Part shown: positions 1 through 64,000 of the stretch, in pieces | Layout: each line of letters begins with the position of its first letter | How positions within the stretch are numbered: the stretch's first letter is position 1 | Assembly: GCF_000015765.1 (NCBI RefSeq) | Contig: NC_008942.1 | Span: 1 to 64,000, forward strand | Direction: 5' to 3' | Length of the DNA: 64,000 nucleotides | Source: Methanocorpusculum labreanum Z | GTDB lineage: Archaea; Halobacteriota; Methanomicrobia; Methanomicrobiales; Methanocorpusculaceae | Position numbers and translations under genes: made by a program | The notes under the pieces: model-generated | Seen by the model: the letters and a program-made list of their open reading frames with translations, nothing else | The model's database searches: none | What the model was told of the DNA's origin: nothing

Positions 1-29
1 AGTGTTTGATGAATATTTGCAAAAGAAGT

Positions 30-54
30 CCCCCACCCCTTTGTTGCGAGTGGA
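30..54 (+). promoter_or_regulatory. Origin recognition box (ORB), left copy
   Basis: A C-rich block is followed by the core TTTGTTGCGAGTGGA. The same 25 bases recur inverted at 338-363. Archaeal ORBs combine a G/C-string with a conserved dyad bound by the Orc1/Cdc6 winged helix, and this site has that shape. Confidence 0.8.
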
Positions 55-56
55 AA

Positions 57-300
57 TGATATTTTTGTATTGCTGAAAAATACATTTTTCATTTATGTAT
101 TTTTGTAATCATAAATAGTTTCATTTTTTAACATATAAAGATTTTCTTTTGTTAGAGACAAAACAAAATACTTTTTTTGTACAACAATTAGAATCAGTTA
201 GGAATAACCAAGAACAAACAAAAACAAAAATTTTATAAGCAACTAACTTTTTTCCCCCTCTAAAGCCTTTGAATATATAAAGTATTTAAACAAAACCAAA
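57..300. other. AT-rich duplex-unwinding candidate between the ORBs
   Basis: About 240 bp dominated by A/T runs, with repeated CAAA/AACAAA motifs on one strand. It sits exactly between the two inverted ORBs. Composition and position suggest the site of initial melting; this is inference. Confidence 0.6.
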
Positions 301-305
301 AAAAA

Positions 306-330
306 CCCTCCCTCAACCCTCCCCCTCCCC
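306..330 (-). other. G-quadruplex-capable run (G-rich on the minus strand)
   Basis: Five C-tracts of 3, 3, 3, 5 and 4 bases are separated by 1-4 bases, so the minus strand reads as G-tracts able to form an intramolecular quadruplex. The run abuts the right ORB and the edge of the AT-rich region. Confidence 0.55.
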
Positions 331-337
331 AACAAAG

Positions 338-363
338 TTCCACTCGCAACAAAGGGGTGGGGG
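338..363 (-). promoter_or_regulatory. Origin recognition box (ORB), right copy
   Basis: Inverted copy of the left ORB, identical over the 25-bp core including the C/G-string. It points back toward the AT-rich region, as is typical of paired ORBs around an archaeal unwinding element. Confidence 0.8.
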
Positions 364-429
364 CGTTTTTGCACACGCAAACTCATCAAACGAGATTCTT
401 CTATCCAAACAACAGGTTATCAAATTATC

Positions 430-474
430 TCCACTCGAAACGTACCAATATCTTTGATTTTCACTCCACTCGCA
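430..474 (-). promoter_or_regulatory. Two mini-ORB half sites
   Basis: TCCACTCGAAA at 430-440 and TCCACTCGCA at 465-474 repeat the core of the right ORB in the same orientation but lack the G/C-string. They lie 57-101 bp before the orc1 start codon and could serve both origin binding and autoregulation of the initiator. Confidence 0.5.
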
Positions 475-530
475 GTAGTGGTACATTATCAGGAAAAAAA
501 ACATAATAACTTTGCAAGGATGGAATCACG

Positions 531-1808
531 ATGGATAGCGAACCCTACAAATCTACCGGTCTCTTTAAAAAATATATCAATCCTAACAAAATTTTTCAAA
601 ATCGCGAGGTTTTAAGGCATAGTTACAGCCCAAAAGAACTCCCGCATCGTATGGATCAGATCGATTCCATCGCAGAGATCCTCGCTCCGGCACTTCAGGG
701 AGCAACTCCTTCGAACATTCTCATTTACGGAAAAACCGGAACCGGCAAAACTGCAACGGTCAAGTTTGTCGGCACCGAACTCGAAAACGAAAGCTCGGAG
801 TTCTCTCCATGCAGACTTGTCCATCTCAACTGCGAGACCATCGATACCCAGTACCGCGTCCTTGCCCAGATCGCAAACCATGTCAGCGGTCATGATCTGA
901 AAGCAAGCGACAAAATCAAAAACACCATCCCGGCAACCGGATGGCACACCGATCAGGTGTACTCGGAACTCAAGAACGTTCTGGAACAGGCAGGCGGTCT
1001 CCAGATCATCGTTCTGGACGAAATCGACAAGCTGGTCAAAAAAAGCGGAGATGACACACTCTATAATTTAACGCGCATCAACAGTGACCTCTTTTCGTCA
1101 CGCGTCTGTATTATAGGCATCTCGAACGATCTGACATTCAAGGACTTTCTCGATCCGCGTGTCTTATCTTCCCTCTCAGAGGAAGAGCTTGTTTTCCCGC
1201 CGTACAACGCGGATCAGCTCAGGGACATCCTTCATCAGCGGGCCGAGATGGCCTTTTTCCCGGACGTCGTTTCCGATGAAGTGATCGGTCTTTGTGCCGC
1301 ACGTGCAGCTCAGGAACACGGCGACGCACGCAGAGCGCTCGATCTCTTACGCGTCTCCGGCGAACTTGCCGAACGCGAAGGCGCCGAGCACGTCATGGTA
1401 AAGCATGTCAACAGCGCTCAGGAAAATATCGAAACCGATACGATGAGCGAATGCGTAAAAACCCTTCCCTCACAGAGTAAGATCGTTCTCTGCTCCATGC
1501 TCCTCATGGCCGCTTCCGGCCAGAAAGTGTTCACAAGCGGCTCGGTCATCAACGTATACCGCGAAGTTGCGGCCGAACTCGACACCGAAGCGCTGAGCCA
1601 CCGCCGCGTTTCCGATCTCATCAACGAACTCAACATGCTTGGAATCATCACGACCCGTGTCGTTTCCCATGGAAGGCACGGCCGGACGACAGAAATTTAT
1701 TTTAAGAGTCCGACCAATGACATACGTACTGTGATCATGAATGATTCACGGTTTCAGGAATGCGGTATTCTGCATCCTCTGTTGAAAAGTCATGAAAAAG
1801 GTGATTAA
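531..1808 (+). CDS. cdc6: Orc1/Cdc6 replication initiator
   Basis: A 425-residue AAA+ ATPase that binds origin boxes and helps load the MCM helicase. Walker A GKTGTGKT lies at residues 67-74, Walker B IIVLDEID at about 159-166, and a sensor I-type GISND near 195. The last ~110 residues are the basic winged-helix DNA-binding domain. Length is normal for archaeal Orc1. The ATG at 531 is preceded by a purine-rich AAGGATGGA. The gene is the first after the origin and its stop is 2 bp from the next start, so it probably leads an operon with the Lrp regulator and aminotransferase. Confidence 0.97.
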   Translation: MDSEPYKSTGLFKKYINPNKIFQNREVLRHSYSPKELPHRMDQIDSIAEILAPALQGATPSNILIYGKTGTGKTATVKFVGTELENESSEFSPCRLVHLNCETIDTQYRVLAQIANHVSGHDLKASDKIKNTIPATGWHTDQVYSELKNVLEQAGGLQIIVLDEIDKLVKKSGDDTLYNLTRINSDLFSSRVCIIGISNDLTFKDFLDPRVLSSLSEEELVFPPYNADQLRDILHQRAEMAFFPDVVSDEVIGLCAARAAQEHGDARRALDLLRVSGELAEREGAEHVMVKHVNSAQENIETDTMSECVKTLPSQSKIVLCSMLLMAASGQKVFTSGSVINVYREVAAELDTEALSHRRVSDLINELNMLGIITTRVVSHGRHGRTTEIYFKSPTNDIRTVIMNDSRFQECGILHPLLKSHEKGD

Positions 1809-1810
1809 AT

Positions 1811-2302
1811 ATGGATCAAAAAGACACCATAATCCTAAAGGAACTCCAGAAAAACAGCAGGATCCCTGTAAGTGATCTTGCTGTCATGCTGGAAGTGACC
1901 GAGAGCGATGTGACTAAAAGGATCACCAGCCTCTACCAGGCAGGTATCCTCCGCCGGTGTACGGCAGTCATCGACTACTCGGCAATGGGTGTCGATGAGG
2001 TCTCCGTTATTCTCTCACTGAAAGTCACCCCGGAAAAAGGTCTGGGGTATGATGGTATTGCCGAGAAACTTTCCCGCTTCCCGCAGGTCGAGAGTATCAG
2101 ACTCCTTACGGGCAGCTATGATTTCCAGGTCACCATTACCGGACAGTCCATGGCAGAGATCTCCCGGTTCGTCGCCGAGCAGATCGCATCGATCGACGGC
2201 ATCAGGGAAACGATGACCCAGATCGTTATGCGGACGTATAAGGAACAGGGTGTAGAGATGGCCCGTCCGGGAAGCCGCGACAGACAGCTTATTACGTTCT
2301 AA
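1811..2302 (+). CDS. Lrp/AsnC family transcriptional regulator
   Basis: A 163-residue feast/famine regulator. Residues ~1-60 form the helix-turn-helix (a typical 'ILKELQKNSRIPVSDLA' start), and residues ~65-145 the RAM ligand-binding domain with a 'RLLTGSYDFQVTI' strand. Its ATG lies 2 bp after the orc1 stop, with the ribosome site AAGGTGAT inside the end of orc1, so translation is probably coupled. A PLP aminotransferase follows 13 bp downstream. Lrp/aminotransferase pairs are common, and regulation of amino-acid metabolism is likely; the ligand is unknown. Confidence 0.92.
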   Translation: MDQKDTIILKELQKNSRIPVSDLAVMLEVTESDVTKRITSLYQAGILRRCTAVIDYSAMGVDEVSVILSLKVTPEKGLGYDGIAEKLSRFPQVESIRLLTGSYDFQVTITGQSMAEISRFVAEQIASIDGIRETMTQIVMRTYKEQGVEMARPGSRDRQLITF

Positions 2303-2315
2303 GGCCGGGATCATC

Positions 2316-3479
2316 ATGCGTAATTTTGTATCAAAGGTAGCTGCCGAGATCCCTCCCTCGGGCATCAGAAAGTTCTTCGATCTCGTCCTCACGATGGATA
2401 ACGATAAGGTTATCAGTCTGGGCGTCGGGGAACCGGATTTCGATACCCCCTGGAACGTTTCCAAAGCTGCCATCACATCCATCGAGAAAGGGCTGACGAT
2501 GTACACGTCGAACCGTGGTCTGCCCGATCTCTGTTCCGCTTTGTCCAAGGATCTGGAGCAGCGGTATCATACCCCGTACTCTCCAAGCGAGATCATCGTG
2601 ACGACCGGCGTATCGGAAGGTTTCGATGTTGCCGTTCGAACCGTCGTGAATCCCGGCGATGAAGTGATCGTTGTTGATCCTTGTTTTGTTTCCTACAAAT
2701 CCGAAGTGCTTATGGCAGGCGGAAAACCCGTCTCCCTTCCCTGCGATGCGAAGGATCAGTTCAAGGTCACGCCCGACGCACTGATGGAAAAGATCACGCC
2801 GAACAGCAAAACGCTGATCATCAACTTCCCGAACAATCCGACCGGGGGTGTCATGGGCAAAGACGATCTGAAAGCTATCGCCGATATCATCATCGATCAC
2901 GATCTTCTGCTGATCTCGGATGAGGTCTACTCGGAACTGACCTACGAAGGTTCCCATGTCTCGGCGGCGTCGATCGACGGCCTTTGGGACCGGACGATCA
3001 CGCTGAACGGTTTTTCCAAGGCATATGCGATGACCGGATGGCGGCTTGGATATCTGTGTGCGCCAAAGGAGATCTGCGATGCCGCACTCAAGATCCACCA
3101 GTATGTGATGATGTCGGCCCCGACCTCGTCCCAGTTTGCTGCGATCGAGGCACTTAAGAACGCCGAGGAGGCAAAGAACCAGATGGTTGCCGAGTACCGG
3201 ATCAGAAGAAACCTGTTCGTTAAGGGTCTCAACGATGTCGGTCTGCCCTGCCATCTTCCCAAGGGAGCGTTTTATGCGTTCCCGTCGATCGAAGGCACCG
3301 GTCTTTCCGACGAGGAGTTTGCCGAGCGTCTCTTAACCGAGCAGCAGGTGGCTGTCGTTCCGGGCAGTGCATTCGGCGAAAGCGGCGTTGGTCATATCCG
3401 TACCTGTTATGCGGTGGATCGTGCAAAACTCACCGAGGCCGTGCGCAGAATCGGGGTATTTGTCGAGTCACTTTCGTGA
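2316..3479 (+). CDS. Class I/II PLP-dependent aminotransferase
   Basis: A 387-residue fold-type I aminotransferase, probably acting on aspartate or aromatic amino acids with 2-oxoglutarate. The PLP-binding lysine is K235 in GFSKAYAMTGWR. The substrate/PLP motif FPNNPTGG spans 171-178 and D202 pairs with the pyridine nitrogen. The C-terminal arginine region 'GHIRTCYA' is present. The gene follows the Lrp regulator closely and is probably its co-transcribed target. Substrate cannot be assigned by eye. Confidence 0.94.
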   Translation: MRNFVSKVAAEIPPSGIRKFFDLVLTMDNDKVISLGVGEPDFDTPWNVSKAAITSIEKGLTMYTSNRGLPDLCSALSKDLEQRYHTPYSPSEIIVTTGVSEGFDVAVRTVVNPGDEVIVVDPCFVSYKSEVLMAGGKPVSLPCDAKDQFKVTPDALMEKITPNSKTLIINFPNNPTGGVMGKDDLKAIADIIIDHDLLLISDEVYSELTYEGSHVSAASIDGLWDRTITLNGFSKAYAMTGWRLGYLCAPKEICDAALKIHQYVMMSAPTSSQFAAIEALKNAEEAKNQMVAEYRIRRNLFVKGLNDVGLPCHLPKGAFYAFPSIEGTGLSDEEFAERLLTEQQVAVVPGSAFGESGVGHIRTCYAVDRAKLTEAVRRIGVFVESLS

Positions 3480-3489
3480 ACTATAATAA

Positions 3490-3509
3490 CCCCTTCATTT
3501 CGAGTGGAA
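3490..3509 (+). promoter_or_regulatory. ORB-like site between aminotransferase and polD genes
   Basis: CCCCTTCATTTCGAGTGGAA resembles the left ORB: a C-string, a short T-rich spacer and GAGTGGAA. It sits in the 57-bp gap before the DNA polymerase D small-subunit gene. It may be an extra Orc1-binding site, possibly regulatory, or coincidence. Confidence 0.4.
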
Positions 3510-3536
3510 AGTTAATTTAACCTGAACCATTTTTTT

Positions 3537-4952
3537 ATGGATAAGCGCGAGATTGTTACCCGGTTTGCTGATGCCGGATTTTTGGTGAATCATCAGGTTG
3601 TGAATTATATCAGCGAATGCGGCGGAACCGGGGTCATTGAAGGGATCATCGCCTCCCTTCCCAAAGGAGTGACGGTCGTTACTCCAAAGGAGGTGCCTGC
3701 GATGATCCCTCTTCGGACCGACAAACTCAATGTAGGGGTCAGCAGGACGCCCGAGATCCTTTTCGGGCGGGCGGGGAGTTCGGTCCCCCTCCCGGATCCG
3801 GAATCCTCTTACACGATGTTTCGCGACCGGTATGATTCTCTTGCCGCTATGATGCGGGGCCGAGTCAGTCCGATCCCGATCGAAGCTCTTGTCAGGACAG
3901 GCAACCGGTTTACGGATCAGCAGATCGGTCTTGTGGGTATGGTGAGTTCGATCTCGACAAGTGCCAAAGGTCATCGGATCGTTGAGGTCGAGGATTCGAC
4001 CGGCTGTATCAAAGTGCTTTTCAATAGAAACCGTGATGGATTCGCCGAGGCCGAGGCTATCATCCCTGATGAGGTCATCGGCGTGAAAGGTCAGCTCGCC
4101 CGCGACAGTATGGGAAAGACCCAGATGGTTTTTTCCGACATGCTGTTTCGGCCGGATATCCCGCTGACGAATGTCCCTTCTCCCTCGAAAGAACAGGGCA
4201 AGGCCGTGTTTATTTCAGATATCCATGTGGGCAGCAATACGTTTTTGCCTGATGCATGGGAGAAGTTTTCAGAATGGATGCAGACACGCGAAGATATCGG
4301 GTATCTCCTTATCGCCGGGGATGTGGTGGACGGGATTGGTATCTATCCTGATCAGGACAAGGAGCTGGATATCAAAACTATTTATGAACAGTACGATCAT
4401 GTCGGTGATCTTATGGCCGCCCTGCCGGATTGGCTGAAAATCGTCATCTCTCCCGGCAACCACGATGCCGTCCGGGGAGCCGAACCCCAGCCGGCTCTTC
4501 CCGAAGAGTTTCGCGGAAATTTCCCATCTAACGTTACCTTCGTTGAAAATCCTGCCCTCGTCAACATCCAGTCGGTCAACGTACTTATGTACCATGGAAG
4601 AAGCATCGATGATCTGATCAAGTTCATTCCGGGAGCCTCCTATACGAAAGTCGGCGAGATCATGGAGGCCATGCTCAAACGCAGGCATCTTGGTCCGATC
4701 TACGGTCAGAGGACACCTCTTCTCTCCACGGATAAAGACGCCCTCGTCATTCGCGACGTGCCGGACATCATCCATACCGGGCACGTTCACATAAGCGATG
4801 TCATTTCATACCGGGGGGTCCTCGGGATAAATGCCGGGACCTGGCAGTCTCAGACCTCCTTCCAGAAACAGATGAATATAACCCCGACCCCGGCCGAGGC
4901 GGTTGTCGTGGATCTTGCGACGCTAAGCTATGAAAAACTCTGTTTTCTTTAA
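3537..4952 (+). CDS. polB: DNA polymerase D (PolD) small subunit DP1, exonuclease
   Basis: The 471-residue small subunit of the archaeal family D replicative polymerase, carrying the 3'-5' proofreading exonuclease. An OB-fold lies around residues 125-205. The calcineurin-like Mre11-type phosphoesterase motifs are all present: SDIHVGS 227-233, AGDVVDG 260-266, SPGNHDA 305-311, YHGRS 352-356 and HTGHVH 413-418. The N-terminal ~100 residues resemble the helical region that contacts the large subunit. No ribosome site is visible before the ATG at 3537, so a short-leader message is possible. Placement beside the origin is common. The large subunit is not in this window. Confidence 0.95.
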   Translation: MDKREIVTRFADAGFLVNHQVVNYISECGGTGVIEGIIASLPKGVTVVTPKEVPAMIPLRTDKLNVGVSRTPEILFGRAGSSVPLPDPESSYTMFRDRYDSLAAMMRGRVSPIPIEALVRTGNRFTDQQIGLVGMVSSISTSAKGHRIVEVEDSTGCIKVLFNRNRDGFAEAEAIIPDEVIGVKGQLARDSMGKTQMVFSDMLFRPDIPLTNVPSPSKEQGKAVFISDIHVGSNTFLPDAWEKFSEWMQTREDIGYLLIAGDVVDGIGIYPDQDKELDIKTIYEQYDHVGDLMAALPDWLKIVISPGNHDAVRGAEPQPALPEEFRGNFPSNVTFVENPALVNIQSVNVLMYHGRSIDDLIKFIPGASYTKVGEIMEAMLKRRHLGPIYGQRTPLLSTDKDALVIRDVPDIIHTGHVHISDVISYRGVLGINAGTWQSQTSFQKQMNITPTPAEAVVVDLATLSYEKLCFL

Positions 4953-5063
4953 CTGATTTTCCCTCTCTCTTTCTTCGTTCCGGCAAGGGATTAGTATTAT
5001 TAGCTCCTCCACCCATTAATATAAGGAGAAACCATCCCAATTTTATGGAGGTTTTCTATACCT

Positions 5064-7148
5064 ATGGATTTGATCTATCTCGCTCCAATATGTGCCGTTT
5101 TAGGCCTTCTCTTTGCCCTTTATTCCTTCTCTATCGTGAAGAAAGAGGGATCGGGCGATGAGAAGATGCAGAAGATCGCTGCAGCCATTCACCTTGGCGC
5201 AATGGTCTTTCTGAATCGTCAGTATCGTGCAATCGGAGCTTTTGTCGTCGTTATTGCAGTCATTCTCGCTATCCTCATTTCCCCGTGGGCAGCCCTTTGT
5301 TACGTCATTGGTGCAGCTCTTTCGGCAACTGCAGGATATATCGGAATGCACAGCGCAACAAAAGCAAACGTAAGAACAACCAATGCAGCAAAACGCGGAA
5401 TCGCGGACGCTGTGAAAGTCTCCTTTGCAAGCGGCTCGGTCATGGGTATGTCCGTGGTCGGTCTCGGTCTTCTTGGTCTGTCCATCGTGTTCATTCTCCT
5501 TGTAATGATCAACGGCGGATTCGGCAGTGTCGACAATGTTAACATCGTAGTTTCCATTCTTGCCTCCTTTGGTTTTGGTGCCTCGTCAGTGGCTCTCTTC
5601 GCCCGTGTCGGCGGCGGTATCTTTACCAAAGCTGCCGATGTCGGTGCTGACCTTGTCGGCAAAGTCGAAGCAGGCATTCCCGAAGACGACCCGAGAAACC
5701 CGGCAGTCATTGCCGACAATGTTGGTGACAATGTCGGTGATGTTGCTGGTATGGGTGCCGACCTTTTCGAATCCTACGTCGGTTCGATCATCGCATCCAT
5801 GGCGCTTGGTGTTGCAGGTGCAGCATTTGCATCTGAACTCTTCGGCGAAACTATCGCAGCATTAAACCTTATTCTCCTCCCGATGCTCATCGCAGCATTC
5901 GGTATCATTGCAGCAGCCGTTGGAACGCTCTTCGTTCGCACAAAGAAGAATGAGAGTTCCGCAATCCACAAAGCATTCAATACCGGTCTTGTTGTTGCAA
6001 TCATCATCTCCATCATCTCGACATACTGTGTAACGAGTATCCTTTTATACGGTCAGATCGGTATGGGATTCATGTTTGCAGCCCCGCTTGGTATGGGAAT
6101 CTGGTTTGCAACCATCGCAGGTCTTGTTGCAGGTTTCCTGATCGGTCTGATCACGGAGTACTACACTTCGTTCGACTACAAGCCGACCTTAGGCATCGCA
6201 AAATCCTGTCAGACTGGTGCAGCCACTGATATCATCAGCGGATTTGCAAAAGGTATGGAGTCGACCATCTGGCCGGTTCTTATCATCGCAGTCGCCATCT
6301 ACATTGCATACCAGTTTGCCGGCATGTACGGTATCGGTATTGCAGCAGTAGGTATGCTGTCCACCCTTGGTATCTCCCTTGCAGTTGATGCATACGGCCC
6401 GGTCGCGGACAACGCAGGCGGTATCGCCGAGATGTCCCACCAGGATCACTCAGTCCGTGATATCACCGATACGCTTGATGCAGTCGGAAACACGACCGCA
6501 GCAATCGGTAAAGGATTTGCAATCGGTTCGGCCGCTCTTACCGGTCTCGCACTGTTCAGCGCCTACGCTCTTGCAGTCGGCATCGATGCAATCGATATCC
6601 TGAACACGAAAGTCTTCATCGGTATTCTTATCGGCGGTATGCTTCCGTTCCTCTTCTCTGCTCTTACCATGACAGCAGTCGGTGATGCAGCACAGAAGAT
6701 CGTCGTTGAAGTCCGCCGTCAGTTCAAAGAGATCAAAGGCCTGATGGAAGGTACCGCAGAGCCGGACTACACGTCCGCTGTCTCGATCGCTACCAAAGCA
6801 GCTATCAAAAAGATGATCCTTCCGGGTCTTCTCGCAATCGTTGCACCTCTTGCAGTTGGTTTCATCCTCGGTCCGCTGGCTCTCGGCGGTCTCTTAGTCG
6901 GATCCCTTGTTTGCGGTTTCCTCCTTGCAGTCACTATGGCAAATGCCGGTGGAGCATGGGACAACGCAAAGAAGTATATCGAACTCGGTAACTTCGGCGG
7001 AAAAGGCTCTAACGCTCACAAAGCAGCTGTTGTTGGTGACACTGTCGGTGACCCGTTCAAAGACACGTCCGGACCTTCGATCAACATTCTGATCAAACTT
7101 ATGGCAATGATCTCACTGGTATTCGTACCGGTCCTTCTCCTGCTGTAA
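5064..7148 (+). CDS. hppA: Membrane-bound ion-pumping pyrophosphatase
   Basis: A 694-residue polytopic enzyme coupling pyrophosphate hydrolysis to H+ or Na+ export. The catalytic block at about 192-240 is intact, from the [11 protein letters not shown] lysine through the EDDPRN and DNVGDNVGD metal sites. [10 protein letters not shown] at 475-484 has alanine where K+-independent enzymes carry lysine, so a K+-dependent enzyme is expected. The glutamate in ADLFESY sits where Na+-pumping relatives have it, although H+ pumping cannot be excluded. The gene stands alone, with GGAGG 12 bp before the ATG and a T-rich stop region after it. It could recover energy from biosynthetic PPi. Confidence 0.96.
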
Positions 7149-7157
7149 GCTTCATCA

Positions 7158-7178
7158 AAAAAATTCTTTTTTTTAAAT
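7158..7178 (+). terminator. T-rich terminator after hppA
   Basis: Runs of A and then T follow within 10-30 bp of the hppA stop, ending in an eight-T tract. Archaeal RNA polymerase stops readily at such U-runs. Confidence 0.5.
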
Positions 7179-7240
7179 CGCTTGAAATCTGAAAGTAGGA
7201 TGAGCAGCAGGATTTTTTAAAAATAAAAAATGAATTTTTT

Positions 7241-7570
7241 TCACTCGTGAATCATCACGAGCAGCATTTTAAATCTGGACAGAGGGTGAACTGCATGCGG
7301 GATTTTTGCCGGCATGATCAGCATATCCCCTTCTTTGACCAAATGCGGTACACCGCCGATGGGAATCTCGGCCTCTCCCTCGAGAACAATAACGAGGGCA
7401 TCATACGGAGCTGAATGTTCGGAAAGTCCTTCGCCTTTTTCAAAGGCAAATGCCGTAACCGTACCGGCTTTTTTATTGATAACCATCCGGGATACGACCG
7501 ACCCCTCCTGATAATCGGTGAGATCCTTCAACGGCAGAGGATTTCCAATCAGATCTTTGTTCTCTTTCAT
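7241..7570 (-). CDS. Small cupin-domain protein
   Basis: A 109-residue single-domain cupin. The β-barrel pattern includes EHSAPYDALVIVLEGEAEI and the second motif 'GDMLIMPAKIPHAV' with its metal-site histidine. Such proteins bind small ligands or a metal; no specific reaction can be given. It is transcribed divergently from the cysteine-rich DUF3795-like gene at 7707, with a perfect 9-bp palindrome between them, so the two may share control. Confidence 0.85.
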   Translation of the reverse strand: MKENKDLIGNPLPLKDLTDYQEGSVVSRMVINKKAGTVTAFAFEKGEGLSEHSAPYDALVIVLEGEAEIPIGGVPHLVKEGDMLIMPAKIPHAVHPLSRFKMLLVMIHE

Positions 7571-7657
7571 GATTTCTTATCGGTGTCTCAATCATATAAA
7601 CTCTCCAATCAAGACAATTTGGAATTGTATTTTTTCGGAAAATTTGAAATACCGAAT

Positions 7658-7679
7658 ATTACTATAGTTTTATAGTAAT
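7658..7679. promoter_or_regulatory. Perfect palindrome in a divergent promoter
   Basis: ATTACTATA and TATAGTAAT arms (9 bp each) enclose GTTT. The site lies 28 bp before the plus-strand start at 7707 and 88 bp from the minus-strand cupin start. It overlaps the likely TATA region and is a good operator candidate. Confidence 0.55.
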
Positions 7680-7706
7680 CCGGCAGACAATGCGGGATGT
7701 GATCTT

Positions 7707-8141
7707 ATGGATACAAAATACAGCTGTTATTGCGGTCTTTACTGCGAAAACTGCGCAGTAAGAGCGAAAATTACGCCTGCTGCCAAAGTTTTGTACAACG
7801 AAATGAAATCAGCCGGGTTTGAGGAAATCATCCATATGATTCCCGGAGGCGACGGTTTCTGGCCGTTTTTGAAAGACATGGCTGAGAATGGAACCTGCAC
7901 TTCATGCCGCGAAGGCAGCGGAAACCCCGGCTGTGCGATCCGGATTTGTGCAAAAGAGAAAGGGATAGAGATGTGTGCGGTATGTGAAAATTATCCGTGC
8001 GTGCATTTCACCGAATTCTTGAAAGGATGCCCTATCGTAAAACACGACAATGAACTGTATCGTGAAAAGGGCGTGGAGGCATGGGGGAAGCTTCAGGATG
8101 AACGCATGGCCGACGGCTTTGTGTACAAAGGTGAAAAATAG
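7707..8141 (+). CDS. Cysteine-rich DUF3795-type protein
   Basis: A 144-residue protein with about thirteen cysteines. It begins YSCYCGLYCENC and later has CTSCREGSGNPGCAIRIC and MCAVCENYPC, which fits the DUF3795 family of small cysteine-rich proteins found in anaerobes. Metal or Fe-S binding is likely, but the function is unknown. It is divergent from the cupin gene and separated by a palindromic site. Its end faces a minus-strand terminator at 8152-8171. Confidence 0.85.
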   Translation: MDTKYSCYCGLYCENCAVRAKITPAAKVLYNEMKSAGFEEIIHMIPGGDGFWPFLKDMAENGTCTSCREGSGNPGCAIRICAKEKGIEMCAVCENYPCVHFTEFLKGCPIVKHDNELYREKGVEAWGKLQDERMADGFVYKGEK

Positions 8142-8144
8142 AGA

Positions 8145-8171
8145 AAAAGAAATCCCAAGAGCCTTGGGGAT
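8145..8171 (-). terminator. Hairpin plus T-run, oriented for the minus strand
   Basis: Read on the minus strand, ATCCCCAAG and CTTGGGAT pair around GCT and are followed by TTTCTTTTT. This is a textbook terminator directly behind the small gene ending at 8180. Confidence 0.7.
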
Positions 8172-8179
8172 ATCGATCC

Positions 8180-8341
8180 TCAGTACGCTCTTCTCTTTTT
8201 GAATCTGGGGTGGGGGATAAACCCGTAACGTCTGTCCTTAACGATAGTCATACTCCGATCAGCCGGGCCTGGTGGATACTCTTCGTTCCCGGCCTTGGCA
8301 GTTCGAATATCACTCCGCTTTTTGAAGTGGGTTTGCATCAT
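8180..8341 (-). CDS. Small basic protein of 53 residues
   Basis: A short reading frame starting at tandem ATG codons (8341 and 8338). It encodes MMQTHFKKRS..., ending in DRRYGFIPHPRFKKRRAY. The product is rich in Arg/Lys, with a Pro/Gly middle and no membrane segment, which suggests nucleic-acid or ribosome binding. A hairpin with a T-run follows the stop by 9 bp on the same strand, and the gene lies downstream of the acetyltransferase in the same direction. The ribosome site is weak. I do not recognise the family, and the terminator is the main support. Confidence 0.55.
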   Translation of the reverse strand: MMQTHFKKRSDIRTAKAGNEEYPPGPADRSMTIVKDRRYGFIPHPRFKKRRAY

Positions 8342-8392
8342 GATAATTTCTTATCCGAGGTCTTCCGTCTTAAACGTATTTTTCGAAGACAT

Positions 8393-8875
8393 TTAGAACC
8401 AGCGCATCATCACAACGGCGTCTTCCCCGTCCTTGTAATACTCTCCAAATAAAATGACATCCTCATACCCGATTTTTTTGTAAAATTCCTTCGCAGAATT
8501 ATTACTTACCCGAACCTCAAGGCTGCAGCCAGAGCACCCCTCCAGAAAAAAATCCCGTTCCAGTTTACGGAGCAGAAGTCTGCCTATGCCAAATCCCCGC
8601 ATATCCGGAGAGACAGCAATATTACAGATATGGCCGTATTTTTCCTGATCGGTCTCTTCAATTGCCCCTGCTGAAAATCCGACTATCCTCCCTTCCGCTT
8701 CTGCTACATAAAACGAGGTCAGAAAAACCGTCATCATCTCAAGCATTGCTTTATAGTCCCAGGGATCGGGAAAGCATAGGAGTTCAATCCGGTATATATC
8801 CGGTATATCTTCGATCGTTGCTTTTCTGATCAGACAGCCGGCGGCAGTCCCGCCCACTCCTCTAAAGGTTACCAT
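8393..8875 (-). CDS. rimI: GNAT N-acetyltransferase, RimI-like
   Basis: A 160-residue GNAT enzyme. It has the motif A acetyl-CoA loop 'VSPDMRGFGIGRLLLRKLE', an upstream 'YGHICNIAV' strand, and motif B 'LEVRVSNNSAKEFYKKIGY'. The pattern is closest to RimI-type protein N-alpha acetyltransferases, which in archaea acetylate N-termini broadly. The first ~15 residues look like an extension; a start nearer 'CLIRKATIEDIPDIYRIE' is possible but lacks an ATG. It is divergent from the DUF1015 gene, with starts only 40 bp apart. Confidence 0.85.
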   Translation of the reverse strand: MVTFRGVGGTAAGCLIRKATIEDIPDIYRIELLCFPDPWDYKAMLEMMTVFLTSFYVAEAEGRIVGFSAGAIEETDQEKYGHICNIAVSPDMRGFGIGRLLLRKLERDFFLEGCSGCSLEVRVSNNSAKEFYKKIGYEDVILFGEYYKDGEDAVVMMRWF

Positions 8876-8914
8876 TTGCTATTTTTACTATTGGGCGCTA
8901 ACCAATATAGCATA

Positions 8915-10168
8915 ATGGTTAGTGTATATCCCTTCACCGGTCTTCGCCCCGCTCCGGATGCATACCGCAGCGTGCCGTCCGTTCCATACGATGTCATCAG
9001 CGCCGAAGAGGCTGCTGCTGAAATAGAAAAAAATGAACGTTCTCTTCTCCGTGTCATTCGTCCCGACGCGGAAATGATGGATATCGACCCGCATGACGAC
9101 CGTGTGTATGCGAGGGCCGCAGAAATGTTTGAAAAGATGAAGGCAGAGGGACTTTTCGAGGAAGATGATACCCCCTCATTCTACATCTATCAGATAACGC
9201 TTGGCGGCGAACTGTTCACCGGGCTCGTCTCCTGTGTCTCGGTAGAGGAATACAACAATGATACGATAAAAAAACACGAGCTAACACGCTACGACAAAGA
9301 AGAGGACAGGACCCGTCATATCGATGCGGTGTCCGCCCACACGGGTCAGGTCTTTTTACTCTATAAGGACTCGGGCCTCATCCATGAAACCCTGGTCAGC
9401 ATCGCCGCTGCCCATACGCCCGACGGCGAATATATTTCTGCCGGAGGCAATCTCCATCAGATCTTCCGGGTGGCGGATCCCGCTGACGTTGAAAAGATCA
9501 CCGGCCTTTTTGCAGGAATTGCCAACCTCTACATCGCCGACGGTCATCACCGGGCGAAGTCCTCGGCCAACGTTCTGGAAAGAAGAGCTTCCGAGGGCCG
9601 TGCAACTCCCGATGCGGAAAAGTTCATGAGTGTTCTCTTTGCGCACGACTCGGTCCGGATCTACGGATATCACCGTCTCGTCAGGGATCTCGCCGGCATG
9701 AATGCCGATCAGTTCTTAGGCGATCTCGCTCTCAGATTTACCGTGACGCCGTTAAAGAAAGTTGACACATCCAAAAATATGATTCCCGTCAAGAACGACG
9801 GATCTATGCATATCATCCACCTCTATCTTGAAAGCCAATGGTATGAACTGACCCGCCCGGTTGATCCCGCGGCCGATGCCATTTCAAGGCTCGATGTTTC
9901 GGTTCTGCAGGAGCTTGTTCTGGACGATATGCTTGCGATCTTCGATCCCCGCGGCGATCCGCGTATCTCCTTTGTTGGCGGCATCGCTCCTCTTGCTGAT
10001 GTCATCAGAGATGTCGACAACGGTGAATACTCGGCAGCATTCATTATGCAGCCGGTCACTGCCCAGCAGGTGATCGATGTAGCCGATGCGGGACTCATCA
10101 TGCCCCCGAAATCGACCTGGTTCGAGCCGAAACTGCTCTCAGGCATGGTCATCCACGAGATCCGCTGA
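8915..10168 (+). CDS. DUF1015 family protein
   Basis: About 417 residues from the ATG at 8915. The upstream TTG at 8876 would add 13 residues that do not resemble the family. DUF1015 proteins begin like this one, with a 'YPFTGLRPAPDAYRSVPSVPYDV' pattern, and carry the conserved 'YIADGHHRAKSS' segment (here near residue 210). Some annotations link the family to HTH regulators or serine-kinase-like folds, but no reaction is safely known. A strong ribosome site is absent. Transcribed away from the rimI-like gene. Confidence 0.9.
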   Translation: MVSVYPFTGLRPAPDAYRSVPSVPYDVISAEEAAAEIEKNERSLLRVIRPDAEMMDIDPHDDRVYARAAEMFEKMKAEGLFEEDDTPSFYIYQITLGGELFTGLVSCVSVEEYNNDTIKKHELTRYDKEEDRTRHIDAVSAHTGQVFLLYKDSGLIHETLVSIAAAHTPDGEYISAGGNLHQIFRVADPADVEKITGLFAGIANLYIADGHHRAKSSANVLERRASEGRATPDAEKFMSVLFAHDSVRIYGYHRLVRDLAGMNADQFLGDLALRFTVTPLKKVDTSKNMIPVKNDGSMHIIHLYLESQWYELTRPVDPAADAISRLDVSVLQELVLDDMLAIFDPRGDPRISFVGGIAPLADVIRDVDNGEYSAAFIMQPVTAQQVIDVADAGLIMPPKSTWFEPKLLSGMVIHEIR

Positions 10169-10196
10169 TGTTCAGCGGGTCTGAAAAATAGATAAT

Positions 10197-10214
10197 GGGC
10201 AGGAACTTCTGCCC
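10197..10214. terminator. Short hairpin between convergent genes
   Basis: GGGCAG and CTGCCC arms lie between the DUF1015 stop and the MerR regulator stop. The minus-strand reading is followed by ATTATCTATTTTTC, so it may end the MerR transcript. Confidence 0.4.
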
Positions 10215-10247
10215 TCCCGCTCTGCTTTCGATTCGAAGTAGATCGGT

Positions 10248-11060
10248 TCAGTTCTCTTTCTTCATCACCGGGACCTGAATCTCGGTGAGCCAGTCATCTT
10301 CGGTTTTCTGGTTCCAGATCCCGTCGATGTAACTCTCTCTCGGATTATCCGTGACCGTATATCCATTCTCTTCGATCCATTTGAATATGAATGCGTATGC
10401 TTCACGGAGAGTACTGTACGGTCCTTTGTGCATTACGGATACTGCGGTGATGGCCGGCATCTTTTTGAATTTGATGTCGCCGACTTCCTTGCCGAATTTA
10501 TCAACCGCTTCGCAATACTCGACATTAATGTCTTTTTCCCGGTATTCTCCATCGAGATATATGACAAAGCAGTATCCGGGAACCGTGCATTTGATATCCG
10601 GGTTTGCTGCGGCACATTCAGCACCGATTGCCGGGATCTCGGTAAAGTAGGCATCGTAGTTTGGGATCGTCATTTTTTTCGAGTAGACGATACACTCGGG
10701 AATTTCTTTGATGGTTGCCTGATAATTCATAAAATACTCCTCCTCTTTTCCTTGTAGAATGAAATCGATTCGGGAGAGCTGGTCGGTTTTTTCCCGAAGT
10801 TCCGTCTCGAGTCCCTCTCTTCTTTTTTCCAGAATTTCTGCGGCATCCTCTCCGGAGATTATTTTTTTAATCTCGTCCAGAGATAGGCCTGCCTGCTGAA
10901 GAGACTGGATGTAGTGGAGTTTGACAAGCTGACCGGTTGTGTAGTAACGGTAGCGTGCAAGATCGACCTTTTCCGGTTCAAGGATGCCGATCTCGTCATA
11001 ATACCGCAGAGTCTTAACGGTGGTCTTGCTCATCTTCGAAAACTCGCCGATCCGAAACAT
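10248..11060 (-). CDS. MerR-family regulator with GyrI-like effector domain
   Basis: 270 residues. The N-terminal MerR helix-turn-helix (MFRIGEFSKMSKTTVKTLRYYDEIGI) is followed by a dimerisation helix (about 75-115) and a GyrI/SOUL-like ligand-binding domain to the end, with the 'YIDGIWN' and 'TEIQVPV' features of BltR/BmrR relatives. The start at 11060 is chosen because the conserved domain begins there and GGGAGAAATA precedes it; a longer frame adds 40 unrelated residues. It probably senses a cationic or hydrophobic compound. A 7-bp inverted repeat lies 49-69 bp upstream. Confidence 0.9.
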   Translation of the reverse strand: MFRIGEFSKMSKTTVKTLRYYDEIGILEPEKVDLARYRYYTTGQLVKLHYIQSLQQAGLSLDEIKKIISGEDAAEILEKRREGLETELREKTDQLSRIDFILQGKEEEYFMNYQATIKEIPECIVYSKKMTIPNYDAYFTEIPAIGAECAAANPDIKCTVPGYCFVIYLDGEYREKDINVEYCEAVDKFGKEVGDIKFKKMPAITAVSVMHKGPYSTLREAYAFIFKWIEENGYTVTDNPRESYIDGIWNQKTEDDWLTEIQVPVMKKEN

Positions 11061-11108
11061 TATTTCTCCCCCAACATACGTTTTATTTGTCTGATAAATT
11101 CTGTATCT

Positions 11109-11129
11109 ACTCTCCGGCAACAGGAGAGT
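11109..11129. promoter_or_regulatory. Inverted repeat upstream of the MerR regulator
   Basis: ACTCTCC and GGAGAGT flank GGCAACA. The element is in the promoter-sized gap before the MerR gene and after the 11177-11986 gene on the same strand. It may be the MerR operator or a terminator; the spacing of a MerR operator would fit. Confidence 0.4.
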
Positions 11130-11176
11130 TGCAAGCCTTATACGTTGTTTTTTCCAAAAAGGACAATCAAGCGCTT

Positions 11177-11986
11177 TCACGCATACCCTGGCGGGTGTTC
11201 GTCCTCATTTCTCTCTTCATCTTTGCCTTTGTAGAACTTTTCATAAAATGCGGTGAAGTTCTTTTCGCATTTGGTGATGAGTCCTTCGTCCACATTTTCC
11301 TTTGGGATATTTTTTGCGAGTTCGGCAGAAAGTATCTCGACCAGTTGGAAGACGGAGTCAGGCGTCATCGTGATTTTGGTTTCCGTTCCGTTGTAGAGCA
11401 CGAGTTCAAGGCTGAGTATCCAAAGCGGCGTGTCGCCTTCCCGCTTATAGGTGTTGACATCGATCATGTGCCAGTCTTCATCCATCGTGCCGGCAGAGAG
11501 TGTGTATGCCTGCTGGACACGGTTCCCATAGAGGGATGTTAGATGCTGGATGATCCAGACGGCACTTTTTTGTTTTTCTTCTTTGATCGCATGCAGCAAA
11601 TCATCGAAAAATGCCGCTGAGTTGACATGACAGGCCGTCATGAGGACCATTGTCGCATTTGCCCCAAGGAGCATCGACATGGCATTGACGAGTTTCGGGA
11701 AGGTTTTCCGGTCGATCGGGTCGACAAGATGGTATTCGAAGACCTCTCGGATGGGTTCAAGGATGGTGGGATTCGCCTCAAGAATTTCTGCAAGCGATCC
11801 AAGATCCGTCAAAAACTGCTCGGGAACCGGTTTGTGTGTATCGGCCGGCTGTTCGTTGGACTGAGCGGTCGTCTCTTCTGCCGGGAGATCAGTCTCCGGG
11901 ATTTTTACCGGTTTTGGTTCAGGTGTTTTATCCTTTTTGGATTTTACCGTTCTTTTTTTCGGCGCAGGTGCGGAGGTATCGCTCAT
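11177..11986 (-). CDS. Unrecognised protein with charged N-terminal tail
   Basis: 269 residues from the ATG at 11986. The first ~55 residues are Lys/Pro/Glu/Thr-rich and look disordered (SDTSAPAPKKRTVKSKKDK...). The remainder is a soluble, mostly α-helical domain with a β-rich 'SLELVLYNGTETKITMTPDSVF' segment near residue 200. No membrane segment, signal peptide or catalytic motif is visible. It stands between the MerR regulator and the frh terminator, on the same strand. I do not recognise the family. Confidence 0.75.
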   Translation of the reverse strand: MSDTSAPAPKKRTVKSKKDKTPEPKPVKIPETDLPAEETTAQSNEQPADTHKPVPEQFLTDLGSLAEILEANPTILEPIREVFEYHLVDPIDRKTFPKLVNAMSMLLGANATMVLMTACHVNSAAFFDDLLHAIKEEKQKSAVWIIQHLTSLYGNRVQQAYTLSAGTMDEDWHMIDVNTYKREGDTPLWILSLELVLYNGTETKITMTPDSVFQLVEILSAELAKNIPKENVDEGLITKCEKNFTAFYEKFYKGKDEERNEDEHPPGYA

Positions 11987-12056
11987 GATAAAGAGGTACA
12001 TCCTTGAGAGATGAAAAGATGTTCGTTTGGGGTTTGCCCTAGGGAAAAATTTTCCT

Positions 12057-12087
12057 CAAAAAAAGTGTACCCGAGAGGATGGGTACA
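12057..12087 (-). terminator. Terminator of the frhADGB operon
   Basis: Read on the minus strand, TGTACCC and GGGTACA arms enclose an 8-base loop and are followed by C and a run of seven T. It lies 24 bp past the frhB stop. Confidence 0.75.
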
Positions 12088-12110
12088 TGTCGTAATCCAT
12101 TATACACTGT

Positions 12111-12983
12111 TTAGATGTAGGGGTTACGGAGTGGTTTGAGAGCTGCGTGCTCCTTGTGGGCTCTGTGCTCAAGGTACTTCTGGTTTTTGGTGATCTTCTC
12201 GGTTGCAAGCTTCTCGACGAGTTCAAGACCCGGCTTGACGCCGTCCATTGACTCGGCAATGATCCAGCCTGCTTCGACTGCCTTGTTGAAGGCTGCCTCA
12301 CCGGCTGCGGAGCGGACGAAGACGGTTGACCATCCGTCCGGAGTTCCAACGGAACCGGTTGAGATATCTGCCATGTTTGCGACATAGTCGAGACAGACGT
12401 GGCATCCGGGCTGCTCATACTTGTGAGTAACCTTTAAGGGGATCTGCGAGTTTACACCGCGCTCGGTGTAGACGGAGAATTTGCCCTTTCCGATGTCCAT
12501 CTTGGTGACATTGTCGATCTTGGTTGCACAGTGGTCTTCGACCATCTGGAAGAGTCCCTGGTAGGGGAAGTTTTCCATACAGAAGATACCGAGTGCAAGA
12601 GCGATCTTGTCGGGGACGTCACGCAGACCGATTGGGTAGAGCTGTGCTTTGCGCACTGCCTGGATCTGGCATGGGGTTCCGACGATACCGATCTTGTCAA
12701 GACCATAGCTGCGGGTTGCCTCTTTGATCAGTGCAAGGTTCGGTGAGACTGAGTATTTGGTTCCACGGCTTGCGAAGAGTTCTTCGACCGTTGTGGCGAT
12801 CATCGGTTCAGGCTTGTACGGCTCTGCTCCTGGTCCTGCGACGATTGCTCCGTCAATAATGCCTGTCTCAAGTGCGTAGGCAAACATTGCTGTGACGATT
12901 CCTCCGTCCTGGGACTTTGCGAGAATGTCTTCACAGCCGGCTTTGGCTTTGTAGACTGCCTTGTATTGTCCAAGATATTCCAT
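12111..12983 (-). CDS. frhB: F420-reducing hydrogenase, beta subunit
   Basis: 290 residues. FrhB carries FAD and one [4Fe-4S] cluster and transfers electrons from the hydrogenase to coenzyme F420. Cysteine-bearing family motifs are seen: GTPCQIQAVRK (~120), GIFCMENFPY (~145) and PGCHVCLDYVANMADISTG (~205). Length matches FrhB. It is the last gene of the operon, 20 bp after frhG, followed by a strong terminator. Homologous domains occur in F420-dependent sulfite reductase and glutamate synthase-like enzymes, but the operon fixes this assignment. Confidence 0.97.
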   Translation of the reverse strand: MEYLGQYKAVYKAKAGCEDILAKSQDGGIVTAMFAYALETGIIDGAIVAGPGAEPYKPEPMIATTVEELFASRGTKYSVSPNLALIKEATRSYGLDKIGIVGTPCQIQAVRKAQLYPIGLRDVPDKIALALGIFCMENFPYQGLFQMVEDHCATKIDNVTKMDIGKGKFSVYTERGVNSQIPLKVTHKYEQPGCHVCLDYVANMADISTGSVGTPDGWSTVFVRSAAGEAAFNKAVEAGWIIAESMDGVKPGLELVEKLATEKITKNQKYLEHRAHKEHAALKPLRNPYI

Positions 12984-13003
12984 TTTTTTCGCCTCCAGGA
13001 CCC

Positions 13004-13915
13004 TCAGGGTTTCATAACCTCTCCAATGAGGTTAGTGATTGCTTCATACTGTCCACAGACGTCGAAGCTGAAGAAGCTTCTCGGGCACTGTGCGTAGCAT
13101 GCTCCACATTTGATACAGAGGTCGCGCTCAATCTGCGGTCTGCCGTACTGGATCGTGACTGCACGGACCGGGCAGGCTGCTGCGCAGCTGCCGCATCCGC
13201 AGCAGAGACCCTGGTTGATGACTTCGGTCATCAGGTCGCAGCCGCATGCTTCGGTTCCTGCTGCTGCAAGGTTCATGAGAGGGGTAAGGTATGCGGTTGC
13301 AAGTGCCTTCTGCTCGTCGTTTCCTTTGAGTAACAGGTATGCCATAAGACAGACGTTTCTGATCTGCTGCGGTGTCGGTGCACATGCCGGGATGTACACA
13401 TCGACCTTGATCAGGTCGCCGATTGGCAGGAAACCCTCATGCTGGGGTTGGTTCTGCTGTCCGCCGCGGCAGAAACGGGTAGTGTTTCCGTAGCAGGCAC
13501 AGCCTCCGAGAGCTACAACAATTGCTGCATTCTCACGGGTTTCTAAAATCTCTTCCATTGAGCACTCGTCGTTGATACAGACGGAACCCTCGACTAATGC
13601 GACATCCATTTTTGGGATGTGGCGCACATCGGCGAGAGTCAGACAGTAGACGAGGTCAGCGTATTTGTCGAGGATTGTAAGTAATCCTTCGTAGTTATCT
13701 GCAAGGGACACGAGACATCCGGTACAACCGCTCATGTGTACGTGTCCTACAGTAATCTTGTCAGCCACTGGCTTCTCCTCCTTTGGTTTTGTAATAATTG
13801 GCTTTTGTTCGACCATTATGTCAGCTGGTGTTGCACCAGGCTTTGCGTCCTGTTTTCCCTCGCTGACAGCCTCATTACCGAACAGTAAGCCTTTGAGTTT
13901 ATCTAATAATCCCAT
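13004..13915 (-). CDS. frhG: F420-reducing hydrogenase, gamma (small) subunit
   Basis: 303 residues: the electron-transfer small subunit of the [NiFe] hydrogenase. After a ~45-residue charged leader, 'HMSGCTGCLVSLAD' gives the proximal cluster cysteines. Two ferredoxin motifs follow near the C-terminus, CCGCGSCAAACPV and CIKCGACYAQCP, as expected for FrhG, which bridges FrhA and FrhB. No twin-arginine signal is present, consistent with a cytoplasmic complex. It starts 3 bp after the frhD stop. Confidence 0.97.
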   Translation of the reverse strand: MGLLDKLKGLLFGNEAVSEGKQDAKPGATPADIMVEQKPIITKPKEEKPVADKITVGHVHMSGCTGCLVSLADNYEGLLTILDKYADLVYCLTLADVRHIPKMDVALVEGSVCINDECSMEEILETRENAAIVVALGGCACYGNTTRFCRGGQQNQPQHEGFLPIGDLIKVDVYIPACAPTPQQIRNVCLMAYLLLKGNDEQKALATAYLTPLMNLAAAGTEACGCDLMTEVINQGLCCGCGSCAAACPVRAVTIQYGRPQIERDLCIKCGACYAQCPRSFFSFDVCGQYEAITNLIGEVMKP

Positions 13916-13918
13916 TTT

Positions 13919-14401
13919 TCAGCTCTCTAATTCCTGTAAGATGACAGTTACAGTTTTGGGAACAGCTCCTTGGACTTCCGGACTTAATTCGAGGGCAAAG
14001 TCCTCTGAATCCGGAGCAGGAATATACCCGGGCTGGCACCCGATAATAACAATATCCATTTTTCCTTTCAGTCTGCCGATCGGATCGAGCAGATTTCCGG
14101 AATGGGCATCCATGTAACGTTCTCCTCTGCCTTCAGGAAGAAGATCGGCGGGGATTTTCGTGACGTCTCCGGGTTTTCCCCCGAAGTCCATTGCATCCAC
14201 AATGATCAGTTTTTTTGTGACTTCTGGATCCAGCATCGAAAAGATGAGGTGAGGGCCGCCAAGGCCTACATCCATTGCTTTTACATTGTCGGGAAGTTCG
14301 TAGTCAGCTAAAGCTCTGATCACAACGGGACCAAATCCGTCGTCGCCAAAGAGTTCGTTACCGACACCGGCGATTATTATTTCTGGAAACAGTCCATCCA
14401 T
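13919..14401 (-). CDS. frhD: Hydrogenase maturation endopeptidase FrhD
   Basis: 160 residues of the HycI/HupD protease family. These enzymes trim the C-terminus of the large subunit after nickel insertion. The family start 'GVGNELFGDDGFGP' has the metal-binding Glu in GNELFGDD, with further conserved 'DVGLGGPHL' and 'DAMDFGG'. It lies between frhA and frhG as in the classical frhADGB order. Its probable substrate is the FrhA tail after DPCVSCATH. Confidence 0.96.
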   Translation of the reverse strand: MDGLFPEIIIAGVGNELFGDDGFGPVVIRALADYELPDNVKAMDVGLGGPHLIFSMLDPEVTKKLIIVDAMDFGGKPGDVTKIPADLLPEGRGERYMDAHSGNLLDPIGRLKGKMDIVIIGCQPGYIPAPDSEDFALELSPEVQGAVPKTVTVILQELES

Positions 14402-14410
14402 GGTATATAC

Positions 14411-15778
14411 TTACTCAAGGAGCTTCTGTGCAACGAGCTTGTTGTTTTCATCCAGCACAATCATGTGGGTTGCGCAGGAAACACAGGGGTCGTATGCACG
14501 GACGATAACTTCTGCAAGTTCCCAGGGTGCGCCGGTAAGTGCACGGCTGCAGACCGGGAAGTTCCAGGTGGTCGGGACAAGCATGGAGAACCATTCGACT
14601 TTGCCGTTGCGTACCTTTGCAAGGTGCACATCACAGCCACGCGGTGCTTCGTTTGCTGCCCATCCGATTTCGCCGTCACCCTGAGGGATAACATCTGCAC
14701 AAACTGAGGCGCTGGTGTCAATTGCATCAACTGCCTCAATCATCTTGTACATACAGTCCATATACTCCATCGCACGGGCAATGTTTAATCCCATTGCACC
14801 TTTGCGGTTGTAGTTCTGGTATTTTACAAGACGTGCACGGGGACCAACCTCAACAGGCTGTCCGTCGTACAGAGGTACGCCGGTGCATGCCTGCATCTGC
14901 GGCCAAGCTTTCGTGCCTGCTTTGGTGGTTCCGCCGACCGGGTATGTAGGGTCTTCGAGAGTGATCTCTTCTTCGCCCATATACCAGTCCCATGGTCTGA
15001 CTTCAAGCCAGCGTGCAGGATCCCACTCGGGGTTCTCGTCAAGGGAAGAGCTGCCGTACATCGGAGCTGCTGCCATGTAGCCCTGGTTGTGGTAACCAAG
15101 TTCTTTTGGAATGGCAACTTCGCGGCCGCACATTTCTGCCCAGTCACGTTTCATGTAGTTCTCTTCCAGAGCAATCATGAACTCCATCTGTTCACGTGCA
15201 AGCTGGAGTCCCTGCTTTGCAAGATCGTAGATCTTAGCTTTTGCACGGGGAGTAATGTTTTTGTACATACCTCCAACACGGGGGTTGGACGGGTGTACTG
15301 CTTCGCCGCCGACGATCTCGCCGACGGTCTGACCGATCATACGAAGGGTCTGAATACGCTTTGCGACAGATCTCACCGGCTCTTCTGGGCTGAAGGGGTT
15401 GACCTTGATGTCGGTTCCTGGGAGATATAAGTCAGGCAGTGCAAGAATGTCGTGCAGTGCATGAGAGTGCAGTCTGTTACCGCACTGTAAAATCATACGC
15501 AGGAGGTATGCGTCGTCTGGGATCTCAACACCCATCGATGCTTCCATTGCCTCAGTTGCGGCAAGCGTGTGGGCAATCGGACAGATACCGCACACACGGG
15601 AAGCGATCTTTGGGACCTGCTCATAGGTTTTACCAATGGCAAGTTTCTCTACTCCACGAACCGGTGTGATAGAAAGCCAGTCTCCGCGCTCGATGATGCC
15701 TTCATCGTTTACCTTTAAAACGAGCTTGGAGTGACCTTCATGTCTGGTGGTCGGGGAAATTTCTACTACTTTCGACAA
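14411..15778 (-). CDS. frhA: F420-reducing hydrogenase, alpha (large) subunit
   Basis: The 455-residue [NiFe] catalytic subunit that splits H2. Nickel ligands are C63 and C66 in RVCGICPIAHT, and C432 and C435 in DPCVSCATH; all are cysteine, with no in-frame UGA, so this is not a selenoenzyme. The 17 residues after H438 form the tail removed by FrhD. The start is a TTG at 15778, chosen because the family begins at this point and GGATGAGG lies just upstream; no in-frame ATG is close. It is the first gene of frhADGB. A perfect palindrome lies 15 bp before the start. Confidence 0.96.
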   Translation of the reverse strand: MSKVVEISPTTRHEGHSKLVLKVNDEGIIERGDWLSITPVRGVEKLAIGKTYEQVPKIASRVCGICPIAHTLAATEAMEASMGVEIPDDAYLLRMILQCGNRLHSHALHDILALPDLYLPGTDIKVNPFSPEEPVRSVAKRIQTLRMIGQTVGEIVGGEAVHPSNPRVGGMYKNITPRAKAKIYDLAKQGLQLAREQMEFMIALEENYMKRDWAEMCGREVAIPKELGYHNQGYMAAAPMYGSSSLDENPEWDPARWLEVRPWDWYMGEEEITLEDPTYPVGGTTKAGTKAWPQMQACTGVPLYDGQPVEVGPRARLVKYQNYNRKGAMGLNIARAMEYMDCMYKMIEAVDAIDTSASVCADVIPQGDGEIGWAANEAPRGCDVHLAKVRNGKVEWFSMLVPTTWNFPVCSRALTGAPWELAEVIVRAYDPCVSCATHMIVLDENNKLVAQKLLE

Positions 15779-16201
15779 TGTTTTCGCCTCATCCTAAATT
15801 ATTTAGGTTTTCAAACAGCTATACAGGAATATTACCATTGTCCTTTTGGATTAATGACACGTACAGAAGTACGCTAATCTTAATTTTTCTTGCAGGGCTA
15901 ATTAATGATTGCCTATTTTTTGGAAATTGAAATGCTAATTTTTTGATATATTTTGAAAAATATTATATTTTTATAAAATATTTTTATTAAGTTGTACTTA
16001 ATTAAAAAAATTTAATACCATTTTGAAAAATCGGCTGATATGAGGTTTATTCCTCACTTACTGAGCATGCGCTCTCCCTGTGGTCAATGATAATGAAAAA
16101 GCAACTCTCTTTTTCTTACGTAGGTTCAGAGATGAAACGTTGTTATTCACACAAAAATCGAAAAAATTCAAATGAATGATAAGAAGCCCGAAATGGAGAC
16201 T
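15779..16201. other. AT-rich gap between frhA and the larC homologue
   Basis: 423 bp without a credible gene. It must hold the frh promoter (minus strand) and the end of the larC transcription unit. Three things stand out: a palindrome at 15793-15807, a short inverted repeat CGTAC-AGAA-GTACG at 15860-15873, and a GAAAAAG/CTTTTTC hairpin at 16095-16115 that may end the larC transcript. The stretch 15900-16030 is almost pure A/T. Confidence 0.6.
15793..15807. promoter_or_regulatory. Palindrome just upstream of frhA
   Basis: CCTAAAT and ATTTAGG are perfect 7-bp arms around one T. A one-base loop cannot form a hairpin, so this looks like a dimeric protein-binding site. It would be in the leader or at the transcription start of frhA. 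Confidence 0.5.
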
Positions 16202-17227
16202 TCAGTTATCAAGCATCTTTGGAATCTGTCTCTGCACTTCTGCCATAACATTTTTCAAAGGCAGATTCAATTTTTGTGCAGCTTTTTTCATATCTTCAAA
16301 CTCGGGTTTTGCTGAAATGATGCGTCCGCAATGTTTTGACACTTTCACCCGTACAGAAAACACTTCGCCGAAAATCATAAACTGATATGGCTTTCTGACA
16401 CGGTCCGCCACGATCCTCGGCTCTTCTTTGACCCGCACGCCGAGCGTTCCTGTTTCCTCCATTAAAATCTCTACGAGATTCTGGTACTTTTCAAGACTCG
16501 TGATCACGGATAAAACAAATACCGGCCGGTGTTTTTTGCCGAACCCCTGCGTAACGAACACATCGACTGCCCCGGCAGCTAAAAGCTGCTCAACGGCATA
16601 TCCGATGATCTCTCCGGAGACATCGTCAATGTTTGTCTCAAGAATGATGATCCTCTCCTCTGTTAGATCAGAGATCTCCCCCTCGACAACCAAAAGCCCG
16701 TACTCTTTTGCATATCCGGTTTTTACCGGTGTCATCGATGGGATCGACTGCCGAAATACTGCAAGATTTGCCAGAAGAGCCGCACCCGAAGGTGTGGTTC
16801 GTTCAAACCCGGCTGGACTTTCGACTACCGGCATTCGATGCCGGGCACAGATCTCCATCGTCTCCGGCCGGCAGTTTCCAAGAGCGGGAGGCACGGAATA
16901 AATCGGAGCTGACAGAAGATCCATCGCATCAAGTAATGCGAGAGGACACAAAACTTCCGTGACTGCCCGATTATGAGAAGATTTTTCCTCAACATATTTT
17001 TCGAATACGGATTCCAGATCCGAAATAATGACATGTGCTTTCTCCTCAGCTTTGCTCGACAAACCCAATTCGCCCATCACGAAATCGGGGTCCTGTCCCG
17101 TCCATCGCGACAAAACCTCAGCAGCGGTTTTTCTCACATCTTCGACATCGCCAAGATCAGAAAGAGCCGCCGTTAAGGAAGCTCCGCTGATTCCTCCGAT
17201 TCTCGGATCAATGTATAACGTTCTCAT
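16202..17227 (-). CDS. larC: LarC-like nickel-insertion protein (DUF111)
   Basis: 341 residues of the LarC family. LarC inserts nickel into the pincer cofactor of lactate racemase, and the family is also widespread in archaea without a known racemase. Family features are 'YIDPRIGGISGASL' at the N-terminus (usually SGDM, here SGAS), 'RTTPSGAALL' near 170 and 'LETNIDDVSGEIIGYAVEQL' near 205. The C-terminal ferredoxin-like half is present. Its ATG overlaps the stop of the upstream 614-residue gene (ATGA), so the two are translationally coupled. Nickel handling beside a nickel hydrogenase is suggestive only. Confidence 0.85.
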   Translation of the reverse strand: MRTLYIDPRIGGISGASLTAALSDLGDVEDVRKTAAEVLSRWTGQDPDFVMGELGLSSKAEEKAHVIISDLESVFEKYVEEKSSHNRAVTEVLCPLALLDAMDLLSAPIYSVPPALGNCRPETMEICARHRMPVVESPAGFERTTPSGAALLANLAVFRQSIPSMTPVKTGYAKEYGLLVVEGEISDLTEERIIILETNIDDVSGEIIGYAVEQLLAAGAVDVFVTQGFGKKHRPVFVLSVITSLEKYQNLVEILMEETGTLGVRVKEEPRIVADRVRKPYQFMIFGEVFSVRVKVSKHCGRIISAKPEFEDMKKAAQKLNLPLKNVMAEVQRQIPKMLDN

Positions 17228-19068
17228 TCTGGAAACGGCTCTTCCATCTTTGCATAGATCAGCTGGGAGAGTTTTGCAACTTCAGTTGCCTTTTCTTTTG
17301 CACCTGGAATCGACCGCGTGAGATATGCCCCGTCTTCAGCCTCTTTTGCCGCTGCTTTTGCCTCCAGACCGAAGAGACTGCCGACGGCCGCCGGGACCGT
17401 GACATTGATGATCGTGTGCCCGATGTACTGCAGTTCCTGCGCGAGGATTGCGCCGCACTGCAGGGCCATGCCCCAATCCGGATTATCTCTGTTTTTACCG
17501 TCCAGCGCAAAAGCGGGAACCTCTTTTCCGCTTAAATTCTCTACATGATATGGCTTTCCGTCGATTTTTATATCATAGGAAACATATGAATCAAAACCCC
17601 AGTAACGTTCGGTGAACTTATCCGTCCGTCTTCCATGGGGTTTGAGTTCCGTGAATTTCAGTTCAATAGCATGACCGGTGAATCCTGAAAGGATTGTCGA
17701 TCCTCTCTTCTCGACGTATGCTTTGCGTTCTTCATCCAAGAGTTTTGCAGCATCGGCTAAAGATTTTCCACTGCTCATCATCTCGTAGGTCTTGTCTGCA
17801 CGACGGTAGATTGCTCTGTCACGGACCCCTTCGGATGCTAAGATACACACATTCGTGATTTTTCCTCGTGACACCTGCTCGGCTTTCCGTGCGATGGTGT
17901 TCAAACTGCAAATGGCCAACTCCGGGTCGATGAATGAGTTCATCTTGTATTCCCTGATGACGTCCGCCGCCGCAAACACATCGCCTCCGTTCTGCATTAA
18001 CAAGCGAAGAGCGGGAACAATATCTCCAATCACATGACCCAGAGGAGCATTGACCGGCCCTCCGGAAAATCCTGCGCCGATCATTGCCGCTTCTTCAAAT
18101 CCGGCAAAGATCTCCGAAAATGCCATGGACCCGATAACAGAGGGTCCACCCACATCTTTGAGAATGAGACCAAAATCTCCTAAGAGTGTTGCCGTGTCAT
18201 ATTCCTCGTGCGTGCCGCGAATATGCAGTTTTTCCGGGAGCTTTGCCGCATCGCGGGCACCTTTTCCTGCCATATACGAGGAGTTAACAGCACCGAATTT
18301 GCCAAATTCCTCTCCGAGAATTGCGTCAGGATGTACGATTTCCATCGTCACCGCCGAACCGATCAATGCCGGCCAAAGGGCAAGCGGCGTGACGCCGGCT
18401 CCGGCCATCGCATTCAGCATTGCCTTTGTTCCAACCTGTGCGGCGTTGTAGGCAAGCTCTGGAATGTTGTAGTCTTCTCCAAGTGCAGAGTGACCATAGA
18501 TCGTTCCGCCGGAGATGAATCCCGGAAGGAGCGAGCCGTCGACACTGGTGAGCTTTTTCTCTTCAAGAGCTTTGTAGATTGCCATGTAGGCGGGAAATGC
18601 CTGGATCCTGTGTGTGGATTTTCCGGTTACTAAGGCAATAGCGCTTGTTCTGGCGCCTCCCGCATGCATTCTTGCCATAGCACCAAGTTTTCTGTTTCCG
18701 AGAGGGACACCGGACCGTGCGGCCGACCCTGCAAAGTAAGCGAGCGCGGCAACGATCAACGCGGTATTTTCCGGAGCAGATCCGGCATTTGCCGCCGCTC
18801 TCACAGCTTTTTCTATGACGGTGTCCAGCGGGAGTTCACCAAGTGCTGCGTCCAGCACCGTCATTTTCTCCGCTGAATTTGGTTGCTTTCCCGAAAGCGA
18901 ACCGAAAATGTCTTCTGCGATAGAGTTTGCAGCTGCATAGACGGGAATTACCAGAGCACCGTGGCCTTTTGTGGCAGCCTCCAGTTTATCGTTGGATAAT
19001 GAGTCGGGTTGAAATGTTGCCGCCATGGATGCGGCGTAAATGATTTTTTGCTTCGTGTCGTTGGTCAT
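17224..19068 (-). CDS. Unrecognised 614-residue conserved-looking protein
   Basis: A large Ala/Gly-rich protein without signal peptide. Its first half contains glycine-rich stretches ('GNRKLGAMARMHAGGARTSAIALV' around residue 130, 'GAGFSGGPVNAPLGHVIGDIVPALRLLMQNGG' around 350) with moderately hydrophobic helices. The second half is soluble, with a β-rich 'FDSYVSYDIKIDGKPYHVENLSG' segment near 500. The start has a strong ribosome site GAGGTGGA and a TATA-like element at 19109-19120. It is coupled by a 4-bp overlap to the LarC homologue. It is neither LarA, LarB nor LarE by motif, and I do not recognise it. Confidence 0.85.
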   Translation of the reverse strand: MTNDTKQKIIYAASMAATFQPDSLSNDKLEAATKGHGALVIPVYAAANSIAEDIFGSLSGKQPNSAEKMTVLDAALGELPLDTVIEKAVRAAANAGSAPENTALIVAALAYFAGSAARSGVPLGNRKLGAMARMHAGGARTSAIALVTGKSTHRIQAFPAYMAIYKALEEKKLTSVDGSLLPGFISGGTIYGHSALGEDYNIPELAYNAAQVGTKAMLNAMAGAGVTPLALWPALIGSAVTMEIVHPDAILGEEFGKFGAVNSSYMAGKGARDAAKLPEKLHIRGTHEEYDTATLLGDFGLILKDVGGPSVIGSMAFSEIFAGFEEAAMIGAGFSGGPVNAPLGHVIGDIVPALRLLMQNGGDVFAAADVIREYKMNSFIDPELAICSLNTIARKAEQVSRGKITNVCILASEGVRDRAIYRRADKTYEMMSSGKSLADAAKLLDEERKAYVEKRGSTILSGFTGHAIELKFTELKPHGRRTDKFTERYWGFDSYVSYDIKIDGKPYHVENLSGKEVPAFALDGKNRDNPDWGMALQCGAILAQELQYIGHTIINVTVPAAVGSLFGLEAKAAAKEAEDGAYLTRSIPGAKEKATEVAKLSQLIYAKMEEPFPE

Positions 19069-19108
19069 GAAATTCCACCTCTGATTTTGTGAGAGTTAGA
19101 TGTTCAAA

Positions 19109-19120
19109 CCATATATACAT
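19109..19120 (-). promoter_or_regulatory. TATA-box candidate for the 614-residue gene and larC
   Basis: TGTATATATGG on the minus strand lies about 45 bp upstream of the ATG at 19068 in an otherwise gene-free gap. Confidence 0.45.
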
Positions 19121-19259
19121 TTCACAATAGGTCATAAGTAAATAAATTTATCTTTATTATTATGGTGAAAAGAGGTCATTTTCAGATACTTTATCTCTGC
19201 TGGTTATGAAAATAATTTCATTAAGTACAAAGACGGATGAACAGATTAAAAAAAAGTGA

Positions 19260-20195
19260 TTATATGCTGAGCTCATCGCGAAGTTCGGCAAGGGTTGCCT
19301 TTCTCTCCGCGTAAGCGTCATGCTGATGGATGCTTTCCTCATTGGTCTGCCGGATCGTGATGTGGGTGTCCCCAGGAAGGTCACCAAATGTGGAGACCAC
19401 TCTGCGTGCCATCTCGCGAACACAGTCTTCGACGAATCTGGCGTTCTTGTGGGCCGCCATCACGACATAGCTCTCATCGCCGCGCTTCAGGAGTTCGTAG
19501 ATCTTTGCGCTCATCGATTCTTTGAGAACCGTTACGATCTTTTCGAGCGGGACGATGATATCGCCGTCCGTCTCAACACAGAGGAAGCCGCGTCCGCGCT
19601 GGTTGTGGCTTGCCATCGGGATCTCGTTGAAGAATGCCGAGATCTTATCCTCGGGAATCTCGAGTTGTTCCATCACATGCATCGCGTGATCCTTCATGAT
19701 GTTTTGAGCGCACGGACATGCGGTGATACCGGTAACTTCAGCTCCGACACTTTTCCTGACCATCGGTTTGCCGTTCGTTCTCTGGGCTACCGCATGTGCG
19801 TAGACATTGATGACTTCCTGACATGACGTCTTCGAGACGGGTGTCTCCCGGTTCATCATGTAGAAACTTCTCATAAAAACTTCCGTGCGGTCAGCATATT
19901 CATGATGGTCGAGAAGTTTTCGTGAAACGATCCCGCACACATCCTCAATACCTTTGACATCACCGCTCGTTGCCTGCTGGAGCACCTCGTCGATCACTTC
20001 GAAGTTTCTGGAAAGATTTGCTCCTTTCAGACTGCTTGGAAGATCAACGAATACATCAAACTCTGATATAAAGATCGCCGGCCGGGTCTTTCCGGGTCTG
20101 CCGACCTCGACAAGTTTTCTGACATTTTTCACACCAACACGCGTTAGGCTGATTCTCACATCCGGGGCGGTGGACTGCACATCTGGTAATGACAT
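19260..20195 (-). CDS. mptA: GTP cyclohydrolase MptA (methanopterin pathway)
   Basis: 311 residues of the MptA/FolE2 (GCYH-IB-like) tunnelling-fold family. MptA converts GTP to 7,8-dihydroneopterin 2',3'-cyclic phosphate, the first step of tetrahydromethanopterin synthesis. Supporting features are 'ISLTRVGVKNVRKLVE' at the start, 'FVDLPSSLKGANLSRNFE' near 55, and 'EVTGITACPCAQNI' near 155 with the metal-binding cysteine. It is divergent from ilvC with 127 bp between starts; GATATATA on the minus strand near 20200 may be its TATA box. Confidence 0.94.
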   Translation of the reverse strand: MSLPDVQSTAPDVRISLTRVGVKNVRKLVEVGRPGKTRPAIFISEFDVFVDLPSSLKGANLSRNFEVIDEVLQQATSGDVKGIEDVCGIVSRKLLDHHEYADRTEVFMRSFYMMNRETPVSKTSCQEVINVYAHAVAQRTNGKPMVRKSVGAEVTGITACPCAQNIMKDHAMHVMEQLEIPEDKISAFFNEIPMASHNQRGRGFLCVETDGDIIVPLEKIVTVLKESMSAKIYELLKRGDESYVVMAAHKNARFVEDCVREMARRVVSTFGDLPGDTHITIRQTNEESIHQHDAYAERKATLAELRDELSI

Positions 20196-20322
20196 TATAT
20201 ATCGTGTCCTTTTTTCGTTAGTATGCCGTTTTCGATTTAAGGCACGTCAACGTGTAACTATGTGTATGGGGATGAGGGTATATAATTTTATACGTATTCG
20301 GATTCCAAATACACCAGCATAT

Positions 20323-21300
20323 ATGATGCAAAAATACTCCGTGACTGATGAAGATATCGGATTTATTTCTGAAAAATGCGTCGCTGTGCTTGGATATGGC
20401 TCTCAGGGGCGTTCCCAGGCCAGAAATCTTCGTGACAGCGGGATCTCCGTCATCGTCGGGAACCGTCCAGGAAAAAGCTTTGATTTAGCCGTTTCCGACG
20501 GCTTTTCGGTCATGTCCGTCCGAGATGCGGTCATGCGCTCCGATATTCTTGCGGTTTTTTTCCCGGATGAATCCGCTGCGGATATTTATCTAAAAGATAT
20601 CGCTCCGTTTTTAAAAGAGGGCCAGTGTCTGGTTTTTGCTCACGGGTTCAATATTCATTACGGCTTTATAGTTCCGCCGAAATTCACGGATGTCGTTCTG
20701 GTCGCCCCAAAAGGGGTCGGTCCGATGGTTCGAAAACTTTACGAGGACGGGTCGGGTGTTCCCTCCCTCATTGCAGTTCATCAGGATCATACGGGGCGCG
20801 CATTAAATCTGGCCCTCGGGTTTGCGGCAGGTATCGGCTCTTCACGCTCAGCAGTTCTCGCCTCCACATTCAGAGATGAAACGGAGACGGATCTCTTTGG
20901 AGAACAGGCAGTCATCTGCGGCGGTCTTCCGGCATTGATTTTTGCGGCGTATGATACTCTTGTGAAAGCCGGCTATCCTCCGGAACTTGCCTTTTCCGAG
21001 TGCGCTCATGAAGTGAAGCTGGTTGTCGATCTAATATACGAAGGCGGATTTTCAAAGATGCACGACTTCGTTTCAAAAACCGCAGGCTACGGGGGGATCA
21101 CCCGGGGCGCCCGGGTCATTGGTGACGATTCAAGAAAACAGATGACCACGATCTTAAATGAGATTCAGAGCGGGGAGTTTGCGAAAGAATGGATGGCTGA
21201 GAAACGTGCCGGGAGTAAAAAATATGCAGGTCTTGTTGATCAGGTGAAAAATAGCGATATCGAGACGACCGGTGCGGAATTTCGGGGACTGCTTACCTAG
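20323..21300 (+). CDS. ilvC: Ketol-acid reductoisomerase
   Basis: 325 residues from the ATG at 20323 (20326 equally possible); the longer open frame upstream overlaps mptA and is not family-like. IlvC converts acetolactate to dihydroxyisovalerate in branched-chain amino-acid synthesis. The Rossmann motif GYGSQGRSQ is at 24-32, the catalytic His in AHGFNIHYG near 107, the Mg-site block DETETDLFGEQ at 185-195, and ECAHEVKLVVDLIYEGG around 226-242. It is class I length. There is no ilvB/N/D beside it. Its stop is one base from the convergent recQ stop. Confidence 0.94.
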   Translation: MMQKYSVTDEDIGFISEKCVAVLGYGSQGRSQARNLRDSGISVIVGNRPGKSFDLAVSDGFSVMSVRDAVMRSDILAVFFPDESAADIYLKDIAPFLKEGQCLVFAHGFNIHYGFIVPPKFTDVVLVAPKGVGPMVRKLYEDGSGVPSLIAVHQDHTGRALNLALGFAAGIGSSRSAVLASTFRDETETDLFGEQAVICGGLPALIFAAYDTLVKAGYPPELAFSECAHEVKLVVDLIYEGGFSKMHDFVSKTAGYGGITRGARVIGDDSRKQMTTILNEIQSGEFAKEWMAEKRAGSKKYAGLVDQVKNSDIETTGAEFRGLLT

Positions 21301-21301
21301 A

Positions 21302-22849
21302 TCAATTTCCTGAGCACAGTTTTCGAACGGTTTTTCCTTCAAGACGGAGCCTGCCGGATTTGAGAAGACTGCTGACTTCCTTTTCGATCTCTTCTCTCTC
21401 CCTTCCGTTCGCCGCACCGAACAACGGATGCGTGTTCAGCTGAAGTTTTACCGTCTTTGCCCGTTCGAGACCGAGAAGGAACGAGATGAACTCGGGCGTC
21501 GTTAGAATCCCGTCCACATCCTGCACTCCTGTAAGGATCATCTTCGTGAGACTGCCCGCCGGCTTGCTCTGCTTTATTTTTTTGTCCCCGCAGGTATCGC
21601 AGTTCCCGCAGGGCTGTATTTCTTCGTCGAAGTAGGAAAGGAGCAGCTGTCTTCGGCACGATTTGGCCGTGCAGTAGGCATACATCTGGTCCAGCTTCTC
21701 CCGGGCGATCTCGGATTTTTTCTTATCGGTGAACTCACGTTCGAGCATATTTTCTATCTTGCGCCGGTCGCCGCCCGAATAGAACAGCAGGCACTCCCCG
21801 GCTTTTCCGTCTCTCCCTGCCCGTCCCGTCTCCTGATAGTAGGACTCGATGTCTTTTGGCATATGGGCATGGATCACATATCTGACGTCAGGTTTATCGA
21901 TCCCCATCCCGAACGCCACCGTTGCACAGATCACCCTGATTGAGTTATTGAGAAATCCTTCCTGCACCCGGCTCCGTTCCGGGGTCGGCAGGCCGGCATG
22001 ATACGGATTTGCCATGATATGCACCTTTCGAAGGCGCTCCGCCAGTTCTTCGGTACTCGCCCGCGAGAAGCAGTAGATGATCCCCGGATCATCTTTGTGG
22101 GCGGTGACGTAACTGATAATTTTCTGCATCCGTACCTGGGCATTCGGCTCAGCAAATACCGAGTACCGGAGATTTCTCCGGTCGAAACTTCCGATGAATT
22201 CAGCGGGATCGTTCAGTCTCAGTTCGTTTACGATATCTTCGCGTACCCGAAGAGTAGCCGTGGCGGTAAAAGCGGCGATCGGAACACCCGGGAACTTGTC
22301 CCTCAGATGTTTGATCTCCCGATATTCGGGCCTGAACTGATGACCCCACATCGAGATGCAGTGTGCCTCGTCTACGGCAAAAAGCGCCACCTTGCAGCCG
22401 GAAAGCGTCGCAAAAAATGCCGGAGTCACTGCCCGTTCCGGCGAGACGTACAGGATCCTGACTTTTCCGTCACGCATATCCTGCTCGACTCTTCGTCGTT
22501 CGTCGTAGGTTTGCAGACTGTTTAAGGTCTCGACCGTCACCCCCTGATTCGAAAGCGAGTCCACTTGATCTTTCATTAGAGCAATCAGGGGAGAGATGAC
22601 GATCGTCATCCCGTCAAGCATCAGGGCCGGGAGCTGGTAACAGAGGGATTTTCCCCCGCCGGTCGCCATCACTGCGAGAACGTCCCTCCCGCTGACGATC
22701 TTTTCGATGATCTCCTGCTGGTTAGGACGGAACGTCTGGTGGTGGAAGTATTTTTCCAGTGTCTGCTGTATCCCTTTCGTCATGAATTTTTTGGGGTGCC
22801 CTTTCCTTAACTTTGGCACCGGCGGGGTATTCACTTTTCCTTTAGACAC
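21302..22849 (-). CDS. recQ: RecQ-family ATP-dependent DNA helicase
   Basis: 515 residues from a GTG; an ATG at 22783 would give 493 and matches the family start better ('GIQQTLEKYFHHQTFRPNQQEII'). Superfamily 2 motifs are motif 0 FRPNQ, Walker A ATGGGKS (62-68), DEAHC, 'TATATLRVREDI', 'YYQETGRAGRDG', and the RecQ zinc-binding cysteines in CRRQLLLSYFDEEIQPCGNCDTC. A winged-helix RQC-like end is present; no HRDC domain is visible. It acts in replication-fork repair and recombination. Transcription is convergent with ilvC. The ATP-grasp gene lies upstream on the same strand. Confidence 0.95.
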   Translation of the reverse strand: MSKGKVNTPPVPKLRKGHPKKFMTKGIQQTLEKYFHHQTFRPNQQEIIEKIVSGRDVLAVMATGGGKSLCYQLPALMLDGMTIVISPLIALMKDQVDSLSNQGVTVETLNSLQTYDERRRVEQDMRDGKVRILYVSPERAVTPAFFATLSGCKVALFAVDEAHCISMWGHQFRPEYREIKHLRDKFPGVPIAAFTATATLRVREDIVNELRLNDPAEFIGSFDRRNLRYSVFAEPNAQVRMQKIISYVTAHKDDPGIIYCFSRASTEELAERLRKVHIMANPYHAGLPTPERSRVQEGFLNNSIRVICATVAFGMGIDKPDVRYVIHAHMPKDIESYYQETGRAGRDGKAGECLLFYSGGDRRKIENMLEREFTDKKKSEIAREKLDQMYAYCTAKSCRRQLLLSYFDEEIQPCGNCDTCGDKKIKQSKPAGSLTKMILTGVQDVDGILTTPEFISFLLGLERAKTVKLQLNTHPLFGAANGREREEIEKEVSSLLKSGRLRLEGKTVRKLCSGN

Positions 22850-22869
22850 CGTTCGCTGCCGGACCAGGA

Positions 22870-24018
22870 TTATTCGAGCAGGTACTCGGAAAAGTCGGAA
22901 ACCAGGGCCCTGTCAAGTTCCTGTTCGTTCCCGACGTTTGTCTCCGTAAACAGAAAAGCAAACAATCCCATTTCAGGAGCCTCGATTTTTCGGATGTCCA
23001 GGACATGTTCAAACTCATCGTAGAGTCTGCTGTAGTCGAATCGGCCGCTGTCTATCTCTTTTCCACTCTTGTCGACCAGGATCATACTGTAAATTTTACC
23101 GGATTTTCTGGCGAGAATTTCAGCAAAATCCGGCTTGATCTGATTCAGATAGCAGTCGACCGTGTTTATGCCGTAAGCATAATATGCAATATCGGTTGAA
23201 CAGGAGCCGGCGAACCGCAAAGGATTGAATTCGATTGGGATGACGTCGTCTTCTGTTACTCTGACTTCGATATGCATCGGAAAATCGGTTATGTTCAGTT
23301 GAGTATTGATCCGTTCGAGAAAGCGGGTAAACGGCTCAAGATACTGCCCGATGATTTCTGCTGACGTATAGTAGATACGGTCTCTTACATCGGACTCAGA
23401 GGCAAACCGATGGGTAAAGATGTTGAGTATGACGGGTTTTCCTTCTGTGTCGTAATACGCGTCGATCGCATACTCCGTACCCCTGATGTACTGCTCGAGA
23501 AGGAAGGTTGACCCGATCACGGTTTCCGGGAAATCGGCCGCCCATTTTTGGATATTTTTCTCGATGTCTAAGACCGCGTTTTTCAGATCTTCCTCATTGA
23601 AAAGCGCATAGACGCCGACGCTGAAAAATCCGACGGAAGGTTTCAGAATGACCGGATATGGAATGTGCGTATGATCGCCGTTTCGCAGTTCGTCCAGCGT
23701 TACCTCTTTGAAAAACAAATTCGGGTAGAGGCTGGATACGGTTTTACGAAACAGCGCCTTGTCTTTGAGGATGCCGATCTTACGGACAAGTTCGCTTGCA
23801 GGCAGGTTTACATAAATCCAGTCAAGGGCGTTTTCCGATACGGTGTAGATCCGTTCGCCGTCATGATATCTTTCTACAGCCTCGTGGCTCTCTATGAAAT
23901 GCAGGGCATTTCCTCTGCTGTTGGAGACTGCGTATTCGTTTTTTAGTACGGGAACTTTGTTTGCTGCGAGATATTCTAGCAGAAAGTCGGAAACATATGG
24001 TTTTTCCAAAATTATCAT
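22870..24018 (-). CDS. ATP-grasp domain protein
   Basis: 382 residues with the ATP-grasp pattern. 'YPVILKPSVGFFSVGVYALFN' holds the ATP lysine (~130-150), 'EQYIRGTEYAIDAYYD' is near 195, and 'IPIEFNPLRFAG' is the metal-binding end near 275. ATP-grasp enzymes ligate a carboxylate to an amine or thiol. The substrate is not evident; amino-acid or peptide ligases are the nearest in style. It is followed after 20 bp by recQ on the same strand, although functional linkage is unlikely. A 14-bp perfect palindrome lies 55 bp upstream. Confidence 0.85.
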   Translation of the reverse strand: MIILEKPYVSDFLLEYLAANKVPVLKNEYAVSNSRGNALHFIESHEAVERYHDGERIYTVSENALDWIYVNLPASELVRKIGILKDKALFRKTVSSLYPNLFFKEVTLDELRNGDHTHIPYPVILKPSVGFFSVGVYALFNEEDLKNAVLDIEKNIQKWAADFPETVIGSTFLLEQYIRGTEYAIDAYYDTEGKPVILNIFTHRFASESDVRDRIYYTSAEIIGQYLEPFTRFLERINTQLNITDFPMHIEVRVTEDDVIPIEFNPLRFAGSCSTDIAYYAYGINTVDCYLNQIKPDFAEILARKSGKIYSMILVDKSGKEIDSGRFDYSRLYDEFEHVLDIRKIEAPEMGLFAFLFTETNVGNEQELDRALVSDFSEYLLE

Positions 24019-24072
24019 AGAATCACCCTCGATAAATTATTTGAATTTATACGAATTTGCTGTAAAGCAGAC

Positions 24073-24086
24073 TACTACATGTAGTA
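24073..24086. promoter_or_regulatory. 14-bp perfect palindrome upstream of the ATP-grasp gene
   Basis: TACTACATGTAGTA is fully self-complementary and sits 55 bp before the minus-strand start at 24018 and about 190 bp before fno. It may be an operator; alone it is weak evidence. Confidence 0.35.
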
Positions 24087-24278
24087 TTGCTAGTTGAGCC
24101 GGTAAATATTTACTTATACAATATCCGGCAATATTCCTGTTTTTGCGGCCTTGTCCCTCTATTTGTGGACAAAAATGGTATATGCGATAACGAGTAAGAG
24201 TAAATTGTCGATTCGGGTTTTATTTTCTGCATTGCCGGAGGGAATCCCATCGAAAAACAAGTAAATAGGATTATTATT

Positions 24279-24956
24279 ATGAAAAAAACAGTGGGAATTA
24301 TTGGAGGAACTGGAAACATCGGGGAGGGTCTTGCAAGACGGATCTGTCTTGGCGAGAAATTCGATGTGATCATCGGTTCACGTGAGTCGGAAAAGGCCTG
24401 CGTTGCAGCAGATGGTGTTGTATGTGCTTTGAACGAGCGAAAATGCACGGCAACGACCTGTTCAGGCACGACGAATGCGGATGTGTGCTGCGCAGATGTT
24501 ATCATTATCTCGTTACCTTTCGAGAGAGTTCAGAGTACGATCGAATCCATCGGCAAATCCGTCTTTGAAAACAAGATCGTCATCTCCCTTATCAACCCGA
24601 TGATAAGAAACCCGAAAGAGAAATACTTCCTTCCGGATGCACCGGCAGAAGGTTCCGCAGCACTCGCTATCCAGAAGATGCTTCCGGCTTCAACCAAACT
24701 CATCGCAGCATTCAACAATGTTGCAGCCAACAAATGGATGGAACTCGACGAAGCTCTGGATTACAGCGTCGCCGTCTGTGGTGATGATGCTGAAGCAAAA
24801 AAGACCGTTATGGAACTTGTCGGCAGTGTTTCCAAACTGAAGCCGCTTGATGCCGGACCTCTTGCGATGACCAAAGTCGTTGAAGGGATCACTCCGCTCG
24901 TCATCACGATCGCCATGAGAAATGGTCTCAAGGATGTAGGTGTATACTTCAAATAA
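24279..24956 (+). CDS. fno: F420-dependent NADP+ reductase
   Basis: 225 residues. Fno transfers hydride between reduced F420 and NADP+, supplying NADPH from the hydrogenase-reduced F420 pool. The N-terminal Rossmann motif GGTGNIGEG is at 9-17, followed by the NADP-phosphate contact 'IIGSRESEKA' near 35. 'VIISLPFERV' and 'NPMIRNPKEKYF' are typical of the family, and the length is standard. AGGATTA precedes the ATG. It is functionally linked to frhADGB in this window though not co-transcribed. Confidence 0.95.
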   Translation: MKKTVGIIGGTGNIGEGLARRICLGEKFDVIIGSRESEKACVAADGVVCALNERKCTATTCSGTTNADVCCADVIIISLPFERVQSTIESIGKSVFENKIVISLINPMIRNPKEKYFLPDAPAEGSAALAIQKMLPASTKLIAAFNNVAANKWMELDEALDYSVAVCGDDAEAKKTVMELVGSVSKLKPLDAGPLAMTKVVEGITPLVITIAMRNGLKDVGVYFK

Positions 24957-25121
24957 CGAAAATATTCGACAATGCCTTTTGGGTGTAATGACCGTACAGT
25001 AAGCCCTCTCACATCTGAACGGTCTCCCATAAATGAGGCGGGGGCAAATGGATATTTTCTTTTTCCCGCACCCCGGGTCTGTCAAACATCCGGTTTTTTA
25101 GATCAGTGTCCAGACGCGGTA

Positions 25122-26621
25122 TCAGATCCCCGGAATGTATGATGTCTCTTCTTTATAATACGGGATATAGACGATCCGCGAGTTTTCCACCGTGAAGTTG
25201 TATCTGAGGACCTGCAGGATACCCGGCTTTTCCGTCTCGTAGCGGAGATACAGAAATTCCGTGAGTTCCCGTGCCGTGTTATTGTTGATCAGGATCGGCA
25301 TATAATTCCCTTCATAACCGGCAACGACTTCGACGATCTCGGGGTTTCGAATCGTCATATCGATCTCCCAGGGCTCGGCAAGATACCGCGGGATATCGGC
25401 CGCACAAATATAATAGCTGCGTTTACCGGAAATATCGGGAAGGCCGGTGGTCGTATCCCCGCCGGTGAGCTTGTCGGTCACTTCCAGGTCCACGTCGAAC
25501 CGCCAGAATGGAATGAAGTCGGCTTTCACTCCCTCCATCGCTACTTTTGCCAGAAGATCGGGTTTGGCAACATCGTAGGGCACTGTTTTGACCGTATTTG
25601 CGGTGATATCCAGCAGGTGGGAGCATTTCTTGCAGGGGGTGATAACCTCTCCCCAAGGCTGCTCCACTTCTTCCCCGCAGAGCGGGCACTGCAGGATCGT
25701 TGAGTCATGGTTCAGAATCTCCTGATCGGTCAGCTGTTTGGGCACTCTTACTGCGGGGCGAAGCGACGCAACATGCGTCATCGTTCCCGTGGCGACGAAG
25801 GTCCTCCCCTCTTTGAATGCCGGATATCCCGCCATGCACATGGCAATACCCAGCAGAAGCAGGATGATCTGGAACATCTCGGCCAGCTGATACGGCCCTG
25901 TATGAATGAGCATGGCGACCGATGAACCGATCATGATCCCTCCAAGAGCGAGGGAGAGGATCATCATCCGGGTGCGTGCGGTCAGATTGATCGGGCTTGT
26001 CCCGCCTAAAACCTCGCCGCGCACGGCATCCACGATCGCCGTATAGTGGCCTCCCTTATAGGAGTAATGCGCTATCCAGACAGGGGCATACACCAGTTCG
26101 AACACTTTTGGAATCAGAAACGACTTTTTCAGCGTGATCCTATCGATTCGTTTTTCGACAGCGATCTTGATCATTTCATGGACCGCTTCTCTTCCCCGTT
26201 TGCTTGCCTCGATCGCGGATCCTCCCGGCTCCATCGAAACGACCGACCCTCTTACGTAAGGAACCTCCCCTCCTGGGTCAAGCCAGAGTTTTTCGATGCC
26301 GTATTTTCCGGTATCGCAGGCACACTCCGTCCAGATGAACTCGTCGTCGATCAGTTCCTCGAAGATGTTCCTGATCACATTGCCGGTCTGTTCGGTGTAT
26401 TCGGAGTATCCGCAGGCGACGGCTTTTCCCTGGGCCACGAACCTCCAGAACGGCAGATAGATCAGGTACATTTCGCTGACTTCGGCACACTTCGCAAGAT
26501 CGGGGGCTTTGATCCCTTTTGAAAACCAGGTCCGAAACGTCCGGTCGGCGACGCCTCTGGTGATCTTCGCTTTATAATAGGACTCGGCGACCTGATCCTC
26601 TACCGAACGCTCAAGCCCCAT
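25122..26621 (-). CDS. Membrane protein with PFWR modules and a zinc ribbon
   Basis: 499 residues, family not recognised. 'YLPFWRFVAQGK' near residue 55 and 'FIPFWRFDVDLEV' near 375 frame the protein. 'APVWIAHYSYKGGHYTAIVDAVRGEV' near 185 resembles PepSY-like strands. Two membrane helices lie around 220-270. A zinc ribbon 'CPLCGEEV...CKKCSHL' is near 325. The ATG at 26621 has GGAGGGA upstream. The upstream gene overlaps it by 11 bp and has the same PFWR and 'LWLISYKVKKSIYMVEVDAASGKI' patterns, so the two are probably paralogous parts of one complex. Confidence 0.8.
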   Translation of the reverse strand: MGLERSVEDQVAESYYKAKITRGVADRTFRTWFSKGIKAPDLAKCAEVSEMYLIYLPFWRFVAQGKAVACGYSEYTEQTGNVIRNIFEELIDDEFIWTECACDTGKYGIEKLWLDPGGEVPYVRGSVVSMEPGGSAIEASKRGREAVHEMIKIAVEKRIDRITLKKSFLIPKVFELVYAPVWIAHYSYKGGHYTAIVDAVRGEVLGGTSPINLTARTRMMILSLALGGIMIGSSVAMLIHTGPYQLAEMFQIILLLLGIAMCMAGYPAFKEGRTFVATGTMTHVASLRPAVRVPKQLTDQEILNHDSTILQCPLCGEEVEQPWGEVITPCKKCSHLLDITANTVKTVPYDVAKPDLLAKVAMEGVKADFIPFWRFDVDLEVTDKLTGGDTTTGLPDISGKRSYYICAADIPRYLAEPWEIDMTIRNPEIVEVVAGYEGNYMPILINNNTARELTEFLYLRYETEKPGILQVLRYNFTVENSRIVYIPYYKEETSYIPGI

Positions 26622-27291
26622 CTTTTCCCTCCCTGCGCTTGAGGTTTATCATACCGAGCATCTCGCTTTGATACAGGAAAAAGATGAGAACTGCTGCCAC
26701 CAGAAGAAACAGCCAAGGACTAAAGTAGACGGCAATTAGGGAGAGGATCATTAACGGTATGGAGGCGATCAGTGCGGTCTTTCTCCAGTTGACCGGCTCT
26801 TTGATTGGGTGCCACTCTTCGTAGATTTTGCCGGATGCCGCGTCCACCTCGACCATATAAATGGATTTTTTCACTTTGTAGCTGATCAGCCAAAGCGGGA
26901 TTCCAATCAGATCCTCAGAGCGGGCGATACCGTGCAGCTCGGGGTAATATACAAAGGATTGAATGGTGGCAGGCAGGATATTCGCCTCATCCGGAATCGG
27001 GACGATCTCGTTATCATCTCTATGCATATTCTGCAGACCCGAAAGGAGCGTCCCGCAGGCCGGCCGGTAGACCGTCACATCCGTGCATCCGTCCTCCCTG
27101 ACGTATCTCCAGAAGGGGTAGTAGAGCATGACGGCTTTCCCGAATCTGATTTTGTCTTCGGGGATGAACGGATTGGTGTCCGACTCCAGCCACTCGCGGG
27201 CGAGTTCCCGCGCCCGCGCCTCATCGATCTGAGGGGCGATTACGCCGGAACACTGCAGAGGTGCGGGTATTCCTTCTGGTATTTCTGCCAT
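26611..27291 (-). CDS. Membrane protein with a PFWR module, paralogous partner
   Basis: 226 residues from the ATG at 27291; a longer frame adds 25 residues across the promoter. 'YYPFWRYVREDG' near residue 50 and 'IPLWLISYKVKKSIYMVEVDAASGKIYEEW' near 140 mirror the partner downstream. Two closely spaced membrane helices near 175-215 end in a basic tail. The stop overlaps the next gene by 11 bp, so coupled translation is expected. The promoter region is shared with the divergent acyl-CoA synthetase gene. Function unknown. Confidence 0.8.
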   Translation of the reverse strand: MAEIPEGIPAPLQCSGVIAPQIDEARARELAREWLESDTNPFIPEDKIRFGKAVMLYYPFWRYVREDGCTDVTVYRPACGTLLSGLQNMHRDDNEIVPIPDEANILPATIQSFVYYPELHGIARSEDLIGIPLWLISYKVKKSIYMVEVDAASGKIYEEWHPIKEPVNWRKTALIASIPLMILSLIAVYFSPWLFLLVAAVLIFFLYQSEMLGMINLKRREGKDGA

Positions 27292-27399
27292 AAATAAGTC
27301 AATATATTTACGTACATTCAGATAGATGTTTTCTTGCCTCACTCCACGGCGGCACCGGTCTTCCAATCAATTGGGAGCATATTTATACCTATAATGCAC

Positions 27400-27424
27400 A
27401 CAATTATACATTAACGTATATTGT
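27400..27424. promoter_or_regulatory. Imperfect inverted repeat in a divergent promoter
   Basis: ACAATTATAC and GTATATTGT pair with one base bulged, 8 bp before the synthetase ATG and 110 bp before the PFWR operon start. Candidate operator. Confidence 0.35.
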
Positions 27425-27432
27425 TGTGATAA

Positions 27433-28929
27433 ATGATGTTGAATATAACAACCTTCCTTGATGCAAACTCCTGCCGTCTGGAAAAACCGGTCTTTTTCTG
27501 TCCGGAAAGAAACACGTCATACACCTCTGCCGAAATACTTTCGATAAGTTCTGCGATCGGCCGCGATCTCCTCTCGCTTGGTGCCGTGAAAGGCGACCGT
27601 ATCCTCCTCTATATGAACAGCAGCCCCGAATACCTCGTCTCCTACTTCGCCGTCTGGAGGATCGGCTGTGTTGCCGTTCCAACAAACCGCGTCTATACAC
27701 CAAGCGAACTTGCCTATATGGTGGAAAACTCCGGTGCGAAGATCTTCATCACGGATGCCGACGGCGTGTCTGCCGCCCGGAAGCTTCCGGTCAAGACCTA
27801 TGTGCCGGGAGACATCGAATCTCTGCGCGGGGAGCCCCGTCTCCTGCCGGAACATACGGAATATGATGATCTCTGTCAGCTCCAGTATACGTCCGGGACC
27901 ACGGGCAAACCCAAAGGAGCGATGCTCACCCATGGAAACTGGCTTGCCTCAATCCACAACATCTGCGATGTTTTGACCTTCAAACAGGACGACGTCTATC
28001 TCGGCATCTATCCGATGGGTCATGTGGGCCTCTCCTGGGGGATCGCCGCGATGCGGGCGGGAGCTCTCTTTGTTATGATGGAGAGGTACGAGTATCAAAA
28101 ATACCTCGATCTCTGCAAAGAGCACAAAGTGACCGTTCTCGCCGGCATGCCGCCGGTGATCCACTCGCTCACCGAAGCACCGGAGGGAACCGAAGATAGT
28201 CTTACCACCGTCAGGGAGATCATCTCCGGTGGCGGTCCTCTCCACCACGATATCTGGAAAAAATTCTATTACCGGTACAACATCCCGGTAATCAATGCCT
28301 ACGGTCTTTCAGAGACTGTCGTCATCGGTACGGGAACAGTGATCCGTCCCGAAGATTATGCATCTGCCGACCGGTTCCAGAGCGTGGGTCATCCGGTCTG
28401 CTTCTCGGAAGTCAAGATCGTTGACGAGCTCGACTCCTCGATCGAGATGCCCATCGACATGCCCGGCGAGATCGCGCTTCGCGGTCCGGCGGTCGCCAAA
28501 GGTTACTGGAACATGCCCAAAGAGACCGCCGCTTCGTTCCTTGATGACGGCTGGTTCCTCACCGGAGATGTCGGATATCTCGATAAAGATCTTCGGCTTT
28601 TCCTCACCGACCGGAAAAAGGACATGATCGTCATGTCCGGCTGGAAGATCTACCCGACCGAGGTCGAAGAGGCCCTCATCGGTCACGAAGGCGTCGACGA
28701 GATCGCGGTCTTCGGGATCCCGGACGAACATCGGGGCGAGATGCCAGTAGCCGCCGTCGTTTGGCGGAAGGGCTGGGACAGCTCTGATAAAGAAGGCTCT
28801 CTTCGCGCATTTGCGAAAGAGCGTCTTGCGGGATATAAAGTCCCCCGCAGGATAATAACGGTGGACGCCCTCCCCCGGGTAAACGGCTGGAAGCTCCTGA
28901 GACGGGAACTTCGCGAACAATACTCATAA
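27433..28929 (+). CDS. AMP-forming acyl-CoA synthetase/ligase
   Basis: 498 residues of the ANL superfamily. It activates a carboxylic acid to acyl-AMP and then acyl-CoA. The phosphate loop is YTSGTTGKPKGAM near residue 152, 'NAYGLSETVVIGTG' is the A5 motif near 295, and 'WFLTGDVGYLDKDLRLFLTDRKKDMIVMSGWKIYPTEVEE' covers A7-A8. The catalytic lysine lies in 'RVNGWKLLRREL' at the end. The closest style is medium/long-chain fatty-acid or 2-methylbutyrate ligases. Two adjacent ATGs (27433, 27436) are possible. The ECF transporter starts 11 bp after its stop and may be co-transcribed. Confidence 0.92.
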   Translation: MMLNITTFLDANSCRLEKPVFFCPERNTSYTSAEILSISSAIGRDLLSLGAVKGDRILLYMNSSPEYLVSYFAVWRIGCVAVPTNRVYTPSELAYMVENSGAKIFITDADGVSAARKLPVKTYVPGDIESLRGEPRLLPEHTEYDDLCQLQYTSGTTGKPKGAMLTHGNWLASIHNICDVLTFKQDDVYLGIYPMGHVGLSWGIAAMRAGALFVMMERYEYQKYLDLCKEHKVTVLAGMPPVIHSLTEAPEGTEDSLTTVREIISGGGPLHHDIWKKFYYRYNIPVINAYGLSETVVIGTGTVIRPEDYASADRFQSVGHPVCFSEVKIVDELDSSIEMPIDMPGEIALRGPAVAKGYWNMPKETAASFLDDGWFLTGDVGYLDKDLRLFLTDRKKDMIVMSGWKIYPTEVEEALIGHEGVDEIAVFGIPDEHRGEMPVAAVVWRKGWDSSDKEGSLRAFAKERLAGYKVPRRIITVDALPRVNGWKLLRRELREQYS

Positions 28930-28940
28930 AAATACCCATC

Positions 28941-30884
28941 ATGAAATCACGTGATATAGCACTCGTCGGCATTTTACTTGCCGCCGGGGCAATTGCCCGA
29001 TACATCTCCTTATTCGTACCGGGCGCGATCGTCGCGAATCTGACGATCGCATTCTACTGCCTTGCGATCATCCTCGTCGTCCCGAAGTTCAAAGAAGCTC
29101 TCGGGATAGGCGTTGTAGCCGGAATTATTTGTGCGGTTTTCTCGCATTCGATCTTTCCTTTGGGAAACCTGATCTCGGAGCCGGTCGGTGCTGTGGTCTG
29201 TTTGGCGGTGTATAAACTCGTCAAGGATCATACCCGCCTCGCTCCGGCAATTTCAACCGCGATCGCCACCCCTGCGAGCGGTTTTACCTTCATCATCGTC
29301 ACCTGCTTCGTGATGTTCTTCACGACCGAAACGACCGTCGCAACTGTCGCGGCTTTCGCGATCGCCCTGATCCCGATCGTGATGAGCGCCATGATCGTGA
29401 ACGTCATCATCGCCCAGATCATCGCCATGCCGGCAACTTCGGTCATGCAGAAGACGAAGACCGTCATCGAAACTACCCACACCGAGGCAGCGCCGAGCGA
29501 TTCGGTCGCCTTGGATAAGCTTACGTTCACCTACCAGGCGGCAGACACCCCGGCCCTCGACAACGTTTCGCTCAAAATAAATCCGGGCGAGTTCGTTGTG
29601 ATCAACGGACCTTCCGGAGCCGGAAAAACCACACTTGCCCGTGCGATTTCCGGTGTCCTCGTTCACGCATACGGCGGGACCGTTGTTGGAAACATCTCTC
29701 TTTATGGAAAATACGCCGACGAATACAAAGACGTGACCGATCTCTCTTCCAAGGTCGGCATGGTGTTTGACGATGCCGATGCCCAGCTGATCTTCACCAC
29801 GGTCGAGGAGGAGATCCTCACCGGTCTGGAGACCCGGGACCTTCCCGAGGACGAGGTCAGAAAGAAACTCGACGAGATCTACAAGATCACCTGTACGGGC
29901 CATATAACGGACCGTGCCCCGCACAATCTCTCCGGCGGTCAGAAACAGCGTGTTGCGATGGCCGCGGCCCTTTCCCGCGAGACCCCTCTCCTTGTTCTGG
30001 ACGAGGCGACCTCCGAGCTGGACAAAAACGCCAGACGCCAGGTGTACAACCTGCTGAAGGGCATGACGGCGAAGGGCCACACGATCGTTTTGATCGAGCA
30101 CATGATCGATGAGACGATCGGCTATGCCACCCGGATGATCACGATGAACGATGGGAAAATCGTCTACGACGGCGTTCCAAAACCCGAGAACACCAACTAC
30201 CCGGCACTCGAAAAGACCGCCCCGACCCACGAAGTCGTGCTGGAGGCAGCCCACGTCACGCACAAATTCCCCGAGGTCCTTGCTCTGGACGATGTCTCGG
30301 TCTCCTTTTACAAAGGCGAGATCGCGGCGATCCTGGGTGAGAACGGATCGGGCAAGACGACGCTCGTCAAACACCTGAACGGTCTTCTCCGCCCGGATAC
30401 GGGATCGGTCCTGCTGAAAGGCGAGGACATTTCGTCCCGTTCGATCCCGGAGATCGCAAAGCATGTCGGTCTGGTGTTCCAGAACCCGGACACGATGCTG
30501 TTTGAAAACACCTGCGAGAAGGAGATCCAGTTCGGTCTGAAGAACATCGGGAAGTCCGATGCCTCGCCGGCGGTCTCTCTTGCGGCCGTGGGCCTTGCCG
30601 GCAAAGCCAAGATGAATCCCCGTCATTTAAGCCGCGGCGAACGCCAGAAGCTTGCTCTTGCCTGCGTTCTCGCGACAGGCCAGGAGATCGTTATCATGGA
30701 TGAGCCGACGACGGGTCTCGACCCGAAGGAGTCGTATGAGATCATGCGTGTTCTGACCGGAATGCGGAATGAGGGTAAGACGATTCTTATGGTGACGCAC
30801 GACCCCGTACTTGCCGGCAAATATGCGGATCGGATCATCGAGATGGAAACGGGTAAAATAACCGCGATCCGCGGAGGTGAGTGA
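28941..30884 (+). CDS. ECF transporter: S component fused to two ATPase domains
   Basis: 647 residues. Residues ~1-165 are a six-helix S-component-like membrane domain. Residues ~188-415 and ~432-645 are two ABC ATPases of the EcfA type. NBD1 has Walker A GPSGAGKT (223-230), signature LSGGQ and LLVLDEATSELD, but its Q-loop reads VFDDAD. NBD2 has GENGSGKT (466-473), a proper VFQNPD Q-loop and IVIMDEPTTGLD, but signature LSRGE. So the two sites are asymmetric. EcfT follows immediately, making a complete group I-like importer. The vitamin or amino-acid substrate is not identifiable; the S domain recalls tryptophan/thiamine-type families. Confidence 0.92.
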   Translation: MKSRDIALVGILLAAGAIARYISLFVPGAIVANLTIAFYCLAIILVVPKFKEALGIGVVAGIICAVFSHSIFPLGNLISEPVGAVVCLAVYKLVKDHTRLAPAISTAIATPASGFTFIIVTCFVMFFTTETTVATVAAFAIALIPIVMSAMIVNVIIAQIIAMPATSVMQKTKTVIETTHTEAAPSDSVALDKLTFTYQAADTPALDNVSLKINPGEFVVINGPSGAGKTTLARAISGVLVHAYGGTVVGNISLYGKYADEYKDVTDLSSKVGMVFDDADAQLIFTTVEEEILTGLETRDLPEDEVRKKLDEIYKITCTGHITDRAPHNLSGGQKQRVAMAAALSRETPLLVLDEATSELDKNARRQVYNLLKGMTAKGHTIVLIEHMIDETIGYATRMITMNDGKIVYDGVPKPENTNYPALEKTAPTHEVVLEAAHVTHKFPEVLALDDVSVSFYKGEIAAILGENGSGKTTLVKHLNGLLRPDTGSVLLKGEDISSRSIPEIAKHVGLVFQNPDTMLFENTCEKEIQFGLKNIGKSDASPAVSLAAVGLAGKAKMNPRHLSRGERQKLALACVLATGQEIVIMDEPTTGLDPKESYEIMRVLTGMRNEGKTILMVTHDPVLAGKYADRIIEMETGKITAIRGGE

Positions 30885-30885
30885 A

Positions 30886-31653
30886 ATGGAAGACATTATG
30901 CAGTATATCCCGGGGAACCGGTTCGTTCACCGGTTGTCGCCGATGACGAAGATCTTCTTCGCGGTCGGTATGATGTTTGCGGCGATCTTCACGTCGAATC
31001 CGCTGCTTCTTGGCGGGATGGTCATTTTCGTGCTGGCGTTCGCGGCGATCGGCGGGCTTTTCAAGCCGCTTATCCGTCAGGTCCCTCTGCTGATCATTCT
31101 GGGTCTTGCTCTGGTCGTTTTGACGGTGCTTACGAGTGCGTCGGGCGATGTGCTGTTTACGCTTCTGCCGAACGGGATGTTCCCGGTGACGACGGGCGCG
31201 ATCCTGTTCGCGGTGCAGATGGCTCTCCGGTTTGCGGTGCTGATCTTCTCGTTCCAGCTGCTGGTTATCTCGACCCAGCCGCGTGATCTGGTGAATGCTC
31301 TCTACACGCTCAGGATCCCGGGCGATTACGCACTGATGTTCCTGATTGCGATCCGGTTTATCCCGACTTTGCAGAGAGAGGGTGTCAGGATCAATGAGGC
31401 TCAGCTTTCCCGCGGGTATTTCCCGGGAGGCGGGGTCATCGGGAAGCTGAAGCAGCTCGGCCCGGTTATGCTTCCGTTGATGCTGAATTCACTCGCAAAG
31501 GCGGATACGCTTGGTCTGACGATCGATATGCGTGGATACCGGAAAGCGTCAGAGCACCGGAGAAAGATGGTCTACCATGCGGCGGATTTCGTGACGGTTC
31601 TGGTCGTTGCGGCAATCCTTGCAGGCATCGTGTATGTGACGTTCTTCCTGTAA
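30886..31653 (+). CDS. ecfT: ECF transporter transmembrane component EcfT
   Basis: 255 residues from the ATG at 30886, preceded by GGAGGTGA; a GTG nine bases upstream is less likely. EcfT couples ATP hydrolysis to toppling of the S component. Four to five membrane helices are visible, with the CbiQ-family cytoplasmic coupling helices in 'RFIPTLQREGVRINEAQLSRG' (~165-185) and 'TLGLTIDMRGYRKASEHR' (~210). The latter matches the conserved A-R-G motif in the form 'MRGY'. The start is one base after the stop of the fused ATPase gene. A T-rich stop region lies at 31664-31686. Confidence 0.93.
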   Translation: MEDIMQYIPGNRFVHRLSPMTKIFFAVGMMFAAIFTSNPLLLGGMVIFVLAFAAIGGLFKPLIRQVPLLIILGLALVVLTVLTSASGDVLFTLLPNGMFPVTTGAILFAVQMALRFAVLIFSFQLLVISTQPRDLVNALYTLRIPGDYALMFLIAIRFIPTLQREGVRINEAQLSRGYFPGGGVIGKLKQLGPVMLPLMLNSLAKADTLGLTIDMRGYRKASEHRRKMVYHAADFVTVLVVAAILAGIVYVTFFL

Positions 31654-31663
31654 GAAGAACTTA

Positions 31664-31686
31664 ACAATTCTTTTTTTATTTTTTAG
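31664..31686 (+). terminator. T-rich terminator after ecfT
   Basis: CTTTTTTTATTTTTT lies 15-30 bp beyond the ecfT stop, a typical archaeal oligo-T stop. Confidence 0.5.
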
Positions 31687-31759
31687 AAAATCTTCTCTGG
31701 TCCTATTCTACGAGATCATTGAATCATTCATCACTGATAGAGGGAAGTGGGATGAGTGT

Positions 31760-31912
31760 GGATAGATGAAGTTATTTAACCGCGAATCTCCGCGAATTCT
31801 CGCGAATCGCATTTTTCTTGCGTCGTCGTGCTCTGCTCCGGCTTATCGCCTACGCAGGAATCGCACGCCGTCTTGAAAAATGCTGGGGAAAAACCCGCGT
31901 GCGGGTTTTTCT
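31760..31912 (+). repeat. 153-bp inverted repeat, left copy
   Basis: This copy and the segment 32949-33101 are reverse complements with only two mismatches in 153 bases. Internally the outer end has three tandem 10-bp units beginning CGCGAAT (31781-31810). The inner end is a 24-bp palindrome, GAAAAACCCGC-GT-GCGGGTTTTTC (31888-31911), shaped like a terminator. The repeat codes for nothing obvious. Confidence 0.93.
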
Positions 31913-32174
31913 TAAAGGTTATTCTGTATTTTTGGGTATGAGTTGAAGTAAATCAAAAGATTTCACATAACTTTATGGTAATAAAAAGAATAGAGATACA
32001 TATGGTACGGAAAAGTCAACCAAATTGTCAAACTATTTTAGGTATGTGTAGGCATATGTCCAATGGTGATGGACGAAAAAGTGGTGGTTTCGTGGATTTA
32101 TACATGGGTAAAAATCTCGCCACAAGTATTAGAAACAAAAATAGATTTAAGAAATTCCCCTTCTAGGTGAGCTC

Positions 32175-32912
32175 ATGAAAGGCATTGACCACATGTATAT
32201 TAGTTTAGCATGGGGTTTTTTGATAATGTCTCCAATTATTGTTACATATCCTATATATTTCGTTGCATTTATCGTAGGAATAGGGATTGGGGCTATTTTG
32301 CCTGATGTCGATGGAAGTATCTCTCCGTATGAATATAAAAGTGACGCCATGCGGACTTTTGGTATCGCCACGAAAAAAGCATACAAAACGACTGCTTGGG
32401 TTTTCAAGTCGGTTAAGCCAAACTATAATCGGGAATTACACACCCACCGTGGGATATTGCATAGTTTCCCCGGGGCTCTATTATGTATCTCTATTGTAAT
32501 TATTCCTATCAATTTGATCATTTATTTCCTTGGATTATGGGACCTTCCTATTCTTGTAGCGTCGGGAGGCATATATGTTGGGGCATTCTTCCATCTTTTT
32601 GAAGATTGTTGTACATGGACTGGAGTTCGTTTGTTTGCCCCTTACAAAAATGTGCGATTATATGGAGAAATTAATACCTGTTCTAGTCGAAGGGAAGAAA
32701 ACCGACCCCAAATGTATGGTAAAATATTTGCATTGCTTGGTGTAGGTTGTGTATGTTTTTTTGCCTTACATAATTTGCCCATCTTTGCTTCAGTAGCGTT
32801 TATTTATGATTTATCCCCATTTGTACTCATTATCATAACAACGGTCATTAGTTTCTTTCTCTGGTATATTATCTTTCTATATTCTGGTGGTAAGATAGAA
32901 ACTAATTCGTAA
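32175..32912 (+). CDS. Membrane-bound metal-dependent hydrolase-like protein (YdjM/DUF457 type)
   Basis: 245 residues with about six membrane helices. Conserved polar motifs fit the YdjM/DUF457 family: 'GAILPDVDGSISP' near 40, 'HTHRGILHSFPGALL' near 93 and 'GAFFHLFEDCCTWTGVRLFAPYK' near 140. The Asp/His set could bind a metal at the membrane face. Base composition is clearly more AT-rich than in the flanking core genes, and codons such as ATA/TTA are frequent, suggesting transfer. The gene is the sole occupant of the segment enclosed by the 153-bp inverted repeats; the right repeat supplies its terminator hairpin 38 bp after the stop. Confidence 0.82.
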   Translation: MKGIDHMYISLAWGFLIMSPIIVTYPIYFVAFIVGIGIGAILPDVDGSISPYEYKSDAMRTFGIATKKAYKTTAWVFKSVKPNYNRELHTHRGILHSFPGALLCISIVIIPINLIIYFLGLWDLPILVASGGIYVGAFFHLFEDCCTWTGVRLFAPYKNVRLYGEINTCSSRREENRPQMYGKIFALLGVGCVCFFALHNLPIFASVAFIYDLSPFVLIIITTVISFFLWYIIFLYSGGKIETNS

Positions 32913-32948
32913 TTGCTGATATATTTTATGAATGGTGAGATGAATAAC

Positions 32949-33101
32949 AGAAAAACCCGCACGCGGGTTTTTCCCCAGCATTTTTCCAGACGGCGTGCGA
33001 TTCCTGCGCAGGCGATAAGCCGGAGCAGAGCACGACGACGCAAGAAAAATGCGATTCGCGAGAATTCGCGGAGATTCGCGGTTAAATAACTTCATCTATC
33101 C
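32949..33101 (-). repeat. 153-bp inverted repeat, right copy
   Basis: Reverse complement of 31760-31912 with two mismatches. It begins with the palindromic hairpin (32950-32973) and ends with the CGCGAAT triplet array, 4 bp short of the stop of the next minus-strand gene (33106). Spacer between copies is 1,036 bp. Confidence 0.93.
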
Positions 33102-33105
33102 CGAC

Positions 33106-33744
33106 TCACTCCCCCTTCTTCAGCTCATCCATTCTCGCTTTCAGATCGCTTTGAAACGCCTCGAAAGCTTCCTTGATCTCGGCATTTCTCTCATAGCATC
33201 TCTCCCTCCATTGACCAGACGCTTCGCTGTCTTCCTTTTCCTCCTTGTCCGGGATATATGCCAACGCGTAATCGAATGCCTGGTTCATGCAGACGTCGAT
33301 AAAAGTATTTAGACTCTGCAGGACCTTTTCCGGGATGAAGGAGACGTTTGCCTCCGTCATATACTGTATCGTATGGGCTTTTTTCAAAAGATCATCCGAT
33401 CTTTCCCGATGCCATTTGTTTCGTGCTTTTGCGTCGCTCGCCGGAGGCCCGTCTTTCAGCTCCTTATCCGGATGCAGCAGTAATGCCGTCGAATAGCAAT
33501 GAGAAATCACCGGAGCCAGATCCCGATATGCCTGAAGTTCTGGATTCATCATGGCATTCAGCGCCGACTCGGTATTTGCCAGATTGTCCTGGATGTTCAG
33601 CATCTCCGCGATCGACCGTTTCTGGAATCTGGACAGCAGAACGGCCACGGTTATTGAGATCAGGATCCCTATGATCGTCAAACCTATGCTGACTATGCTC
33701 ATATCGATGAGGACGTCACCGATCATAATACTCGTAATCGCCAT
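33106..33744 (-). CDS. Unrecognised protein with N-terminal membrane anchor
   Basis: 212 residues. One membrane helix (about residues 14-37, 'IVSIGLTIIGILISITVAVLL') is followed by a long, charged, mostly helical cytoplasmic region containing Lys/Glu/Arg clusters and likely coiled-coil ends. GGAG precedes the ATG. No catalytic motif is visible. It lies between the right 153-bp repeat and the hairpin array, so belongs to the accessory island. Family unknown. Confidence 0.7.
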   Translation of the reverse strand: MAITSIMIGDVLIDMSIVSIGLTIIGILISITVAVLLSRFQKRSIAEMLNIQDNLANTESALNAMMNPELQAYRDLAPVISHCYSTALLLHPDKELKDGPPASDAKARNKWHRERSDDLLKKAHTIQYMTEANVSFIPEKVLQSLNTFIDVCMNQAFDYALAYIPDKEEKEDSEASGQWRERCYERNAEIKEAFEAFQSDLKARMDELKKGE

Positions 33745-33818
33745 ACACTTCTCCTCGTCTTAGCGTATGATAAACATACGTCTCGTGGAACACGAATAGC
33801 CGGGTCTGCTGAAAAATC

Positions 33819-34338
33819 AGGGTGCAGGTCCAACCTGCTCCCTCGTTTTTTGTTCGTGTATTGGGTGCAGGTCTCAAAAACCTACGTGCTCCCTGATTCT
33901 GCTTTAATTCTCGCTCTTTTTTGAAAAATAAGCGTATATTAGTGGTTTTTGAAGAGGGTGCACATTTTTCCCGAAACTCTCAATATTGTAGTATTAAGGC
34001 TTAGAGAGAGGTTTTAAAAATTTTCCCAGGGTTTTGAAAAAAATGTGCTCCCTGGAAACTTTACTCCCGGTAGGGATCGATCCCTCCAAAACATCGGTGT
34101 CACATTTTTTTCAAAACCCTGGGAAAATTCTCAGATACCTCATTTCACCCCTAAGTACTATACTATTGAGAGTTTCGAAAAAAAACCTGACATGCAGAAA
34201 TAAATCCGTTATATCCCGTATTTTTTTAAAATCAAGCTGCAATAAGCAGTTTTTTGGTGTCACCATCATTTTTCAAAACCTGACACCAAATTCCCTCCAA
34301 AAAAGAAGTGTCACATTTTCCAGAAACCAACGTGACAC
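33819..34338. repeat. Array of related stem-loop elements
   Basis: Stems seen in order: AGGGTGCAGGT/ACCTGCTCCCT (33819-33843); GGGTGCA/TGCTCCC (33863-33893); AGGGTGCACATTTTT/AAAAATGTGCTCCCT (33955-34053); GGTGTCACATTTTTTTC/GAAAAAAAACCTGACA (34097-34193); TTGGTGTCA/TGACACCAA (34254-34289); GTGTCAC/GTGACAC (34308-34338). The first three share AGGGTGCA...TGCTCCCT ends, the last three GGTGTCA...TGACACC ends. Elements overlap, so alternative folds are possible. Confidence 0.8.
33972..34177. repeat. Long inverted repeat pair inside the hairpin array
   Basis: Left arm 33972-34047 and right arm 34101-34177. The outer 14 bases and the inner 29 bases (around TTTTCCCAGGGTTTTG) match exactly, with an imperfect middle. 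The 53-base spacer holds a CGGTAGGGATCGATCCCT palindrome. Confidence 0.8.
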
Positions 34339-34362
34339 CACCCCTCTCATCAAACTCAAAAT

Positions 34363-34371
34363 ACATATATA
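34363..34371 (+). promoter_or_regulatory. TATA-box candidate
   Basis: ACATATATA lies 23-31 bp before the ATG at 34394, which would place the transcript start at or very near the start codon (leaderless). Confidence 0.45.
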
Positions 34372-34393
34372 GTAATATGATCATGCATAAACA

Positions 34394-34600
34394 ATGTCAA
34401 ACCGTTACCTCCCGAAAATATCCGGCGTAGAATCCCTCATTCTTGCATTGATCTGCGGCGTTGGCACGGCGATATTCACCCCCTGGTCTCTCGAGTTCGA
34501 CCTCTTTGCACTATTCGGATTGGGATTTCTCATCACCGGCGTATTCCTTCTTCTCAAAAAACGTAACGGCACGAAGGAAAACGATGAAATAAAACAGTAA
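34394..34600 (+). CDS. Small membrane protein, two helices
   Basis: 68 residues. Two hydrophobic helices (about 13-28 and 34-54) are separated by a short acidic turn, with a basic then acidic tail KKRNGTKENDEIKQ. No ribosome site is visible, but a TATA-like element at leaderless distance supports expression. It lies between the hairpin array and the HNH nuclease gene, convergent with the latter (stops 5 bp apart). No family recognised. Confidence 0.6.
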   Translation: MSNRYLPKISGVESLILALICGVGTAIFTPWSLEFDLFALFGLGFLITGVFLLLKKRNGTKENDEIKQ

Positions 34601-34605
34601 AAAAT

Positions 34606-34893
34606 TTACAATAACTTTCTTCTCTCGCGAAAACTCAAAATATCGACGTTCTCTGTTGAGGTCTTTTCCGGCGTCGAGGATTCCGGTTTTTCCAGACAAT
34701 CCATACACAAAATCATACAGTTTCGAACCTCATCTTTTCCCCCATCGCTCACAGGTTTAATGTGCTTGGCATCCCAGCCTCCCCGTCCTACCGCATTTCC
34801 CCTGTTTGCATAGATCAGTTTCTTCCCGCAGATCTGACAATATCCGTTCACTTTCTCAAACGCATTTCTTACTACATCTTCAGTAAAGGTCAT
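34606..34893 (-). CDS. HNH endonuclease domain protein
   Basis: 95 residues with a complete small HNH fold: CQICGKKL (first zinc pair, ~20), 'WDAKHIKPVSDGGKDEVRNCMILC' with the catalytic His and Asn, and CMDC as the second pair. HNH nucleases of this size occur in restriction, mobile elements and repair. It stands alone and is not next to a methylase. A perfect ATACCTA/TAGGTAT palindrome lies 11 bp before the ATG and GGAGGGA just after it, so expression is probably repressed by a dimeric regulator. Confidence 0.85.
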   Translation of the reverse strand: MTFTEDVVRNAFEKVNGYCQICGKKLIYANRGNAVGRGGWDAKHIKPVSDGGKDEVRNCMILCMDCLEKPESSTPEKTSTENVDILSFRERRKLL

Positions 34894-34903
34894 CTTCCCT
34901 CCA

Positions 34904-34921
34904 ATACCTAGGGATAGGTAT
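34904..34921. promoter_or_regulatory. Perfect palindrome over the HNH gene promoter
   Basis: ATACCTA and TAGGTAT arms (7 bp) enclose four bases. It sits directly upstream of the ribosome site of the HNH gene, and a further CTATCCC partial copy follows near 34946. Strong operator candidate. Confidence 0.5.
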
Positions 34922-35026
34922 CTCCGTCACGATAAAACTATCCCTGAACGCTATTTTGGAAAATCTCGGGGTTATGCGGGGTTTTGACCCGCAAACGAGT
35001 TTTCCTCTTATCTCCTCTCCTCTATC

Positions 35027-35386
35027 TCAGCTCGTAAGAAACAGGAACTGATAATAGGTCCCGTTCCAGAAAAGGATCTTCCCGCCGTACTTCCCGTAAA
35101 TTTCCTGCCCCTCCAGAGAGGTGACCCCTGAAAACTTAAAATAATCAAGGGGGCGCTCATAGATATGCACATATTTTCCCATACACTCATAGAGACTTGG
35201 ATGGGCCGCAAAATCCTCCTCCGTCAGATTCATGAGAACAGCATAATGCGGCAGTTCATCCTCCGCAATGGGGCGCATTGTAAACGCCTCGCTTAGATCA
35301 CTAAACGGTTCGAGAATTACCCATATGCCGGTCACAGAGATGATAAGGATCACGGTAATCCACAGAAGCGCTTTTGATTTCTGCAT
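35027..35386 (-). CDS. Secreted or anchored small protein, unknown
   Basis: 119 residues. A hydrophobic N-terminal segment (about 7-26) acts as signal anchor; the rest is polar and exported, with 'YAVLMNLTEEDFAAHPSLYECMGKYVHIYE' and 'GGKILFWNGTYYQF'. The middle recalls small archaeal proteins described only as hypothetical. The acetyltransferase gene lies upstream on the same strand, 63 bp away, and may be co-transcribed. Function unknown. Confidence 0.7.
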   Translation of the reverse strand: MQKSKALLWITVILIISVTGIWVILEPFSDLSEAFTMRPIAEDELPHYAVLMNLTEEDFAAHPSLYECMGKYVHIYERPLDYFKFSGVTSLEGQEIYGKYGGKILFWNGTYYQFLFLTS

Positions 35387-35449
35387 GATGGGTCTTTCGT
35401 TCCGGAAATATATAATCGCTCTGGCTCAATCAGTCAATTCTCTGCCCAC

Positions 35450-36055
35450 TCACAGCAGATTCATTTTCGAATCCTTCTCCGTGATCCGTCTGACCGGCTT
35501 ACACGGATTCCCGAAAGCAACAAAATTTTCCGGAACATCCTTCGTTACAACGCTTCCGGCCCCGATCACCGCATTATCCCCGATATGCACGCCGCCCAGC
35601 ACAACAACATTGCATGCGAGCCAGACATTATTCCCGATATAGATCTCTTCTGCGTATTCGGACATCGAAACATGTCCGTCCTCATACCGCATAGCTGTCC
35701 GCTCCGTTGGGATCAGCGGATGTGAGGTCGCCATCAGAGAAACATTCGGGCCGAACATCACATTGTCCCCGATAAAAATCCGGCCGTCGTCCATGATCGT
35801 CGTATTGAAATTCGCAAAGAAATTCTCCCCGATAAACGTATGACAGCCGTAATTGAACTGGATCGGTCCCTGGAAATAATAATTCTCACCGATTCTTCCG
35901 ATAAACTCTCTGATGATCGGCAGACGGCCCTCATCGTACTCGTCCAAAGCATTGAATTTCTGACAGAGAACATGGGCCTTATGCTTCAAATCGCGAAGTT
36001 CCTTTGAACGTGCGTCAAAGAGCCGGCCTGCAAATATCCTCTCCTCTTCCGTCAT
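35450..36055 (-). CDS. maa: Sugar O-acetyltransferase, maltose/galactoside type
   Basis: 201 residues. The N-terminal ~55 residues are the Mac helical domain (MTEEERIFAGRLFDARSKEL...). A left-handed β-helix of hexapeptide repeats follows ('YGCHTFIGENFFANFNTTIMD', 'IGNNVWLACNVVVLGGVHIGDNAVIGAGSVVTKDVP'). The catalytic His is in ATSHPL near residue 113. The enzyme moves acetyl from acetyl-CoA to a sugar hydroxyl. Likely use in surface glycan or detoxification is inference. Confidence 0.92.
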   Translation of the reverse strand: MTEEERIFAGRLFDARSKELRDLKHKAHVLCQKFNALDEYDEGRLPIIREFIGRIGENYYFQGPIQFNYGCHTFIGENFFANFNTTIMDDGRIFIGDNVMFGPNVSLMATSHPLIPTERTAMRYEDGHVSMSEYAEEIYIGNNVWLACNVVVLGGVHIGDNAVIGAGSVVTKDVPENFVAFGNPCKPVRRITEKDSKMNLL

Positions 36056-36163
36056 TTAAATAAAACCTCCTCCTGTATGGCCTATAAATCTACTCATATC
36101 CCGTTTTAGGTCTGTACATACATTGGCTGAATCCATTGGATATACTACATTTCTGAGATAATT

Positions 36164-38395
36164 CTATGAAGATGTCACTTCAGTTGTAGTTTCACTGGAT
36201 ATCGTTGAAGTTGATTTTTCCATCATCATATTATAATGGTCAATTTGATTTAACTTTACAAATATTTGTTTAAATATTTCTAGATATCTCTGAACAGATT
36301 CAGAATCCGGACAGATATCAAAATCATCAAAAATCCCGTGAGAACCGGCATTAAGATACGATAAGAGGGATTTACAAATTATTTTATCAGTTCCTTCAAA
36401 TTGATCTATAACTTTATGATAGTCTACATTTCCTATTATTTTAAAGTATGATTCCAATATTCTTCGCAAAGTATTTTGAATTGCAGGACTGATGTTCGAT
36501 GTATCTTGTATCTCAGACCAAAGTAATGTATATGAATTTTCTATTGGATCCTTATCTTTATTCTCTATTTTAGATATGTTCTGTGCTTTTTTTACCATCC
36601 AAAAACCAGCTATATTGGGATAATCTATTTCTAATCTATATGCTACTTCTTTGTGGAAATAGACATTATGAGTTAAGACAAACACTTGCCGAATTCCATG
36701 ATTATCATTTTTACAGTATTCAAACAGATTCCTCACCAAAGTACTTACAATAAAGAGAACTCCACTATCTAAACTTGAAATAGGGTCATCAACAATCACT
36801 ATTTTGTCATTTTCAAGATTATTTGGGTCACTTTGACCTTGAATAAGATAATAAAAATACAAAAAAGTGATAAAGTTTCTTTCCCCGTCGCTCAATGTAT
36901 CATGAGCATTCTCTCCGTTTGGTCGAATTATCCGATACGTATTCTTATATTCATCATCAGGATTTACATCTAATTTGAAGCCACTAAAGCCAACTTTCGT
37001 TAATATATCCTCAATATCATCAACCGTCTTCGTCACATTTATGAGGTTTTTTTGTTTCTCTGAAATCTCTTTCTTGATATTTTTTATGCGCTCTTGATGC
37101 CCATCAATATTCTTAGTTAAACTAGCCTTTCCTTTTTCAAATCCACTCATTTCCTTCTTATATTCGGTAATTGGATCTATAAGTTCATTAACAAGATATT
37201 GCCAGATTAATTTTTTACAATGCTCTTTCTCATTTTTCAGATCATGTATAATAGCATTATTTTTATTAATTGATACATTTATATTGTCAATATTATCATT
37301 GATATTGTTAATTAAAGGAATCACACTTTCAATTTCCACTGATTTTGATGGAAATGTAATTTTATTTTCAATGATTATTTTGTTTGATTTAAATATTATA
37401 GAAAGTGCCTCCCTGTTTTTCTCGATATCGTTATAATCTAAACCCGGAATTGGGCTATCTATTATGCTATCTAATTTTTCGAGACATGATGAAATATGAG
37501 ATATATAATCTTCTTTCATGTTCTTGAGAGCATTATACTTATTATCAAATGCCTTATCAAAAAATGACTTTATTTCTTTTTGAATTGAAGAGTCAAGTGT
37601 ACGTTGACAATATGGGCATTTTCCATTAGATTTCTCAGCATAACTTACTCCCTCTCTCACCCAATCACTATTATTTAAATATTCAATTAGTTCTCCGATT
37701 TCTGAATCTGAAGTCCCAGTGATTACTTCCATTAATAATGGACATTTTTCAATATCTGAAATATCTTTAACGTCAATTTTGTTGATGGTGCCATATTCTC
37801 TTTTATTATCATTATCGAACGCTGCTATATATCTCGATTTGATGTCATCCAACGAACTAACATTATTCTCATCAAAATTTTCGGATTCTTCCAAGCATTT
37901 TATTGCAAATGTTGTTTTACTTCCTCTAGTTCCAACTAATGCTTTACTATACGTCTCGCCATATTTTTTTTCTTCCCTCCAGCAACGTTCATAAAATATT
38001 TCCACTTTTTTCTGTTTTCTAGTATTTAAATCCTCAATATTCTTATTGCAACCATCAATTTTCTTCTTATGATCATCTATCTCGCCCTGTTTTTTTGCAA
38101 TAAATTCCCGCGCTTCTTTTGATTCCACTCCCAAGGTGAAAATCCCTTTAATAGGATCATCTCTATTAAAATTAGCTTCAATAAATTCTTTGTTGTAAAT
38201 TAAAACAGGTATTTTTCGATTATTTTCCCAGATAATTTTACTATTTATTGATATTGAGCAATCCTTGAGATATTTAGCGAGAGTACTTTTTCCAGATCCA
38301 TTCCCTCCATAGATCATATTGATTTTTTTGGGGAGCATGCATCCCCCTTCACCAGTATAGGTCGCAAGATCCTTGATGTATATTTCTGATATCAT
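36164..38395 (-). CDS. AAA_13 ATPase, RloC/PrrC-like putative anticodon nuclease
   Basis: 743 residues. An ABC-type ATPase is split by a coiled-coil: Walker A GGNGSGKST (30-38), two cysteines CPYC (260-263) that could form a zinc hook, signature LSDGERNF (501-508), Walker B KIVIVDDPISSLD (531-543) and LTHN (574-577). The C-terminal region has R644, E648 and H686. This spacing is close to the R320-E324-H356 catalytic set described for PrrC, but similar residues occur widely in AAA_13 proteins. The gene is far more AT-rich than its neighbours, which suggests recent transfer. A phage-defence tRNA nuclease is the leading idea. Confidence 0.75.
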   Translation of the reverse strand: MISEIYIKDLATYTGEGGCMLPKKINMIYGGNGSGKSTLAKYLKDCSISINSKIIWENNRKIPVLIYNKEFIEANFNRDDPIKGIFTLGVESKEAREFIAKKQGEIDDHKKKIDGCNKNIEDLNTRKQKKVEIFYERCWREEKKYGETYSKALVGTRGSKTTFAIKCLEESENFDENNVSSLDDIKSRYIAAFDNDNKREYGTINKIDVKDISDIEKCPLLMEVITGTSDSEIGELIEYLNNSDWVREGVSYAEKSNGKCPYCQRTLDSSIQKEIKSFFDKAFDNKYNALKNMKEDYISHISSCLEKLDSIIDSPIPGLDYNDIEKNREALSIIFKSNKIIIENKITFPSKSVEIESVIPLINNINDNIDNINVSINKNNAIIHDLKNEKEHCKKLIWQYLVNELIDPITEYKKEMSGFEKGKASLTKNIDGHQERIKNIKKEISEKQKNLINVTKTVDDIEDILTKVGFSGFKLDVNPDDEYKNTYRIIRPNGENAHDTLSDGERNFITFLYFYYLIQGQSDPNNLENDKIVIVDDPISSLDSGVLFIVSTLVRNLFEYCKNDNHGIRQVFVLTHNVYFHKEVAYRLEIDYPNIAGFWMVKKAQNISKIENKDKDPIENSYTLLWSEIQDTSNISPAIQNTLRRILESYFKIIGNVDYHKVIDQFEGTDKIICKSLLSYLNAGSHGIFDDFDICPDSESVQRYLEIFKQIFVKLNQIDHYNMMMEKSTSTISSETTTEVTSS

Positions 38396-38664
38396 AGAAG
38401 TTACCTGTCAGTATAACATTTCCAAAATGAAAATAATTTCAGAAGACTAAAATCAAATAATACTCGATTGATACCATTAATTTTCTATACGATAAAGCTA
38501 TTCCAAGAATATTATTCAAATCAATCCTTCATGTATGATACGATCATGACGAATATCGTCGAAAAATAGTTTTTTATAAACAAGAAATATTATGGAAATA
38601 ATTGTCTGATGAATAGAATCGTTTTTGCCATAATAGCTAATATAATATTGTAAAATAGTTGTTT

Positions 38665-39558
38665 TTAGAGTCTTTCCCGCACGTTCTTCGTCGCTTCGCA
38701 CATCCGTGCAAGCTTCTCGAACGCCGTCTCAGGCGTATGCATCCGAAGACCGCAGTCCGGATCGATCAGAATATTTTCTGCCCCAAACGCATCCACGCAG
38801 GCAGTGATCCGCTCCTCGATCTCCTTTACCGACTCGATGTGCGGATCGGAACTCTTCACGCACCCGCAGCCGATCTTTTTCCCGGCAAGATCCCTCTTCG
38901 AGAGGACCGACAGATTCTCCATCGACACCGCATACTCGAAATCCAGAATATCCACCGGAAGCTTCGTCCAGGAATCTGCGATCTCCCCGAGCATCCCACA
39001 CGTATGAATGCAGGACGGGGTCTTGATCCCGGCGAAGATTATTTTGAGAGCCTCCCGTGCCGTATCCACCGAAATCGCCCCCGTTGAAAGGATCGGCTCA
39101 TCCACCTGAATGATCGCGACGCCCGTCTCTGCAAGATACTTCGCTTCTTGGTGCAGAGCGGCGGCGAGATCCATCACCACCTCTTCTTTATTCCGGTAGA
39201 TCGGTGTATCCACATGCAGAGCGTAGGCGAGTGTACAGGGTCCTGTCAGGATCCCTTTCACGTATTTCGTCTTCGTCAGAGCATACTTTGTATCGCCGAC
39301 CGTGATCGGTTTGTCCGCCGCTCCGATCTTTCCAAGAACGGTCTTATCCGAGATCCCCGGCAGCTTGGATACGAATGCCTGGACCATATCGGCTCTCACC
39401 TGTCCGTCCGAAATAATATCCACCCCTGCCCGTATCTGTTCGGCTACGGCAAACTGCACTGCTTTTTTGTACGGGTCGATTAAAGACGAAATTCCCGTTC
39501 CTTTCACACAAGGGAACGATCCGACGACCGTTGTCGGCATAATACAGGGGAGATCCAT
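38665..39558 (-). CDS. metE: Core MetE-like methionine synthase
   Basis: 297 residues, corresponding only to the C-terminal catalytic half of bacterial MetE. Zinc/homocysteine residues are all present: H185 and C187 in IHTCGML, E208 and C269 in DPDCGLRMH. Archaeal short MetE enzymes do not use methyl-folate; the methyl donor is thought to be a methylcobamide protein. It makes methionine from homocysteine. Divergent from the flavin-binding protein gene at 39670. It marks the end of the accessory island. Confidence 0.93.
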   Translation of the reverse strand: MDLPCIMPTTVVGSFPCVKGTGISSLIDPYKKAVQFAVAEQIRAGVDIISDGQVRADMVQAFVSKLPGISDKTVLGKIGAADKPITVGDTKYALTKTKYVKGILTGPCTLAYALHVDTPIYRNKEEVVMDLAAALHQEAKYLAETGVAIIQVDEPILSTGAISVDTAREALKIIFAGIKTPSCIHTCGMLGEIADSWTKLPVDILDFEYAVSMENLSVLSKRDLAGKKIGCGCVKSSDPHIESVKEIEERITACVDAFGAENILIDPDCGLRMHTPETAFEKLARMCEATKNVRERL

Positions 39559-39669
39559 GATAAATTAGGTCGTCCCGTGAAGATAAAAATCCTCTGGATC
39601 GGGGACCATCTCTTCTGCCGCAAACCAAGAGTTTATTTTTTCGTATGAGAATCTATTGCTTGATCACCA

Positions 39670-40149
39670 ATGTCCGCACCATTAAAAATTCCGAAGATGC
39701 AAAAAAGCGAATACGACTCACTTATCCGTGACAACGTCGTATCGCGGATTGCCTTCCTAGGGAAAGAATATCCCTACATCGCACCCTTCCTCTACGTCTT
39801 TGACGAGAAAAACCTCTACTTCCTCTCGACACGCTACGGTAAAAAGATGGAGCTGTTCTCCCAGAATCCGGCCGTATCCGTCGAGATAGAAAATGTCGCT
39901 CCGGATATGTCGACCTACAAGTTCGTGACGCTGCTCGGCAAACTTTCCGAGGTGACGGACGATGAAAGGAAACGTGCGGTAAAAAGTCACTTCGTCCAGC
40001 TTATCTCAGACAAAAAAATCTCGGAAAACAGTCTCTATGCCCTGGGTCACTCACCCACCGAGTCCCCTGAGAAGATCGTCGGCGAAGAACGAACAATGGT
40101 TTGGAAACTGGTTGATGTAAAGGAGATCGTTGCGCTGAAAAACGCATGA
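39670..40149 (+). CDS. Pyridoxamine 5'-phosphate oxidase-like flavin-binding protein
   Basis: 159 residues of the split β-barrel FMN/F420-binding superfamily. The 'ISRIAFLGKEYPYIAPFLYVFDEKNLYFLSTRYGKKMELFSQNPAVSVEIE' arrangement (approximate residues 20-75) is characteristic of nitroimidazole-resistance/pyridoxamine-oxidase-like proteins. The C-terminal 'ERTMVWKLVDVKEI' closes the barrel. It probably binds FMN or F420 and reduces small molecules; the substrate is unknown. No operon partner. Confidence 0.87.
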   Translation: MSAPLKIPKMQKSEYDSLIRDNVVSRIAFLGKEYPYIAPFLYVFDEKNLYFLSTRYGKKMELFSQNPAVSVEIENVAPDMSTYKFVTLLGKLSEVTDDERKRAVKSHFVQLISDKKISENSLYALGHSPTESPEKIVGEERTMVWKLVDVKEIVALKNA

Positions 40150-40179
40150 TCTCCAATTTTCAAAATCACGCATTCATTC

Positions 40180-40226
40180 AAAAAAGATGGTCTCCCATAC
40201 GCCTCATTTGGCCGTATGGGACGACC
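40180..40226 (-). terminator. Strong hairpin terminator for the 45-residue gene
   Basis: On the minus strand GGTCGTCCCATACG pairs with CGTATGGGAGACC (one bulge, 11-base loop) and is followed by ATC and six T. It lies 7 bp past the stop of the small gene at 40233. Confidence 0.8.
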
Positions 40227-40232
40227 AATCGA

Positions 40233-40370
40233 TTATTTGAGTTTTTTCTCGAGTTTCTTGAGCTTCTTTTTGGCGTCTTTGCTGCCGGATTCTGCAAGCT
40301 TCGAGAGTTCTTCAGCCTTTGCCTTCTTTACTTTGTTCAATTTTTCCAGCTGTTTCTTACTTGTCGGCAT
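40233..40370 (-). CDS. 45-residue lysine-rich protein
   Basis: A short frame encoding MPTSKKQLEKLNKVKKAK... and ending DAKKKLKKLEKKLK. Of 45 residues, about 19 are lysine; the product is a highly charged helix with heptad-like leucines. A proper GAGGT ribosome site lies 7 bases before the ATG, and a textbook terminator lies 7 bp after the stop, so this is a genuine transcription unit despite its size. Such proteins may bind nucleic acid or ribosomes; the family is not recognised. Confidence 0.75.
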   Translation of the reverse strand: MPTSKKQLEKLNKVKKAKAEELSKLAESGSKDAKKKLKKLEKKLK

Positions 40371-40445
40371 ACATGTACCTCGTTTGGCTGGTTCTATTTA
40401 GAGTTATTCCCTGTTAATAATATCCCTGCCACTCCTTGACCTCAA

Positions 40446-40479
40446 TGTGAAGAAAACTTCATATGAAATAAACTTCACA
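40446..40479. promoter_or_regulatory. Symmetrical operator candidate before the membrane-XRE operon
   Basis: TGTGAAG and CTTCACA form outer arms, with the palindrome TTCATATGAA (40458-40467) between them. The block ends 9 bp before the ATG at 40489, overlapping any promoter. The XRE regulator encoded in the same operon could bind it. Confidence 0.5.
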
Positions 40480-40488
40480 TAATGTAGT

Positions 40489-40908
40489 ATGAAAAAGGAA
40501 ATACTCATTTCCTTCGCGGGCCTTGCCGCTGGAATCGTTCTGATCCTTCTCGCTGTCTTTGTATTTACGGGAAGTACTACGTTGAATGGTGCCTGCTATG
40601 GAGTTGGTGCCGCGTTAATTGCCCTCTCCGGAGGAAATCTGATTGGAAAATCCGTCGTAAAATCGGTCGAGACGCCCGAGATCCGGAAAATACAGGAGAT
40701 CGAGATGAATGACGAGCGCAATATCCGTATCCGGGAACGTGCCGGCTGGAACACTGTCCGGATCTTTACGCCGGTATTGTGTTTTCTGACGCTTGCCACG
40801 GCTCTTATCGGCGTTGAATTATATGTGACGCTTGCGGCCTGCGGGCTTGTCGTTCTGCTCGCCGCTCTCTCCATCGGCTCACAGATATATTACGACAAGA
40901 GGCTCTAA
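40489..40908 (+). CDS. Four-helix membrane protein paired with an XRE regulator
   Basis: 139 residues. Helices lie near 5-28, 33-50, 90-108 and 112-132, with a charged cytoplasmic loop 'EIRKIQEIEMNDERNIRIRERAGW' between pairs. This resembles small DUF2178-type membrane proteins that are encoded directly before a short HTH_XRE regulator. The stop and next start overlap (TAATG), giving tight coupling. The function of these pairs is unknown. Confidence 0.8.
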   Translation: MKKEILISFAGLAAGIVLILLAVFVFTGSTTLNGACYGVGAALIALSGGNLIGKSVVKSVETPEIRKIQEIEMNDERNIRIRERAGWNTVRIFTPVLCFLTLATALIGVELYVTLAACGLVVLLAALSIGSQIYYDKRL

Positions 40909-41114
40909 TGGAAAACCGGATTAAAGAACTGCGGGCTGCCCGGGGCATGACCCAGGCGGAACTTGCCGAGATCATCTCCGTATCCTCGAGAACAATCATC
41001 TCCCTTGAGAAGGGCCAGTATAATCCATCGGTCCTTCTCGCGCACAAACTTTCCCTCGTATTCGAGTGTCAAATCGAAGAGGTGTTCCTTTTCGGAAAAG
41101 AGGATGGGATCTGA
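40908..41114 (+). CDS. Short XRE-family transcriptional regulator
   Basis: 68 residues consisting of one Cro/CI helix-turn-helix: 'IKELRAARGMTQAELAEIISVSSRTIISLEKGQYNPSVLLAHKLSLVF' followed by a short 'IEEVFLF' strand. It resembles the YgzD/plasmid type that accompanies membrane proteins. It is translated from an ATG overlapping the preceding stop. Autoregulation at 40446-40479 is likely. Confidence 0.92.
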   Translation: MENRIKELRAARGMTQAELAEIISVSSRTIISLEKGQYNPSVLLAHKLSLVFECQIEEVFLFGKEDGI

Positions 41115-41118
41115 ATAA

Positions 41119-41403
41119 TCAGATGTAATAATCTGCAGTCACACTTTTTTCGCTCACGCTTCTCACATATTTTTTGACCGGGCCTGCGTGATAGGGATGC
41201 TCGGCATAACCGCGAAGGGCATCTTCATCATCCACGATGACCGAAAGCGCGACATCGAAGGACCGCTCGGTGTGGGCATAATCGATACCGACCTCGATTT
41301 CCCTGATCTGTTCAACAACGCCTTTCATCGAAAGGAGGATATTGCGTGTTTCTTCGGCACATGCCGGGTCTTTGAGTTTGAAGAGAACGAGATGTTTTAT
41401 CAT
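41119..41403 (-). CDS. Dabb-domain (stress-responsive α/β barrel) protein
   Basis: 94 residues with the dimeric α/β-barrel signature: 'IKHLVLFKLKDPACAEETRNIL' at the start, 'EIEVGIDYAHTERSFDVALSVIVDDEDALRGYAEHPYHAGPVKKYV' in the middle. These small proteins form homodimers; the reaction is usually unknown. aspS lies upstream on the same strand by 10 bp, so the genes may be co-transcribed. Convergent with the XRE gene, stops 4 bp apart. Confidence 0.88.
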   Translation of the reverse strand: MIKHLVLFKLKDPACAEETRNILLSMKGVVEQIREIEVGIDYAHTERSFDVALSVIVDDEDALRGYAEHPYHAGPVKKYVRSVSEKSVTADYYI

Positions 41404-41413
41404 AAAAAAAGGG

Positions 41414-42703
41414 TTATGGACTGACTCTGTGTCGGTCCCGCGGGAAGAGAACGGCTTCCCTGATATTCTGGAGATCGAGCATGGTCATGACCAGGCGTTC
41501 GGCACCAAGTCCCCAGCCTGCGTGGGGCGGCATACCGTATCTGAACGGATTTAAGTAGAACTCGAACGCGTCGGGGTTGAGACCTTTTGCTTTGATCTGT
41601 TCGACGAGAAGTGAGTGGATATGGCAACGCTGTGCGCCGGAAGTCAGCTCCATTCTCGGGTGCATCATATCGAATGCACGACAGACCTCGGGGCGGTCTT
41701 CGAACGGCATGGTGTAGAACGGTCTCGTGGAGGTCGGCCATTCGGTGATGAAGTACATCGTGCCCATCTTCTCTCCGACGATCCTCTCGGCAGCGGTCGA
41801 AAGATCGTCGCCGAAAACGAGCGGTTCGCCGCCGGCGGTGGAGATTTCGATTGCTTCTTTGTAGGTGATACGCGGGAACGGAACGGTCGGGACCTTGAAA
41901 TCGGTGATGCCGAGCGTTGCAAGAGCATCGCCGCAGTGGTCGGCGACGTATTGATATGCCGAAGCTACGACGTTTTCGAGTACATGCATCGCGTCCTCTT
42001 CATTTGCAAAGGACATCTCGATATCGATCGAAGTGGCTTCGTTTAAGTGACGAACGGTGTTGTGTTCCTCTGCACGGAAGATCGCACCGATCTCGAAGAC
42101 CCTGTCGAACCCGGCGCTCATCAGCATCTGTTTGTAGAGCTGGGGAGACTGATTTAAGAATGCCTCTTTGTCGAAGTAGGCGAGCGGGAAGAGTTCGGTT
42201 CCTCCTTCAGTTGCGGCAGCTACGATCTTTGGGGTCTGGACCTGGGTGAATCCGTTGTCCCAGAGGTATTCGCTGATGGCGCGAAGACAGGCGTTTCTTA
42301 TCTGGAAAATAGCGTTGATGCGGGGTTTTCTAAGATCGAGGTACCGGTTGTCGAGCCTGGTGTCGAGTTCTGCGGGGACTTTTTCCGAGACGTCGAGCGG
42401 AAGAGGGGTCTCGGCACGGGAAACGACGCGGAGCATGTCGGGGACGAGTTCGCGTCCACCGGGTGCTTTTTCGGTTGCTTTGACAACGCCTTCGCATTCG
42501 ATGACGGACTCGCGGGTCGCCTCTTTGACGGCGGCGAGTACTTCGGGGGTGACTTTCTTTTTCGGAATGGTGACCTGAAGGATCCCGGTTCTGTCGCGAA
42601 CGAGAAGGAAGGTGAGTCCTCCAAGGTCACGTTCTTCGTGGACCCAGCCTGCAATGCGTGCATGCCCAATTTCAGGGGTCACGTCTTTTATTGGTATGCG
42701 CAT
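41414..42703 (-). CDS. aspS: Aspartyl-tRNA synthetase
   Basis: 429 residues from the ATG at 42703; the open frame upstream adds 59 residues that do not match the family. A class II synthetase charging tRNA-Asp (possibly tRNA-Asn, as archaeal-type AspRS may be non-discriminating). The OB-fold anticodon domain occupies ~1-105 ('ARIAGWVHEERDLGGLTFLLVRDRTGILQV'). Class II motifs follow: 'FTQVQTPKIVAAATEGG', 'FEIGAIFRAEEHNTVRHLNEATSIDIEM' and 'GWGLGAERLVMTMLDLQNIREAVLFPRD'. Length fits the archaeal type. Confidence 0.95.
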   Translation of the reverse strand: MRIPIKDVTPEIGHARIAGWVHEERDLGGLTFLLVRDRTGILQVTIPKKKVTPEVLAAVKEATRESVIECEGVVKATEKAPGGRELVPDMLRVVSRAETPLPLDVSEKVPAELDTRLDNRYLDLRKPRINAIFQIRNACLRAISEYLWDNGFTQVQTPKIVAAATEGGTELFPLAYFDKEAFLNQSPQLYKQMLMSAGFDRVFEIGAIFRAEEHNTVRHLNEATSIDIEMSFANEEDAMHVLENVVASAYQYVADHCGDALATLGITDFKVPTVPFPRITYKEAIEISTAGGEPLVFGDDLSTAAERIVGEKMGTMYFITEWPTSTRPFYTMPFEDRPEVCRAFDMMHPRMELTSGAQRCHIHSLLVEQIKAKGLNPDAFEFYLNPFRYGMPPHAGWGLGAERLVMTMLDLQNIREAVLFPRDRHRVSP

Positions 42704-42765
42704 AAAATCTCTATAGTATTTGCGGTGGAGATAGATTAGTGTTTGTCCGTTGTCGGAATCTTCGG

Positions 42766-43590
42766 TCACACCCGCCAGGAGATATGGGCATACTTCCCTT
42801 CGTCCGGGAAAGCCAGGCTGCCGTTTTCTCTCTTCACAAGGATGGAATCCAGATACCCGGTGATGATCCCTTTCTGCCACTCCTCGTGTGCATCCATTCG
42901 GTCCGCGTAATCATTGACTGCTGAGGCCAGATCTGGATATCCCCGTTCGTCCTTCATAGGATAGACTGCGATATCTGCGTAGATCCCCATCTGGTACAGA
43001 CAGTGCCAAACCACATCGGCCTTCGGTTTCGGCCAGTACTTTTCCCCGTGCAGGCTTTCCCACAGACTGCTGTAGGTCACATCCCAGGTGGTGTCGTTTA
43101 CAAACCAGAAGATATGCACCTCTTTTGCTGCCGTCCGATCCATCTTTCCAAGAGCCTCTTTCAGATTCGGCACGCTCAGCGCAAACGACGAGATCACGTA
43201 ATCATATTTGTCGAGATTTTCCGCCTCAACATCTTCCCAGACCGCCGGGATCACGCCGATATCGGCATCCACCTGTAAAAATTTCCTGTATTCGTCCATT
43301 GCCTGCTTCATCGGTTTTGAGGGTTCGACCACGGTCACCCGGCATCCGTTTTTGGCTAAAGGCACGGCGAGTGTCCCGGGTCCAGCCCCTATATCCAGAA
43401 CCGATGCACCGGATGGTATTTCCATGGCCGTAAGCTGGTCGTTTACCCGTGCCATTCCGCCGTTTTTCAGATTCTGCATCATCTTGTCGACGATTATCTG
43501 GCTCGAGAAAAATTCCGCACTGGTCCTGTATTTCGCCGTGTTCTTCTGCTTATTGGTGATTTCCTGCCATTCACTGTCTGCGTCGTTCAT
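42766..43590 (-). CDS. SAM-dependent class I methyltransferase
   Basis: 274 residues. Motif I VLDIGAGPGT is at 64-73, then the acidic 'VTVVEPSKPMKQAM' and a motif II-like 'YDYVISSFALSV'. The style matches archaeal small-molecule methyltransferases found near metal-chelate or nickel/peptide ABC importers; the importer operon starts divergently 153 bp away. The substrate is unknown. Confidence 0.87.
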   Translation of the reverse strand: MNDADSEWQEITNKQKNTAKYRTSAEFFSSQIIVDKMMQNLKNGGMARVNDQLTAMEIPSGASVLDIGAGPGTLAVPLAKNGCRVTVVEPSKPMKQAMDEYRKFLQVDADIGVIPAVWEDVEAENLDKYDYVISSFALSVPNLKEALGKMDRTAAKEVHIFWFVNDTTWDVTYSSLWESLHGEKYWPKPKADVVWHCLYQMGIYADIAVYPMKDERGYPDLASAVNDYADRMDAHEEWQKGIITGYLDSILVKRENGSLAFPDEGKYAHISWRV

Positions 43591-43743
43591 ATTTCTCCTA
43601 AGATAATTTTCTTGGAAGCGGGAACTGATATTTTTTCCGCATCCAATTTGTAATACTAATTTTAATAACTATAATATTTAAAGTGCATCAAATTTTAAAA
43701 CTAACATATTAATAGAATCAATACAAAGAAAAGAGTAGTTACT

Positions 43744-45333
43744 ATGCATACGAAAAAGTACTTTGCCGTTGCAGGAGTTCTTCTCCTCACGCTTTTCATT
43801 GTTTTTTCCAGCGGGTGTATCGCATCTTCACAGACCAATCAGGATGCAGTGCTGAAAATCGCTACGCCCAACGAGATCACCGAAGCCTCGTACTTCGGGA
43901 ACTACAACTTTGCCCAGATGACGCGTGTCGCCACGCCCCCCCTGATTCAGGTCGATGAAAACGGAGACTATGTCGGGGCAGTGGCAAAGAGCTGGACCGT
44001 TTCTTCCGATGGAAAAACCTGGACCTTTACCCTGGATCCGAATTATCAGTGGAGCGACGGAACGGCGCTTACCCCCGAGGATGTCAAATTCTCTCTTGAA
44101 TATACATCTGAAAAGGTCACCACGGCCCCGTCGTGGATAAAGAATGCCACGATCACGACAAGCGGGAATGTCGTTACCATCAGTCTTGCCGATCCGGTGT
44201 ACCGTCTGTGCGGCGATCTTGTTGCGATCAACATCGTTCCAAAGCATATCTGGGAATCGATCGATAATCCCGAAGAGTACGTCAATGCAGGACCCTATGT
44301 CGGCTCTGCCGCATACTACGTAAAGTCGGTCGATATCAACTCGGCGACCCTTGTCCTTGCGGTGAACCCGAAGTGGAAAGGAGATGCTCCTTACTATGGA
44401 ACCGTCGAGCTTCACTGGTTCGCGACCGAAGATGCCGCGATTTTAGCCATGCTTGGGAATGAATGCGACACCTACTGGAAGTACGGCGCCTCGTTCCCCA
44501 CATCGTCCGTTGCGCTTCTTGACTCCTCGAAAAAATTCACCACGGTCGAAACTCCGTCCTTAAAGATGACGTATGTTGGATTCAATACGATCTCTTCCGA
44601 TGTCGGAAGCGATCTTGAGTTCCGCAAAGCGATCGCCTATGCGCTGAATTATGACGAACTCGTCGAGATCGGTGCTTCGGGATATGCTCTCTCGGCAAAC
44701 TCCGGCTTCATTCCAAACGGGGTTCCGTATTATAAGAATACCACGGCCAACATCTACAATCTCGCAACCGCCAAACTGATGCTTGATGCGGCAGGTTACA
44801 AAGATGTAAACGGGGATGGAATTCGCGAGGACAAAAACGGCAATGCTTTAACCGTCACCCTCCTGACTCGTGACAAAGTCGCGGGAGAACTCATCAAAGA
44901 GTACCTCGAAAAGGCCGGGCTGAAAGTTGAGTATAAATTCGCCTCCGATCTGAACGCCTGGATCGAATTAAAGGATGCCCATGCATACGACATCGCCTAC
45001 AATGGAATCACCGCCAAAGGCATGATGATGGATTCAGGCTGGGCAACCGGATACTTCGCCTCGAACACCGTAGGTGCCGGCAAACTCCAGAACGTTGACG
45101 ACCCGGCATTCCTTGAACTCTGTGCGAAAATCGCAACAACTCCGGATGGAGACGAACTGAAAGCCCTGATCTCCACTCTTCAGGACTATTATGCAGACAA
45201 CATGCCAGGCATCGCTCTCTACTGGTGCACGGATGTGACGCCGATCAATACGGAGATCGACGGCTGGTACATCTCCAAGGCAACGGGAATCCTGAACGAG
45301 ATCAATCTCCTCTCGATTCACCCGGCCAATTAA
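43744..45333 (+). CDS. ABC importer substrate-binding lipoprotein (peptide/nickel family)
   Basis: 529 residues of the SBP_bac_5 family. A signal with lipobox FSSGC places the lipidated Cys at 25. Family motifs are 'AKSWTVSSDGKTWTFTLDPNYQWSDGTALTPEDVKFSLEY' (~85-125) and 'DLEFRKAIAYALNYDELV' (~285). It is anchored outside the membrane and delivers ligand to the two permeases that follow. Ligand (oligopeptide, nickel or a nickel chelate) is not settled by sequence; methanogens need nickel. The promoter region is very AT-rich. Confidence 0.92.
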   Translation: MHTKKYFAVAGVLLLTLFIVFSSGCIASSQTNQDAVLKIATPNEITEASYFGNYNFAQMTRVATPPLIQVDENGDYVGAVAKSWTVSSDGKTWTFTLDPNYQWSDGTALTPEDVKFSLEYTSEKVTTAPSWIKNATITTSGNVVTISLADPVYRLCGDLVAINIVPKHIWESIDNPEEYVNAGPYVGSAAYYVKSVDINSATLVLAVNPKWKGDAPYYGTVELHWFATEDAAILAMLGNECDTYWKYGASFPTSSVALLDSSKKFTTVETPSLKMTYVGFNTISSDVGSDLEFRKAIAYALNYDELVEIGASGYALSANSGFIPNGVPYYKNTTANIYNLATAKLMLDAAGYKDVNGDGIREDKNGNALTVTLLTRDKVAGELIKEYLEKAGLKVEYKFASDLNAWIELKDAHAYDIAYNGITAKGMMMDSGWATGYFASNTVGAGKLQNVDDPAFLELCAKIATTPDGDELKALISTLQDYYADNMPGIALYWCTDVTPINTEIDGWYISKATGILNEINLLSIHPAN

Positions 45334-45334
45334 T

Positions 45335-45352
45335 CTCCCTTTTTTTACTTTT
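45335..45352 (+). terminator. T-run after the binding-protein gene
   Basis: CCCTTTTTTTACTTTT follows the stop immediately. It could partly terminate transcription so that binding protein is made in excess over the permease. Confidence 0.35.
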
Positions 45353-45384
45353 GTGACAAATAGTATACATACTTCGAAAAACGT

Positions 45385-46341
45385 ATGAATAAGATCCTTG
45401 CCAGAAAAATCGTCCGCTATGCCGTATGCCTGCTGATAGTTGTTCTGCTCGTGTTTCTTCTTCCCCGCTGCATGCCCGGCGACCCGGTCCAGTGCCTAGT
45501 CGGAGAGGACGTGTATCTGACTCAGGAGATTCTCGATACGGTCACGGTCAAACTTGGCCTTGACCGCCCGCTTTTCGAGCAGTTCCAGATCTATATCGGG
45601 GACCTTTTCACGGGGAATCTGGGATATTCCTATACAAGGCATCAGAATGTGGCCGATCTGATCTGGGACCGCCTTCCCTGGACGCTTCTTCTCACGGGAG
45701 TTTCCATGCTGATCGGCTATACGTTTGGGATCATCGCCGGTACCTGGGCTGGGTGGATGACTGAGAAAAAACGTGCGAAGGTCATGACCGGATTTGGAGT
45801 CTTCGTGTCCTGCATTCCGCCGTATTTACTCGGTCTGATCTTTTTCTCGGTGTTCGTGTACCAGCTCGGCTGGTTCCCCTACAAAGGATTTTACGAGACC
45901 CCGGATCTTTTCAGCGTGTGCTATCATATGGCGCTTCCCGTTTTGACGCTCGCCTTGTTCGTATTTGCGAGAAACATGATCATCATGCGGGGGTCCGTTC
46001 TGACGGAAAAAAACCAGCTGTATCCGCAGTTTGCAAAAAGTCTCGGCGTTCCCCGAAGAAAAATCATCTACGGTCATGTGATGAAGAATGCGATCCTGCC
46101 GATCCTTACCCATTTTGCGATCGACTTCGGCTTCATTTTATCCGGCGCGCTTTTTATCGAGATCATTTTCTCACTCAATGGTCTTGGAAGAGTCATGTAC
46201 ACGGCGGTCCTGAATCTGGATTATCCGGTGCTTTCCGGACTGTTTCTGGTGATCGCTCTCATGGCGATCTGTGCGAATCTGATCGCCGACATTCTCTACG
46301 GGATCATCGATCCGCGGGTGAAACGGGGTGACGATCAGTGA
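45385..46341 (+). CDS. ABC importer permease, DppB/NikB type
   Basis: 318 residues. An N-terminal helix and an extracytoplasmic loop ('CMPGDPVQCLVGEDVYLTQEILDTVTVKLGLDRPLFEQFQIYIG') precede five core helices, as in DppB/NikB. The EAA-type coupling loop is 'QFAKSLGVPRRKIIYGHVMKNAILPIL' near residue 225. It pairs with the permease encoded next, whose start overlaps this stop. Confidence 0.94.
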   Translation: MNKILARKIVRYAVCLLIVVLLVFLLPRCMPGDPVQCLVGEDVYLTQEILDTVTVKLGLDRPLFEQFQIYIGDLFTGNLGYSYTRHQNVADLIWDRLPWTLLLTGVSMLIGYTFGIIAGTWAGWMTEKKRAKVMTGFGVFVSCIPPYLLGLIFFSVFVYQLGWFPYKGFYETPDLFSVCYHMALPVLTLALFVFARNMIIMRGSVLTEKNQLYPQFAKSLGVPRRKIIYGHVMKNAILPILTHFAIDFGFILSGALFIEIIFSLNGLGRVMYTAVLNLDYPVLSGLFLVIALMAICANLIADILYGIIDPRVKRGDDQ

Positions 46342-47147
46342 AGTTCGACCGGCGGTATATCCTTCCGGGTCTTCTGATCCTGATATTCTTGATCGTTGCG
46401 ATCTTTCCGGGGATGTTTGCTCCGTACTCGATCAGCGATCGAACTGCTACCTATCAGGCACCGAGTGCCGAACATCTTCTTGGAACCGACAATATGGGAA
46501 AGGACATCTTCTCCCTCCTGATCTATGCAGCCAGATGGACGCTGACGATCGGATTCGCCTCCGGTCTTCTTGCCGTGTGTGTGGGAACCGGTTTTGGTCT
46601 TCTTGCCGGCTGGAGAAGAGGAGTCCTGGATGAGTTTTTGATGGGAACGACGGATATCGTTCTTATTCTCCCGAAGATCCCTCTGGTGATTATTCTCGCC
46701 GCATATCTCGGCCCGAGTCCATGGGTTCTGATCTTCGTTCTGGGGCTTTTGTCCTGGGAATCGATCGCCCGGGTCGTGCGTTCGAAAGTTATTCAGATCC
46801 GGTCGTCCGAGTATATTCTCGCCGCTCGGTGTCTGGGATTTTCGGATTGCCGGATCATGTTCAAAGAGATATTACCCGTGGTTTTTCCGGTGATCGTGCC
46901 GAAGTTCGTTCTGGTTACGGCGGCGGCGATGATCTCGGAGGCATCTCTCGCGTTTCTTGGGCTTTCCGATCCACAAACGGTTTCGTGGGGAGGCATGATC
47001 TCGGACGCCTTTACCTACAGCGGGTTCCTTCGCGGCATGTGGTACTGGTGGCTCCCTCCGGCATTATGCATCATTCTCGGAGTTCTGGCGATCACGAGTC
47101 TTGCCTTCATCCATGAACGCGGTGTTCGCGAGGTGATGCAGTTATGA
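46338..47147 (+). CDS. ABC importer permease, DppC/NikC type
   Basis: 269 residues with six helices. The start 'APYSISDRTATYQAPSAEHLLGTDNMGKDIFS' is the classical DppC/NikC periplasmic motif. The EAA loop 'YILAARCLGFSDCRIMFKEILPVVFPVI' lies near 160. It overlaps both neighbours by 4 bp, showing tight translational coupling in the operon. Confidence 0.94.
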   Translation: MKFDRRYILPGLLILIFLIVAIFPGMFAPYSISDRTATYQAPSAEHLLGTDNMGKDIFSLLIYAARWTLTIGFASGLLAVCVGTGFGLLAGWRRGVLDEFLMGTTDIVLILPKIPLVIILAAYLGPSPWVLIFVLGLLSWESIARVVRSKVIQIRSSEYILAARCLGFSDCRIMFKEILPVVFPVIVPKFVLVTAAAMISEASLAFLGLSDPQTVSWGGMISDAFTYSGFLRGMWYWWLPPALCIILGVLAITSLAFIHERGVREVMQL

Positions 47148-48067
47148 AAAACATGCTCGAGATCAGTGACCTGTCCGTCTCCTTCCCGGGACCGAACGGA
47201 AAAATTCCCGCTGTCCGAAATCTCTCTCTCTCGCTTGCACCGGGAGAGTGTCTTGCGATCGTCGGCGAGTCCGGGTGCGGGAAGTCCGTGGTTGCCCAGG
47301 CGGTCTTACGTCTCCTCCCCCCCGGGACCGAGGTTCTTGGCCGCATCTCGTATCAGGGGCAGGATCTTCTGCATCTCTCTGAAAATGAGATGGATCATAT
47401 TCGGGGTCAGGAGATCGGGATGGTTTTTCAGAGCCCGGAAAGAGCTCTCAATCCGGTGATGAAGATTGGAAAACAGCTGATCTCACCGCAGGTGATGCAT
47501 GGACTCTGTTCGGAAAAGGATGCGGAGCTTCGGGCGAAAGGTGTCCTGCAGAGTCTTGGTCTGGACGCAGACCGGGTTATGTCCTCCTATCCCTGGATGT
47601 GTTCCGGAGGGATGTGTCAGCGGATCGTGTTTGCCGCGGTCTCCCTTCTTCATCCGAATCTGGTGATCGCCGATGAGCCGACCAAAGGACTTGACGCCGC
47701 AAATGTCACGGATCTTGAAGCGATGCTTTCCACGGTCACTGCCGGAAAAAGCACTGGTCTTCTTTTGATCACGCATGATATGGATGTAGCCTCCCGTCTT
47801 TCGAACCGCATTGCCGTTATGTACTGCGGCATGATCGTCGAAGAGGGGGAGACTAAGTCCGTTTTATCATCACCGAAGCATCCGTATACCCGTGGTCTTC
47901 TCGGCAGTCTTCCAAAGAACGGGTTCGTGCCGATCCCGGGAATCTCTCCAGCACTCAGCGATCTGCCGAATGGCTGCGTCTTTCATCCGCGTTGTGTGTT
48001 TGCTGACGAAACGTGCAGAACGGAAATCCCTGATCTGATTGACGGAGTGAGGTGCCGCCGATGCTGA
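47144..48067 (+). CDS. ABC importer ATPase, DppD/NikD type
   Basis: 307 residues. Walker A GESGCGKS is near 43, Q-loop VFQSPE, signature 'CSGGMCQR' (usually LSGGM.QR; the first residue is Cys here), Walker B 'LVIADEPTKGLD', and an H-loop in 'LLLITHDMD'. The C-terminal oligopeptide/dipeptide domain with 'GCVFHPRCVFADETC' is present, including cysteines that in some members bind an Fe-S cluster. Stop overlaps the next gene by 7 bp. Confidence 0.94.
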   Translation: MKNMLEISDLSVSFPGPNGKIPAVRNLSLSLAPGECLAIVGESGCGKSVVAQAVLRLLPPGTEVLGRISYQGQDLLHLSENEMDHIRGQEIGMVFQSPERALNPVMKIGKQLISPQVMHGLCSEKDAELRAKGVLQSLGLDADRVMSSYPWMCSGGMCQRIVFAAVSLLHPNLVIADEPTKGLDAANVTDLEAMLSTVTAGKSTGLLLITHDMDVASRLSNRIAVMYCGMIVEEGETKSVLSSPKHPYTRGLLGSLPKNGFVPIPGISPALSDLPNGCVFHPRCVFADETCRTEIPDLIDGVRCRRC

Positions 48068-48684
48068 TTTTAGAAGCCGATCATATTTCAAAATCATATG
48101 GGAAGTTTGCGGCACTAAACGATCTCTCTATGGAGATCGCGGCCGGCGAGACCGTCGGGCTTACCGGTCTTTCGGGATCCGGAAAAAGTACCTGTGCCAG
48201 GATCCTTGCAGGACTCGAACGCCCAAATACCGGTTTCGTGAAATATGCCGGAAAAGAACTGACCGGTCCCACCCCAGAGATCCAGATGATCTTTCAGGAT
48301 CCGGCTGGGTCCTTCAACCCGGTTCGAACGATCTATCAGTCGTTATCTTCCGTGCTGAGTCTGCAGGGTGTACCTAAATCAAAGCGCCGCGATCTTCTTT
48401 CGGAGCATTTCCAGAATGCCGGGCTGCAGACCGAAATTTTATCCCGCTATCCCGACCAGATCTCTGGAGGGCAGGCTCAGAGGGTCGCGATCGTCCGGGG
48501 CATGCTCGTTCACCCGAAGGTGATGATTCTGGACGAACCAACCTCGGCGCTCGATGTCTCGGTCCAGGCCCAGATCCTGCACCTGCTTAAAAAAATCCAG
48601 AAGGAAAACGGCATATCCTACGTGTTTATCTCGCACGATCCGTCGGTTGTTGAATTCATGGCGGACCGGGTGATCCACCTGTGA
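48061..48684 (+). CDS. ABC importer ATPase, short DppF/NikE type
   Basis: 207 residues from the ATG at 48061 (GGAGTGAGGTG upstream). Walker A GLSGSGKST, Q-loop FQDPAG, signature ISGGQAQR, Walker B VMILDEPTSALD and H-loop ISHDPS are intact. It stops at 'MADRVIHL', lacking the C-terminal domain of its partner and of ordinary DppF (about 300 residues). The shortening looks natural because the stop follows the core ATPase fold cleanly. Last gene of the importer. Confidence 0.92.
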   Translation: MLILEADHISKSYGKFAALNDLSMEIAAGETVGLTGLSGSGKSTCARILAGLERPNTGFVKYAGKELTGPTPEIQMIFQDPAGSFNPVRTIYQSLSSVLSLQGVPKSKRRDLLSEHFQNAGLQTEILSRYPDQISGGQAQRVAIVRGMLVHPKVMILDEPTSALDVSVQAQILHLLKKIQKENGISYVFISHDPSVVEFMADRVIHL

Positions 48685-48750
48685 TGATTTTCTCAACCCA
48701 TATTGAAGGGCAGATTGATATTTCGTACTGCCGATTCTATTAATACTACC

Positions 48751-49479
48751 ATGTCCGGGACTGTTTATCTGCATAAGATCATGCTGAAACATTTTGACGA
48801 CACCTCGTATCTTGCAGATCTGCCGGTCGTGCGGAATCTTGAACATATGGGCGAGCTGTCGTTCGAGTCTCCGGTGACGTTTTTTGTGGGTGAAAACGGC
48901 TCGGGCAAATCAACTCTGCTGGAGGCCATCGCCATTTCAGCAGGGTTCAATGCGGAAGGCGGGTCCCGGAACTTTTCGTTTGCCACGAAATCTACCGAGT
49001 CGAATCTGCATTCATACCTGACATTATCGCGTCGCGGCCGGGAGAAGGACGGATTTTTCTATCGGGCAGAGAGTTTTTACAATGTGGCATCACAGGTGAC
49101 GGATCTGCAGCTCAATCTCGACGGGTACGGGGGCAAATCCCTGCACGATCAGTCTCACGGCGAAAGTCTGCTGGCACTTGTGCAGAACCGGTTTAGAGGG
49201 AACGGTCTGTATATCCTCGATGAACCGGAATCAGCCCTTTCTCCCATGCGGCAGATGACGCTGATGCTGGAGATCAAACGGCTGGTCGAAGAGGAGCACT
49301 CCCAGTTTCTGATCGCGACCCATTCTCCGATCCTGATAACGTATCCCGGTGCTGATATTTTCGAGATAACGCCGGAGGCTATTTTGAAAACGACGTATGA
49401 TAAGACCGAATCATACCAAATCACCAAACGCTTTCTGGATGATCCGAAACATATGCTCGATGCACTGTTCGAGGATTAA
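48751..49479 (+). CDS. AAA/ABC-like ATPase, COG3910 type
   Basis: 242 residues from the ATG at 48751; the frame upstream overlaps the importer end. Walker A VGENGSGKST is near 48, a short insert takes the place of a coiled coil, the signature is 'QSHGESLLAL' near 145, and Walker B 'GLYILDEPESALSP' near 165 with 'FLIATHSPIL'. This matches the small predicted ATPases of COG3910. Role unknown, perhaps DNA-related. Confidence 0.88.
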   Translation: MSGTVYLHKIMLKHFDDTSYLADLPVVRNLEHMGELSFESPVTFFVGENGSGKSTLLEAIAISAGFNAEGGSRNFSFATKSTESNLHSYLTLSRRGREKDGFFYRAESFYNVASQVTDLQLNLDGYGGKSLHDQSHGESLLALVQNRFRGNGLYILDEPESALSPMRQMTLMLEIKRLVEEEHSQFLIATHSPILITYPGADIFEITPEAILKTTYDKTESYQITKRFLDDPKHMLDALFED

Positions 49480-49501
49480 AACAAAGAAAAAAAGAAAAAG
49501 G

Positions 49502-49756
49502 TCAGTGTTCTTCTCTGACCATTTTTATACACTTTTTCGGGCATTCGTTGGAACAAATGCCGCAGCCTTTGCAGTAAACAAGATCGATCTCGAGTGTATC
49601 CGGATCGATGACCGCGTCGGGGCAGAACATCGCACAGATCCCGCAGTGATTGCAGGTTTCCCTGTCCACGATCGGACGGAACGTTCTCCACGTCCCGGTA
49701 AGACCGGCTCCTCCCTCATGGGGGACGCTGATGGTTATTTTCGGCATTCTGCTCAT
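49502..49756 (-). CDS. porD: 2-oxoacid:ferredoxin oxidoreductase delta subunit (ferredoxin)
   Basis: 84 residues. Two [4Fe-4S] motifs, CNHCGICAMFCP and CKGCGICSNECP, follow a short N-terminal strand region ('GGAGLTGTWRTFRPIVD') typical of PorD. It passes electrons from the thiamine-diphosphate enzyme to ferredoxin. Overlaps porC by 4 bp. The stop is followed on its strand by long T-runs that probably end the operon. Confidence 0.95.
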   Translation of the reverse strand: MSRMPKITISVPHEGGAGLTGTWRTFRPIVDRETCNHCGICAMFCPDAVIDPDTLEIDLVYCKGCGICSNECPKKCIKMVREEH

Positions 49757-50283
49757 ACGATGACCTCCTCATAAGCCGCTTTTGCAGCCGCAGTGTTTCT
49801 TGGATCGGCAAACGTCTCGGTGATCGCCTTCACTCCCGACTCCCGGCTGAAGAGGCCGAGTTTTGCGAGAGCTCCGATCACTGGCGTGTTCACGATCGGA
49901 CTTCCGGCGACCACGAGGTTTTCGCGGAGCGCGATCCCGGTAAGATCCGCTTTGTAGACCTTGAAGCCTGCAGGGAAATCAACATCGTCATGCGTGTTGA
50001 TGAAGATCGACCCTCCCTCTTTCAAACCGTCTAAGACATTTACCGTGTCCATGACGGTCGGATCAAGGATGACGATCATATCGGGTTTGTTGATCTGGGA
50101 GTAAATTCTCACCGGTGCATCGTCGATTCGAACGAATGAAACGATCGGAGCGCCGCGGCGTTCGGCACCGTAGAACGGGCATGCCGTTGCGAATTTTCCG
50201 TCTTTCACGGCGGCGGTGGCCATCATTCTGGCCGCCGTTACTCCGCCCTGGCCGCCGCGTGAGTGAATACGAATCTCGTACAT
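49753..50283 (-). CDS. porC: 2-oxoacid:ferredoxin oxidoreductase gamma subunit
   Basis: 176 residues. The start 'YEIRIHSRGGQGGVTAARMMATAA' and 'FYGAERRGAPIVSFVRID' are diagnostic of the gamma domain of pyruvate-type enzymes. It contacts coenzyme A and the alpha subunit. It begins directly after the porA stop. Confidence 0.95.
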   Translation of the reverse strand: MYEIRIHSRGGQGGVTAARMMATAAVKDGKFATACPFYGAERRGAPIVSFVRIDDAPVRIYSQINKPDMIVILDPTVMDTVNVLDGLKEGGSIFINTHDDVDFPAGFKVYKADLTGIALRENLVVAGSPIVNTPVIGALAKLGLFSRESGVKAITETFADPRNTAAAKAAYEEVIV

Positions 50284-51408
50284 TTACTCTTCCTCCTTGA
50301 TACCGAACCAGTATTCTGTTCCGATCTTGCGGCTGCGGACGAACTCTGCCATATCTTCAAAGGTAACTTCCTGGCCGCCGAGGCCGGCAATGACGCTCGC
50401 GATTTTTGCATCCGGATATCTTGCCTGGATCTCTCCGGCAACAACGCCGCCGAAGCCGAACGAGTAGTCACGGTCGATCACGACGAGGTCTTTTCCTTTG
50501 ATGTTCATATTCAGCGGGAAGGGTCTGAACCAGCGGATCCGCATGACTCCGGCTTTCACTCCCTCTTTTCTCAGGAGATCAACGGCGACCTCGGCTTCTT
50601 TGCCGAGCGTTCCCATTGCGATGAGAATAACATCAGCATCGTCGCAGAAGTATTCCTCAACCGGGGCATAGCTTCTGCCGAAGCGTTTTGCAAACTCTGC
50701 CTCGGTTTCGTCGATGACGTTTCGTGATTCACGCATGGCTTTTTCCATGTCGAATCTGAACTGGTAGTGGACGTTTGCCGGGCTCATTGCGCCGTAGCCT
50801 TTCGGATTGTTGACATCGATTTTATGCGGGAGTTCCAGCGGCGGGATGAAGTCTCCCGGTTCGGTCATCTCGAACGGCTGCATGATGTGGGAGAGCAGGA
50901 ATCCGTCCATGTTGATCATGACCGGCAGAAGAACGCGGTTGTCTTCGGCGATCCTGAATGCCATCAAGGTAGCGTCGTATGCTTCCTGCACGGTCGAGAC
51001 GTAGACCTGAAGCCAGCCGGTATCCCTCTGCGAAAGAGCATCCGTGTGCTCCGCCCAGATGTTCCATCCGGGAGCAAGAGTTCTGTTGACCTGCCCCATC
51101 ACGATCGGCAGGCGTGCGCCTGCTGCCCAGTGGAGCATCTCATGCATGTAGAGAAGACCGTGTGAGCTTGTCGCGGTGAAAACTCTGACCCCCGTGATGG
51201 AAGCACCGATACAGGCGGTCATGGCGGAGTGTTCCGACTCGACCGGGATGTAGCGTGCTTTGAGATCGCCGGACTCGACGTAGTCGGCGATGCTTTCGAT
51301 GATCTCGGTCTGGGGGGTGATGGGATATGCGGCAACGACGAGCGGCTTTGCCATTTTTACGGCTGAAGCTACGGCTTTGTTACCGGTGGACATTACAAGT
51401 TCGCTCAT
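50284..51408 (-). CDS. porA: 2-oxoacid:ferredoxin oxidoreductase alpha subunit
   Basis: 374 residues of pyruvate synthase type. 'GNKAVASAVKMAKPLVVAAYPITPQTEI' and 'VESEHSAMTACIGASITGVRVFTATSSHGLLYMHE' match PorA rather than KorA (which reads YPITPSSE). With PorB, PorC and PorD it makes pyruvate from acetyl-CoA and CO2 using reduced ferredoxin, the main carbon-assimilation step of methanogens. A 2-ketoisovalerate enzyme is less likely but not excluded. Confidence 0.93.
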   Translation of the reverse strand: MSELVMSTGNKAVASAVKMAKPLVVAAYPITPQTEIIESIADYVESGDLKARYIPVESEHSAMTACIGASITGVRVFTATSSHGLLYMHEMLHWAAGARLPIVMGQVNRTLAPGWNIWAEHTDALSQRDTGWLQVYVSTVQEAYDATLMAFRIAEDNRVLLPVMINMDGFLLSHIMQPFEMTEPGDFIPPLELPHKIDVNNPKGYGAMSPANVHYQFRFDMEKAMRESRNVIDETEAEFAKRFGRSYAPVEEYFCDDADVILIAMGTLGKEAEVAVDLLRKEGVKAGVMRIRWFRPFPLNMNIKGKDLVVIDRDYSFGFGGVVAGEIQARYPDAKIASVIAGLGGQEVTFEDMAEFVRSRKIGTEYWFGIKEEE

Positions 51409-52295
51409 TCTGTTTCCTCCGATTGTGCGGCTTCGAGAGCAATTTTCTTCAGGTTTTTGTCGACGTTTGCCTGGATGACTGCGGCTGTTTTTTCATCGAC
51501 TTTTCTGAATCGTCCCTGGGCTTTGAGGTAGTCACTTACGGGTGCCGGCCGTTTCATGGCGGCACGTGATGGGGCACTCACCGTGAATTTGTCGTACTCT
51601 TTTTCCCAGAGGACCCAGATGCCGGATTTAACTGCCATCTTTCCGATCTCGACGGTCTTTTCCGAGGGGATCCTCCAGCCCGGCGGGCAGGGTGCAAGGA
51701 TGTGGATGAACTTCGGTCCCGGGATCGAAAGGGCTTTTTTCACTTTGTTGTAGATGTCGGCGGGGTACGAGGAGCAGGCCGTTGCCTGGTAGGGAAGGTT
51801 ATGGGCCTCGACGATCCTGTCAAGATCTTTCTTGTTGACGGTTTTTCCGTTCGGGGTAGTAGTGGTTATTGCTCCAAGCGGGGTCGCGCCTGATCTCTGC
51901 ATTCCGGTATTTCCGTATGCTTCGTTGTCGTAGCAGATATAGAGGAAGTCCTCGCCGCGTTCCAGGGCCCCGGACAGTGCCTGGATACCGATGTCGGCTG
52001 TGCCTCCGTCTCCTGCATAGACGATGACGTTGGTTTTTTCACCTTTTGCGCGGAGAGCTTCGCTCATACCGGAAGCACAGGCCGCTGCGGCCGCAAATGC
52101 GATGTTATAGACGGGCACCGTGTGAAGCATGTAGGGATAGACACCCTGGATCACACTGTTGCAGCAGGCAGGGATCACGAGGACCGTATCTTTGCCTGCA
52201 GCCTTGAGGATATAGCGGAGTGCAAGTAACGAGCCGCATCCAGCACAGGTGGATGGACACTTTAAAAGCATCTCTTCTTTGGGAATTTCCGTCAT
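51405..52295 (-). CDS. porB: 2-oxoacid:ferredoxin oxidoreductase beta subunit
   Basis: 296 residues, the thiamine-diphosphate-binding subunit. 'CPSTCAGCGSLLALRYIL' contributes cluster cysteines, 'VYAGDGGTADIGIQALSGALERGEDFLYICYDNEAYGNTGMQRSGATP' contains the GDG...N TPP motif. First gene of the operon and overlapping porA by 4 bp. The order beta-alpha-gamma-delta differs from the common gamma-delta-alpha-beta order. Confidence 0.95.
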   Translation of the reverse strand: MTEIPKEEMLLKCPSTCAGCGSLLALRYILKAAGKDTVLVIPACCNSVIQGVYPYMLHTVPVYNIAFAAAAACASGMSEALRAKGEKTNVIVYAGDGGTADIGIQALSGALERGEDFLYICYDNEAYGNTGMQRSGATPLGAITTTTPNGKTVNKKDLDRIVEAHNLPYQATACSSYPADIYNKVKKALSIPGPKFIHILAPCPPGWRIPSEKTVEIGKMAVKSGIWVLWEKEYDKFTVSAPSRAAMKRPAPVSDYLKAQGRFRKVDEKTAAVIQANVDKNLKKIALEAAQSEETE

Positions 52296-52344
52296 GGGTT
52301 CTTTATGTATTTGTCACGATTTATAATGAGGCTTGCGAATCGAG

Positions 52345-52361
52345 ATGCTAATGAGTAGCAT
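52345..52361. promoter_or_regulatory. Inverted repeat upstream of porB
   Basis: ATGCTA and TAGCAT arms flank ATGAG, 50-66 bp before the porB start, in the 158-bp gap toward the pilin genes. Possible operator or leader hairpin. Confidence 0.35.
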
Positions 52362-52453
52362 GCCGCCGTCGCGAATACCGGAAAAAAGATCTTCAAAATG
52401 ACGTTATTATATTGGTTTGAGAAAATGGGTTTGGATGATTGAAAATAAATGTA

Positions 52454-53341
52454 TCAGATTTTATTTCCTATCTCTGCCCATTGCCAAGCTCTGAGATATC
52501 CCGGACCGAAGTACTCAGCATCATCATCGTGTGCCCAAACGTAAAGGTTTGGTCCATTGGTAAACAGAGTTCCAGTGTTCACCGGTTTGACGGCATTGAG
52601 GAATTTCACCGTTCCAGCCCACGCAAATTCCGTGTCATCGTATGTAAGAAGCCGGTCACGCTTAATTTTTATTAGCTCGCCTACGTGTGATGCAGTAAAT
52701 GTATCTAATGATGGATCTAAATCAGCCTCGGCTTTTGTCAAACTGAGGCCGCTGTTTCGAACCCACCAGTAATTTCCACTGTCGTAATAGACTTTATAGG
52801 GAGCTATGGGTATGCTTGCTTCTGGATATGTCAGATTTTTTGCCTGAGCTACAATATTCGTCCATTCATCGCCCCATTCATTGGAAAGATTAAAACTTTC
52901 ACCCCCAATTTCAATTATCTTAATATTTCCTCCTCCCCCTCCCGCTTTTCCGATTTTCTTTTCCGCAAGAAGTGTTGATACTCCCTTATCACTAGTATAA
53001 ACTACTGACACCGTTCCAACCGCCTCCGATCCGGAATCCCAGCTAAGCGTAATACCCGGACCAAAATCCACATCCCCTCCAAACTCTGCCGTCTTGTCAA
53101 CACCGTCGACAAGGATCGTATAGCTCCCTGCCGGAAGCACGGCCCCGTTCAGCTGGGTAACTGTGATGGTATTTCCCTGACTTCCGATCGATATGCCAAC
53201 GATTGGCGCCGGCTCGGGCATACCAAATCCCATCAAAACCGCTCCGATAATGCCGACAAGAACAACTGTCAGAGCAACGAGCAATATCGTTCCGATAACA
53301 GGGGACACTCCTTCGTTTTTTGAAAGAACATTACGCAGCAT
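52454..53341 (-). CDS. Archaeal type IV pilin-like protein, paralogue 1
   Basis: 295 residues. A short charged leader and 'GVSPVIGTILLVALTVVLVGIIGAVLMGFG' give the class III signal and pilin helix of the archaeal pilin N-terminal family (PF07790 type). The pilin β-domain runs to about 135, then a GGGGG linker, then a C-terminal domain containing 'YYDSGNYWWVRNSG' and ending '...GTLFTNGPNLYVW...WQWAEIG'. That end resembles carbohydrate-binding modules of the CBM5/12 type. It would be processed by an EppA/FlaK-like peptidase and assembled outside the cell. Confidence 0.88.
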   Translation of the reverse strand: MLRNVLSKNEGVSPVIGTILLVALTVVLVGIIGAVLMGFGMPEPAPIVGISIGSQGNTITVTQLNGAVLPAGSYTILVDGVDKTAEFGGDVDFGPGITLSWDSGSEAVGTVSVVYTSDKGVSTLLAEKKIGKAGGGGGNIKIIEIGGESFNLSNEWGDEWTNIVAQAKNLTYPEASIPIAPYKVYYDSGNYWWVRNSGLSLTKAEADLDPSLDTFTASHVGELIKIKRDRLLTYDDTEFAWAGTVKFLNAVKPVNTGTLFTNGPNLYVWAHDDDAEYFGPGYLRAWQWAEIGNKI

Positions 53342-53443
53342 ATGTACTTCATTTATATATTCCCCTCTATTTATCTACCTTTGTGTAGGGATAAATCCAA
53401 AAACGAGGTCTGATTTCAGCACAAAAAGAGAAAAATTTCAGGA

Positions 53444-54331
53444 TTATTTTACATCTGCAATTTGAATCCAATCAGCTGTACTTGGATCACGTGATGGTTT
53501 AATTATGTTGGAAACAACAATTGCATCCATATATAACGCTCCTCCATATTCGTATAGAGAGCCGATTGTTGGATAGGGCGTTGATTTCCATGGTTTGCTA
53601 AAATCCGTTGGATCCATATCGTCCTCCGTGTACATCTTTTTCGACAGATCGATCATTACCAATCTGTTGTCACGATAGATGTCCATATATTCCTGGATAG
53701 ATGGATTCGTCGCAGCCTCTGCTTTAGACACACGCTTGTTATCAAGAGAAACCCAGTATTCACCGTTATCAACATACACAATGCCGTGACCCAATGAAAG
53801 GCCGCTTATGCTTGCATTTACGTTATCAAGAAATGTCTGCCAGTCTACTTTCGTAATAATCGTATAGGTATCTTCGAATGAAGCAATCCCGCTGCCTCCC
53901 CCTCCGCTACCACTACCCCCTCCTCCGCTTCCCGCTTTCCCGATCTTTTTCTCTGCCAGAAGCGTCGAAACTCCTTTATCACTCGTATATACTACCGACA
54001 CCGTATCGACTGCCTCCGTTCCTGAATCCCAGCTAAGTGTTATACCCGGACCAAAATCCACGTTCCCGCCGAACGCGGCTGTTTTATCCACACTCCCAAT
54101 GAAGATCTTATAGCTGCCTGCCGGGAGAACGTCTCCGTTCAGATGAGTAACCGTAATGATATTTCCCTGCTGACCTATTGATATTCCAAGAATTGGTGCT
54201 GGTTCCGGCAGGCCGTAACTCATCATTGCCGCTCCCACAACGCCGATAAGAACGATTGTGAGGGCTATGAGAAAAATCGTCCCGATGACAGGAGAGACGG
54301 CATCATTCTTCTGCGAACCAGGAAGTATCAT
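53444..54331 (-). CDS. Archaeal type IV pilin-like protein, paralogue 2
   Basis: 295 residues, strikingly similar to its neighbour over residues ~1-135 ('AVSPVIGTIFLIALTIVLIGVVGAAMMSYG', 'GPGITLSWDSGTEAVDTVSVVYTSDKG'). A longer Gly/Ser linker (GSGGGGSGSGGGGSG) follows, then a diverged C-terminal domain with 'YVDNGEYWVSLDN', 'IGSLYEYGGALYMDA' and 'ADWIQIAD'. The shared part is a duplicated pilin core; the ends have changed as if selected for different targets. Transcribed divergently from the coiled-coil membrane protein. Confidence 0.88.
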   Translation of the reverse strand: MILPGSQKNDAVSPVIGTIFLIALTIVLIGVVGAAMMSYGLPEPAPILGISIGQQGNIITVTHLNGDVLPAGSYKIFIGSVDKTAAFGGNVDFGPGITLSWDSGTEAVDTVSVVYTSDKGVSTLLAEKKIGKAGSGGGGSGSGGGGSGIASFEDTYTIITKVDWQTFLDNVNASISGLSLGHGIVYVDNGEYWVSLDNKRVSKAEAATNPSIQEYMDIYRDNRLVMIDLSKKMYTEDDMDPTDFSKPWKSTPYPTIGSLYEYGGALYMDAIVVSNIIKPSRDPSTADWIQIADVK

Positions 54332-54476
54332 ACTAATGATATACAGAATCTTTATACTATATTAATCAATACCTGAAGGCAAAACCCGGATGATATTCTT
54401 GGTTAATGAGGATAAAATCATCCAAAAGATCCCAAGAAAAAGTATTATCATCTCCTCCACCCCAAGAATCTTTATT

Positions 54477-55247
54477 ATGACGGATGTTCCGGGTGAATTG
54501 ACCGATGAGGAAATCCTTCTGCGTGCTGAAGAGATTCGTAAATCTCAGGAGGCCAAGAAGGCTGAAGAACTCAAAAAAGCCGAGGAAATACGACTGGCCG
54601 AAGAGGCCAAGAAGGCCGAGGAGCTAAGGAAAGCAGAGGAGATCAGACAGGCTGAAGAGGCTAAAAAAGCTGAAGAACTTAAGAAAGCAGAGGAACTGGT
54701 CAAGGCTGAGAAGGAACGAAAAGCAAGAGAAGCCAAATCCATTGGCCCTGATGAGAAAAAGCCGGCAAAATCCCACAAAGGTCTGAAGATATTCGGGATC
54801 ATTCTCCTGCTGATCATTATTTTTGCAGGTGTCGTTCTCATCTCTGCCGATGTGACGATAACCGCAGGAACGGATAAAAGCTACGGGTATGATACGACCT
54901 ACAATGTCTGGATTCCGCTTGATAAAGAACTGAACATCGGCGGCTACAAAGTCATTGCTCTCTCTCCTTCATCAGGCGGCTCTATGATGATCTCCCTTGG
55001 CGGCGTGACCTATCCGCTTGAGGTCAATACGGTGACCAATGTTCCAGATCAGACCGGTACGTTGACCATCTTCTGGGGAAAAGTAACGGTAATGAAGGTA
55101 CAGTATGAGGTGGCCCTCACGTATCTCGGCAACACTAACGACAATCAAGCAGCGTTCAGAATGCTGATCTCGAGCGATCGGCAGCTGCCGGAGTTCCTTA
55201 TTTCCCTCTTCCTCTCATCAAGCGGGGTTAAGGTTCAGTCAGTCTGA
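54477..55247 (+). CDS. Coiled-coil membrane protein with outside β-domain
   Basis: 256 residues from the ATG at 54477; the longer frame runs through the promoter. Residues ~17-90 are three and a half copies of an 18-residue repeat (EEIRLAEEAKKAEELRKA type), a charged single helix or coiled coil. One membrane helix (~107-127, 'GLKIFGIILLLIIIFAGVVLI') follows and then an extracytoplasmic β-rich domain. It is divergent from the pilin pair and just upstream of birA (6-bp gap). It may scaffold or anchor the surface structure; this is inference. Confidence 0.82.
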   Translation: MTDVPGELTDEEILLRAEEIRKSQEAKKAEELKKAEEIRLAEEAKKAEELRKAEEIRQAEEAKKAEELKKAEELVKAEKERKAREAKSIGPDEKKPAKSHKGLKIFGIILLLIIIFAGVVLISADVTITAGTDKSYGYDTTYNVWIPLDKELNIGGYKVIALSPSSGGSMMISLGGVTYPLEVNTVTNVPDQTGTLTIFWGKVTVMKVQYEVALTYLGNTNDNQAAFRMLISSDRQLPEFLISLFLSSSGVKVQSV

Positions 55248-55253
55248 GGAAAA

Positions 55254-56213
55254 ATGACAACAAAAACCCTGGTGCTTGGCATCCTGGAAAAAAATCCCGG
55301 TGCGTATGTATCGGGGGAATACATCGCTTCCGAGCTTTCGGTCTCGAGAACTGCTGTATGGAAAGCGATTCGGACACTGCAGAGTGAAGGCTATAATATC
55401 ACAGCAGTATCCAACAAAGGATATCTTCTGGAAAACTCAGATGTCCTCTCGGCTGAAGGCATTCGCTCCAGACTTCTGCCGAAGTATGCCGATACGGTCG
55501 TCATCGTCAAGACTTCGACTGAATCGACGAACATCGACGCAAAAGTTCTGGCCGCCGCCGGAGCAAAACACGGAACCGTGATCCTTGCAGAGGAGCAGAC
55601 TGCCGGCAGAGGGAGATACGGAAAATCTTTTTACTCCCCCAAAGGCACAGGGATCTATCTGAGTATCATCGCCCGGCTTGGGATCTCCTTTTCGGACGCG
55701 GTAATGATCACGACTGCGGCGGGCGTTGCCGTCTGCAGATCGATCGAATCCGTTTCCGATCTTGATCCGAAAATCAAATGGGTCAACGATATATTTTTGA
55801 ACGGGAAAAAGATCTGCGGGATCGGGACCGAGGCGGTCAGCAATATCGAATCGGGAATGCTCGAGTCGGTGATCGTCGGAGTCGGTGTGAACTTCAAAAC
55901 CTCAGAGTTCCCGGAGGATCTAAAAGATATCGCGGGTCCGCTGTTTCCAAAGGATTTCCCGCTCACGAGAAATGCGTTTGCCGCAGTTTTGATCAATCAT
56001 CTGCTGGATATGTTTGCCGCTCTTCCTGAGAAGAGTTTCATCGGGGAGTACCGTGAGAGATCTCTTATTCTTGGAAAAGAGATCATGTTTCTCGAGAAAA
56101 ATGTCTGGCACTCTGCAAAAGCAGTTGACATCGACGACAAAGGCGGGCTGGTTGTCGAAGCCGACGGAAAAATCAGGACACTGACCTCGGGTGAGGTCAG
56201 CGTTCGCATTTAG
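55254..56213 (+). CDS. birA: Biotin-protein ligase with N-terminal HTH (BirA)
   Basis: 319 residues. The N-terminal ~65 residues are a winged helix ('SGEYIASELSVSRTAVWKAIRTLQSEGYNI'). The ligase domain has 'TESTNIDAKVLAA', GRGRYGKSFYSPKGTGIYLS near 122, and 'IKWVNDIFLNGKKICGIG' near 178 with the biotin-adenylate lysine region. It attaches biotin to carboxylase carrier proteins and may repress biotin genes. Its end overlaps the convergent M50 gene by 4 bp. Confidence 0.95.
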   Translation: MTTKTLVLGILEKNPGAYVSGEYIASELSVSRTAVWKAIRTLQSEGYNITAVSNKGYLLENSDVLSAEGIRSRLLPKYADTVVIVKTSTESTNIDAKVLAAAGAKHGTVILAEEQTAGRGRYGKSFYSPKGTGIYLSIIARLGISFSDAVMITTAAGVAVCRSIESVSDLDPKIKWVNDIFLNGKKICGIGTEAVSNIESGMLESVIVGVGVNFKTSEFPEDLKDIAGPLFPKDFPLTRNAFAAVLINHLLDMFAALPEKSFIGEYRERSLILGKEIMFLEKNVWHSAKAVDIDDKGGLVVEADGKIRTLTSGEVSVRI

Positions 56214-56902
56214 ACAAAAAGCGAGAGAATCACGGTCGGCACGAGTGCGAGATAGAGCAGAACAAGCGATACGGCGATAACAACGCCGAAGACGACTGGG
56301 TTCCATTTCATAATCTTTTTTCCGTCAAGCGGCCCGACCGGCAGCATGTTGAAGAATGCTAGCATCGCATTGACCTGGAAGCCGATCAATCCCAGATAGA
56401 ACAAAAATCCCGGGAGAGTGAAGAGGACGATTCCTGTCGAAGGCGACATCATGAATCCGATGATCATGATGATGATAAACGGGATGATCAGGACCAGATT
56501 CGTCAGAGGTCCGGCGATGGAGATGAGTCCGTTCTCTTTTTTGGTCATCTCGCGACCGGCCGTGTTGATGAGTGTTGCTCCGGGTGCGGCAAATACGATT
56601 CCCGTGATGGCCGCAACGACAACGGCGATGATCAGCATCTGCGTGCTTTTTCTGAATTCTGCCCAGTAACCGAACCTCATGGCGGTGAATTTGTGGGCAA
56701 GTTCGTGAAGCACGAAGGAAAGTCCGACCGCGATCAGCGATACGAGGAAGGTTATCAGAAGTCCTTCTACGGTTATATTTTGATAGTCGGTAAGTAATGC
56801 AAATCCGCCGTTGATGCCTAACGTAAAGGCAACACCGAGGACAAGCCAGGCGATCAGAAGATCTTTTCTTTCAAACGGGGAGATTTTATCTAAGAGACTC
56901 AT
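56210..56902 (-). CDS. Membrane M50-family (site-2-like) metalloprotease
   Basis: 230 residues with about six helices. The zinc motif HELAH is at 66-70 and the second motif 'VGPLDGKKIMKW' near 190. These fit archaeal S2P-like proteases that cut substrates inside the membrane. The M50 start lies just before the acnX stop, so it is the last gene of a long operon. Substrate unknown; its link to the mevalonate genes may be incidental. Confidence 0.9.
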   Translation of the reverse strand: MSLLDKISPFERKDLLIAWLVLGVAFTLGINGGFALLTDYQNITVEGLLITFLVSLIAVGLSFVLHELAHKFTAMRFGYWAEFRKSTQMLIIAVVVAAITGIVFAAPGATLINTAGREMTKKENGLISIAGPLTNLVLIIPFIIIMIIGFMMSPSTGIVLFTLPGFLFYLGLIGFQVNAMLAFFNMLPVGPLDGKKIMKWNPVVFGVVIAVSLVLLYLALVPTVILSLFV

Positions 56903-58087
56903 TTATTCACCACATCCTGCACGGACACAATCCTCGAGAGTGCCTAAAAGCGGCGTCGCTTTGCACATTCCCGGGAGATACGTGAATGCTTTTCCGGAGT
57001 TCGTCATGACGACTCCGGCTCTGTCCATCAGCGGCGAGACGACCATGCAGGTGTCGGGTACGATTTTTGCGCCGCTGTTTTGGATCTTTGCACAAAGATC
57101 CGGGTGTTTTGCTTTCATCTCCTCTGCAGCGAAGATGTAGAACGGCATCACGACCCGTCTGTTTTCCAGAAGGAAGGCCAGTTCTTCCAACTCTTCCTCG
57201 GAGACATGGGGACATCCAAGAGCTACGACATCTGCTTCCAGACTGCCGAACAGCTCGTCGATCTCGGACACTTCGATCTCGACGACTTCGCGGTCATCCT
57301 CTTCGATATGTTTTTTGAAGAAGGGGAACCGGGTCTCCGGGGTGATCTCGTTTACATGGTACAAAGCGACTGCTCCGCTTGCGGCCATGGCGGCTCCCAG
57401 ACTTTTGAGCATATCACGGTTGGGACGAAGCTCGGTGAAAAACGGGATCCTGTTTCCGGAGATTGCTCCGGCGATGATCCCGAGAGCCCCGTAATGGGCA
57501 TTGGTCCAGGATTTCGTCGCCGCCGGATCGTCGATGTGGAACTCGATCTGCGGGATTCGGTTCCTGACGATGTGCAGACCGTAATATGGGGTCTTTCCGG
57601 TAAGGGCAGACGCGAGAGCCGAAGGCCCTCCTTCACGGTTTGTTCTTGCTCCGAGAACGGAGTTCACGTAGCTGACCGCCGAGGACTCCGACCATGCGAG
57701 ATGGTCTCCCCGTTCGATGATGTTGAAGTAGTACGGCGTGCAGGTGCAGGTCGGCCGGATCCCGAGCCGGGTATATGCGGCGTTGACCTCCAGCTGTTTT
57801 TTCGCAAAATCGTCCGGGATGCCAAGATTCTGCCATTCGTCACGCGGCATGCCGATCGGGTTTAAAAATGACGGGACAACCGCTTTTCCAGACAGGGTGT
57901 TGAGCCATGAGAGCCCCGCGTCCCCGATCGTTTTAAACGAGGCGCCGGATACCTGAACGCTTTTAACTTCGATGAACTTCTCCGCCTCGTAGATTTTTCC
58001 GAGAGCGAGGAGGATCTCCATCATTTTTTGTTTGGTTTCGCCGTATTCTCCGTTCAGCAGCGCCTGATCATATTTGTCTAGTTCCAT
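56903..58087 (-). CDS. Phosphomevalonate dehydratase large subunit (aconitase X)
   Basis: 394 residues of the AcnX/DUF521 family. In archaea this dehydrates mevalonate 5-phosphate to trans-anhydromevalonate 5-phosphate, using an Fe-S cluster. Cluster and active-site motifs: 'GIRPTCTCTPYY' near 110, 'ALGCPHVSEEE' near 300 and 'PDTCMVVSP' near 350. The next enzymes of the same pathway (UbiD, UbiX) lie directly upstream, which fixes the assignment. The small (DUF126) subunit was not found in this window. Confidence 0.9.
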   Translation of the reverse strand: MELDKYDQALLNGEYGETKQKMMEILLALGKIYEAEKFIEVKSVQVSGASFKTIGDAGLSWLNTLSGKAVVPSFLNPIGMPRDEWQNLGIPDDFAKKQLEVNAAYTRLGIRPTCTCTPYYFNIIERGDHLAWSESSAVSYVNSVLGARTNREGGPSALASALTGKTPYYGLHIVRNRIPQIEFHIDDPAATKSWTNAHYGALGIIAGAISGNRIPFFTELRPNRDMLKSLGAAMAASGAVALYHVNEITPETRFPFFKKHIEEDDREVVEIEVSEIDELFGSLEADVVALGCPHVSEEELEELAFLLENRRVVMPFYIFAAEEMKAKHPDLCAKIQNSGAKIVPDTCMVVSPLMDRAGVVMTNSGKAFTYLPGMCKATPLLGTLEDCVRAGCGE

Positions 58088-58105
58088 TGTTCACTTCCTT
58101 ATTAT

Positions 58106-59353
58106 TCAATCCCATTCAGCACGGATAAACTCATCTTCCAAACCGAGCGGAATGGTCGCATCCACCCCTGCCTTCACATTCATGCCGTCTCCGATCCTGC
58201 AGGGATCAAGGGAGGATCCCCTGACACCCGAAATAATCATGACATCCGTATCTGCCCGGACGCGGGTTGCGATCGCGAACTCCACATCCGAGGGGTCGTA
58301 GATGTTGATGTCTTCATCGACGATCACGACATGTTTGAGTGAGGTGTGGGCGGCGAATGCTGCCATGATGGCATTTTTCCCGTCCCCGTCGGTCATCTTT
58401 TTGATCTGGATGACCGCATGGAAGTATCCTGCTCCTCCCGGTGTCAGGTAAACGTCTTTTACGTTCGTGACGCCCGAAACTGCCTGATAGATCCTCGGTT
58501 CATAGGGAGCTCCCATGAGCATTTTGTGTTCTGCGCCGGCAGGAACAATCCCGTGATAGATGAAATCGGGCTTTGTGTGCATGCCGACGATCTCAAGCAC
58601 GGGCTGCATCCTAACGGGATCGTAGGTCCCGCTGATGTCGACGAACGGCCCTTCTTCATGGAGGTCAGGCGTCAGATAGCCGTAAAGAATGATTTCTGCA
58701 TCGGGAACCTGGATTCCGTTTGGACAGGTGAATAGATCCAGCTCTTTTCCGAGGATCTCGGCCGCATAGTTCATCTCTTTTCCCTCGGGAACGCGGGTGG
58801 ATGCGGCAAAGGTTACGGCGGGGTGGGGTCCGATCACTATTGCGATCGGCAGTTTTTCTCCTTTTGAAAAAGCCTGCTTCATCAGTTTGTAGGTGTGGCG
58901 TCCTTCGACGATCCTGCCGATCAGATGGGTTTCATCCAGGACCTGCAGGCGGTGGATCGAGGCGTTGGTGACCCCGTTCCATTCTGAAAACACGATCCCC
59001 GAGGTCAGATATTTTCCTGCATCCTTTGGGAAATGCTTCATGATCGGGATCTTTGAGAGGTCGGCCTTTTCGAACTGAAGAGTACCCGCATCCCGGGTTT
59101 TTCCCGCGTAGGTGCAGGCGGCGAGTGTTTTTACGAGCCTCTCCTTTGGAATATTCAATGCTACCGAGAGCGAATCCCGGTCGAAGATGGTGTTCATCAC
59201 ACAGCGGTGACCATCCATATTCGAAAACTCCAGCATCTTATTTGTCCGGAAGGCAAGCTTCGGGGCTTCGTAGATGGAAGAGACCGGGTCTTTGATCTCT
59301 TCGACAAGCCCTGCTTTTTTCATCTGCAAAATAAATTCTCTCATTCTTTCCAC
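58106..59353 (-). CDS. UbiD-family decarboxylase, probable anhydromevalonate phosphate decarboxylase
   Basis: 415 residues. UbiD enzymes use prenylated FMN made by UbiX. Family features: 'HRLQVLDETHLIGRIVEGRHTY' near 155 and 'FVDISGTYDPVRMQPVLEI' near 235, with the Glu-Arg-Glu region intact by eye. The context (UbiX upstream, AcnX 18 bp downstream) indicates the archaeal mevalonate pathway step that makes isopentenyl phosphate. Overlaps ubiX by 13 bp. Confidence 0.92.
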   Translation of the reverse strand: MERMREFILQMKKAGLVEEIKDPVSSIYEAPKLAFRTNKMLEFSNMDGHRCVMNTIFDRDSLSVALNIPKERLVKTLAACTYAGKTRDAGTLQFEKADLSKIPIMKHFPKDAGKYLTSGIVFSEWNGVTNASIHRLQVLDETHLIGRIVEGRHTYKLMKQAFSKGEKLPIAIVIGPHPAVTFAASTRVPEGKEMNYAAEILGKELDLFTCPNGIQVPDAEIILYGYLTPDLHEEGPFVDISGTYDPVRMQPVLEIVGMHTKPDFIYHGIVPAGAEHKMLMGAPYEPRIYQAVSGVTNVKDVYLTPGGAGYFHAVIQIKKMTDGDGKNAIMAAFAAHTSLKHVVIVDEDINIYDPSDVEFAIATRVRADTDVMIISGVRGSSLDPCRIGDGMNVKAGVDATIPLGLEDEFIRAEWD

Positions 59354-59886
59354 CGAGTTCCAATGGTATGTTCGATCCCGAAGTGATCAAGAATCCGTGC
59401 GGCGATCATATCTGCAAGCTCGTCCAGAGTATTCGGATGGGTATACAGCGGCGGGGACGCAGGCAGGATCAGGGCTCCGGCATCGTGGGCCGCGAGCATG
59501 TTGACGAGATGAACCCGCGAATACGGCGTCTCCCGAGGGACGAGAATGAGCGGTCTTCTTTCTTTGAGACAGACATCGGCGGCTCTCGCGATCAATGTGG
59601 TCGAGTATCCATTTGCAATCTGGGCAAGGCTTTTCATACTGCAGGGAACGATCACCATTGCATCAAACTGAAACGATCCGCTGGCGATTCCCGCTTCCAG
59701 ATCGAAATTCTCTTCATAATGTACCGGGTAGCCGGAGAGATCGACCTCTTCGAGTTTGGCGACGGTCCGTGCGGTATCCGAGATGATGAGAAAAACTTCG
59801 GCTTTTGTCTGTTTGAGCGCCTCAAGTAACCGTTTTGCATACAGTATCCCGGATGCTCCGGTCACCCCGACGACGATCCTCTTCAT
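59341..59886 (-). CDS. ubiX: UbiX flavin prenyltransferase
   Basis: 181 residues. It makes prenyl-FMN from dimethylallyl phosphate and FMN for UbiD. Motifs are 'GVTGASGILYAKRLLEAL' (FMN site), 'VPCSMKSLAQIANGYSTTLIARAADVCLKERRPLILVPRETPYSRVHLVNML', diagnostic for UbiX. Starts 2 bp after the HD protein stop. Confidence 0.96.
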   Translation of the reverse strand: MKRIVVGVTGASGILYAKRLLEALKQTKAEVFLIISDTARTVAKLEEVDLSGYPVHYEENFDLEAGIASGSFQFDAMVIVPCSMKSLAQIANGYSTTLIARAADVCLKERRPLILVPRETPYSRVHLVNMLAAHDAGALILPASPPLYTHPNTLDELADMIAARILDHFGIEHTIGTRWKE

Positions 59887-59888
59887 AT

Positions 59889-61094
59889 CTATACTATAGT
59901 ACCTGGGAGTTTATCTTGTTTTGTTGCCCGGCGCAGGGAAAGGACCTCCCGTGCCGCGTCGCCGACCTTTTCAAGGATATCTGCCGGGGCAAACACACCA
60001 AGACGCCACTGATCCTGCCTTGTTGCATTCATCATGGATAACAGCGGGATGATTTCTTCAAAAGCGACAAGGTCGTGCTGGTTTTGTACCTGGACCATCA
60101 TCCGCATCTCTTTTCGGATGGGGGGTATGTCGAGGATGATTTTTTCATCGGGGACACCTGCTGTTTCGGCGATCGCCCGCTTCATCCGGTCTTTCTCTTC
60201 CGGTCTAAGGGTCGAGAGCCGGTTCATGTCCAGTTGTTCGCGCCCGGTGTAGACCGCCCGCTTGTAGAGATCTCTTCTCCATATCCTGTGCATCATCTCT
60301 TTGGAGACGCTTGATGGCGAGTTCATAAGAAGAGTTGTTCCTGCAAGGTCGTCCATTCTCATGAATGCATCCGGTTTTTCGTCGGCGAAATGACTTCTTC
60401 CGGCAAGCAGAAACATCTGTTCTGCGATTCTGCCGACGTGATGATAATAGACGGAAGGCCCCATGAGCGTTCTCGCAATCAAAAGTGATTCAGCCGCCGC
60501 GATGCCGGATTCTTTGATGGCAAGTCCGTCTTCCGTCAAAACAAGGGACTGGATAAGCCGGCCGGCATCGAGATTTCCGTATGGGACTCCGGTATAGTGT
60601 GCATCGCGTAAAAGATAATCCATCCGGTCAACGTCAAGATCGCCGTGTATGATCTCGGCGAGCCGGTGATGTCCTGAAACGATCCCGGCGATTTCGTGAG
60701 GATCCGTGCCGTTCTCATCCAGAATGTCGGAGATCTCCGGCATTATCAGGAGCGGTGCGATATCATCATGGGAGAACGGCCCGTACTCAGCCCGGAGTTT
60801 TTCGCTTGCATGGGAGAACGGTCCGTGTCCAATATCATGGAGAAGGGCGGCCGTGCAGACCAGAAGCGTATCGTCCTTACTCAGATCGAGCTGCCTTGCA
60901 AGCAGAGAAGCGAGATGCATCGCTCCAAGCGAGTGTTCGAAACGCGTGTGGTTCGCTCCCGGATACACGAGATATACGAATCCGAGCTGTTTGATATATC
61001 TGAGCCGCTGAACGACTTCCGTATCCAGAAGGGGGACGAGAGGCGTTGGAACTTCGATGTATCCGTGGACCGGGTCTTTGATCTGCTTTGCCAT
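59889..61094 (-). CDS. HD-superfamily phosphohydrolase
   Basis: 401 residues. The HD metal site is 'LLHDIGHGPFSH' near residue 85, with the preceding 'HTRFEHSLGAMHLASLLARQL' (~47) and a later 'GDLDVDRMDYLLRDAHYTG' (~152). This matches the SAMHD1/dGTPase-like archaeal group. The substrate may be dNTPs or cyclic nucleotides. Encoded just upstream of ubiX in the same operon with minimal gaps. Confidence 0.92.
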   Translation of the reverse strand: MAKQIKDPVHGYIEVPTPLVPLLDTEVVQRLRYIKQLGFVYLVYPGANHTRFEHSLGAMHLASLLARQLDLSKDDTLLVCTAALLHDIGHGPFSHASEKLRAEYGPFSHDDIAPLLIMPEISDILDENGTDPHEIAGIVSGHHRLAEIIHGDLDVDRMDYLLRDAHYTGVPYGNLDAGRLIQSLVLTEDGLAIKESGIAAAESLLIARTLMGPSVYYHHVGRIAEQMFLLAGRSHFADEKPDAFMRMDDLAGTTLLMNSPSSVSKEMMHRIWRRDLYKRAVYTGREQLDMNRLSTLRPEEKDRMKRAIAETAGVPDEKIILDIPPIRKEMRMMVQVQNQHDLVAFEEIIPLLSMMNATRQDQWRLGVFAPADILEKVGDAAREVLSLRRATKQDKLPGTIV

Positions 61095-61097
61095 TTC

Positions 61098-61472
61098 TCA
61101 GGATGATGTGAGCGTGTTTTTGAGGTTGGCCGGATCTTTTCCGCCGTCGCTGAATGTAACTACGGATGTATGTTCTTTGATGATCCTGCCGTCTTCCACA
61201 GTATATATTACCGCATATTTGCTCTCCCCGTAGTAGACCCGAATCAGAGATGCTGCATCGATGTAATCGCCCTCTTCGGTTCGGATGACCGGAATCTGTG
61301 TTCCGTCGGCCGCCGTAACGGTGAGGAGTTCTACGCCGAACCATTCTTCCAGGGTCTGGGCCTGCCGATCCGAGGCCGTTTGGATTCCCAGTCCGGCAAA
61401 TCCGAGGGCAACCCCGGTCGTTACCATGCAGACTGCAAAAATGACCGCTATTATTTTCAGATATGTCTCCAT
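61098..61472 (-). CDS. Small membrane-anchored protein, unknown
   Basis: 124 residues. N-terminal membrane helix (~5-30, 'IIAVIFAVCMVTTGVALGFAGL') and a short soluble β-rich domain ('VYYGESKYAVIYTVEDGRIIKEHTSVVTF'). No motif recognised. Three bases separate it from the HD gene, so it belongs to the operon. Confidence 0.75.
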   Translation of the reverse strand: METYLKIIAVIFAVCMVTTGVALGFAGLGIQTASDRQAQTLEEWFGVELLTVTAADGTQIPVIRTEEGDYIDAASLIRVYYGESKYAVIYTVEDGRIIKEHTSVVTFSDGGKDPANLKNTLTSS

Positions 61473-61506
61473 GAATACTGTATTCGGGGTAAAAGGTAAT
61501 GAATTT

Positions 61507-62424
61507 TTATATCAAAATAAGAAGGAGCATGCCGATTGCGGCACAGATAACCGTACACCATCGAATCGTTTTGATGATCGTTTTCCCTCCCTCTTCAAGG
61601 GTTTGTTCGGGATATCCTATCTGATAGACGCCGGGTTTTTCGAACATGACCCCGCAGCCGCCGGCGATCAGACTCATGGGAATACCGCCGTTGAAACCCG
61701 GCCGTGATTTCCGGTCGTGTTTGAAGATGTACCATGCCTGTTTGATTCTCCCTTTCAAAAGGAAGATGAGAAGCAAAACTGCTCCGGTAATCCGTGCCGG
61801 GATATACGCGAGGATATCGTCCATTCTCGCAGGGAACCAGCCAAGGCGGATTCGGTCGTCTTTGTAGCCGAGCATGGCATCCATGGTGTTTGCCGATCGA
61901 AACAATACTGCCCCGACGATCCCCATGCCGAAGAGGAGTTCAAAAACCACGAACCAGAAGATCGGTGCGATAATGCTGTCGACCAGGTTTTCTGCTGCGG
62001 ATTCATACGCTCCCGATCTGATTTGTTCGAAGGTCAGATTCTTTGTGTCCCTGCTTACGAGATACTGGACGGCTTTTCTCCCCTCTTCTTCACCCTGTTC
62101 CAGAGCCTTTTCGACGGCTCCGACATGTTCTTCCAAGGAGCGCCATCCGATGCAGAATGCAAGGGCGAGTGTGGAGAACGGGAGGGAAATATACCACGGC
62201 GTGTAGAGCAGAATGAGGAGACACGGCAGGATCACGATACTTACGGTCAGCAGCCAGCCGCAGATTCCCACGAATCGTTCGGTTCGTTTGGGATAATAAT
62301 TCGTTCGTCCCCATAGACCGATGAATCTCCCAATCAGCGCTACCGGATGAAAATTAGAACGCGGATCACCGATCAGACGGTCGATGACCAGTCCGAAAAA
62401 AAGAGTTACTGCACCGATCGCCAT
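61507..62424 (-). CDS. cbiB: Adenosylcobinamide-phosphate synthase CbiB/CobD
   Basis: 305 residues, polytopic. CbiB attaches the aminopropanol arm of cobamides. Family start 'LVIDRLIGDPRSNFHPVALIGRFIG' and the 'LVSRDTKNLTFEQIRSGAYESAAENLVDSIIAPIFWF' block near 125 are diagnostic. Cobamides are needed for methyl transfer in methanogens. Overlaps the upstream membrane protein by 19 bp. Confidence 0.94.
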   Translation of the reverse strand: MAIGAVTLFFGLVIDRLIGDPRSNFHPVALIGRFIGLWGRTNYYPKRTERFVGICGWLLTVSIVILPCLLILLYTPWYISLPFSTLALAFCIGWRSLEEHVGAVEKALEQGEEEGRKAVQYLVSRDTKNLTFEQIRSGAYESAAENLVDSIIAPIFWFVVFELLFGMGIVGAVLFRSANTMDAMLGYKDDRIRLGWFPARMDDILAYIPARITGAVLLLIFLLKGRIKQAWYIFKHDRKSRPGFNGGIPMSLIAGGCGVMFEKPGVYQIGYPEQTLEEGGKTIIKTIRWCTVICAAIGMLLLILI

Positions 62425-62960
62425 GTAATGATGATTCCGGCGAGCATGATAATATAGAGAATCACTGCCATGACGGTGTTATTGACTGCGTCGGGAGCTA
62501 GTATCCAGAAGATGAGTACGATGAAGCCGAGGATCGGGGCGATGAAGTTGATCAGAATCACACTCCATCCGATCTTTGTGAGAGGAGCGGGTTTGTTTTT
62601 CTGCTGTACTGGCTCAGCTGCGACCGGCTCCTTTTTCTCTTCGAGTTCGGGAAGGATCACATTCACGGTGAAGCCGGAACGCCGCATGCCGTATCCGGAG
62701 ATGACCTGCATCTCGAAACTGCCGGGGTTTGCTGAAGGCAGGATGTCGACTTTGATTTCCGACTCGGCCTCGACGTAGAGGTTTTCATACGTGAAACTGG
62801 TGTATGCCGATCCTTCGGTCCTCAGTGTCGCGTGTGTGGGTGCACCGAAGTTCACGATCCTTATATGGAGGGCCGTGCCTGCACTGACCTCAACGGAGTC
62901 GGTCGAGACCTCGAGTGAGTTTATTCCAAGACGATTCAGCTGGACTTCAACGATTGGCAT
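62406..62960 (-). CDS. Membrane-associated protein with β-domain, unknown
   Basis: 184 residues. A β-rich N-terminal domain (~1-105) without signal peptide is followed by a Glu/Lys/Pro linker and two C-terminal membrane helices (~133-155 and ~162-180). Similar small proteins in Methanomicrobia and haloarchaea are known only as domains of unknown function. It overlaps cbiB and starts 6 bp after the Trm112-like stop. Confidence 0.78.
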   Translation of the reverse strand: MPIVEVQLNRLGINSLEVSTDSVEVSAGTALHIRIVNFGAPTHATLRTEGSAYTSFTYENLYVEAESEIKVDILPSANPGSFEMQVISGYGMRRSGFTVNVILPELEEKKEPVAAEPVQQKNKPAPLTKIGWSVILINFIAPILGFIVLIFWILAPDAVNNTVMAVILYIIMLAGIIITWRSVQ

Positions 62961-62966
62961 TTTTGG

Positions 62967-63146
62967 TTACCTCTGATCTTCCGGAAGGAGATTTGCGATC
63001 CCGGATGAGATCGGATACACCCGTTTGCATGCAGTACACGTCAGGAGTCCTTCCATTATTTCTGTATCATTACCCTCCATCTCTGTAAGCATAAACTTTC
63101 CCTTGCATACGGGGCAGCAGATGATGTCAAGTATCCGTCTTTTCAT
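62967..63146 (-). CDS. Trm112-like zinc-binding protein
   Basis: 59 residues: MKRRILDIICCPVCKGKF..., then 'LLTCTACKRVYPISSGIANLLPED'. The two CxxC pairs and the final 'GIxxLLPED' are the Trm112 hallmark. Trm112 activates methyltransferases that modify tRNA, rRNA or release factors, by forming a heterodimer. Starts 4 bp after the purA stop and lies in the same operon. Confidence 0.9.
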   Translation of the reverse strand: MKRRILDIICCPVCKGKFMLTEMEGNDTEIMEGLLTCTACKRVYPISSGIANLLPEDQR

Positions 63147-63149
63147 GAA

Positions 63150-64000
63150 TTAGAGCTCTGATCTGATGTCGATGATATGCGACTGGTCCGGGCCGGTGGA
63201 AATGATGCCTACTGGTTTTCCCGTGTCGGCTTCGATCTGGTCGATGAACGCCAGTGCTTTCGGGGTGAGTTTTGCGTAGTCGGTTGCTCCGTAGACCGAT
63301 TCGTCGATGTGGTCGATGCCGGTTATTGCGATCGTCGTGCAGCCGTTGATCATGGCAGAATAGCGGGCCATTTTTCCATCCCACATACCAATACGGCGTT
63401 CTCTGTGGGTAACGGCGCCGAATTCCTGGATTCCAAGGGCGATGGATTCGTCATGGGTAAGTTCGGTTGGGAAGGGTCCTTCGCCGACTCGTGTTGGAAA
63501 CGCTTTGAAGACAACGACGACGTCATCGATGTTGGTGGGTCCGACACCGACATCAGCAGCCATCTGGGATGCCGAAGTGTCTTTGCTGGTGACAAAGGGA
63601 TAGTTTCCATAGTAAAGGGAGATGCCGAACCCTTGCGTTCCTTCGATAAGGATGGAGTCGCCTTTTTCAATCGCGTCGTTGACGTTTTGGGCGACGTCTG
63701 TTATGTAGGGTGCGAGTTCGGGGACATCCCGTGCAAGTCTGCCTTTTCTCATGACACGGTCTGAGTTAGCAGGCCCGCACCCTGAGCCGGTTGAACCGAC
63801 TGTTTTTGACAGGTGTGGGTCTTTTTTGTCGAGAAGGATGTGTTCTTCTTCGATGATTCCGCATCGGCTGTCGATCCTGGTCCTGCCGGCACACTTCAGG
63901 ATGTCAAGTTCGTGAGCAAATACTCTCGGGTCAACCAGTACGCCGCTGCCGATCATGAGTTCCGCTTTTGGATAGAGGAATCCTGAAGGAATCATGCGGA
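63150..64000 (-). CDS. purA: Adenylosuccinate synthetase, 3' part
   Basis: At least 283 codons, open at the window edge, so the N-terminal GTP-binding loop is not visible. Family features: '[19 protein letters not shown]', '[37 protein letters not shown]', and '[11 protein letters not shown]'. It joins aspartate to IMP in the first step of AMP synthesis. It is first (in view) in a long minus-strand operon. Confidence 0.95.

Follow-up and report, generated by a model that had tools for sequence, protein, structure and literature searches.

A MITE-like palindromic element in Methanocorpusculum labreanum with a ydjM cassette in a slot whose cargo differs between sister species

Main Finding

The two long inverted repeats around a ydjM-family gene near the start of the Methanocorpusculum labreanum Z genome mark an element of a MITE-like, palindromic family; this member carries cargo, and its ends have decayed. 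The stretch analysed comprises positions 1 to 64,000 of contig NC_008942.1 and is called the window hereafter. Sister species have different cargo at this site, within conserved arms and flanks. The reading that we prefer, and hold to be probable, is that the repeats are the two arms of a single family member in which the ydjM cassette replaces the loop, and that recombination between arms swaps the cargo.

Results

Organization of the ydjM cassette

The left arm (31760-31912, forward strand) and the right arm (32949-33101, reverse strand) are in opposite orientation and match without gaps at 151 of 153 positions, the two mismatches falling at arm positions 93 and 115. Inverted similarity extends further outward, to 31740 and 33121 (173 nt, 94%). 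In shuffles of the window, zero occurrences are expected for a 20-base core of the arm, and the arm recurs across the genome (see below), so that a chance match is excluded. Each arm contains three inward-pointing CGCGAAT units, or iterons, at 10-bp spacing (iteron score 21/21). In the left arm they start at 31781, 31791, and 31801 (31781-31807, forward strand), and their mirror images start at 33054, 33064, and 33074 (33054-33080, reverse strand); the same arrangement adjoins GxxExxY genes. The inner end of each arm is a terminator-like palindromic hairpin (31888-31911 on the forward strand, 32950-32973 on the reverse). These repeats, units, and palindromes had all been reported in a first-pass annotation of the window and are confirmed here, together with the AT-rich interior described below. 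Each arm also contains a second, longer, imperfect hairpin, at about 31809-31883 in the left arm (forward strand; fold z -3.45) and, as its mirror, at about 32978-33052 in the right arm (reverse strand), with compensatory changes between copies.

The 1,036 bp enclosed by the arms (31913-32948) have a GC content of 0.357, compared with 0.496 for the window, and contain a ydjM-family gene (32175-32912, forward strand) for a membrane protein of 245 aa (Pfam PF04307, E 5e-18), as well as a doubtful small ORF of 63 aa (31975-32166). The left neighbour is a CbiQ-type cobalt transport gene (30877-31653, forward strand; Pfam PF02361, E 2e-31), orthologs of which mark the same site in 14 of 25 genomes of the genus. 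On the right, the 3' end of a hypothetical gene (33106-33744, reverse strand) reaches the arm. No Rfam family scored at or above its gathering score near the feature, and two sub-threshold matches there were judged to be chance. Further to the right, on the reverse strand, are a gene for a 95-aa HNH endonuclease-type protein (34606-34893; PF01844, E 1e-7) and, a few kilobases from the cassette, one for a 743-aa AAA_13 protein (36164-38395), which matches the PADLOC candidate defence model PDC-S06 (E 3e-244) and, weakly, PrrC.

A dispersed family of palindromic elements

The genome is a single contig of 1,804,962 bases (1.80 Mbp according to the available part of PMC3035222). Arm matches found in it by BLAST group into at least 34 loci, a lower bound set by scoring 40 of 77 first-look candidates, and the genome stretches fetched contain 50 matches of at least 100 bp. 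The absence of other copies, which the first-pass annotation had named as an argument against mobility, is thus contradicted. Seventeen neighbouring pairs of arms face each other. Twelve of these pairs enclose a loop of 44-48 bp, and the loops of the other five measure 485, 488, 1,036 (the window), 2,359, and 4,580 bp. An extra pair around the GxxExxY gene at 841 kb (841747-842181) is split by a 55-bp insert. A nested unit of 55 bp with two small hairpins was noticed inside arms at 841582-841636, 562202-562257, and 297716-297772 of this genome, its position and orientation within the arm being variable.

In most members, then, the arms enclose the short loop, and in the window the AT-rich ydjM cassette would have taken its place. 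Other cargoes replace the loop elsewhere in this genome: a GxxExxY nuclease gene in three elements (the proteins are 90-92% identical, and each is encoded by the sole gene of its element), a gene for a 1,278-aa protein matching PADLOC PD-Lambda-4 (E 2e-78), and one for a DUF4062 protein. That ydjM might be a defence gene is a guess, suggested by the company it keeps. Of 26 pairs compared across this genome and its relatives, 19 are compact, with 81-92% identity between their arms and, in nearly every case, type A opposite type B; in the seven with long loops arm identity is 89-98.5% in six and 83% in one, and A stands opposite A in five, types A and B being assigned by simple motif rules.

The folding of the arm into two hairpins is supported by changes on both sides at five of 34 base pairs, and the arm covariation score is 0.075, compared with 0.032 in shuffles, none of 500 of which reached it. 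Moreover, a simple ORF scan places all 34 own loci between genes, 16 of them between convergent genes. Arms serving mainly as bidirectional terminators or structured RNA signals, and kept for that function, could look like this. We nevertheless regard such a role as an unlikely explanation, given that 18 of the 34 loci lack convergent neighbours and that the elements vary in presence among close relatives and are flanked by target duplications (see below). A terminator activity as a side effect is compatible with a mobile element.

Terminal repeats, target duplications, and empty sites

The outer end common to the copies continues beyond the 153 bp and finishes in TAGGACTTACGCGGTGTT. With up to five errors, both such ends are found at 11 of the 34 own loci, one end at another 11, and none at 12, including the window. 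When no more than two mismatches are allowed, TAGGACTTACGCGGTGTT is present in 11 of 25 genomes of the genus, and a reversed-pattern control never occurs. The six bases flanking 26 two-ended elements (17 from this genome and nine from relatives, including an insertion sequence of genome G004) agree completely in six elements and at five or more bases in 13, the means for shuffled flanks being 0.7 and 3.3. A candidate 8-bp target duplication at 910 kb was rejected, since the 26 elements jointly favour 6 bp.

The G004 insertion sequence is a 1.1-kb element with the same ends and a decayed DDE transposase (DDE_5, E 5e-11; DDE_Tnp_1, E 4e-9). Matches to it occur in G004 and G008 only, and the search for a relative of its transposase in the M. 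labreanum genome gave none. With the ends as evidence, it is well supported that intact family members were moved by a DDE transposase, which seems to have been lost from M. labreanum. The ends TAGGACTTACGCGGTGTT also bound many short elements with unrelated interiors in G004, G008, G005, G010, and others (for instance L366-L370 and L378-L385).

Comparison with relatives reveals sites with and without the element. The copy at 910 kb is missing in G020, where the target sequence is intact. In the sister genome G023, 38 bp stands in place of the GxxExxY element found at 841 kb, the 846-kb DUF4062 element (2.78 kb, with both ends present) is cleanly absent, and the 809-kb copy is missing, a clear target duplication not being found there. 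One GxxExxY element of G023 is in turn missing in M. labreanum, and for five of the 19 stretches of G023 that bear an element there is no long match among those of M. labreanum. Empty orthologous sites, terminal repeats, and 6-bp target duplications show that, over evolutionary time, the family is mobile. In addition, as the 846-kb cargo element was inserted whole, cargo can also travel with the element.

The window copy lacks these ends: allowing up to five errors, the terminal motif is absent. On its left side, identity with arm-less relatives ends at 31660-31706, and the sequence from about 31686 (the start is approximate) to 31759, on the forward strand, is a decayed outer end without the motif. 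A canonical element end is present at the same point downstream of CbiQ in G005. The window copy would be unable to transpose because its outer ends have decayed. The earlier suggestion of a dispersed repeat or a composite non-autonomous mobile element is nearly right: the unit forms a MITE-like family, some cargo-bearing members of which are absent at orthologous sites of the sister genome.

Different cargo at the same site in a sister genome

G023 contains the CbiQ ortholog, both arms, and the right-hand gene, which adjoins the arm there as well, in unchanged order, the left flank (2.9 kb) being 95% and the right flank (3.1 kb) 91% identical to those in the window. The slot between the arms is occupied by an unrelated cargo of 1,721 bp (GC 0.334) encoding a KAP NTPase (PF07693, E 2e-38; PADLOC PDC-S20, E 2e-77). 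Nothing is shared between the two interiors, the best match being 18 bp. A related KAP gene (44.5% identical) occurs elsewhere, in G020, between arms of the same kind. Changed cargo at one site is one clear case, seen in two species.

The outer left sequence without the terminal motif is common to the window and G023, and a decayed end shared by both species implies that the element predates their split. It is simplest to assume that a single element was inherited by both and that its cargo was replaced later. The mechanism that we favour is recombination mediated by the arms: new cargo would enter by homologous recombination of the conserved arms with those of an incoming or ectopic element, and the same exchange would keep the two arms nearly identical. 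Loss followed by gain at the site may have occurred instead of exchange. It is less likely that two cargo elements inserted independently at one point in the window and G023 lineages; G005, too, has an element at that point.

Alternatively, a dispersed repeat might have inserted twice, independently, to the left and right of a ydjM gene already in place, and single recognisable arms do occur at some own loci, for example at 685, 779, and 1335 kb. This origin is highly improbable, however, and the same holds for the two recent insertions proposed in the first-pass annotation. The facing pair is the normal form of the family, the only other close pair being located between two different elements; G023 has the same pair at the same site around other cargo; and the closest relative of the window YdjM in the 24 other genomes of the genus is only 39% identical. 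As to the annotation's related proposal of a recent duplication or gene conversion, the near-identity of the arms fits recent conversion.

Long, nearly identical inverted repeats can recombine, and a switch in which the arms flip 31913-32948 and thereby alter the expression of ydjM or a neighbour, also put forward earlier, has to be weighed against replacement of the cargo. One element of the family, at 1166 kb (1166173-1166435), is found at the same site in G023 (C1:203993-204246, L325) in opposite orientation. There, however, the arm types differ too, which means that it is not a simple flip. At the window site no inverted allele was seen, and the cargo in G023 is a different gene, preventing a comparison of orientation there. 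Inversion of the window cassette is unsupported, and we consider a switch very unlikely.

Another site differs between the two genomes in its arms. GxxExxY elements at 1637672-1638439 in M. labreanum and in the G023 stretch C1:1590000-1594000 (L127) have different arms within the same flanks; the proteins are about 60% identical between flanks 86-91% identical, possibly a second replaced slot.

GxxExxY genes and their cargo within the genus

GxxExxY genes of the genus are typically located between long inverted repeats. Five of the 40 stretches scanned (L109, L110, L121, L129, and L135) have no listed repeat around the gene, and in L135 the arm model finds a compact arm pair beside it. In 16 stretches from G006, G011, G012, G013, and G015, convergent pairs of GxxExxY genes bracket 1.4-8.8 kb of cargo; the arm covariance model gives only partial matches in these genomes, of at most 21 bits. 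We compared 20 cargo proteins, namely 19 of the 38 ORFs of at least 150 aa from the convergent-pair stretches and the KAP protein of G023, with PADLOC. At E<1e-20, a line set after the scores had been seen (the best control reached 3e-19), 11 of the 20 match and nine do not, compared with none of ten flanking controls. The matched types are DpnI-type, MmeI-type, type I and type II restriction-modification, GmrSD-like, and KAP, and one of the nine PADLOC-negative proteins has an HsdR domain match in Pfam. No publication on restriction-modification with inverted repeats in Methanocorpusculum was found in the one open-access library searched. A further repeated stretch (L049; 1219959-1220764 in M. 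labreanum, related copies being present at 1044009 and 1638802 as well as in other genomes) was often seen about 1-3 kb from GxxExxY genes in several species.

Iterons beside GxxExxY genes in other phyla

We collected 81 GxxExxY loci, 80 from reference genomes and one from a viral contig; 80 were testable, six of them from Methanocorpusculum. An inverted repeat of at least 40 bits surrounds the gene at 29 loci, compared with one of 274 shifted positions. Iterons were defined as C[AG]CG[AG]AT units at 9-11-bp steps pointing inward, with a cut-off of 18/21. They occur in both flanks at 35 of the 74 loci from outside Methanocorpusculum and at none of 262 controls, and in either flank at 46 of 74 and 12 of 262, respectively; matches pointing outward were found at 24 of 74 loci and four of 262 controls. 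Going by record titles, Bacteroidota, Spirochaetes, Acidobacteria, Planctomycetes, Chloroflexi (Roseiflexus), and Polyangium are represented among the loci with iterons. The arm covariance model matched near one of the 74 loci (L207), and on inspection this match was judged to be a generic hairpin.

Since the iteron unit had been partly shaped on these 74 loci, held-out paralogues were tested (15, of which 14 were testable, from 15 bacterial genomes). Iterons in both flanks were found at six of 14 with a score of 17 and at three of 14 with a score of 18, compared with none of 26 controls at either score. For S23 genes of the same genomes the two-flank count is 0 of 28. Some S23 (TIGR02436) genes outside rRNA do lie in inverted repeats lacking iterons (four of 28, against none of 57 controls; L419, L420, L431, and L432). 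Statistically, the link between GxxExxY and iteron arms is strong, and it extends across phyla. No published link of GxxExxY to repeats or iteron arms was found in the one open-access library searched.

GxxExxY (TIGR04256/PF13366) belongs to the PD-(D/E)XK nuclease family. Two alignments show no variation at D76, E86-x-K88, and Q100xxxY104, a motif that we take to be RecB/Cas4-like. The predicted fold (mean pLDDT 88, pTM 0.80) has its best structural match in 4ic1 (SSO0001), a Cas4 nuclease (Z 9.3, 107 residues, 4.3 A), although many nucleases of this fold score similarly in Foldseek and 4ic1 is only the best of them. A search of solved structures by sequence gave no credible match (best E 0.015). 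The model fits a RecB/Cas4-like nuclease.

It is accordingly worth asking whether the arms could be recognition sites of a Cas4-like GxxExxY nuclease that would mobilise or home arm-bounded cassettes, with the compact copies and cargo-bearing ones such as the window's as its non-autonomous dependants, in the way supposed for REP/BIME sequences and RAYT transposases. The three own elements that hold a GxxExxY gene and nothing else, the inward iterons in other phyla, the arms recognised by the covariance model around GxxExxY in further species, the convergent pairs that bracket defence cargo, the catalytic residues and Cas4-like fold, and the lack of a DDE transposase relative in the own genome are all consistent with such a role. 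On the other hand, the ends of the compact copies are those of a DDE-type insertion sequence, which suffices to account for their spread; at 39 of the 74 loci the two-flank cut-off is not reached, and the hold-out count drops at score 18; and GxxExxY may be a passenger that has regulatory sites of its own. The window copy has inward 10-bp iterons in both arms, but no GxxExxY gene between them. A GxxExxY-driven element is a reading to be entertained tentatively, and we would not prefer it to a MITE-like member with exchanged cargo.

Discussion

The family resembles MITEs in being short, dispersed, and intergenic, with terminal inverted repeats (both ends at 11 of 34 own loci), target duplications, copies without transposase at 34 or more own loci, presence or absence of the element at orthologous sites in relatives (the members at 841, 846, 809, and 910 kb), and ends in common with a DDE insertion sequence, that of G004. 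It differs in its arms of about 220 bp with iterons and two hairpins, and in the two arm types opposed in compact copies; the window copy, moreover, has no terminal inverted repeats shared with the insertion sequence.

REP/BIME sequences are regarded as dependants of RAYT transposases. Inverted pairs of hairpin-forming, palindromic intergenic units, some of them around a nuclease gene, are common to REP/BIME (as far as described in the accessible part of PMC2817692) and the present family; the arms are longer here, and GxxExxY falls into PF13366 (PD-(D/E)XK) rather than the HUH transposase family. Mobile insertion cassettes, in the portion of PMC3913671 at hand, have a passenger gene between the ends of an insertion sequence, and share with the present family a passenger flanked by inverted repeats and the lack of a transposase. 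The DUF4062 element at 846 kb is of this kind, whereas the elements described here have long arms, a change of cargo in place, and defence-type cargo, and the window copy has a passenger and arms but no terminal motifs. The intervening sequences of 23S rRNA with an S23 ORF (PMC4990558, available in part) are likewise considered selfish and contain a small ORF, and some S23 genes lie in inverted repeats. The S23 protein is, however, unrelated, its genes lack two-flank iterons, and the elements described here are not in rRNA. Finally, the GxxExxY family itself is linked to these arms by the three own elements that encode it and by its iteron flanks across phyla, in contrast to the window copy, which does not encode it.

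A wider proposal would make the GxxExxY proteins the Cas4-like nucleases of selfish elements that form a widespread but unrecognised class, defined by inward 10-bp C[AG]CG[AG]AT iterons in inverted arms, and that in archaea capture, bracket, and exchange defence cassettes, the ydjM slot being one exchangeable socket. We offer it as speculative, its probability being below even.

The published gene table of the species, in its accessible part, counts zero transposable elements (PMC2686161), and yet dozens of intergenic copies of an element are present. The repeats of the window would act as the borders of a slot in which genes are exchanged. A fixed socket in which the gene differs between sister species provides a direct way to study the change of accessory and defence genes in small genomes. 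At the same time, the link between GxxExxY and iterons across phyla turns a little-studied but abundant "hypothetical protein" into one half of a testable candidate pair of nuclease and site.

Follow-up and report, generated by a model that had tools for sequence, protein, structure and literature searches.

D5/P4-type helicases start replication in many archaeal and viral replicons, and how they choose their origins is poorly understood. Phage P4 carries a Toprim primase as well as a second region, crr. The P4 alpha protein is described, in a passage cited within PMC4234260, as binding repeated origin words through a winged-helix C-terminal domain. The minimal replicon of the crenarchaeal plasmid pRN1 (orf56/orf904/stem-loop) comprises a repressor gene, a gene for a helicase that has a C-terminal winged helix and, just 3', a 100-bp stem-loop origin whose sequence is not conserved between relatives, whereas its flanks are (PMC4234260, PMC3869888). 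According to excerpts of PMC6092414 and PMC7581432, the origin of PICIs lies directly 3' of the gene and has two iteron sets flanking an AT-rich region, and the isolated C-terminal domain of SCCmec Cch2, which belongs to the same helicase family as the protein described below, binds iterons. In geminiviruses a cognate Rep recognises short iterons that vary between related viruses (excerpts of PMC12548392); Rep is an unrelated HUH rolling-circle initiator and serves as an analogy only. We propose, with a probability of roughly 0.85, that two neighbouring hairpin arrays of Methanocorpusculum labreanum Z are iteron-type replication-origin modules of small integrated mobile replicons, read by the C-terminal winged helix of a helicase; they would merge the pRN1 and PICI/Cch2 pictures into stem-loops with iterons as arms.

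The window, that is, the whole stretch of DNA analysed, is the first 64 kb (64,000 nucleotides) of the 1,804,962-bp single-contig genome. Between a gene of unknown function (33106-33744, minus strand) and a small membrane-like ORF (34397-34600, plus strand), the sequence-only reading had seen six consecutive related stem-loops in a noncoding stretch. All six are there, and no convincing gene, tRNA or Rfam match was found in 33819-34339, but what looked like one series is two arrays of three hairpins, each about 240 bp long and built on one word of six to seven letters that occurs six times in three mirror pairs. Array A (33819..34053, plus strand) carries the type-2 word GGGWGCA in hairpins at 33819..33843 (AGGGTGCAGGT / ACCTGCTCCCT), 33863..33893 (GGGTGCA / TGCTCCC) and 33955..34053, the third with the conserved interior TTTTTCCCGAAACTC plus TTTTCCCAGGGTTTTGA. 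Its three left arms read GGGTGCA and its three right arms TGCTCCC, so an identical T-T mismatch occurs in all three stems. Array B (34096..34339, minus strand, opposite in orientation to A) carries the type-1 word GTGTCA; its hairpins 1 (34307..34339, AGTGTCA / TGACACC) and 2 (34256..34287, GGTGTCA / TGACACC) are intact, and in hairpin 3 (34096..34194) one outer word, the only one of six, has decayed to CCTGACATG. The common stem ends reported earlier are borne out, as GGGTGCA/TGCTCCC in the first three hairpins and GTGTCA/TGACAC in the last three, the decayed end aside. The long inverted repeat said to nest inside also exists, as a perfect repeat of 29 bp spanning 34019..34129 (34019-34047 with 34101-34129, 100% identity) in the hairpin-3 interiors of A and B; since the two arrays are inverted copies with a common conserved interior, it is a by-product and adds no further stem.

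Directly 5' of array A lies the decayed 3' end of a type-2 helicase gene (33764..33818, plus strand), recognised by local alignment to the end of the G012 gene with a score of 37 without the array, compared with a maximum of 27 in 500 shuffles. No helicase is left beside either array. The earlier suggestion that this is what remains of a repeat-based element is right for this locus, where two arrays and a short decayed helicase gene end persist, the helicase itself being gone. The HNH and RloC-like genes next to which it had been placed lie outside the element, because arrays are found elsewhere without them. The small HNH protein (PF01844; 34606-34893, minus strand) has a weak type IV restriction match, and in M. 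parvum a close relative occupies the same site (L057 near 5336-5611); the RloC-like protein (36164-38395, minus strand) is an AAA_13 ATPase (PF13166, E 2e-229) that matches the PADLOC candidate system PDC-S06 (811 bits) and, at its C-terminus, PrrC (52 bits). A separate dispersed repeat with the ends TTCGCGG...CCGCGAA and GGTGTGGA adjoins several array sites (window 33000-33090; L021 9740-10110; L020 1020-1120).

Relatives detectable by DNA search are confined to the genus Methanocorpusculum (7 of 41 genomes), and a profile search of the fetched regions recovered 24 full arrays, spread over six Methanocorpusculum genomes and two MAG contigs. The latter, L054 (JAQVBZ010000050.1, 1-3164) and L056 (JAQVAY010000066.1, 1-4225), are binned as Paceibacterota and Bacilli, respectively, yet bear Methanocorpusculum elements whose helicase pieces share 95% identity with the Methanocorpusculum query, and are therefore probably mis-binned. 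Every one of the 24 arrays is pure, all six of its arms showing the same word, which is one of four (GTGTCA in 8, GGGWGCA in 6, GGGGGCA in 5 and TTGGACA in 5), and the spacers TTTTTCCCGAAACTC, TGTAGTAATTAGG and TTTTCCCAGGGTTTTGA are kept across word types.

A structured noncoding RNA with six related stem-loops had been put forward for this stretch, and on either strand its folding is indeed exceptional when set against 20 dinucleotide shuffles (z = -11.5 and -10.7), with paired positions co-changing inside each stem. The stability is, however, equal on the two strands, and the word pairs of the 24 arrays comprise 466 Watson-Crick pairs, 0 G-U pairs and 14 other mismatches (n = 480). RNA stems would be expected to change independently and to pass through G-U, whereas the separate stems of an array share one word, switch it in concert and, in array A, even share their T-T mismatch; the words are moreover coupled to the tail codons of a helicase gene, and no Rfam match was found. 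We rejected the RNA on the G-U count, the between-stem identity and the Rfam result, and consider it highly improbable. The absence of G-U among 480 word pairs and the use of one word by three separate stems point to a DNA-binding protein as the reader, so that the regulator-binding array also contemplated earlier was right in kind, a protein-binding array, although its reader is most likely a replication helicase.

For half of the arrays (12/24) the sequence immediately 5' is a P4/D5-type helicase gene or a leftover of its 3' end; a short word thus recurs right behind an initiator gene, as in iteron origins of the P4/SaPI/Cch2 type. The complete form, still present elsewhere in this genome and in relatives, consists of an RHH/zinc-ribbon gene, a P4/D5-type (SF3) helicase gene of approximately 606-628 aa and, immediately 3' of the latter, the array of about 240 bp. 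The helicase scores 32.2 bits with D5_N (cut-off 22.4) and 105.8 with the P4-family primase C-terminal model TIGR01613, just under the curated cut-off of 108.7; it matches PHROG DNA primases (E 1e-51), and its full-length model matches the folds of MPXV E5 (poxvirus E5/D5) and ASFV PrimPol (E 5e-13). By D5_N, PHROG and fold match the array-linked protein is a P4/D5-type (SF3) primase-helicase. Within residues 1-120 of the Methanocorpusculum helicase, Pfam and NCBIfam detected no catalytic primase domain of either kind, Toprim or AEP. The full-length model is good for the helicase core only, the C-terminal domain being of low confidence (pLDDT about 33-60); the isolated C-terminal domain was predicted at pLDDT 46, and no structural claim is therefore based on it.

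The last 16 or so helicase codons vary with the word, and the helicase body does not: tail type equals word type in 10 of 10 aligned sequences, and nucleotide comparison reveals a sharp break right after the codons for GMRVYGF(D/E)E. The type-2 gene of G003 and the type-1 gene of G020 are 93-94% identical in the body, 50% in the tail codons and 52% in the array, whereas G003 and the likewise type-2 G012b share 79-87% of the body, 94% of the tail and 87% of the array. These identities imply that tail and array travel jointly, and the pair acts like a cassette that can be exchanged. Operator sites for a transcriptional regulator, such as the RHH/zinc-ribbon protein (weak Arc-like PHROG match, E 4.5e-4), could also take the form of inverted words, and an RHH gene adjoins most complete helicase genes, in G000, G020 and G012 (two copies), although it could not be located in all copies. 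The arrays lie, however, 3' of the helicase and outside the divergent promoter, and the words go with residues of the helicase tail. QILIRLPK, the putative DNA-contact strand of the RHH protein, does not differ between type-1 and type-2 elements, which rules this protein out as the reader of the words, and the operator explanation as a whole is very unlikely.

Beyond the genus, word arrays also lie 3' of helicase genes across the order Methanomicrobiales and in some phages, and their words take the form NNNN-CA(C/G). In 24 helicase-word pairs from about a dozen families we set the four variable bases against the four wing residues ahead of the conserved Arg in the last predicted strand, using a table made by hand after the pattern had been spotted. 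Wing tetrapeptide and variable word half correlate over 225 between-family pairs (r = 0.66; 0 of 5000 permutations reach this value, and the result holds when permuting within groups), and a single-position scan places the signal at -5 (r 0.54), -2 (0.57) and weakly -3 (0.19), the remaining positions ranging from -0.28 to 0.18. Counting one main word where an array has two forms, every helicase with Arg at -5 has a pyrimidine at N2 (6 of 6) and every one with another residue there has G (18 of 18). Eight further phage families have a readable word: the rule is obeyed in six (L107, L113/L120, L274, L281, L289, L290) and broken in two (L276, L102). L288 and L095/L287 are ambiguous. Three of these words, those of L107, L113/L120 and L102, were already known when the rule was formed. 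In genome-wide searches with L087 only matches to the helicase part were counted, the N-terminal primase part having drawn unrelated primase proteins. The tracking of the variable word half by wing residues -5 and -2 is likely, but not proven, to be a recognition code, and this covariation of initiator C-terminal domain and word makes the domain a candidate for binding.

A second helicase clade, about 30% identical to the first, has arrays of a different layout with the words GTTACC, GTAACC or GTTGCC. Here 19 of 23 arrays are pure in all readable arms, compared with a mean of 0.4 and a maximum of 4 of 23 when arms are shuffled between arrays (n = 5000). These shuffles ignore relatedness, which is taken into account by a spacer-only tree without the word columns, on which the word type switches six times or more, sister pairs such as L067/L068 and L196/L197 differing in word. 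The L191 array (G021:C71, 269-508), which adjoins a helicase tail, is a hybrid with GTAACC as its first three words and GTTACC as its last four, and looks like a recombinant or a half-completed switch. The arrays are not universal in the helicase superfamily: at least one significant array within 400 bp 3' was found at only 9 of 73 more distant viral loci, and the viral relatives L270-L273, L275, L277 and L284 have no array directly 3'.

As to mobility, no close free viral form was found in the IMG/VR scan, a plasmid collection gave distant matches only (23-26% identical), and no integrase was seen in the RHH-helicase-array unit. Dispersed nonautonomous repeats of the MITE type, with the hairpins as transposase ends and no relation to replication, would account for there being more arrays than helicases, for the repeated use of three chromosomal sites and for the tail fragments of L008 (near 1460) and L010 (near 1837), which start at almost one point (TTAAGGG.ATG). 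Against them stand the lack of any visible transposase or target-site duplication, the three internal inverted pairs per unit where one terminal pair would be expected, and a word tied to the helicase and not to a transposase, so that such repeats are very improbable. The nearly coincident starts suggest that recombination favours one site at the border of the tail-array cassette. Beside the complete element in this genome, genes for a putative methyltransferase, a CARF-like protein and an 847-aa kinase/ATPase lie at L021 2064-6781 and may form a defence cluster.

The words of the helicase-free copies are under constraint, or were until recently, because they diverge more slowly than the spacers. 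Between the window arrays and the equivalent G016 site 1/42 and 1/36 word positions have changed, compared with 29/190 and 29/205 in the spacers (P 0.014 and 0.039), about a sixfold difference; the rio1-site orphans of types 3 and 4 follow the same trend (type 3: 0/42 against up to 58/190), and in helicase-linked arrays, too, the words change more slowly. Tandem type-3 and type-4 arrays without a helicase stand upstream of rio1 in three species with their words intact (L022 9828-10376; L034 6979-7527; L027 9702-10278). All four word types occur in each of G000, G016 and G012, mostly helicase-free, at shared sites near the chromosomal origin, and all array sites of G000 and G016 lie within 86 kb of orc1, a proximity that amounts to about three independent observations only, because the sites are three shared ones. 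The chromosomal origin is marked by ORB-like repeats (TTCCACTCGCAACAAAGGGGTGGGGG) upstream of orc1/cdc6 (window 1-480), which do not match the array words. Orphan arrays may conceivably be kept by the host, either as decoys that titrate the helicases of invading replicons with a matching word or as extra origins near orc1, a tentative idea that we regard as rather unlikely.

Returning to origin modules as our preferred explanation, we propose that the winged-helix-like domain at the helicase C-terminus would bind the word NNNN-CA(C/G), that the three inverted word pairs would load helicase multimers in opposing orientations, and that the long third hairpin would then be melted by these in its A/T-rich interior; origin activity, like binding and melting, is here predicted from sequence. 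Specificity would change as a unit because helicase tail and array are adjacent and exchanged jointly as one cassette, and the window locus would represent two origins of differing specificity, head to head, that have lost their helicases. As with phage P4 alpha and its ori/crr iterons, the arrays are linked to a P4-family primase-helicase; unlike in P4, no primase domain was detected in the Methanocorpusculum helicase, the words are strictly paired in inverted orientation, and a switch of word goes along with a switch of tail, as one cassette. The likeness to pRN1 lies in a small RHH-type (CopG-like) repressor beside the replication gene (G000, G020, G012), an SF3 helicase and a stem-loop 3' of its gene. 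However, pRN1 has a prim-pol domain, for which no AEP counterpart was found in the Methanocorpusculum helicase by Pfam or NCBIfam, and one large stem-loop described as iteron-free, whereas the Methanocorpusculum element has three hairpins with iteron arms and a divergent RHH gene, that of pRN1 being cotranscribed. The Rep-ori of SaPI/PICI and the Cch2-ori of SCCmec belong to bacterial, integrase-bearing or cassette elements, and excerpts of PMC6092414 and PMC7581432 report neither orphan origins nor tail-word cassette swaps. The arrays differ from pRN1, PICI and Cch2 in the undetected primase domain, the strictly inverted word pairs, the cassette of tail and array, and the copies without a helicase.

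In pRN1 the bound motif has not been identified and the origin sequence seems unconserved; array stems that consist of the recognition word, and follow a few wing residues, would give a reason for such variation of origin sequence. If this is true, the origin word would be predictable from the protein, Arg at -5 calling for a pyrimidine at word position 2, and specificity would be swappable with a cassette of about 300 bp. The orphan arrays also raise the idea that origin decoys may act as immunity, which would be iteron incompatibility turned to the defence of the host.
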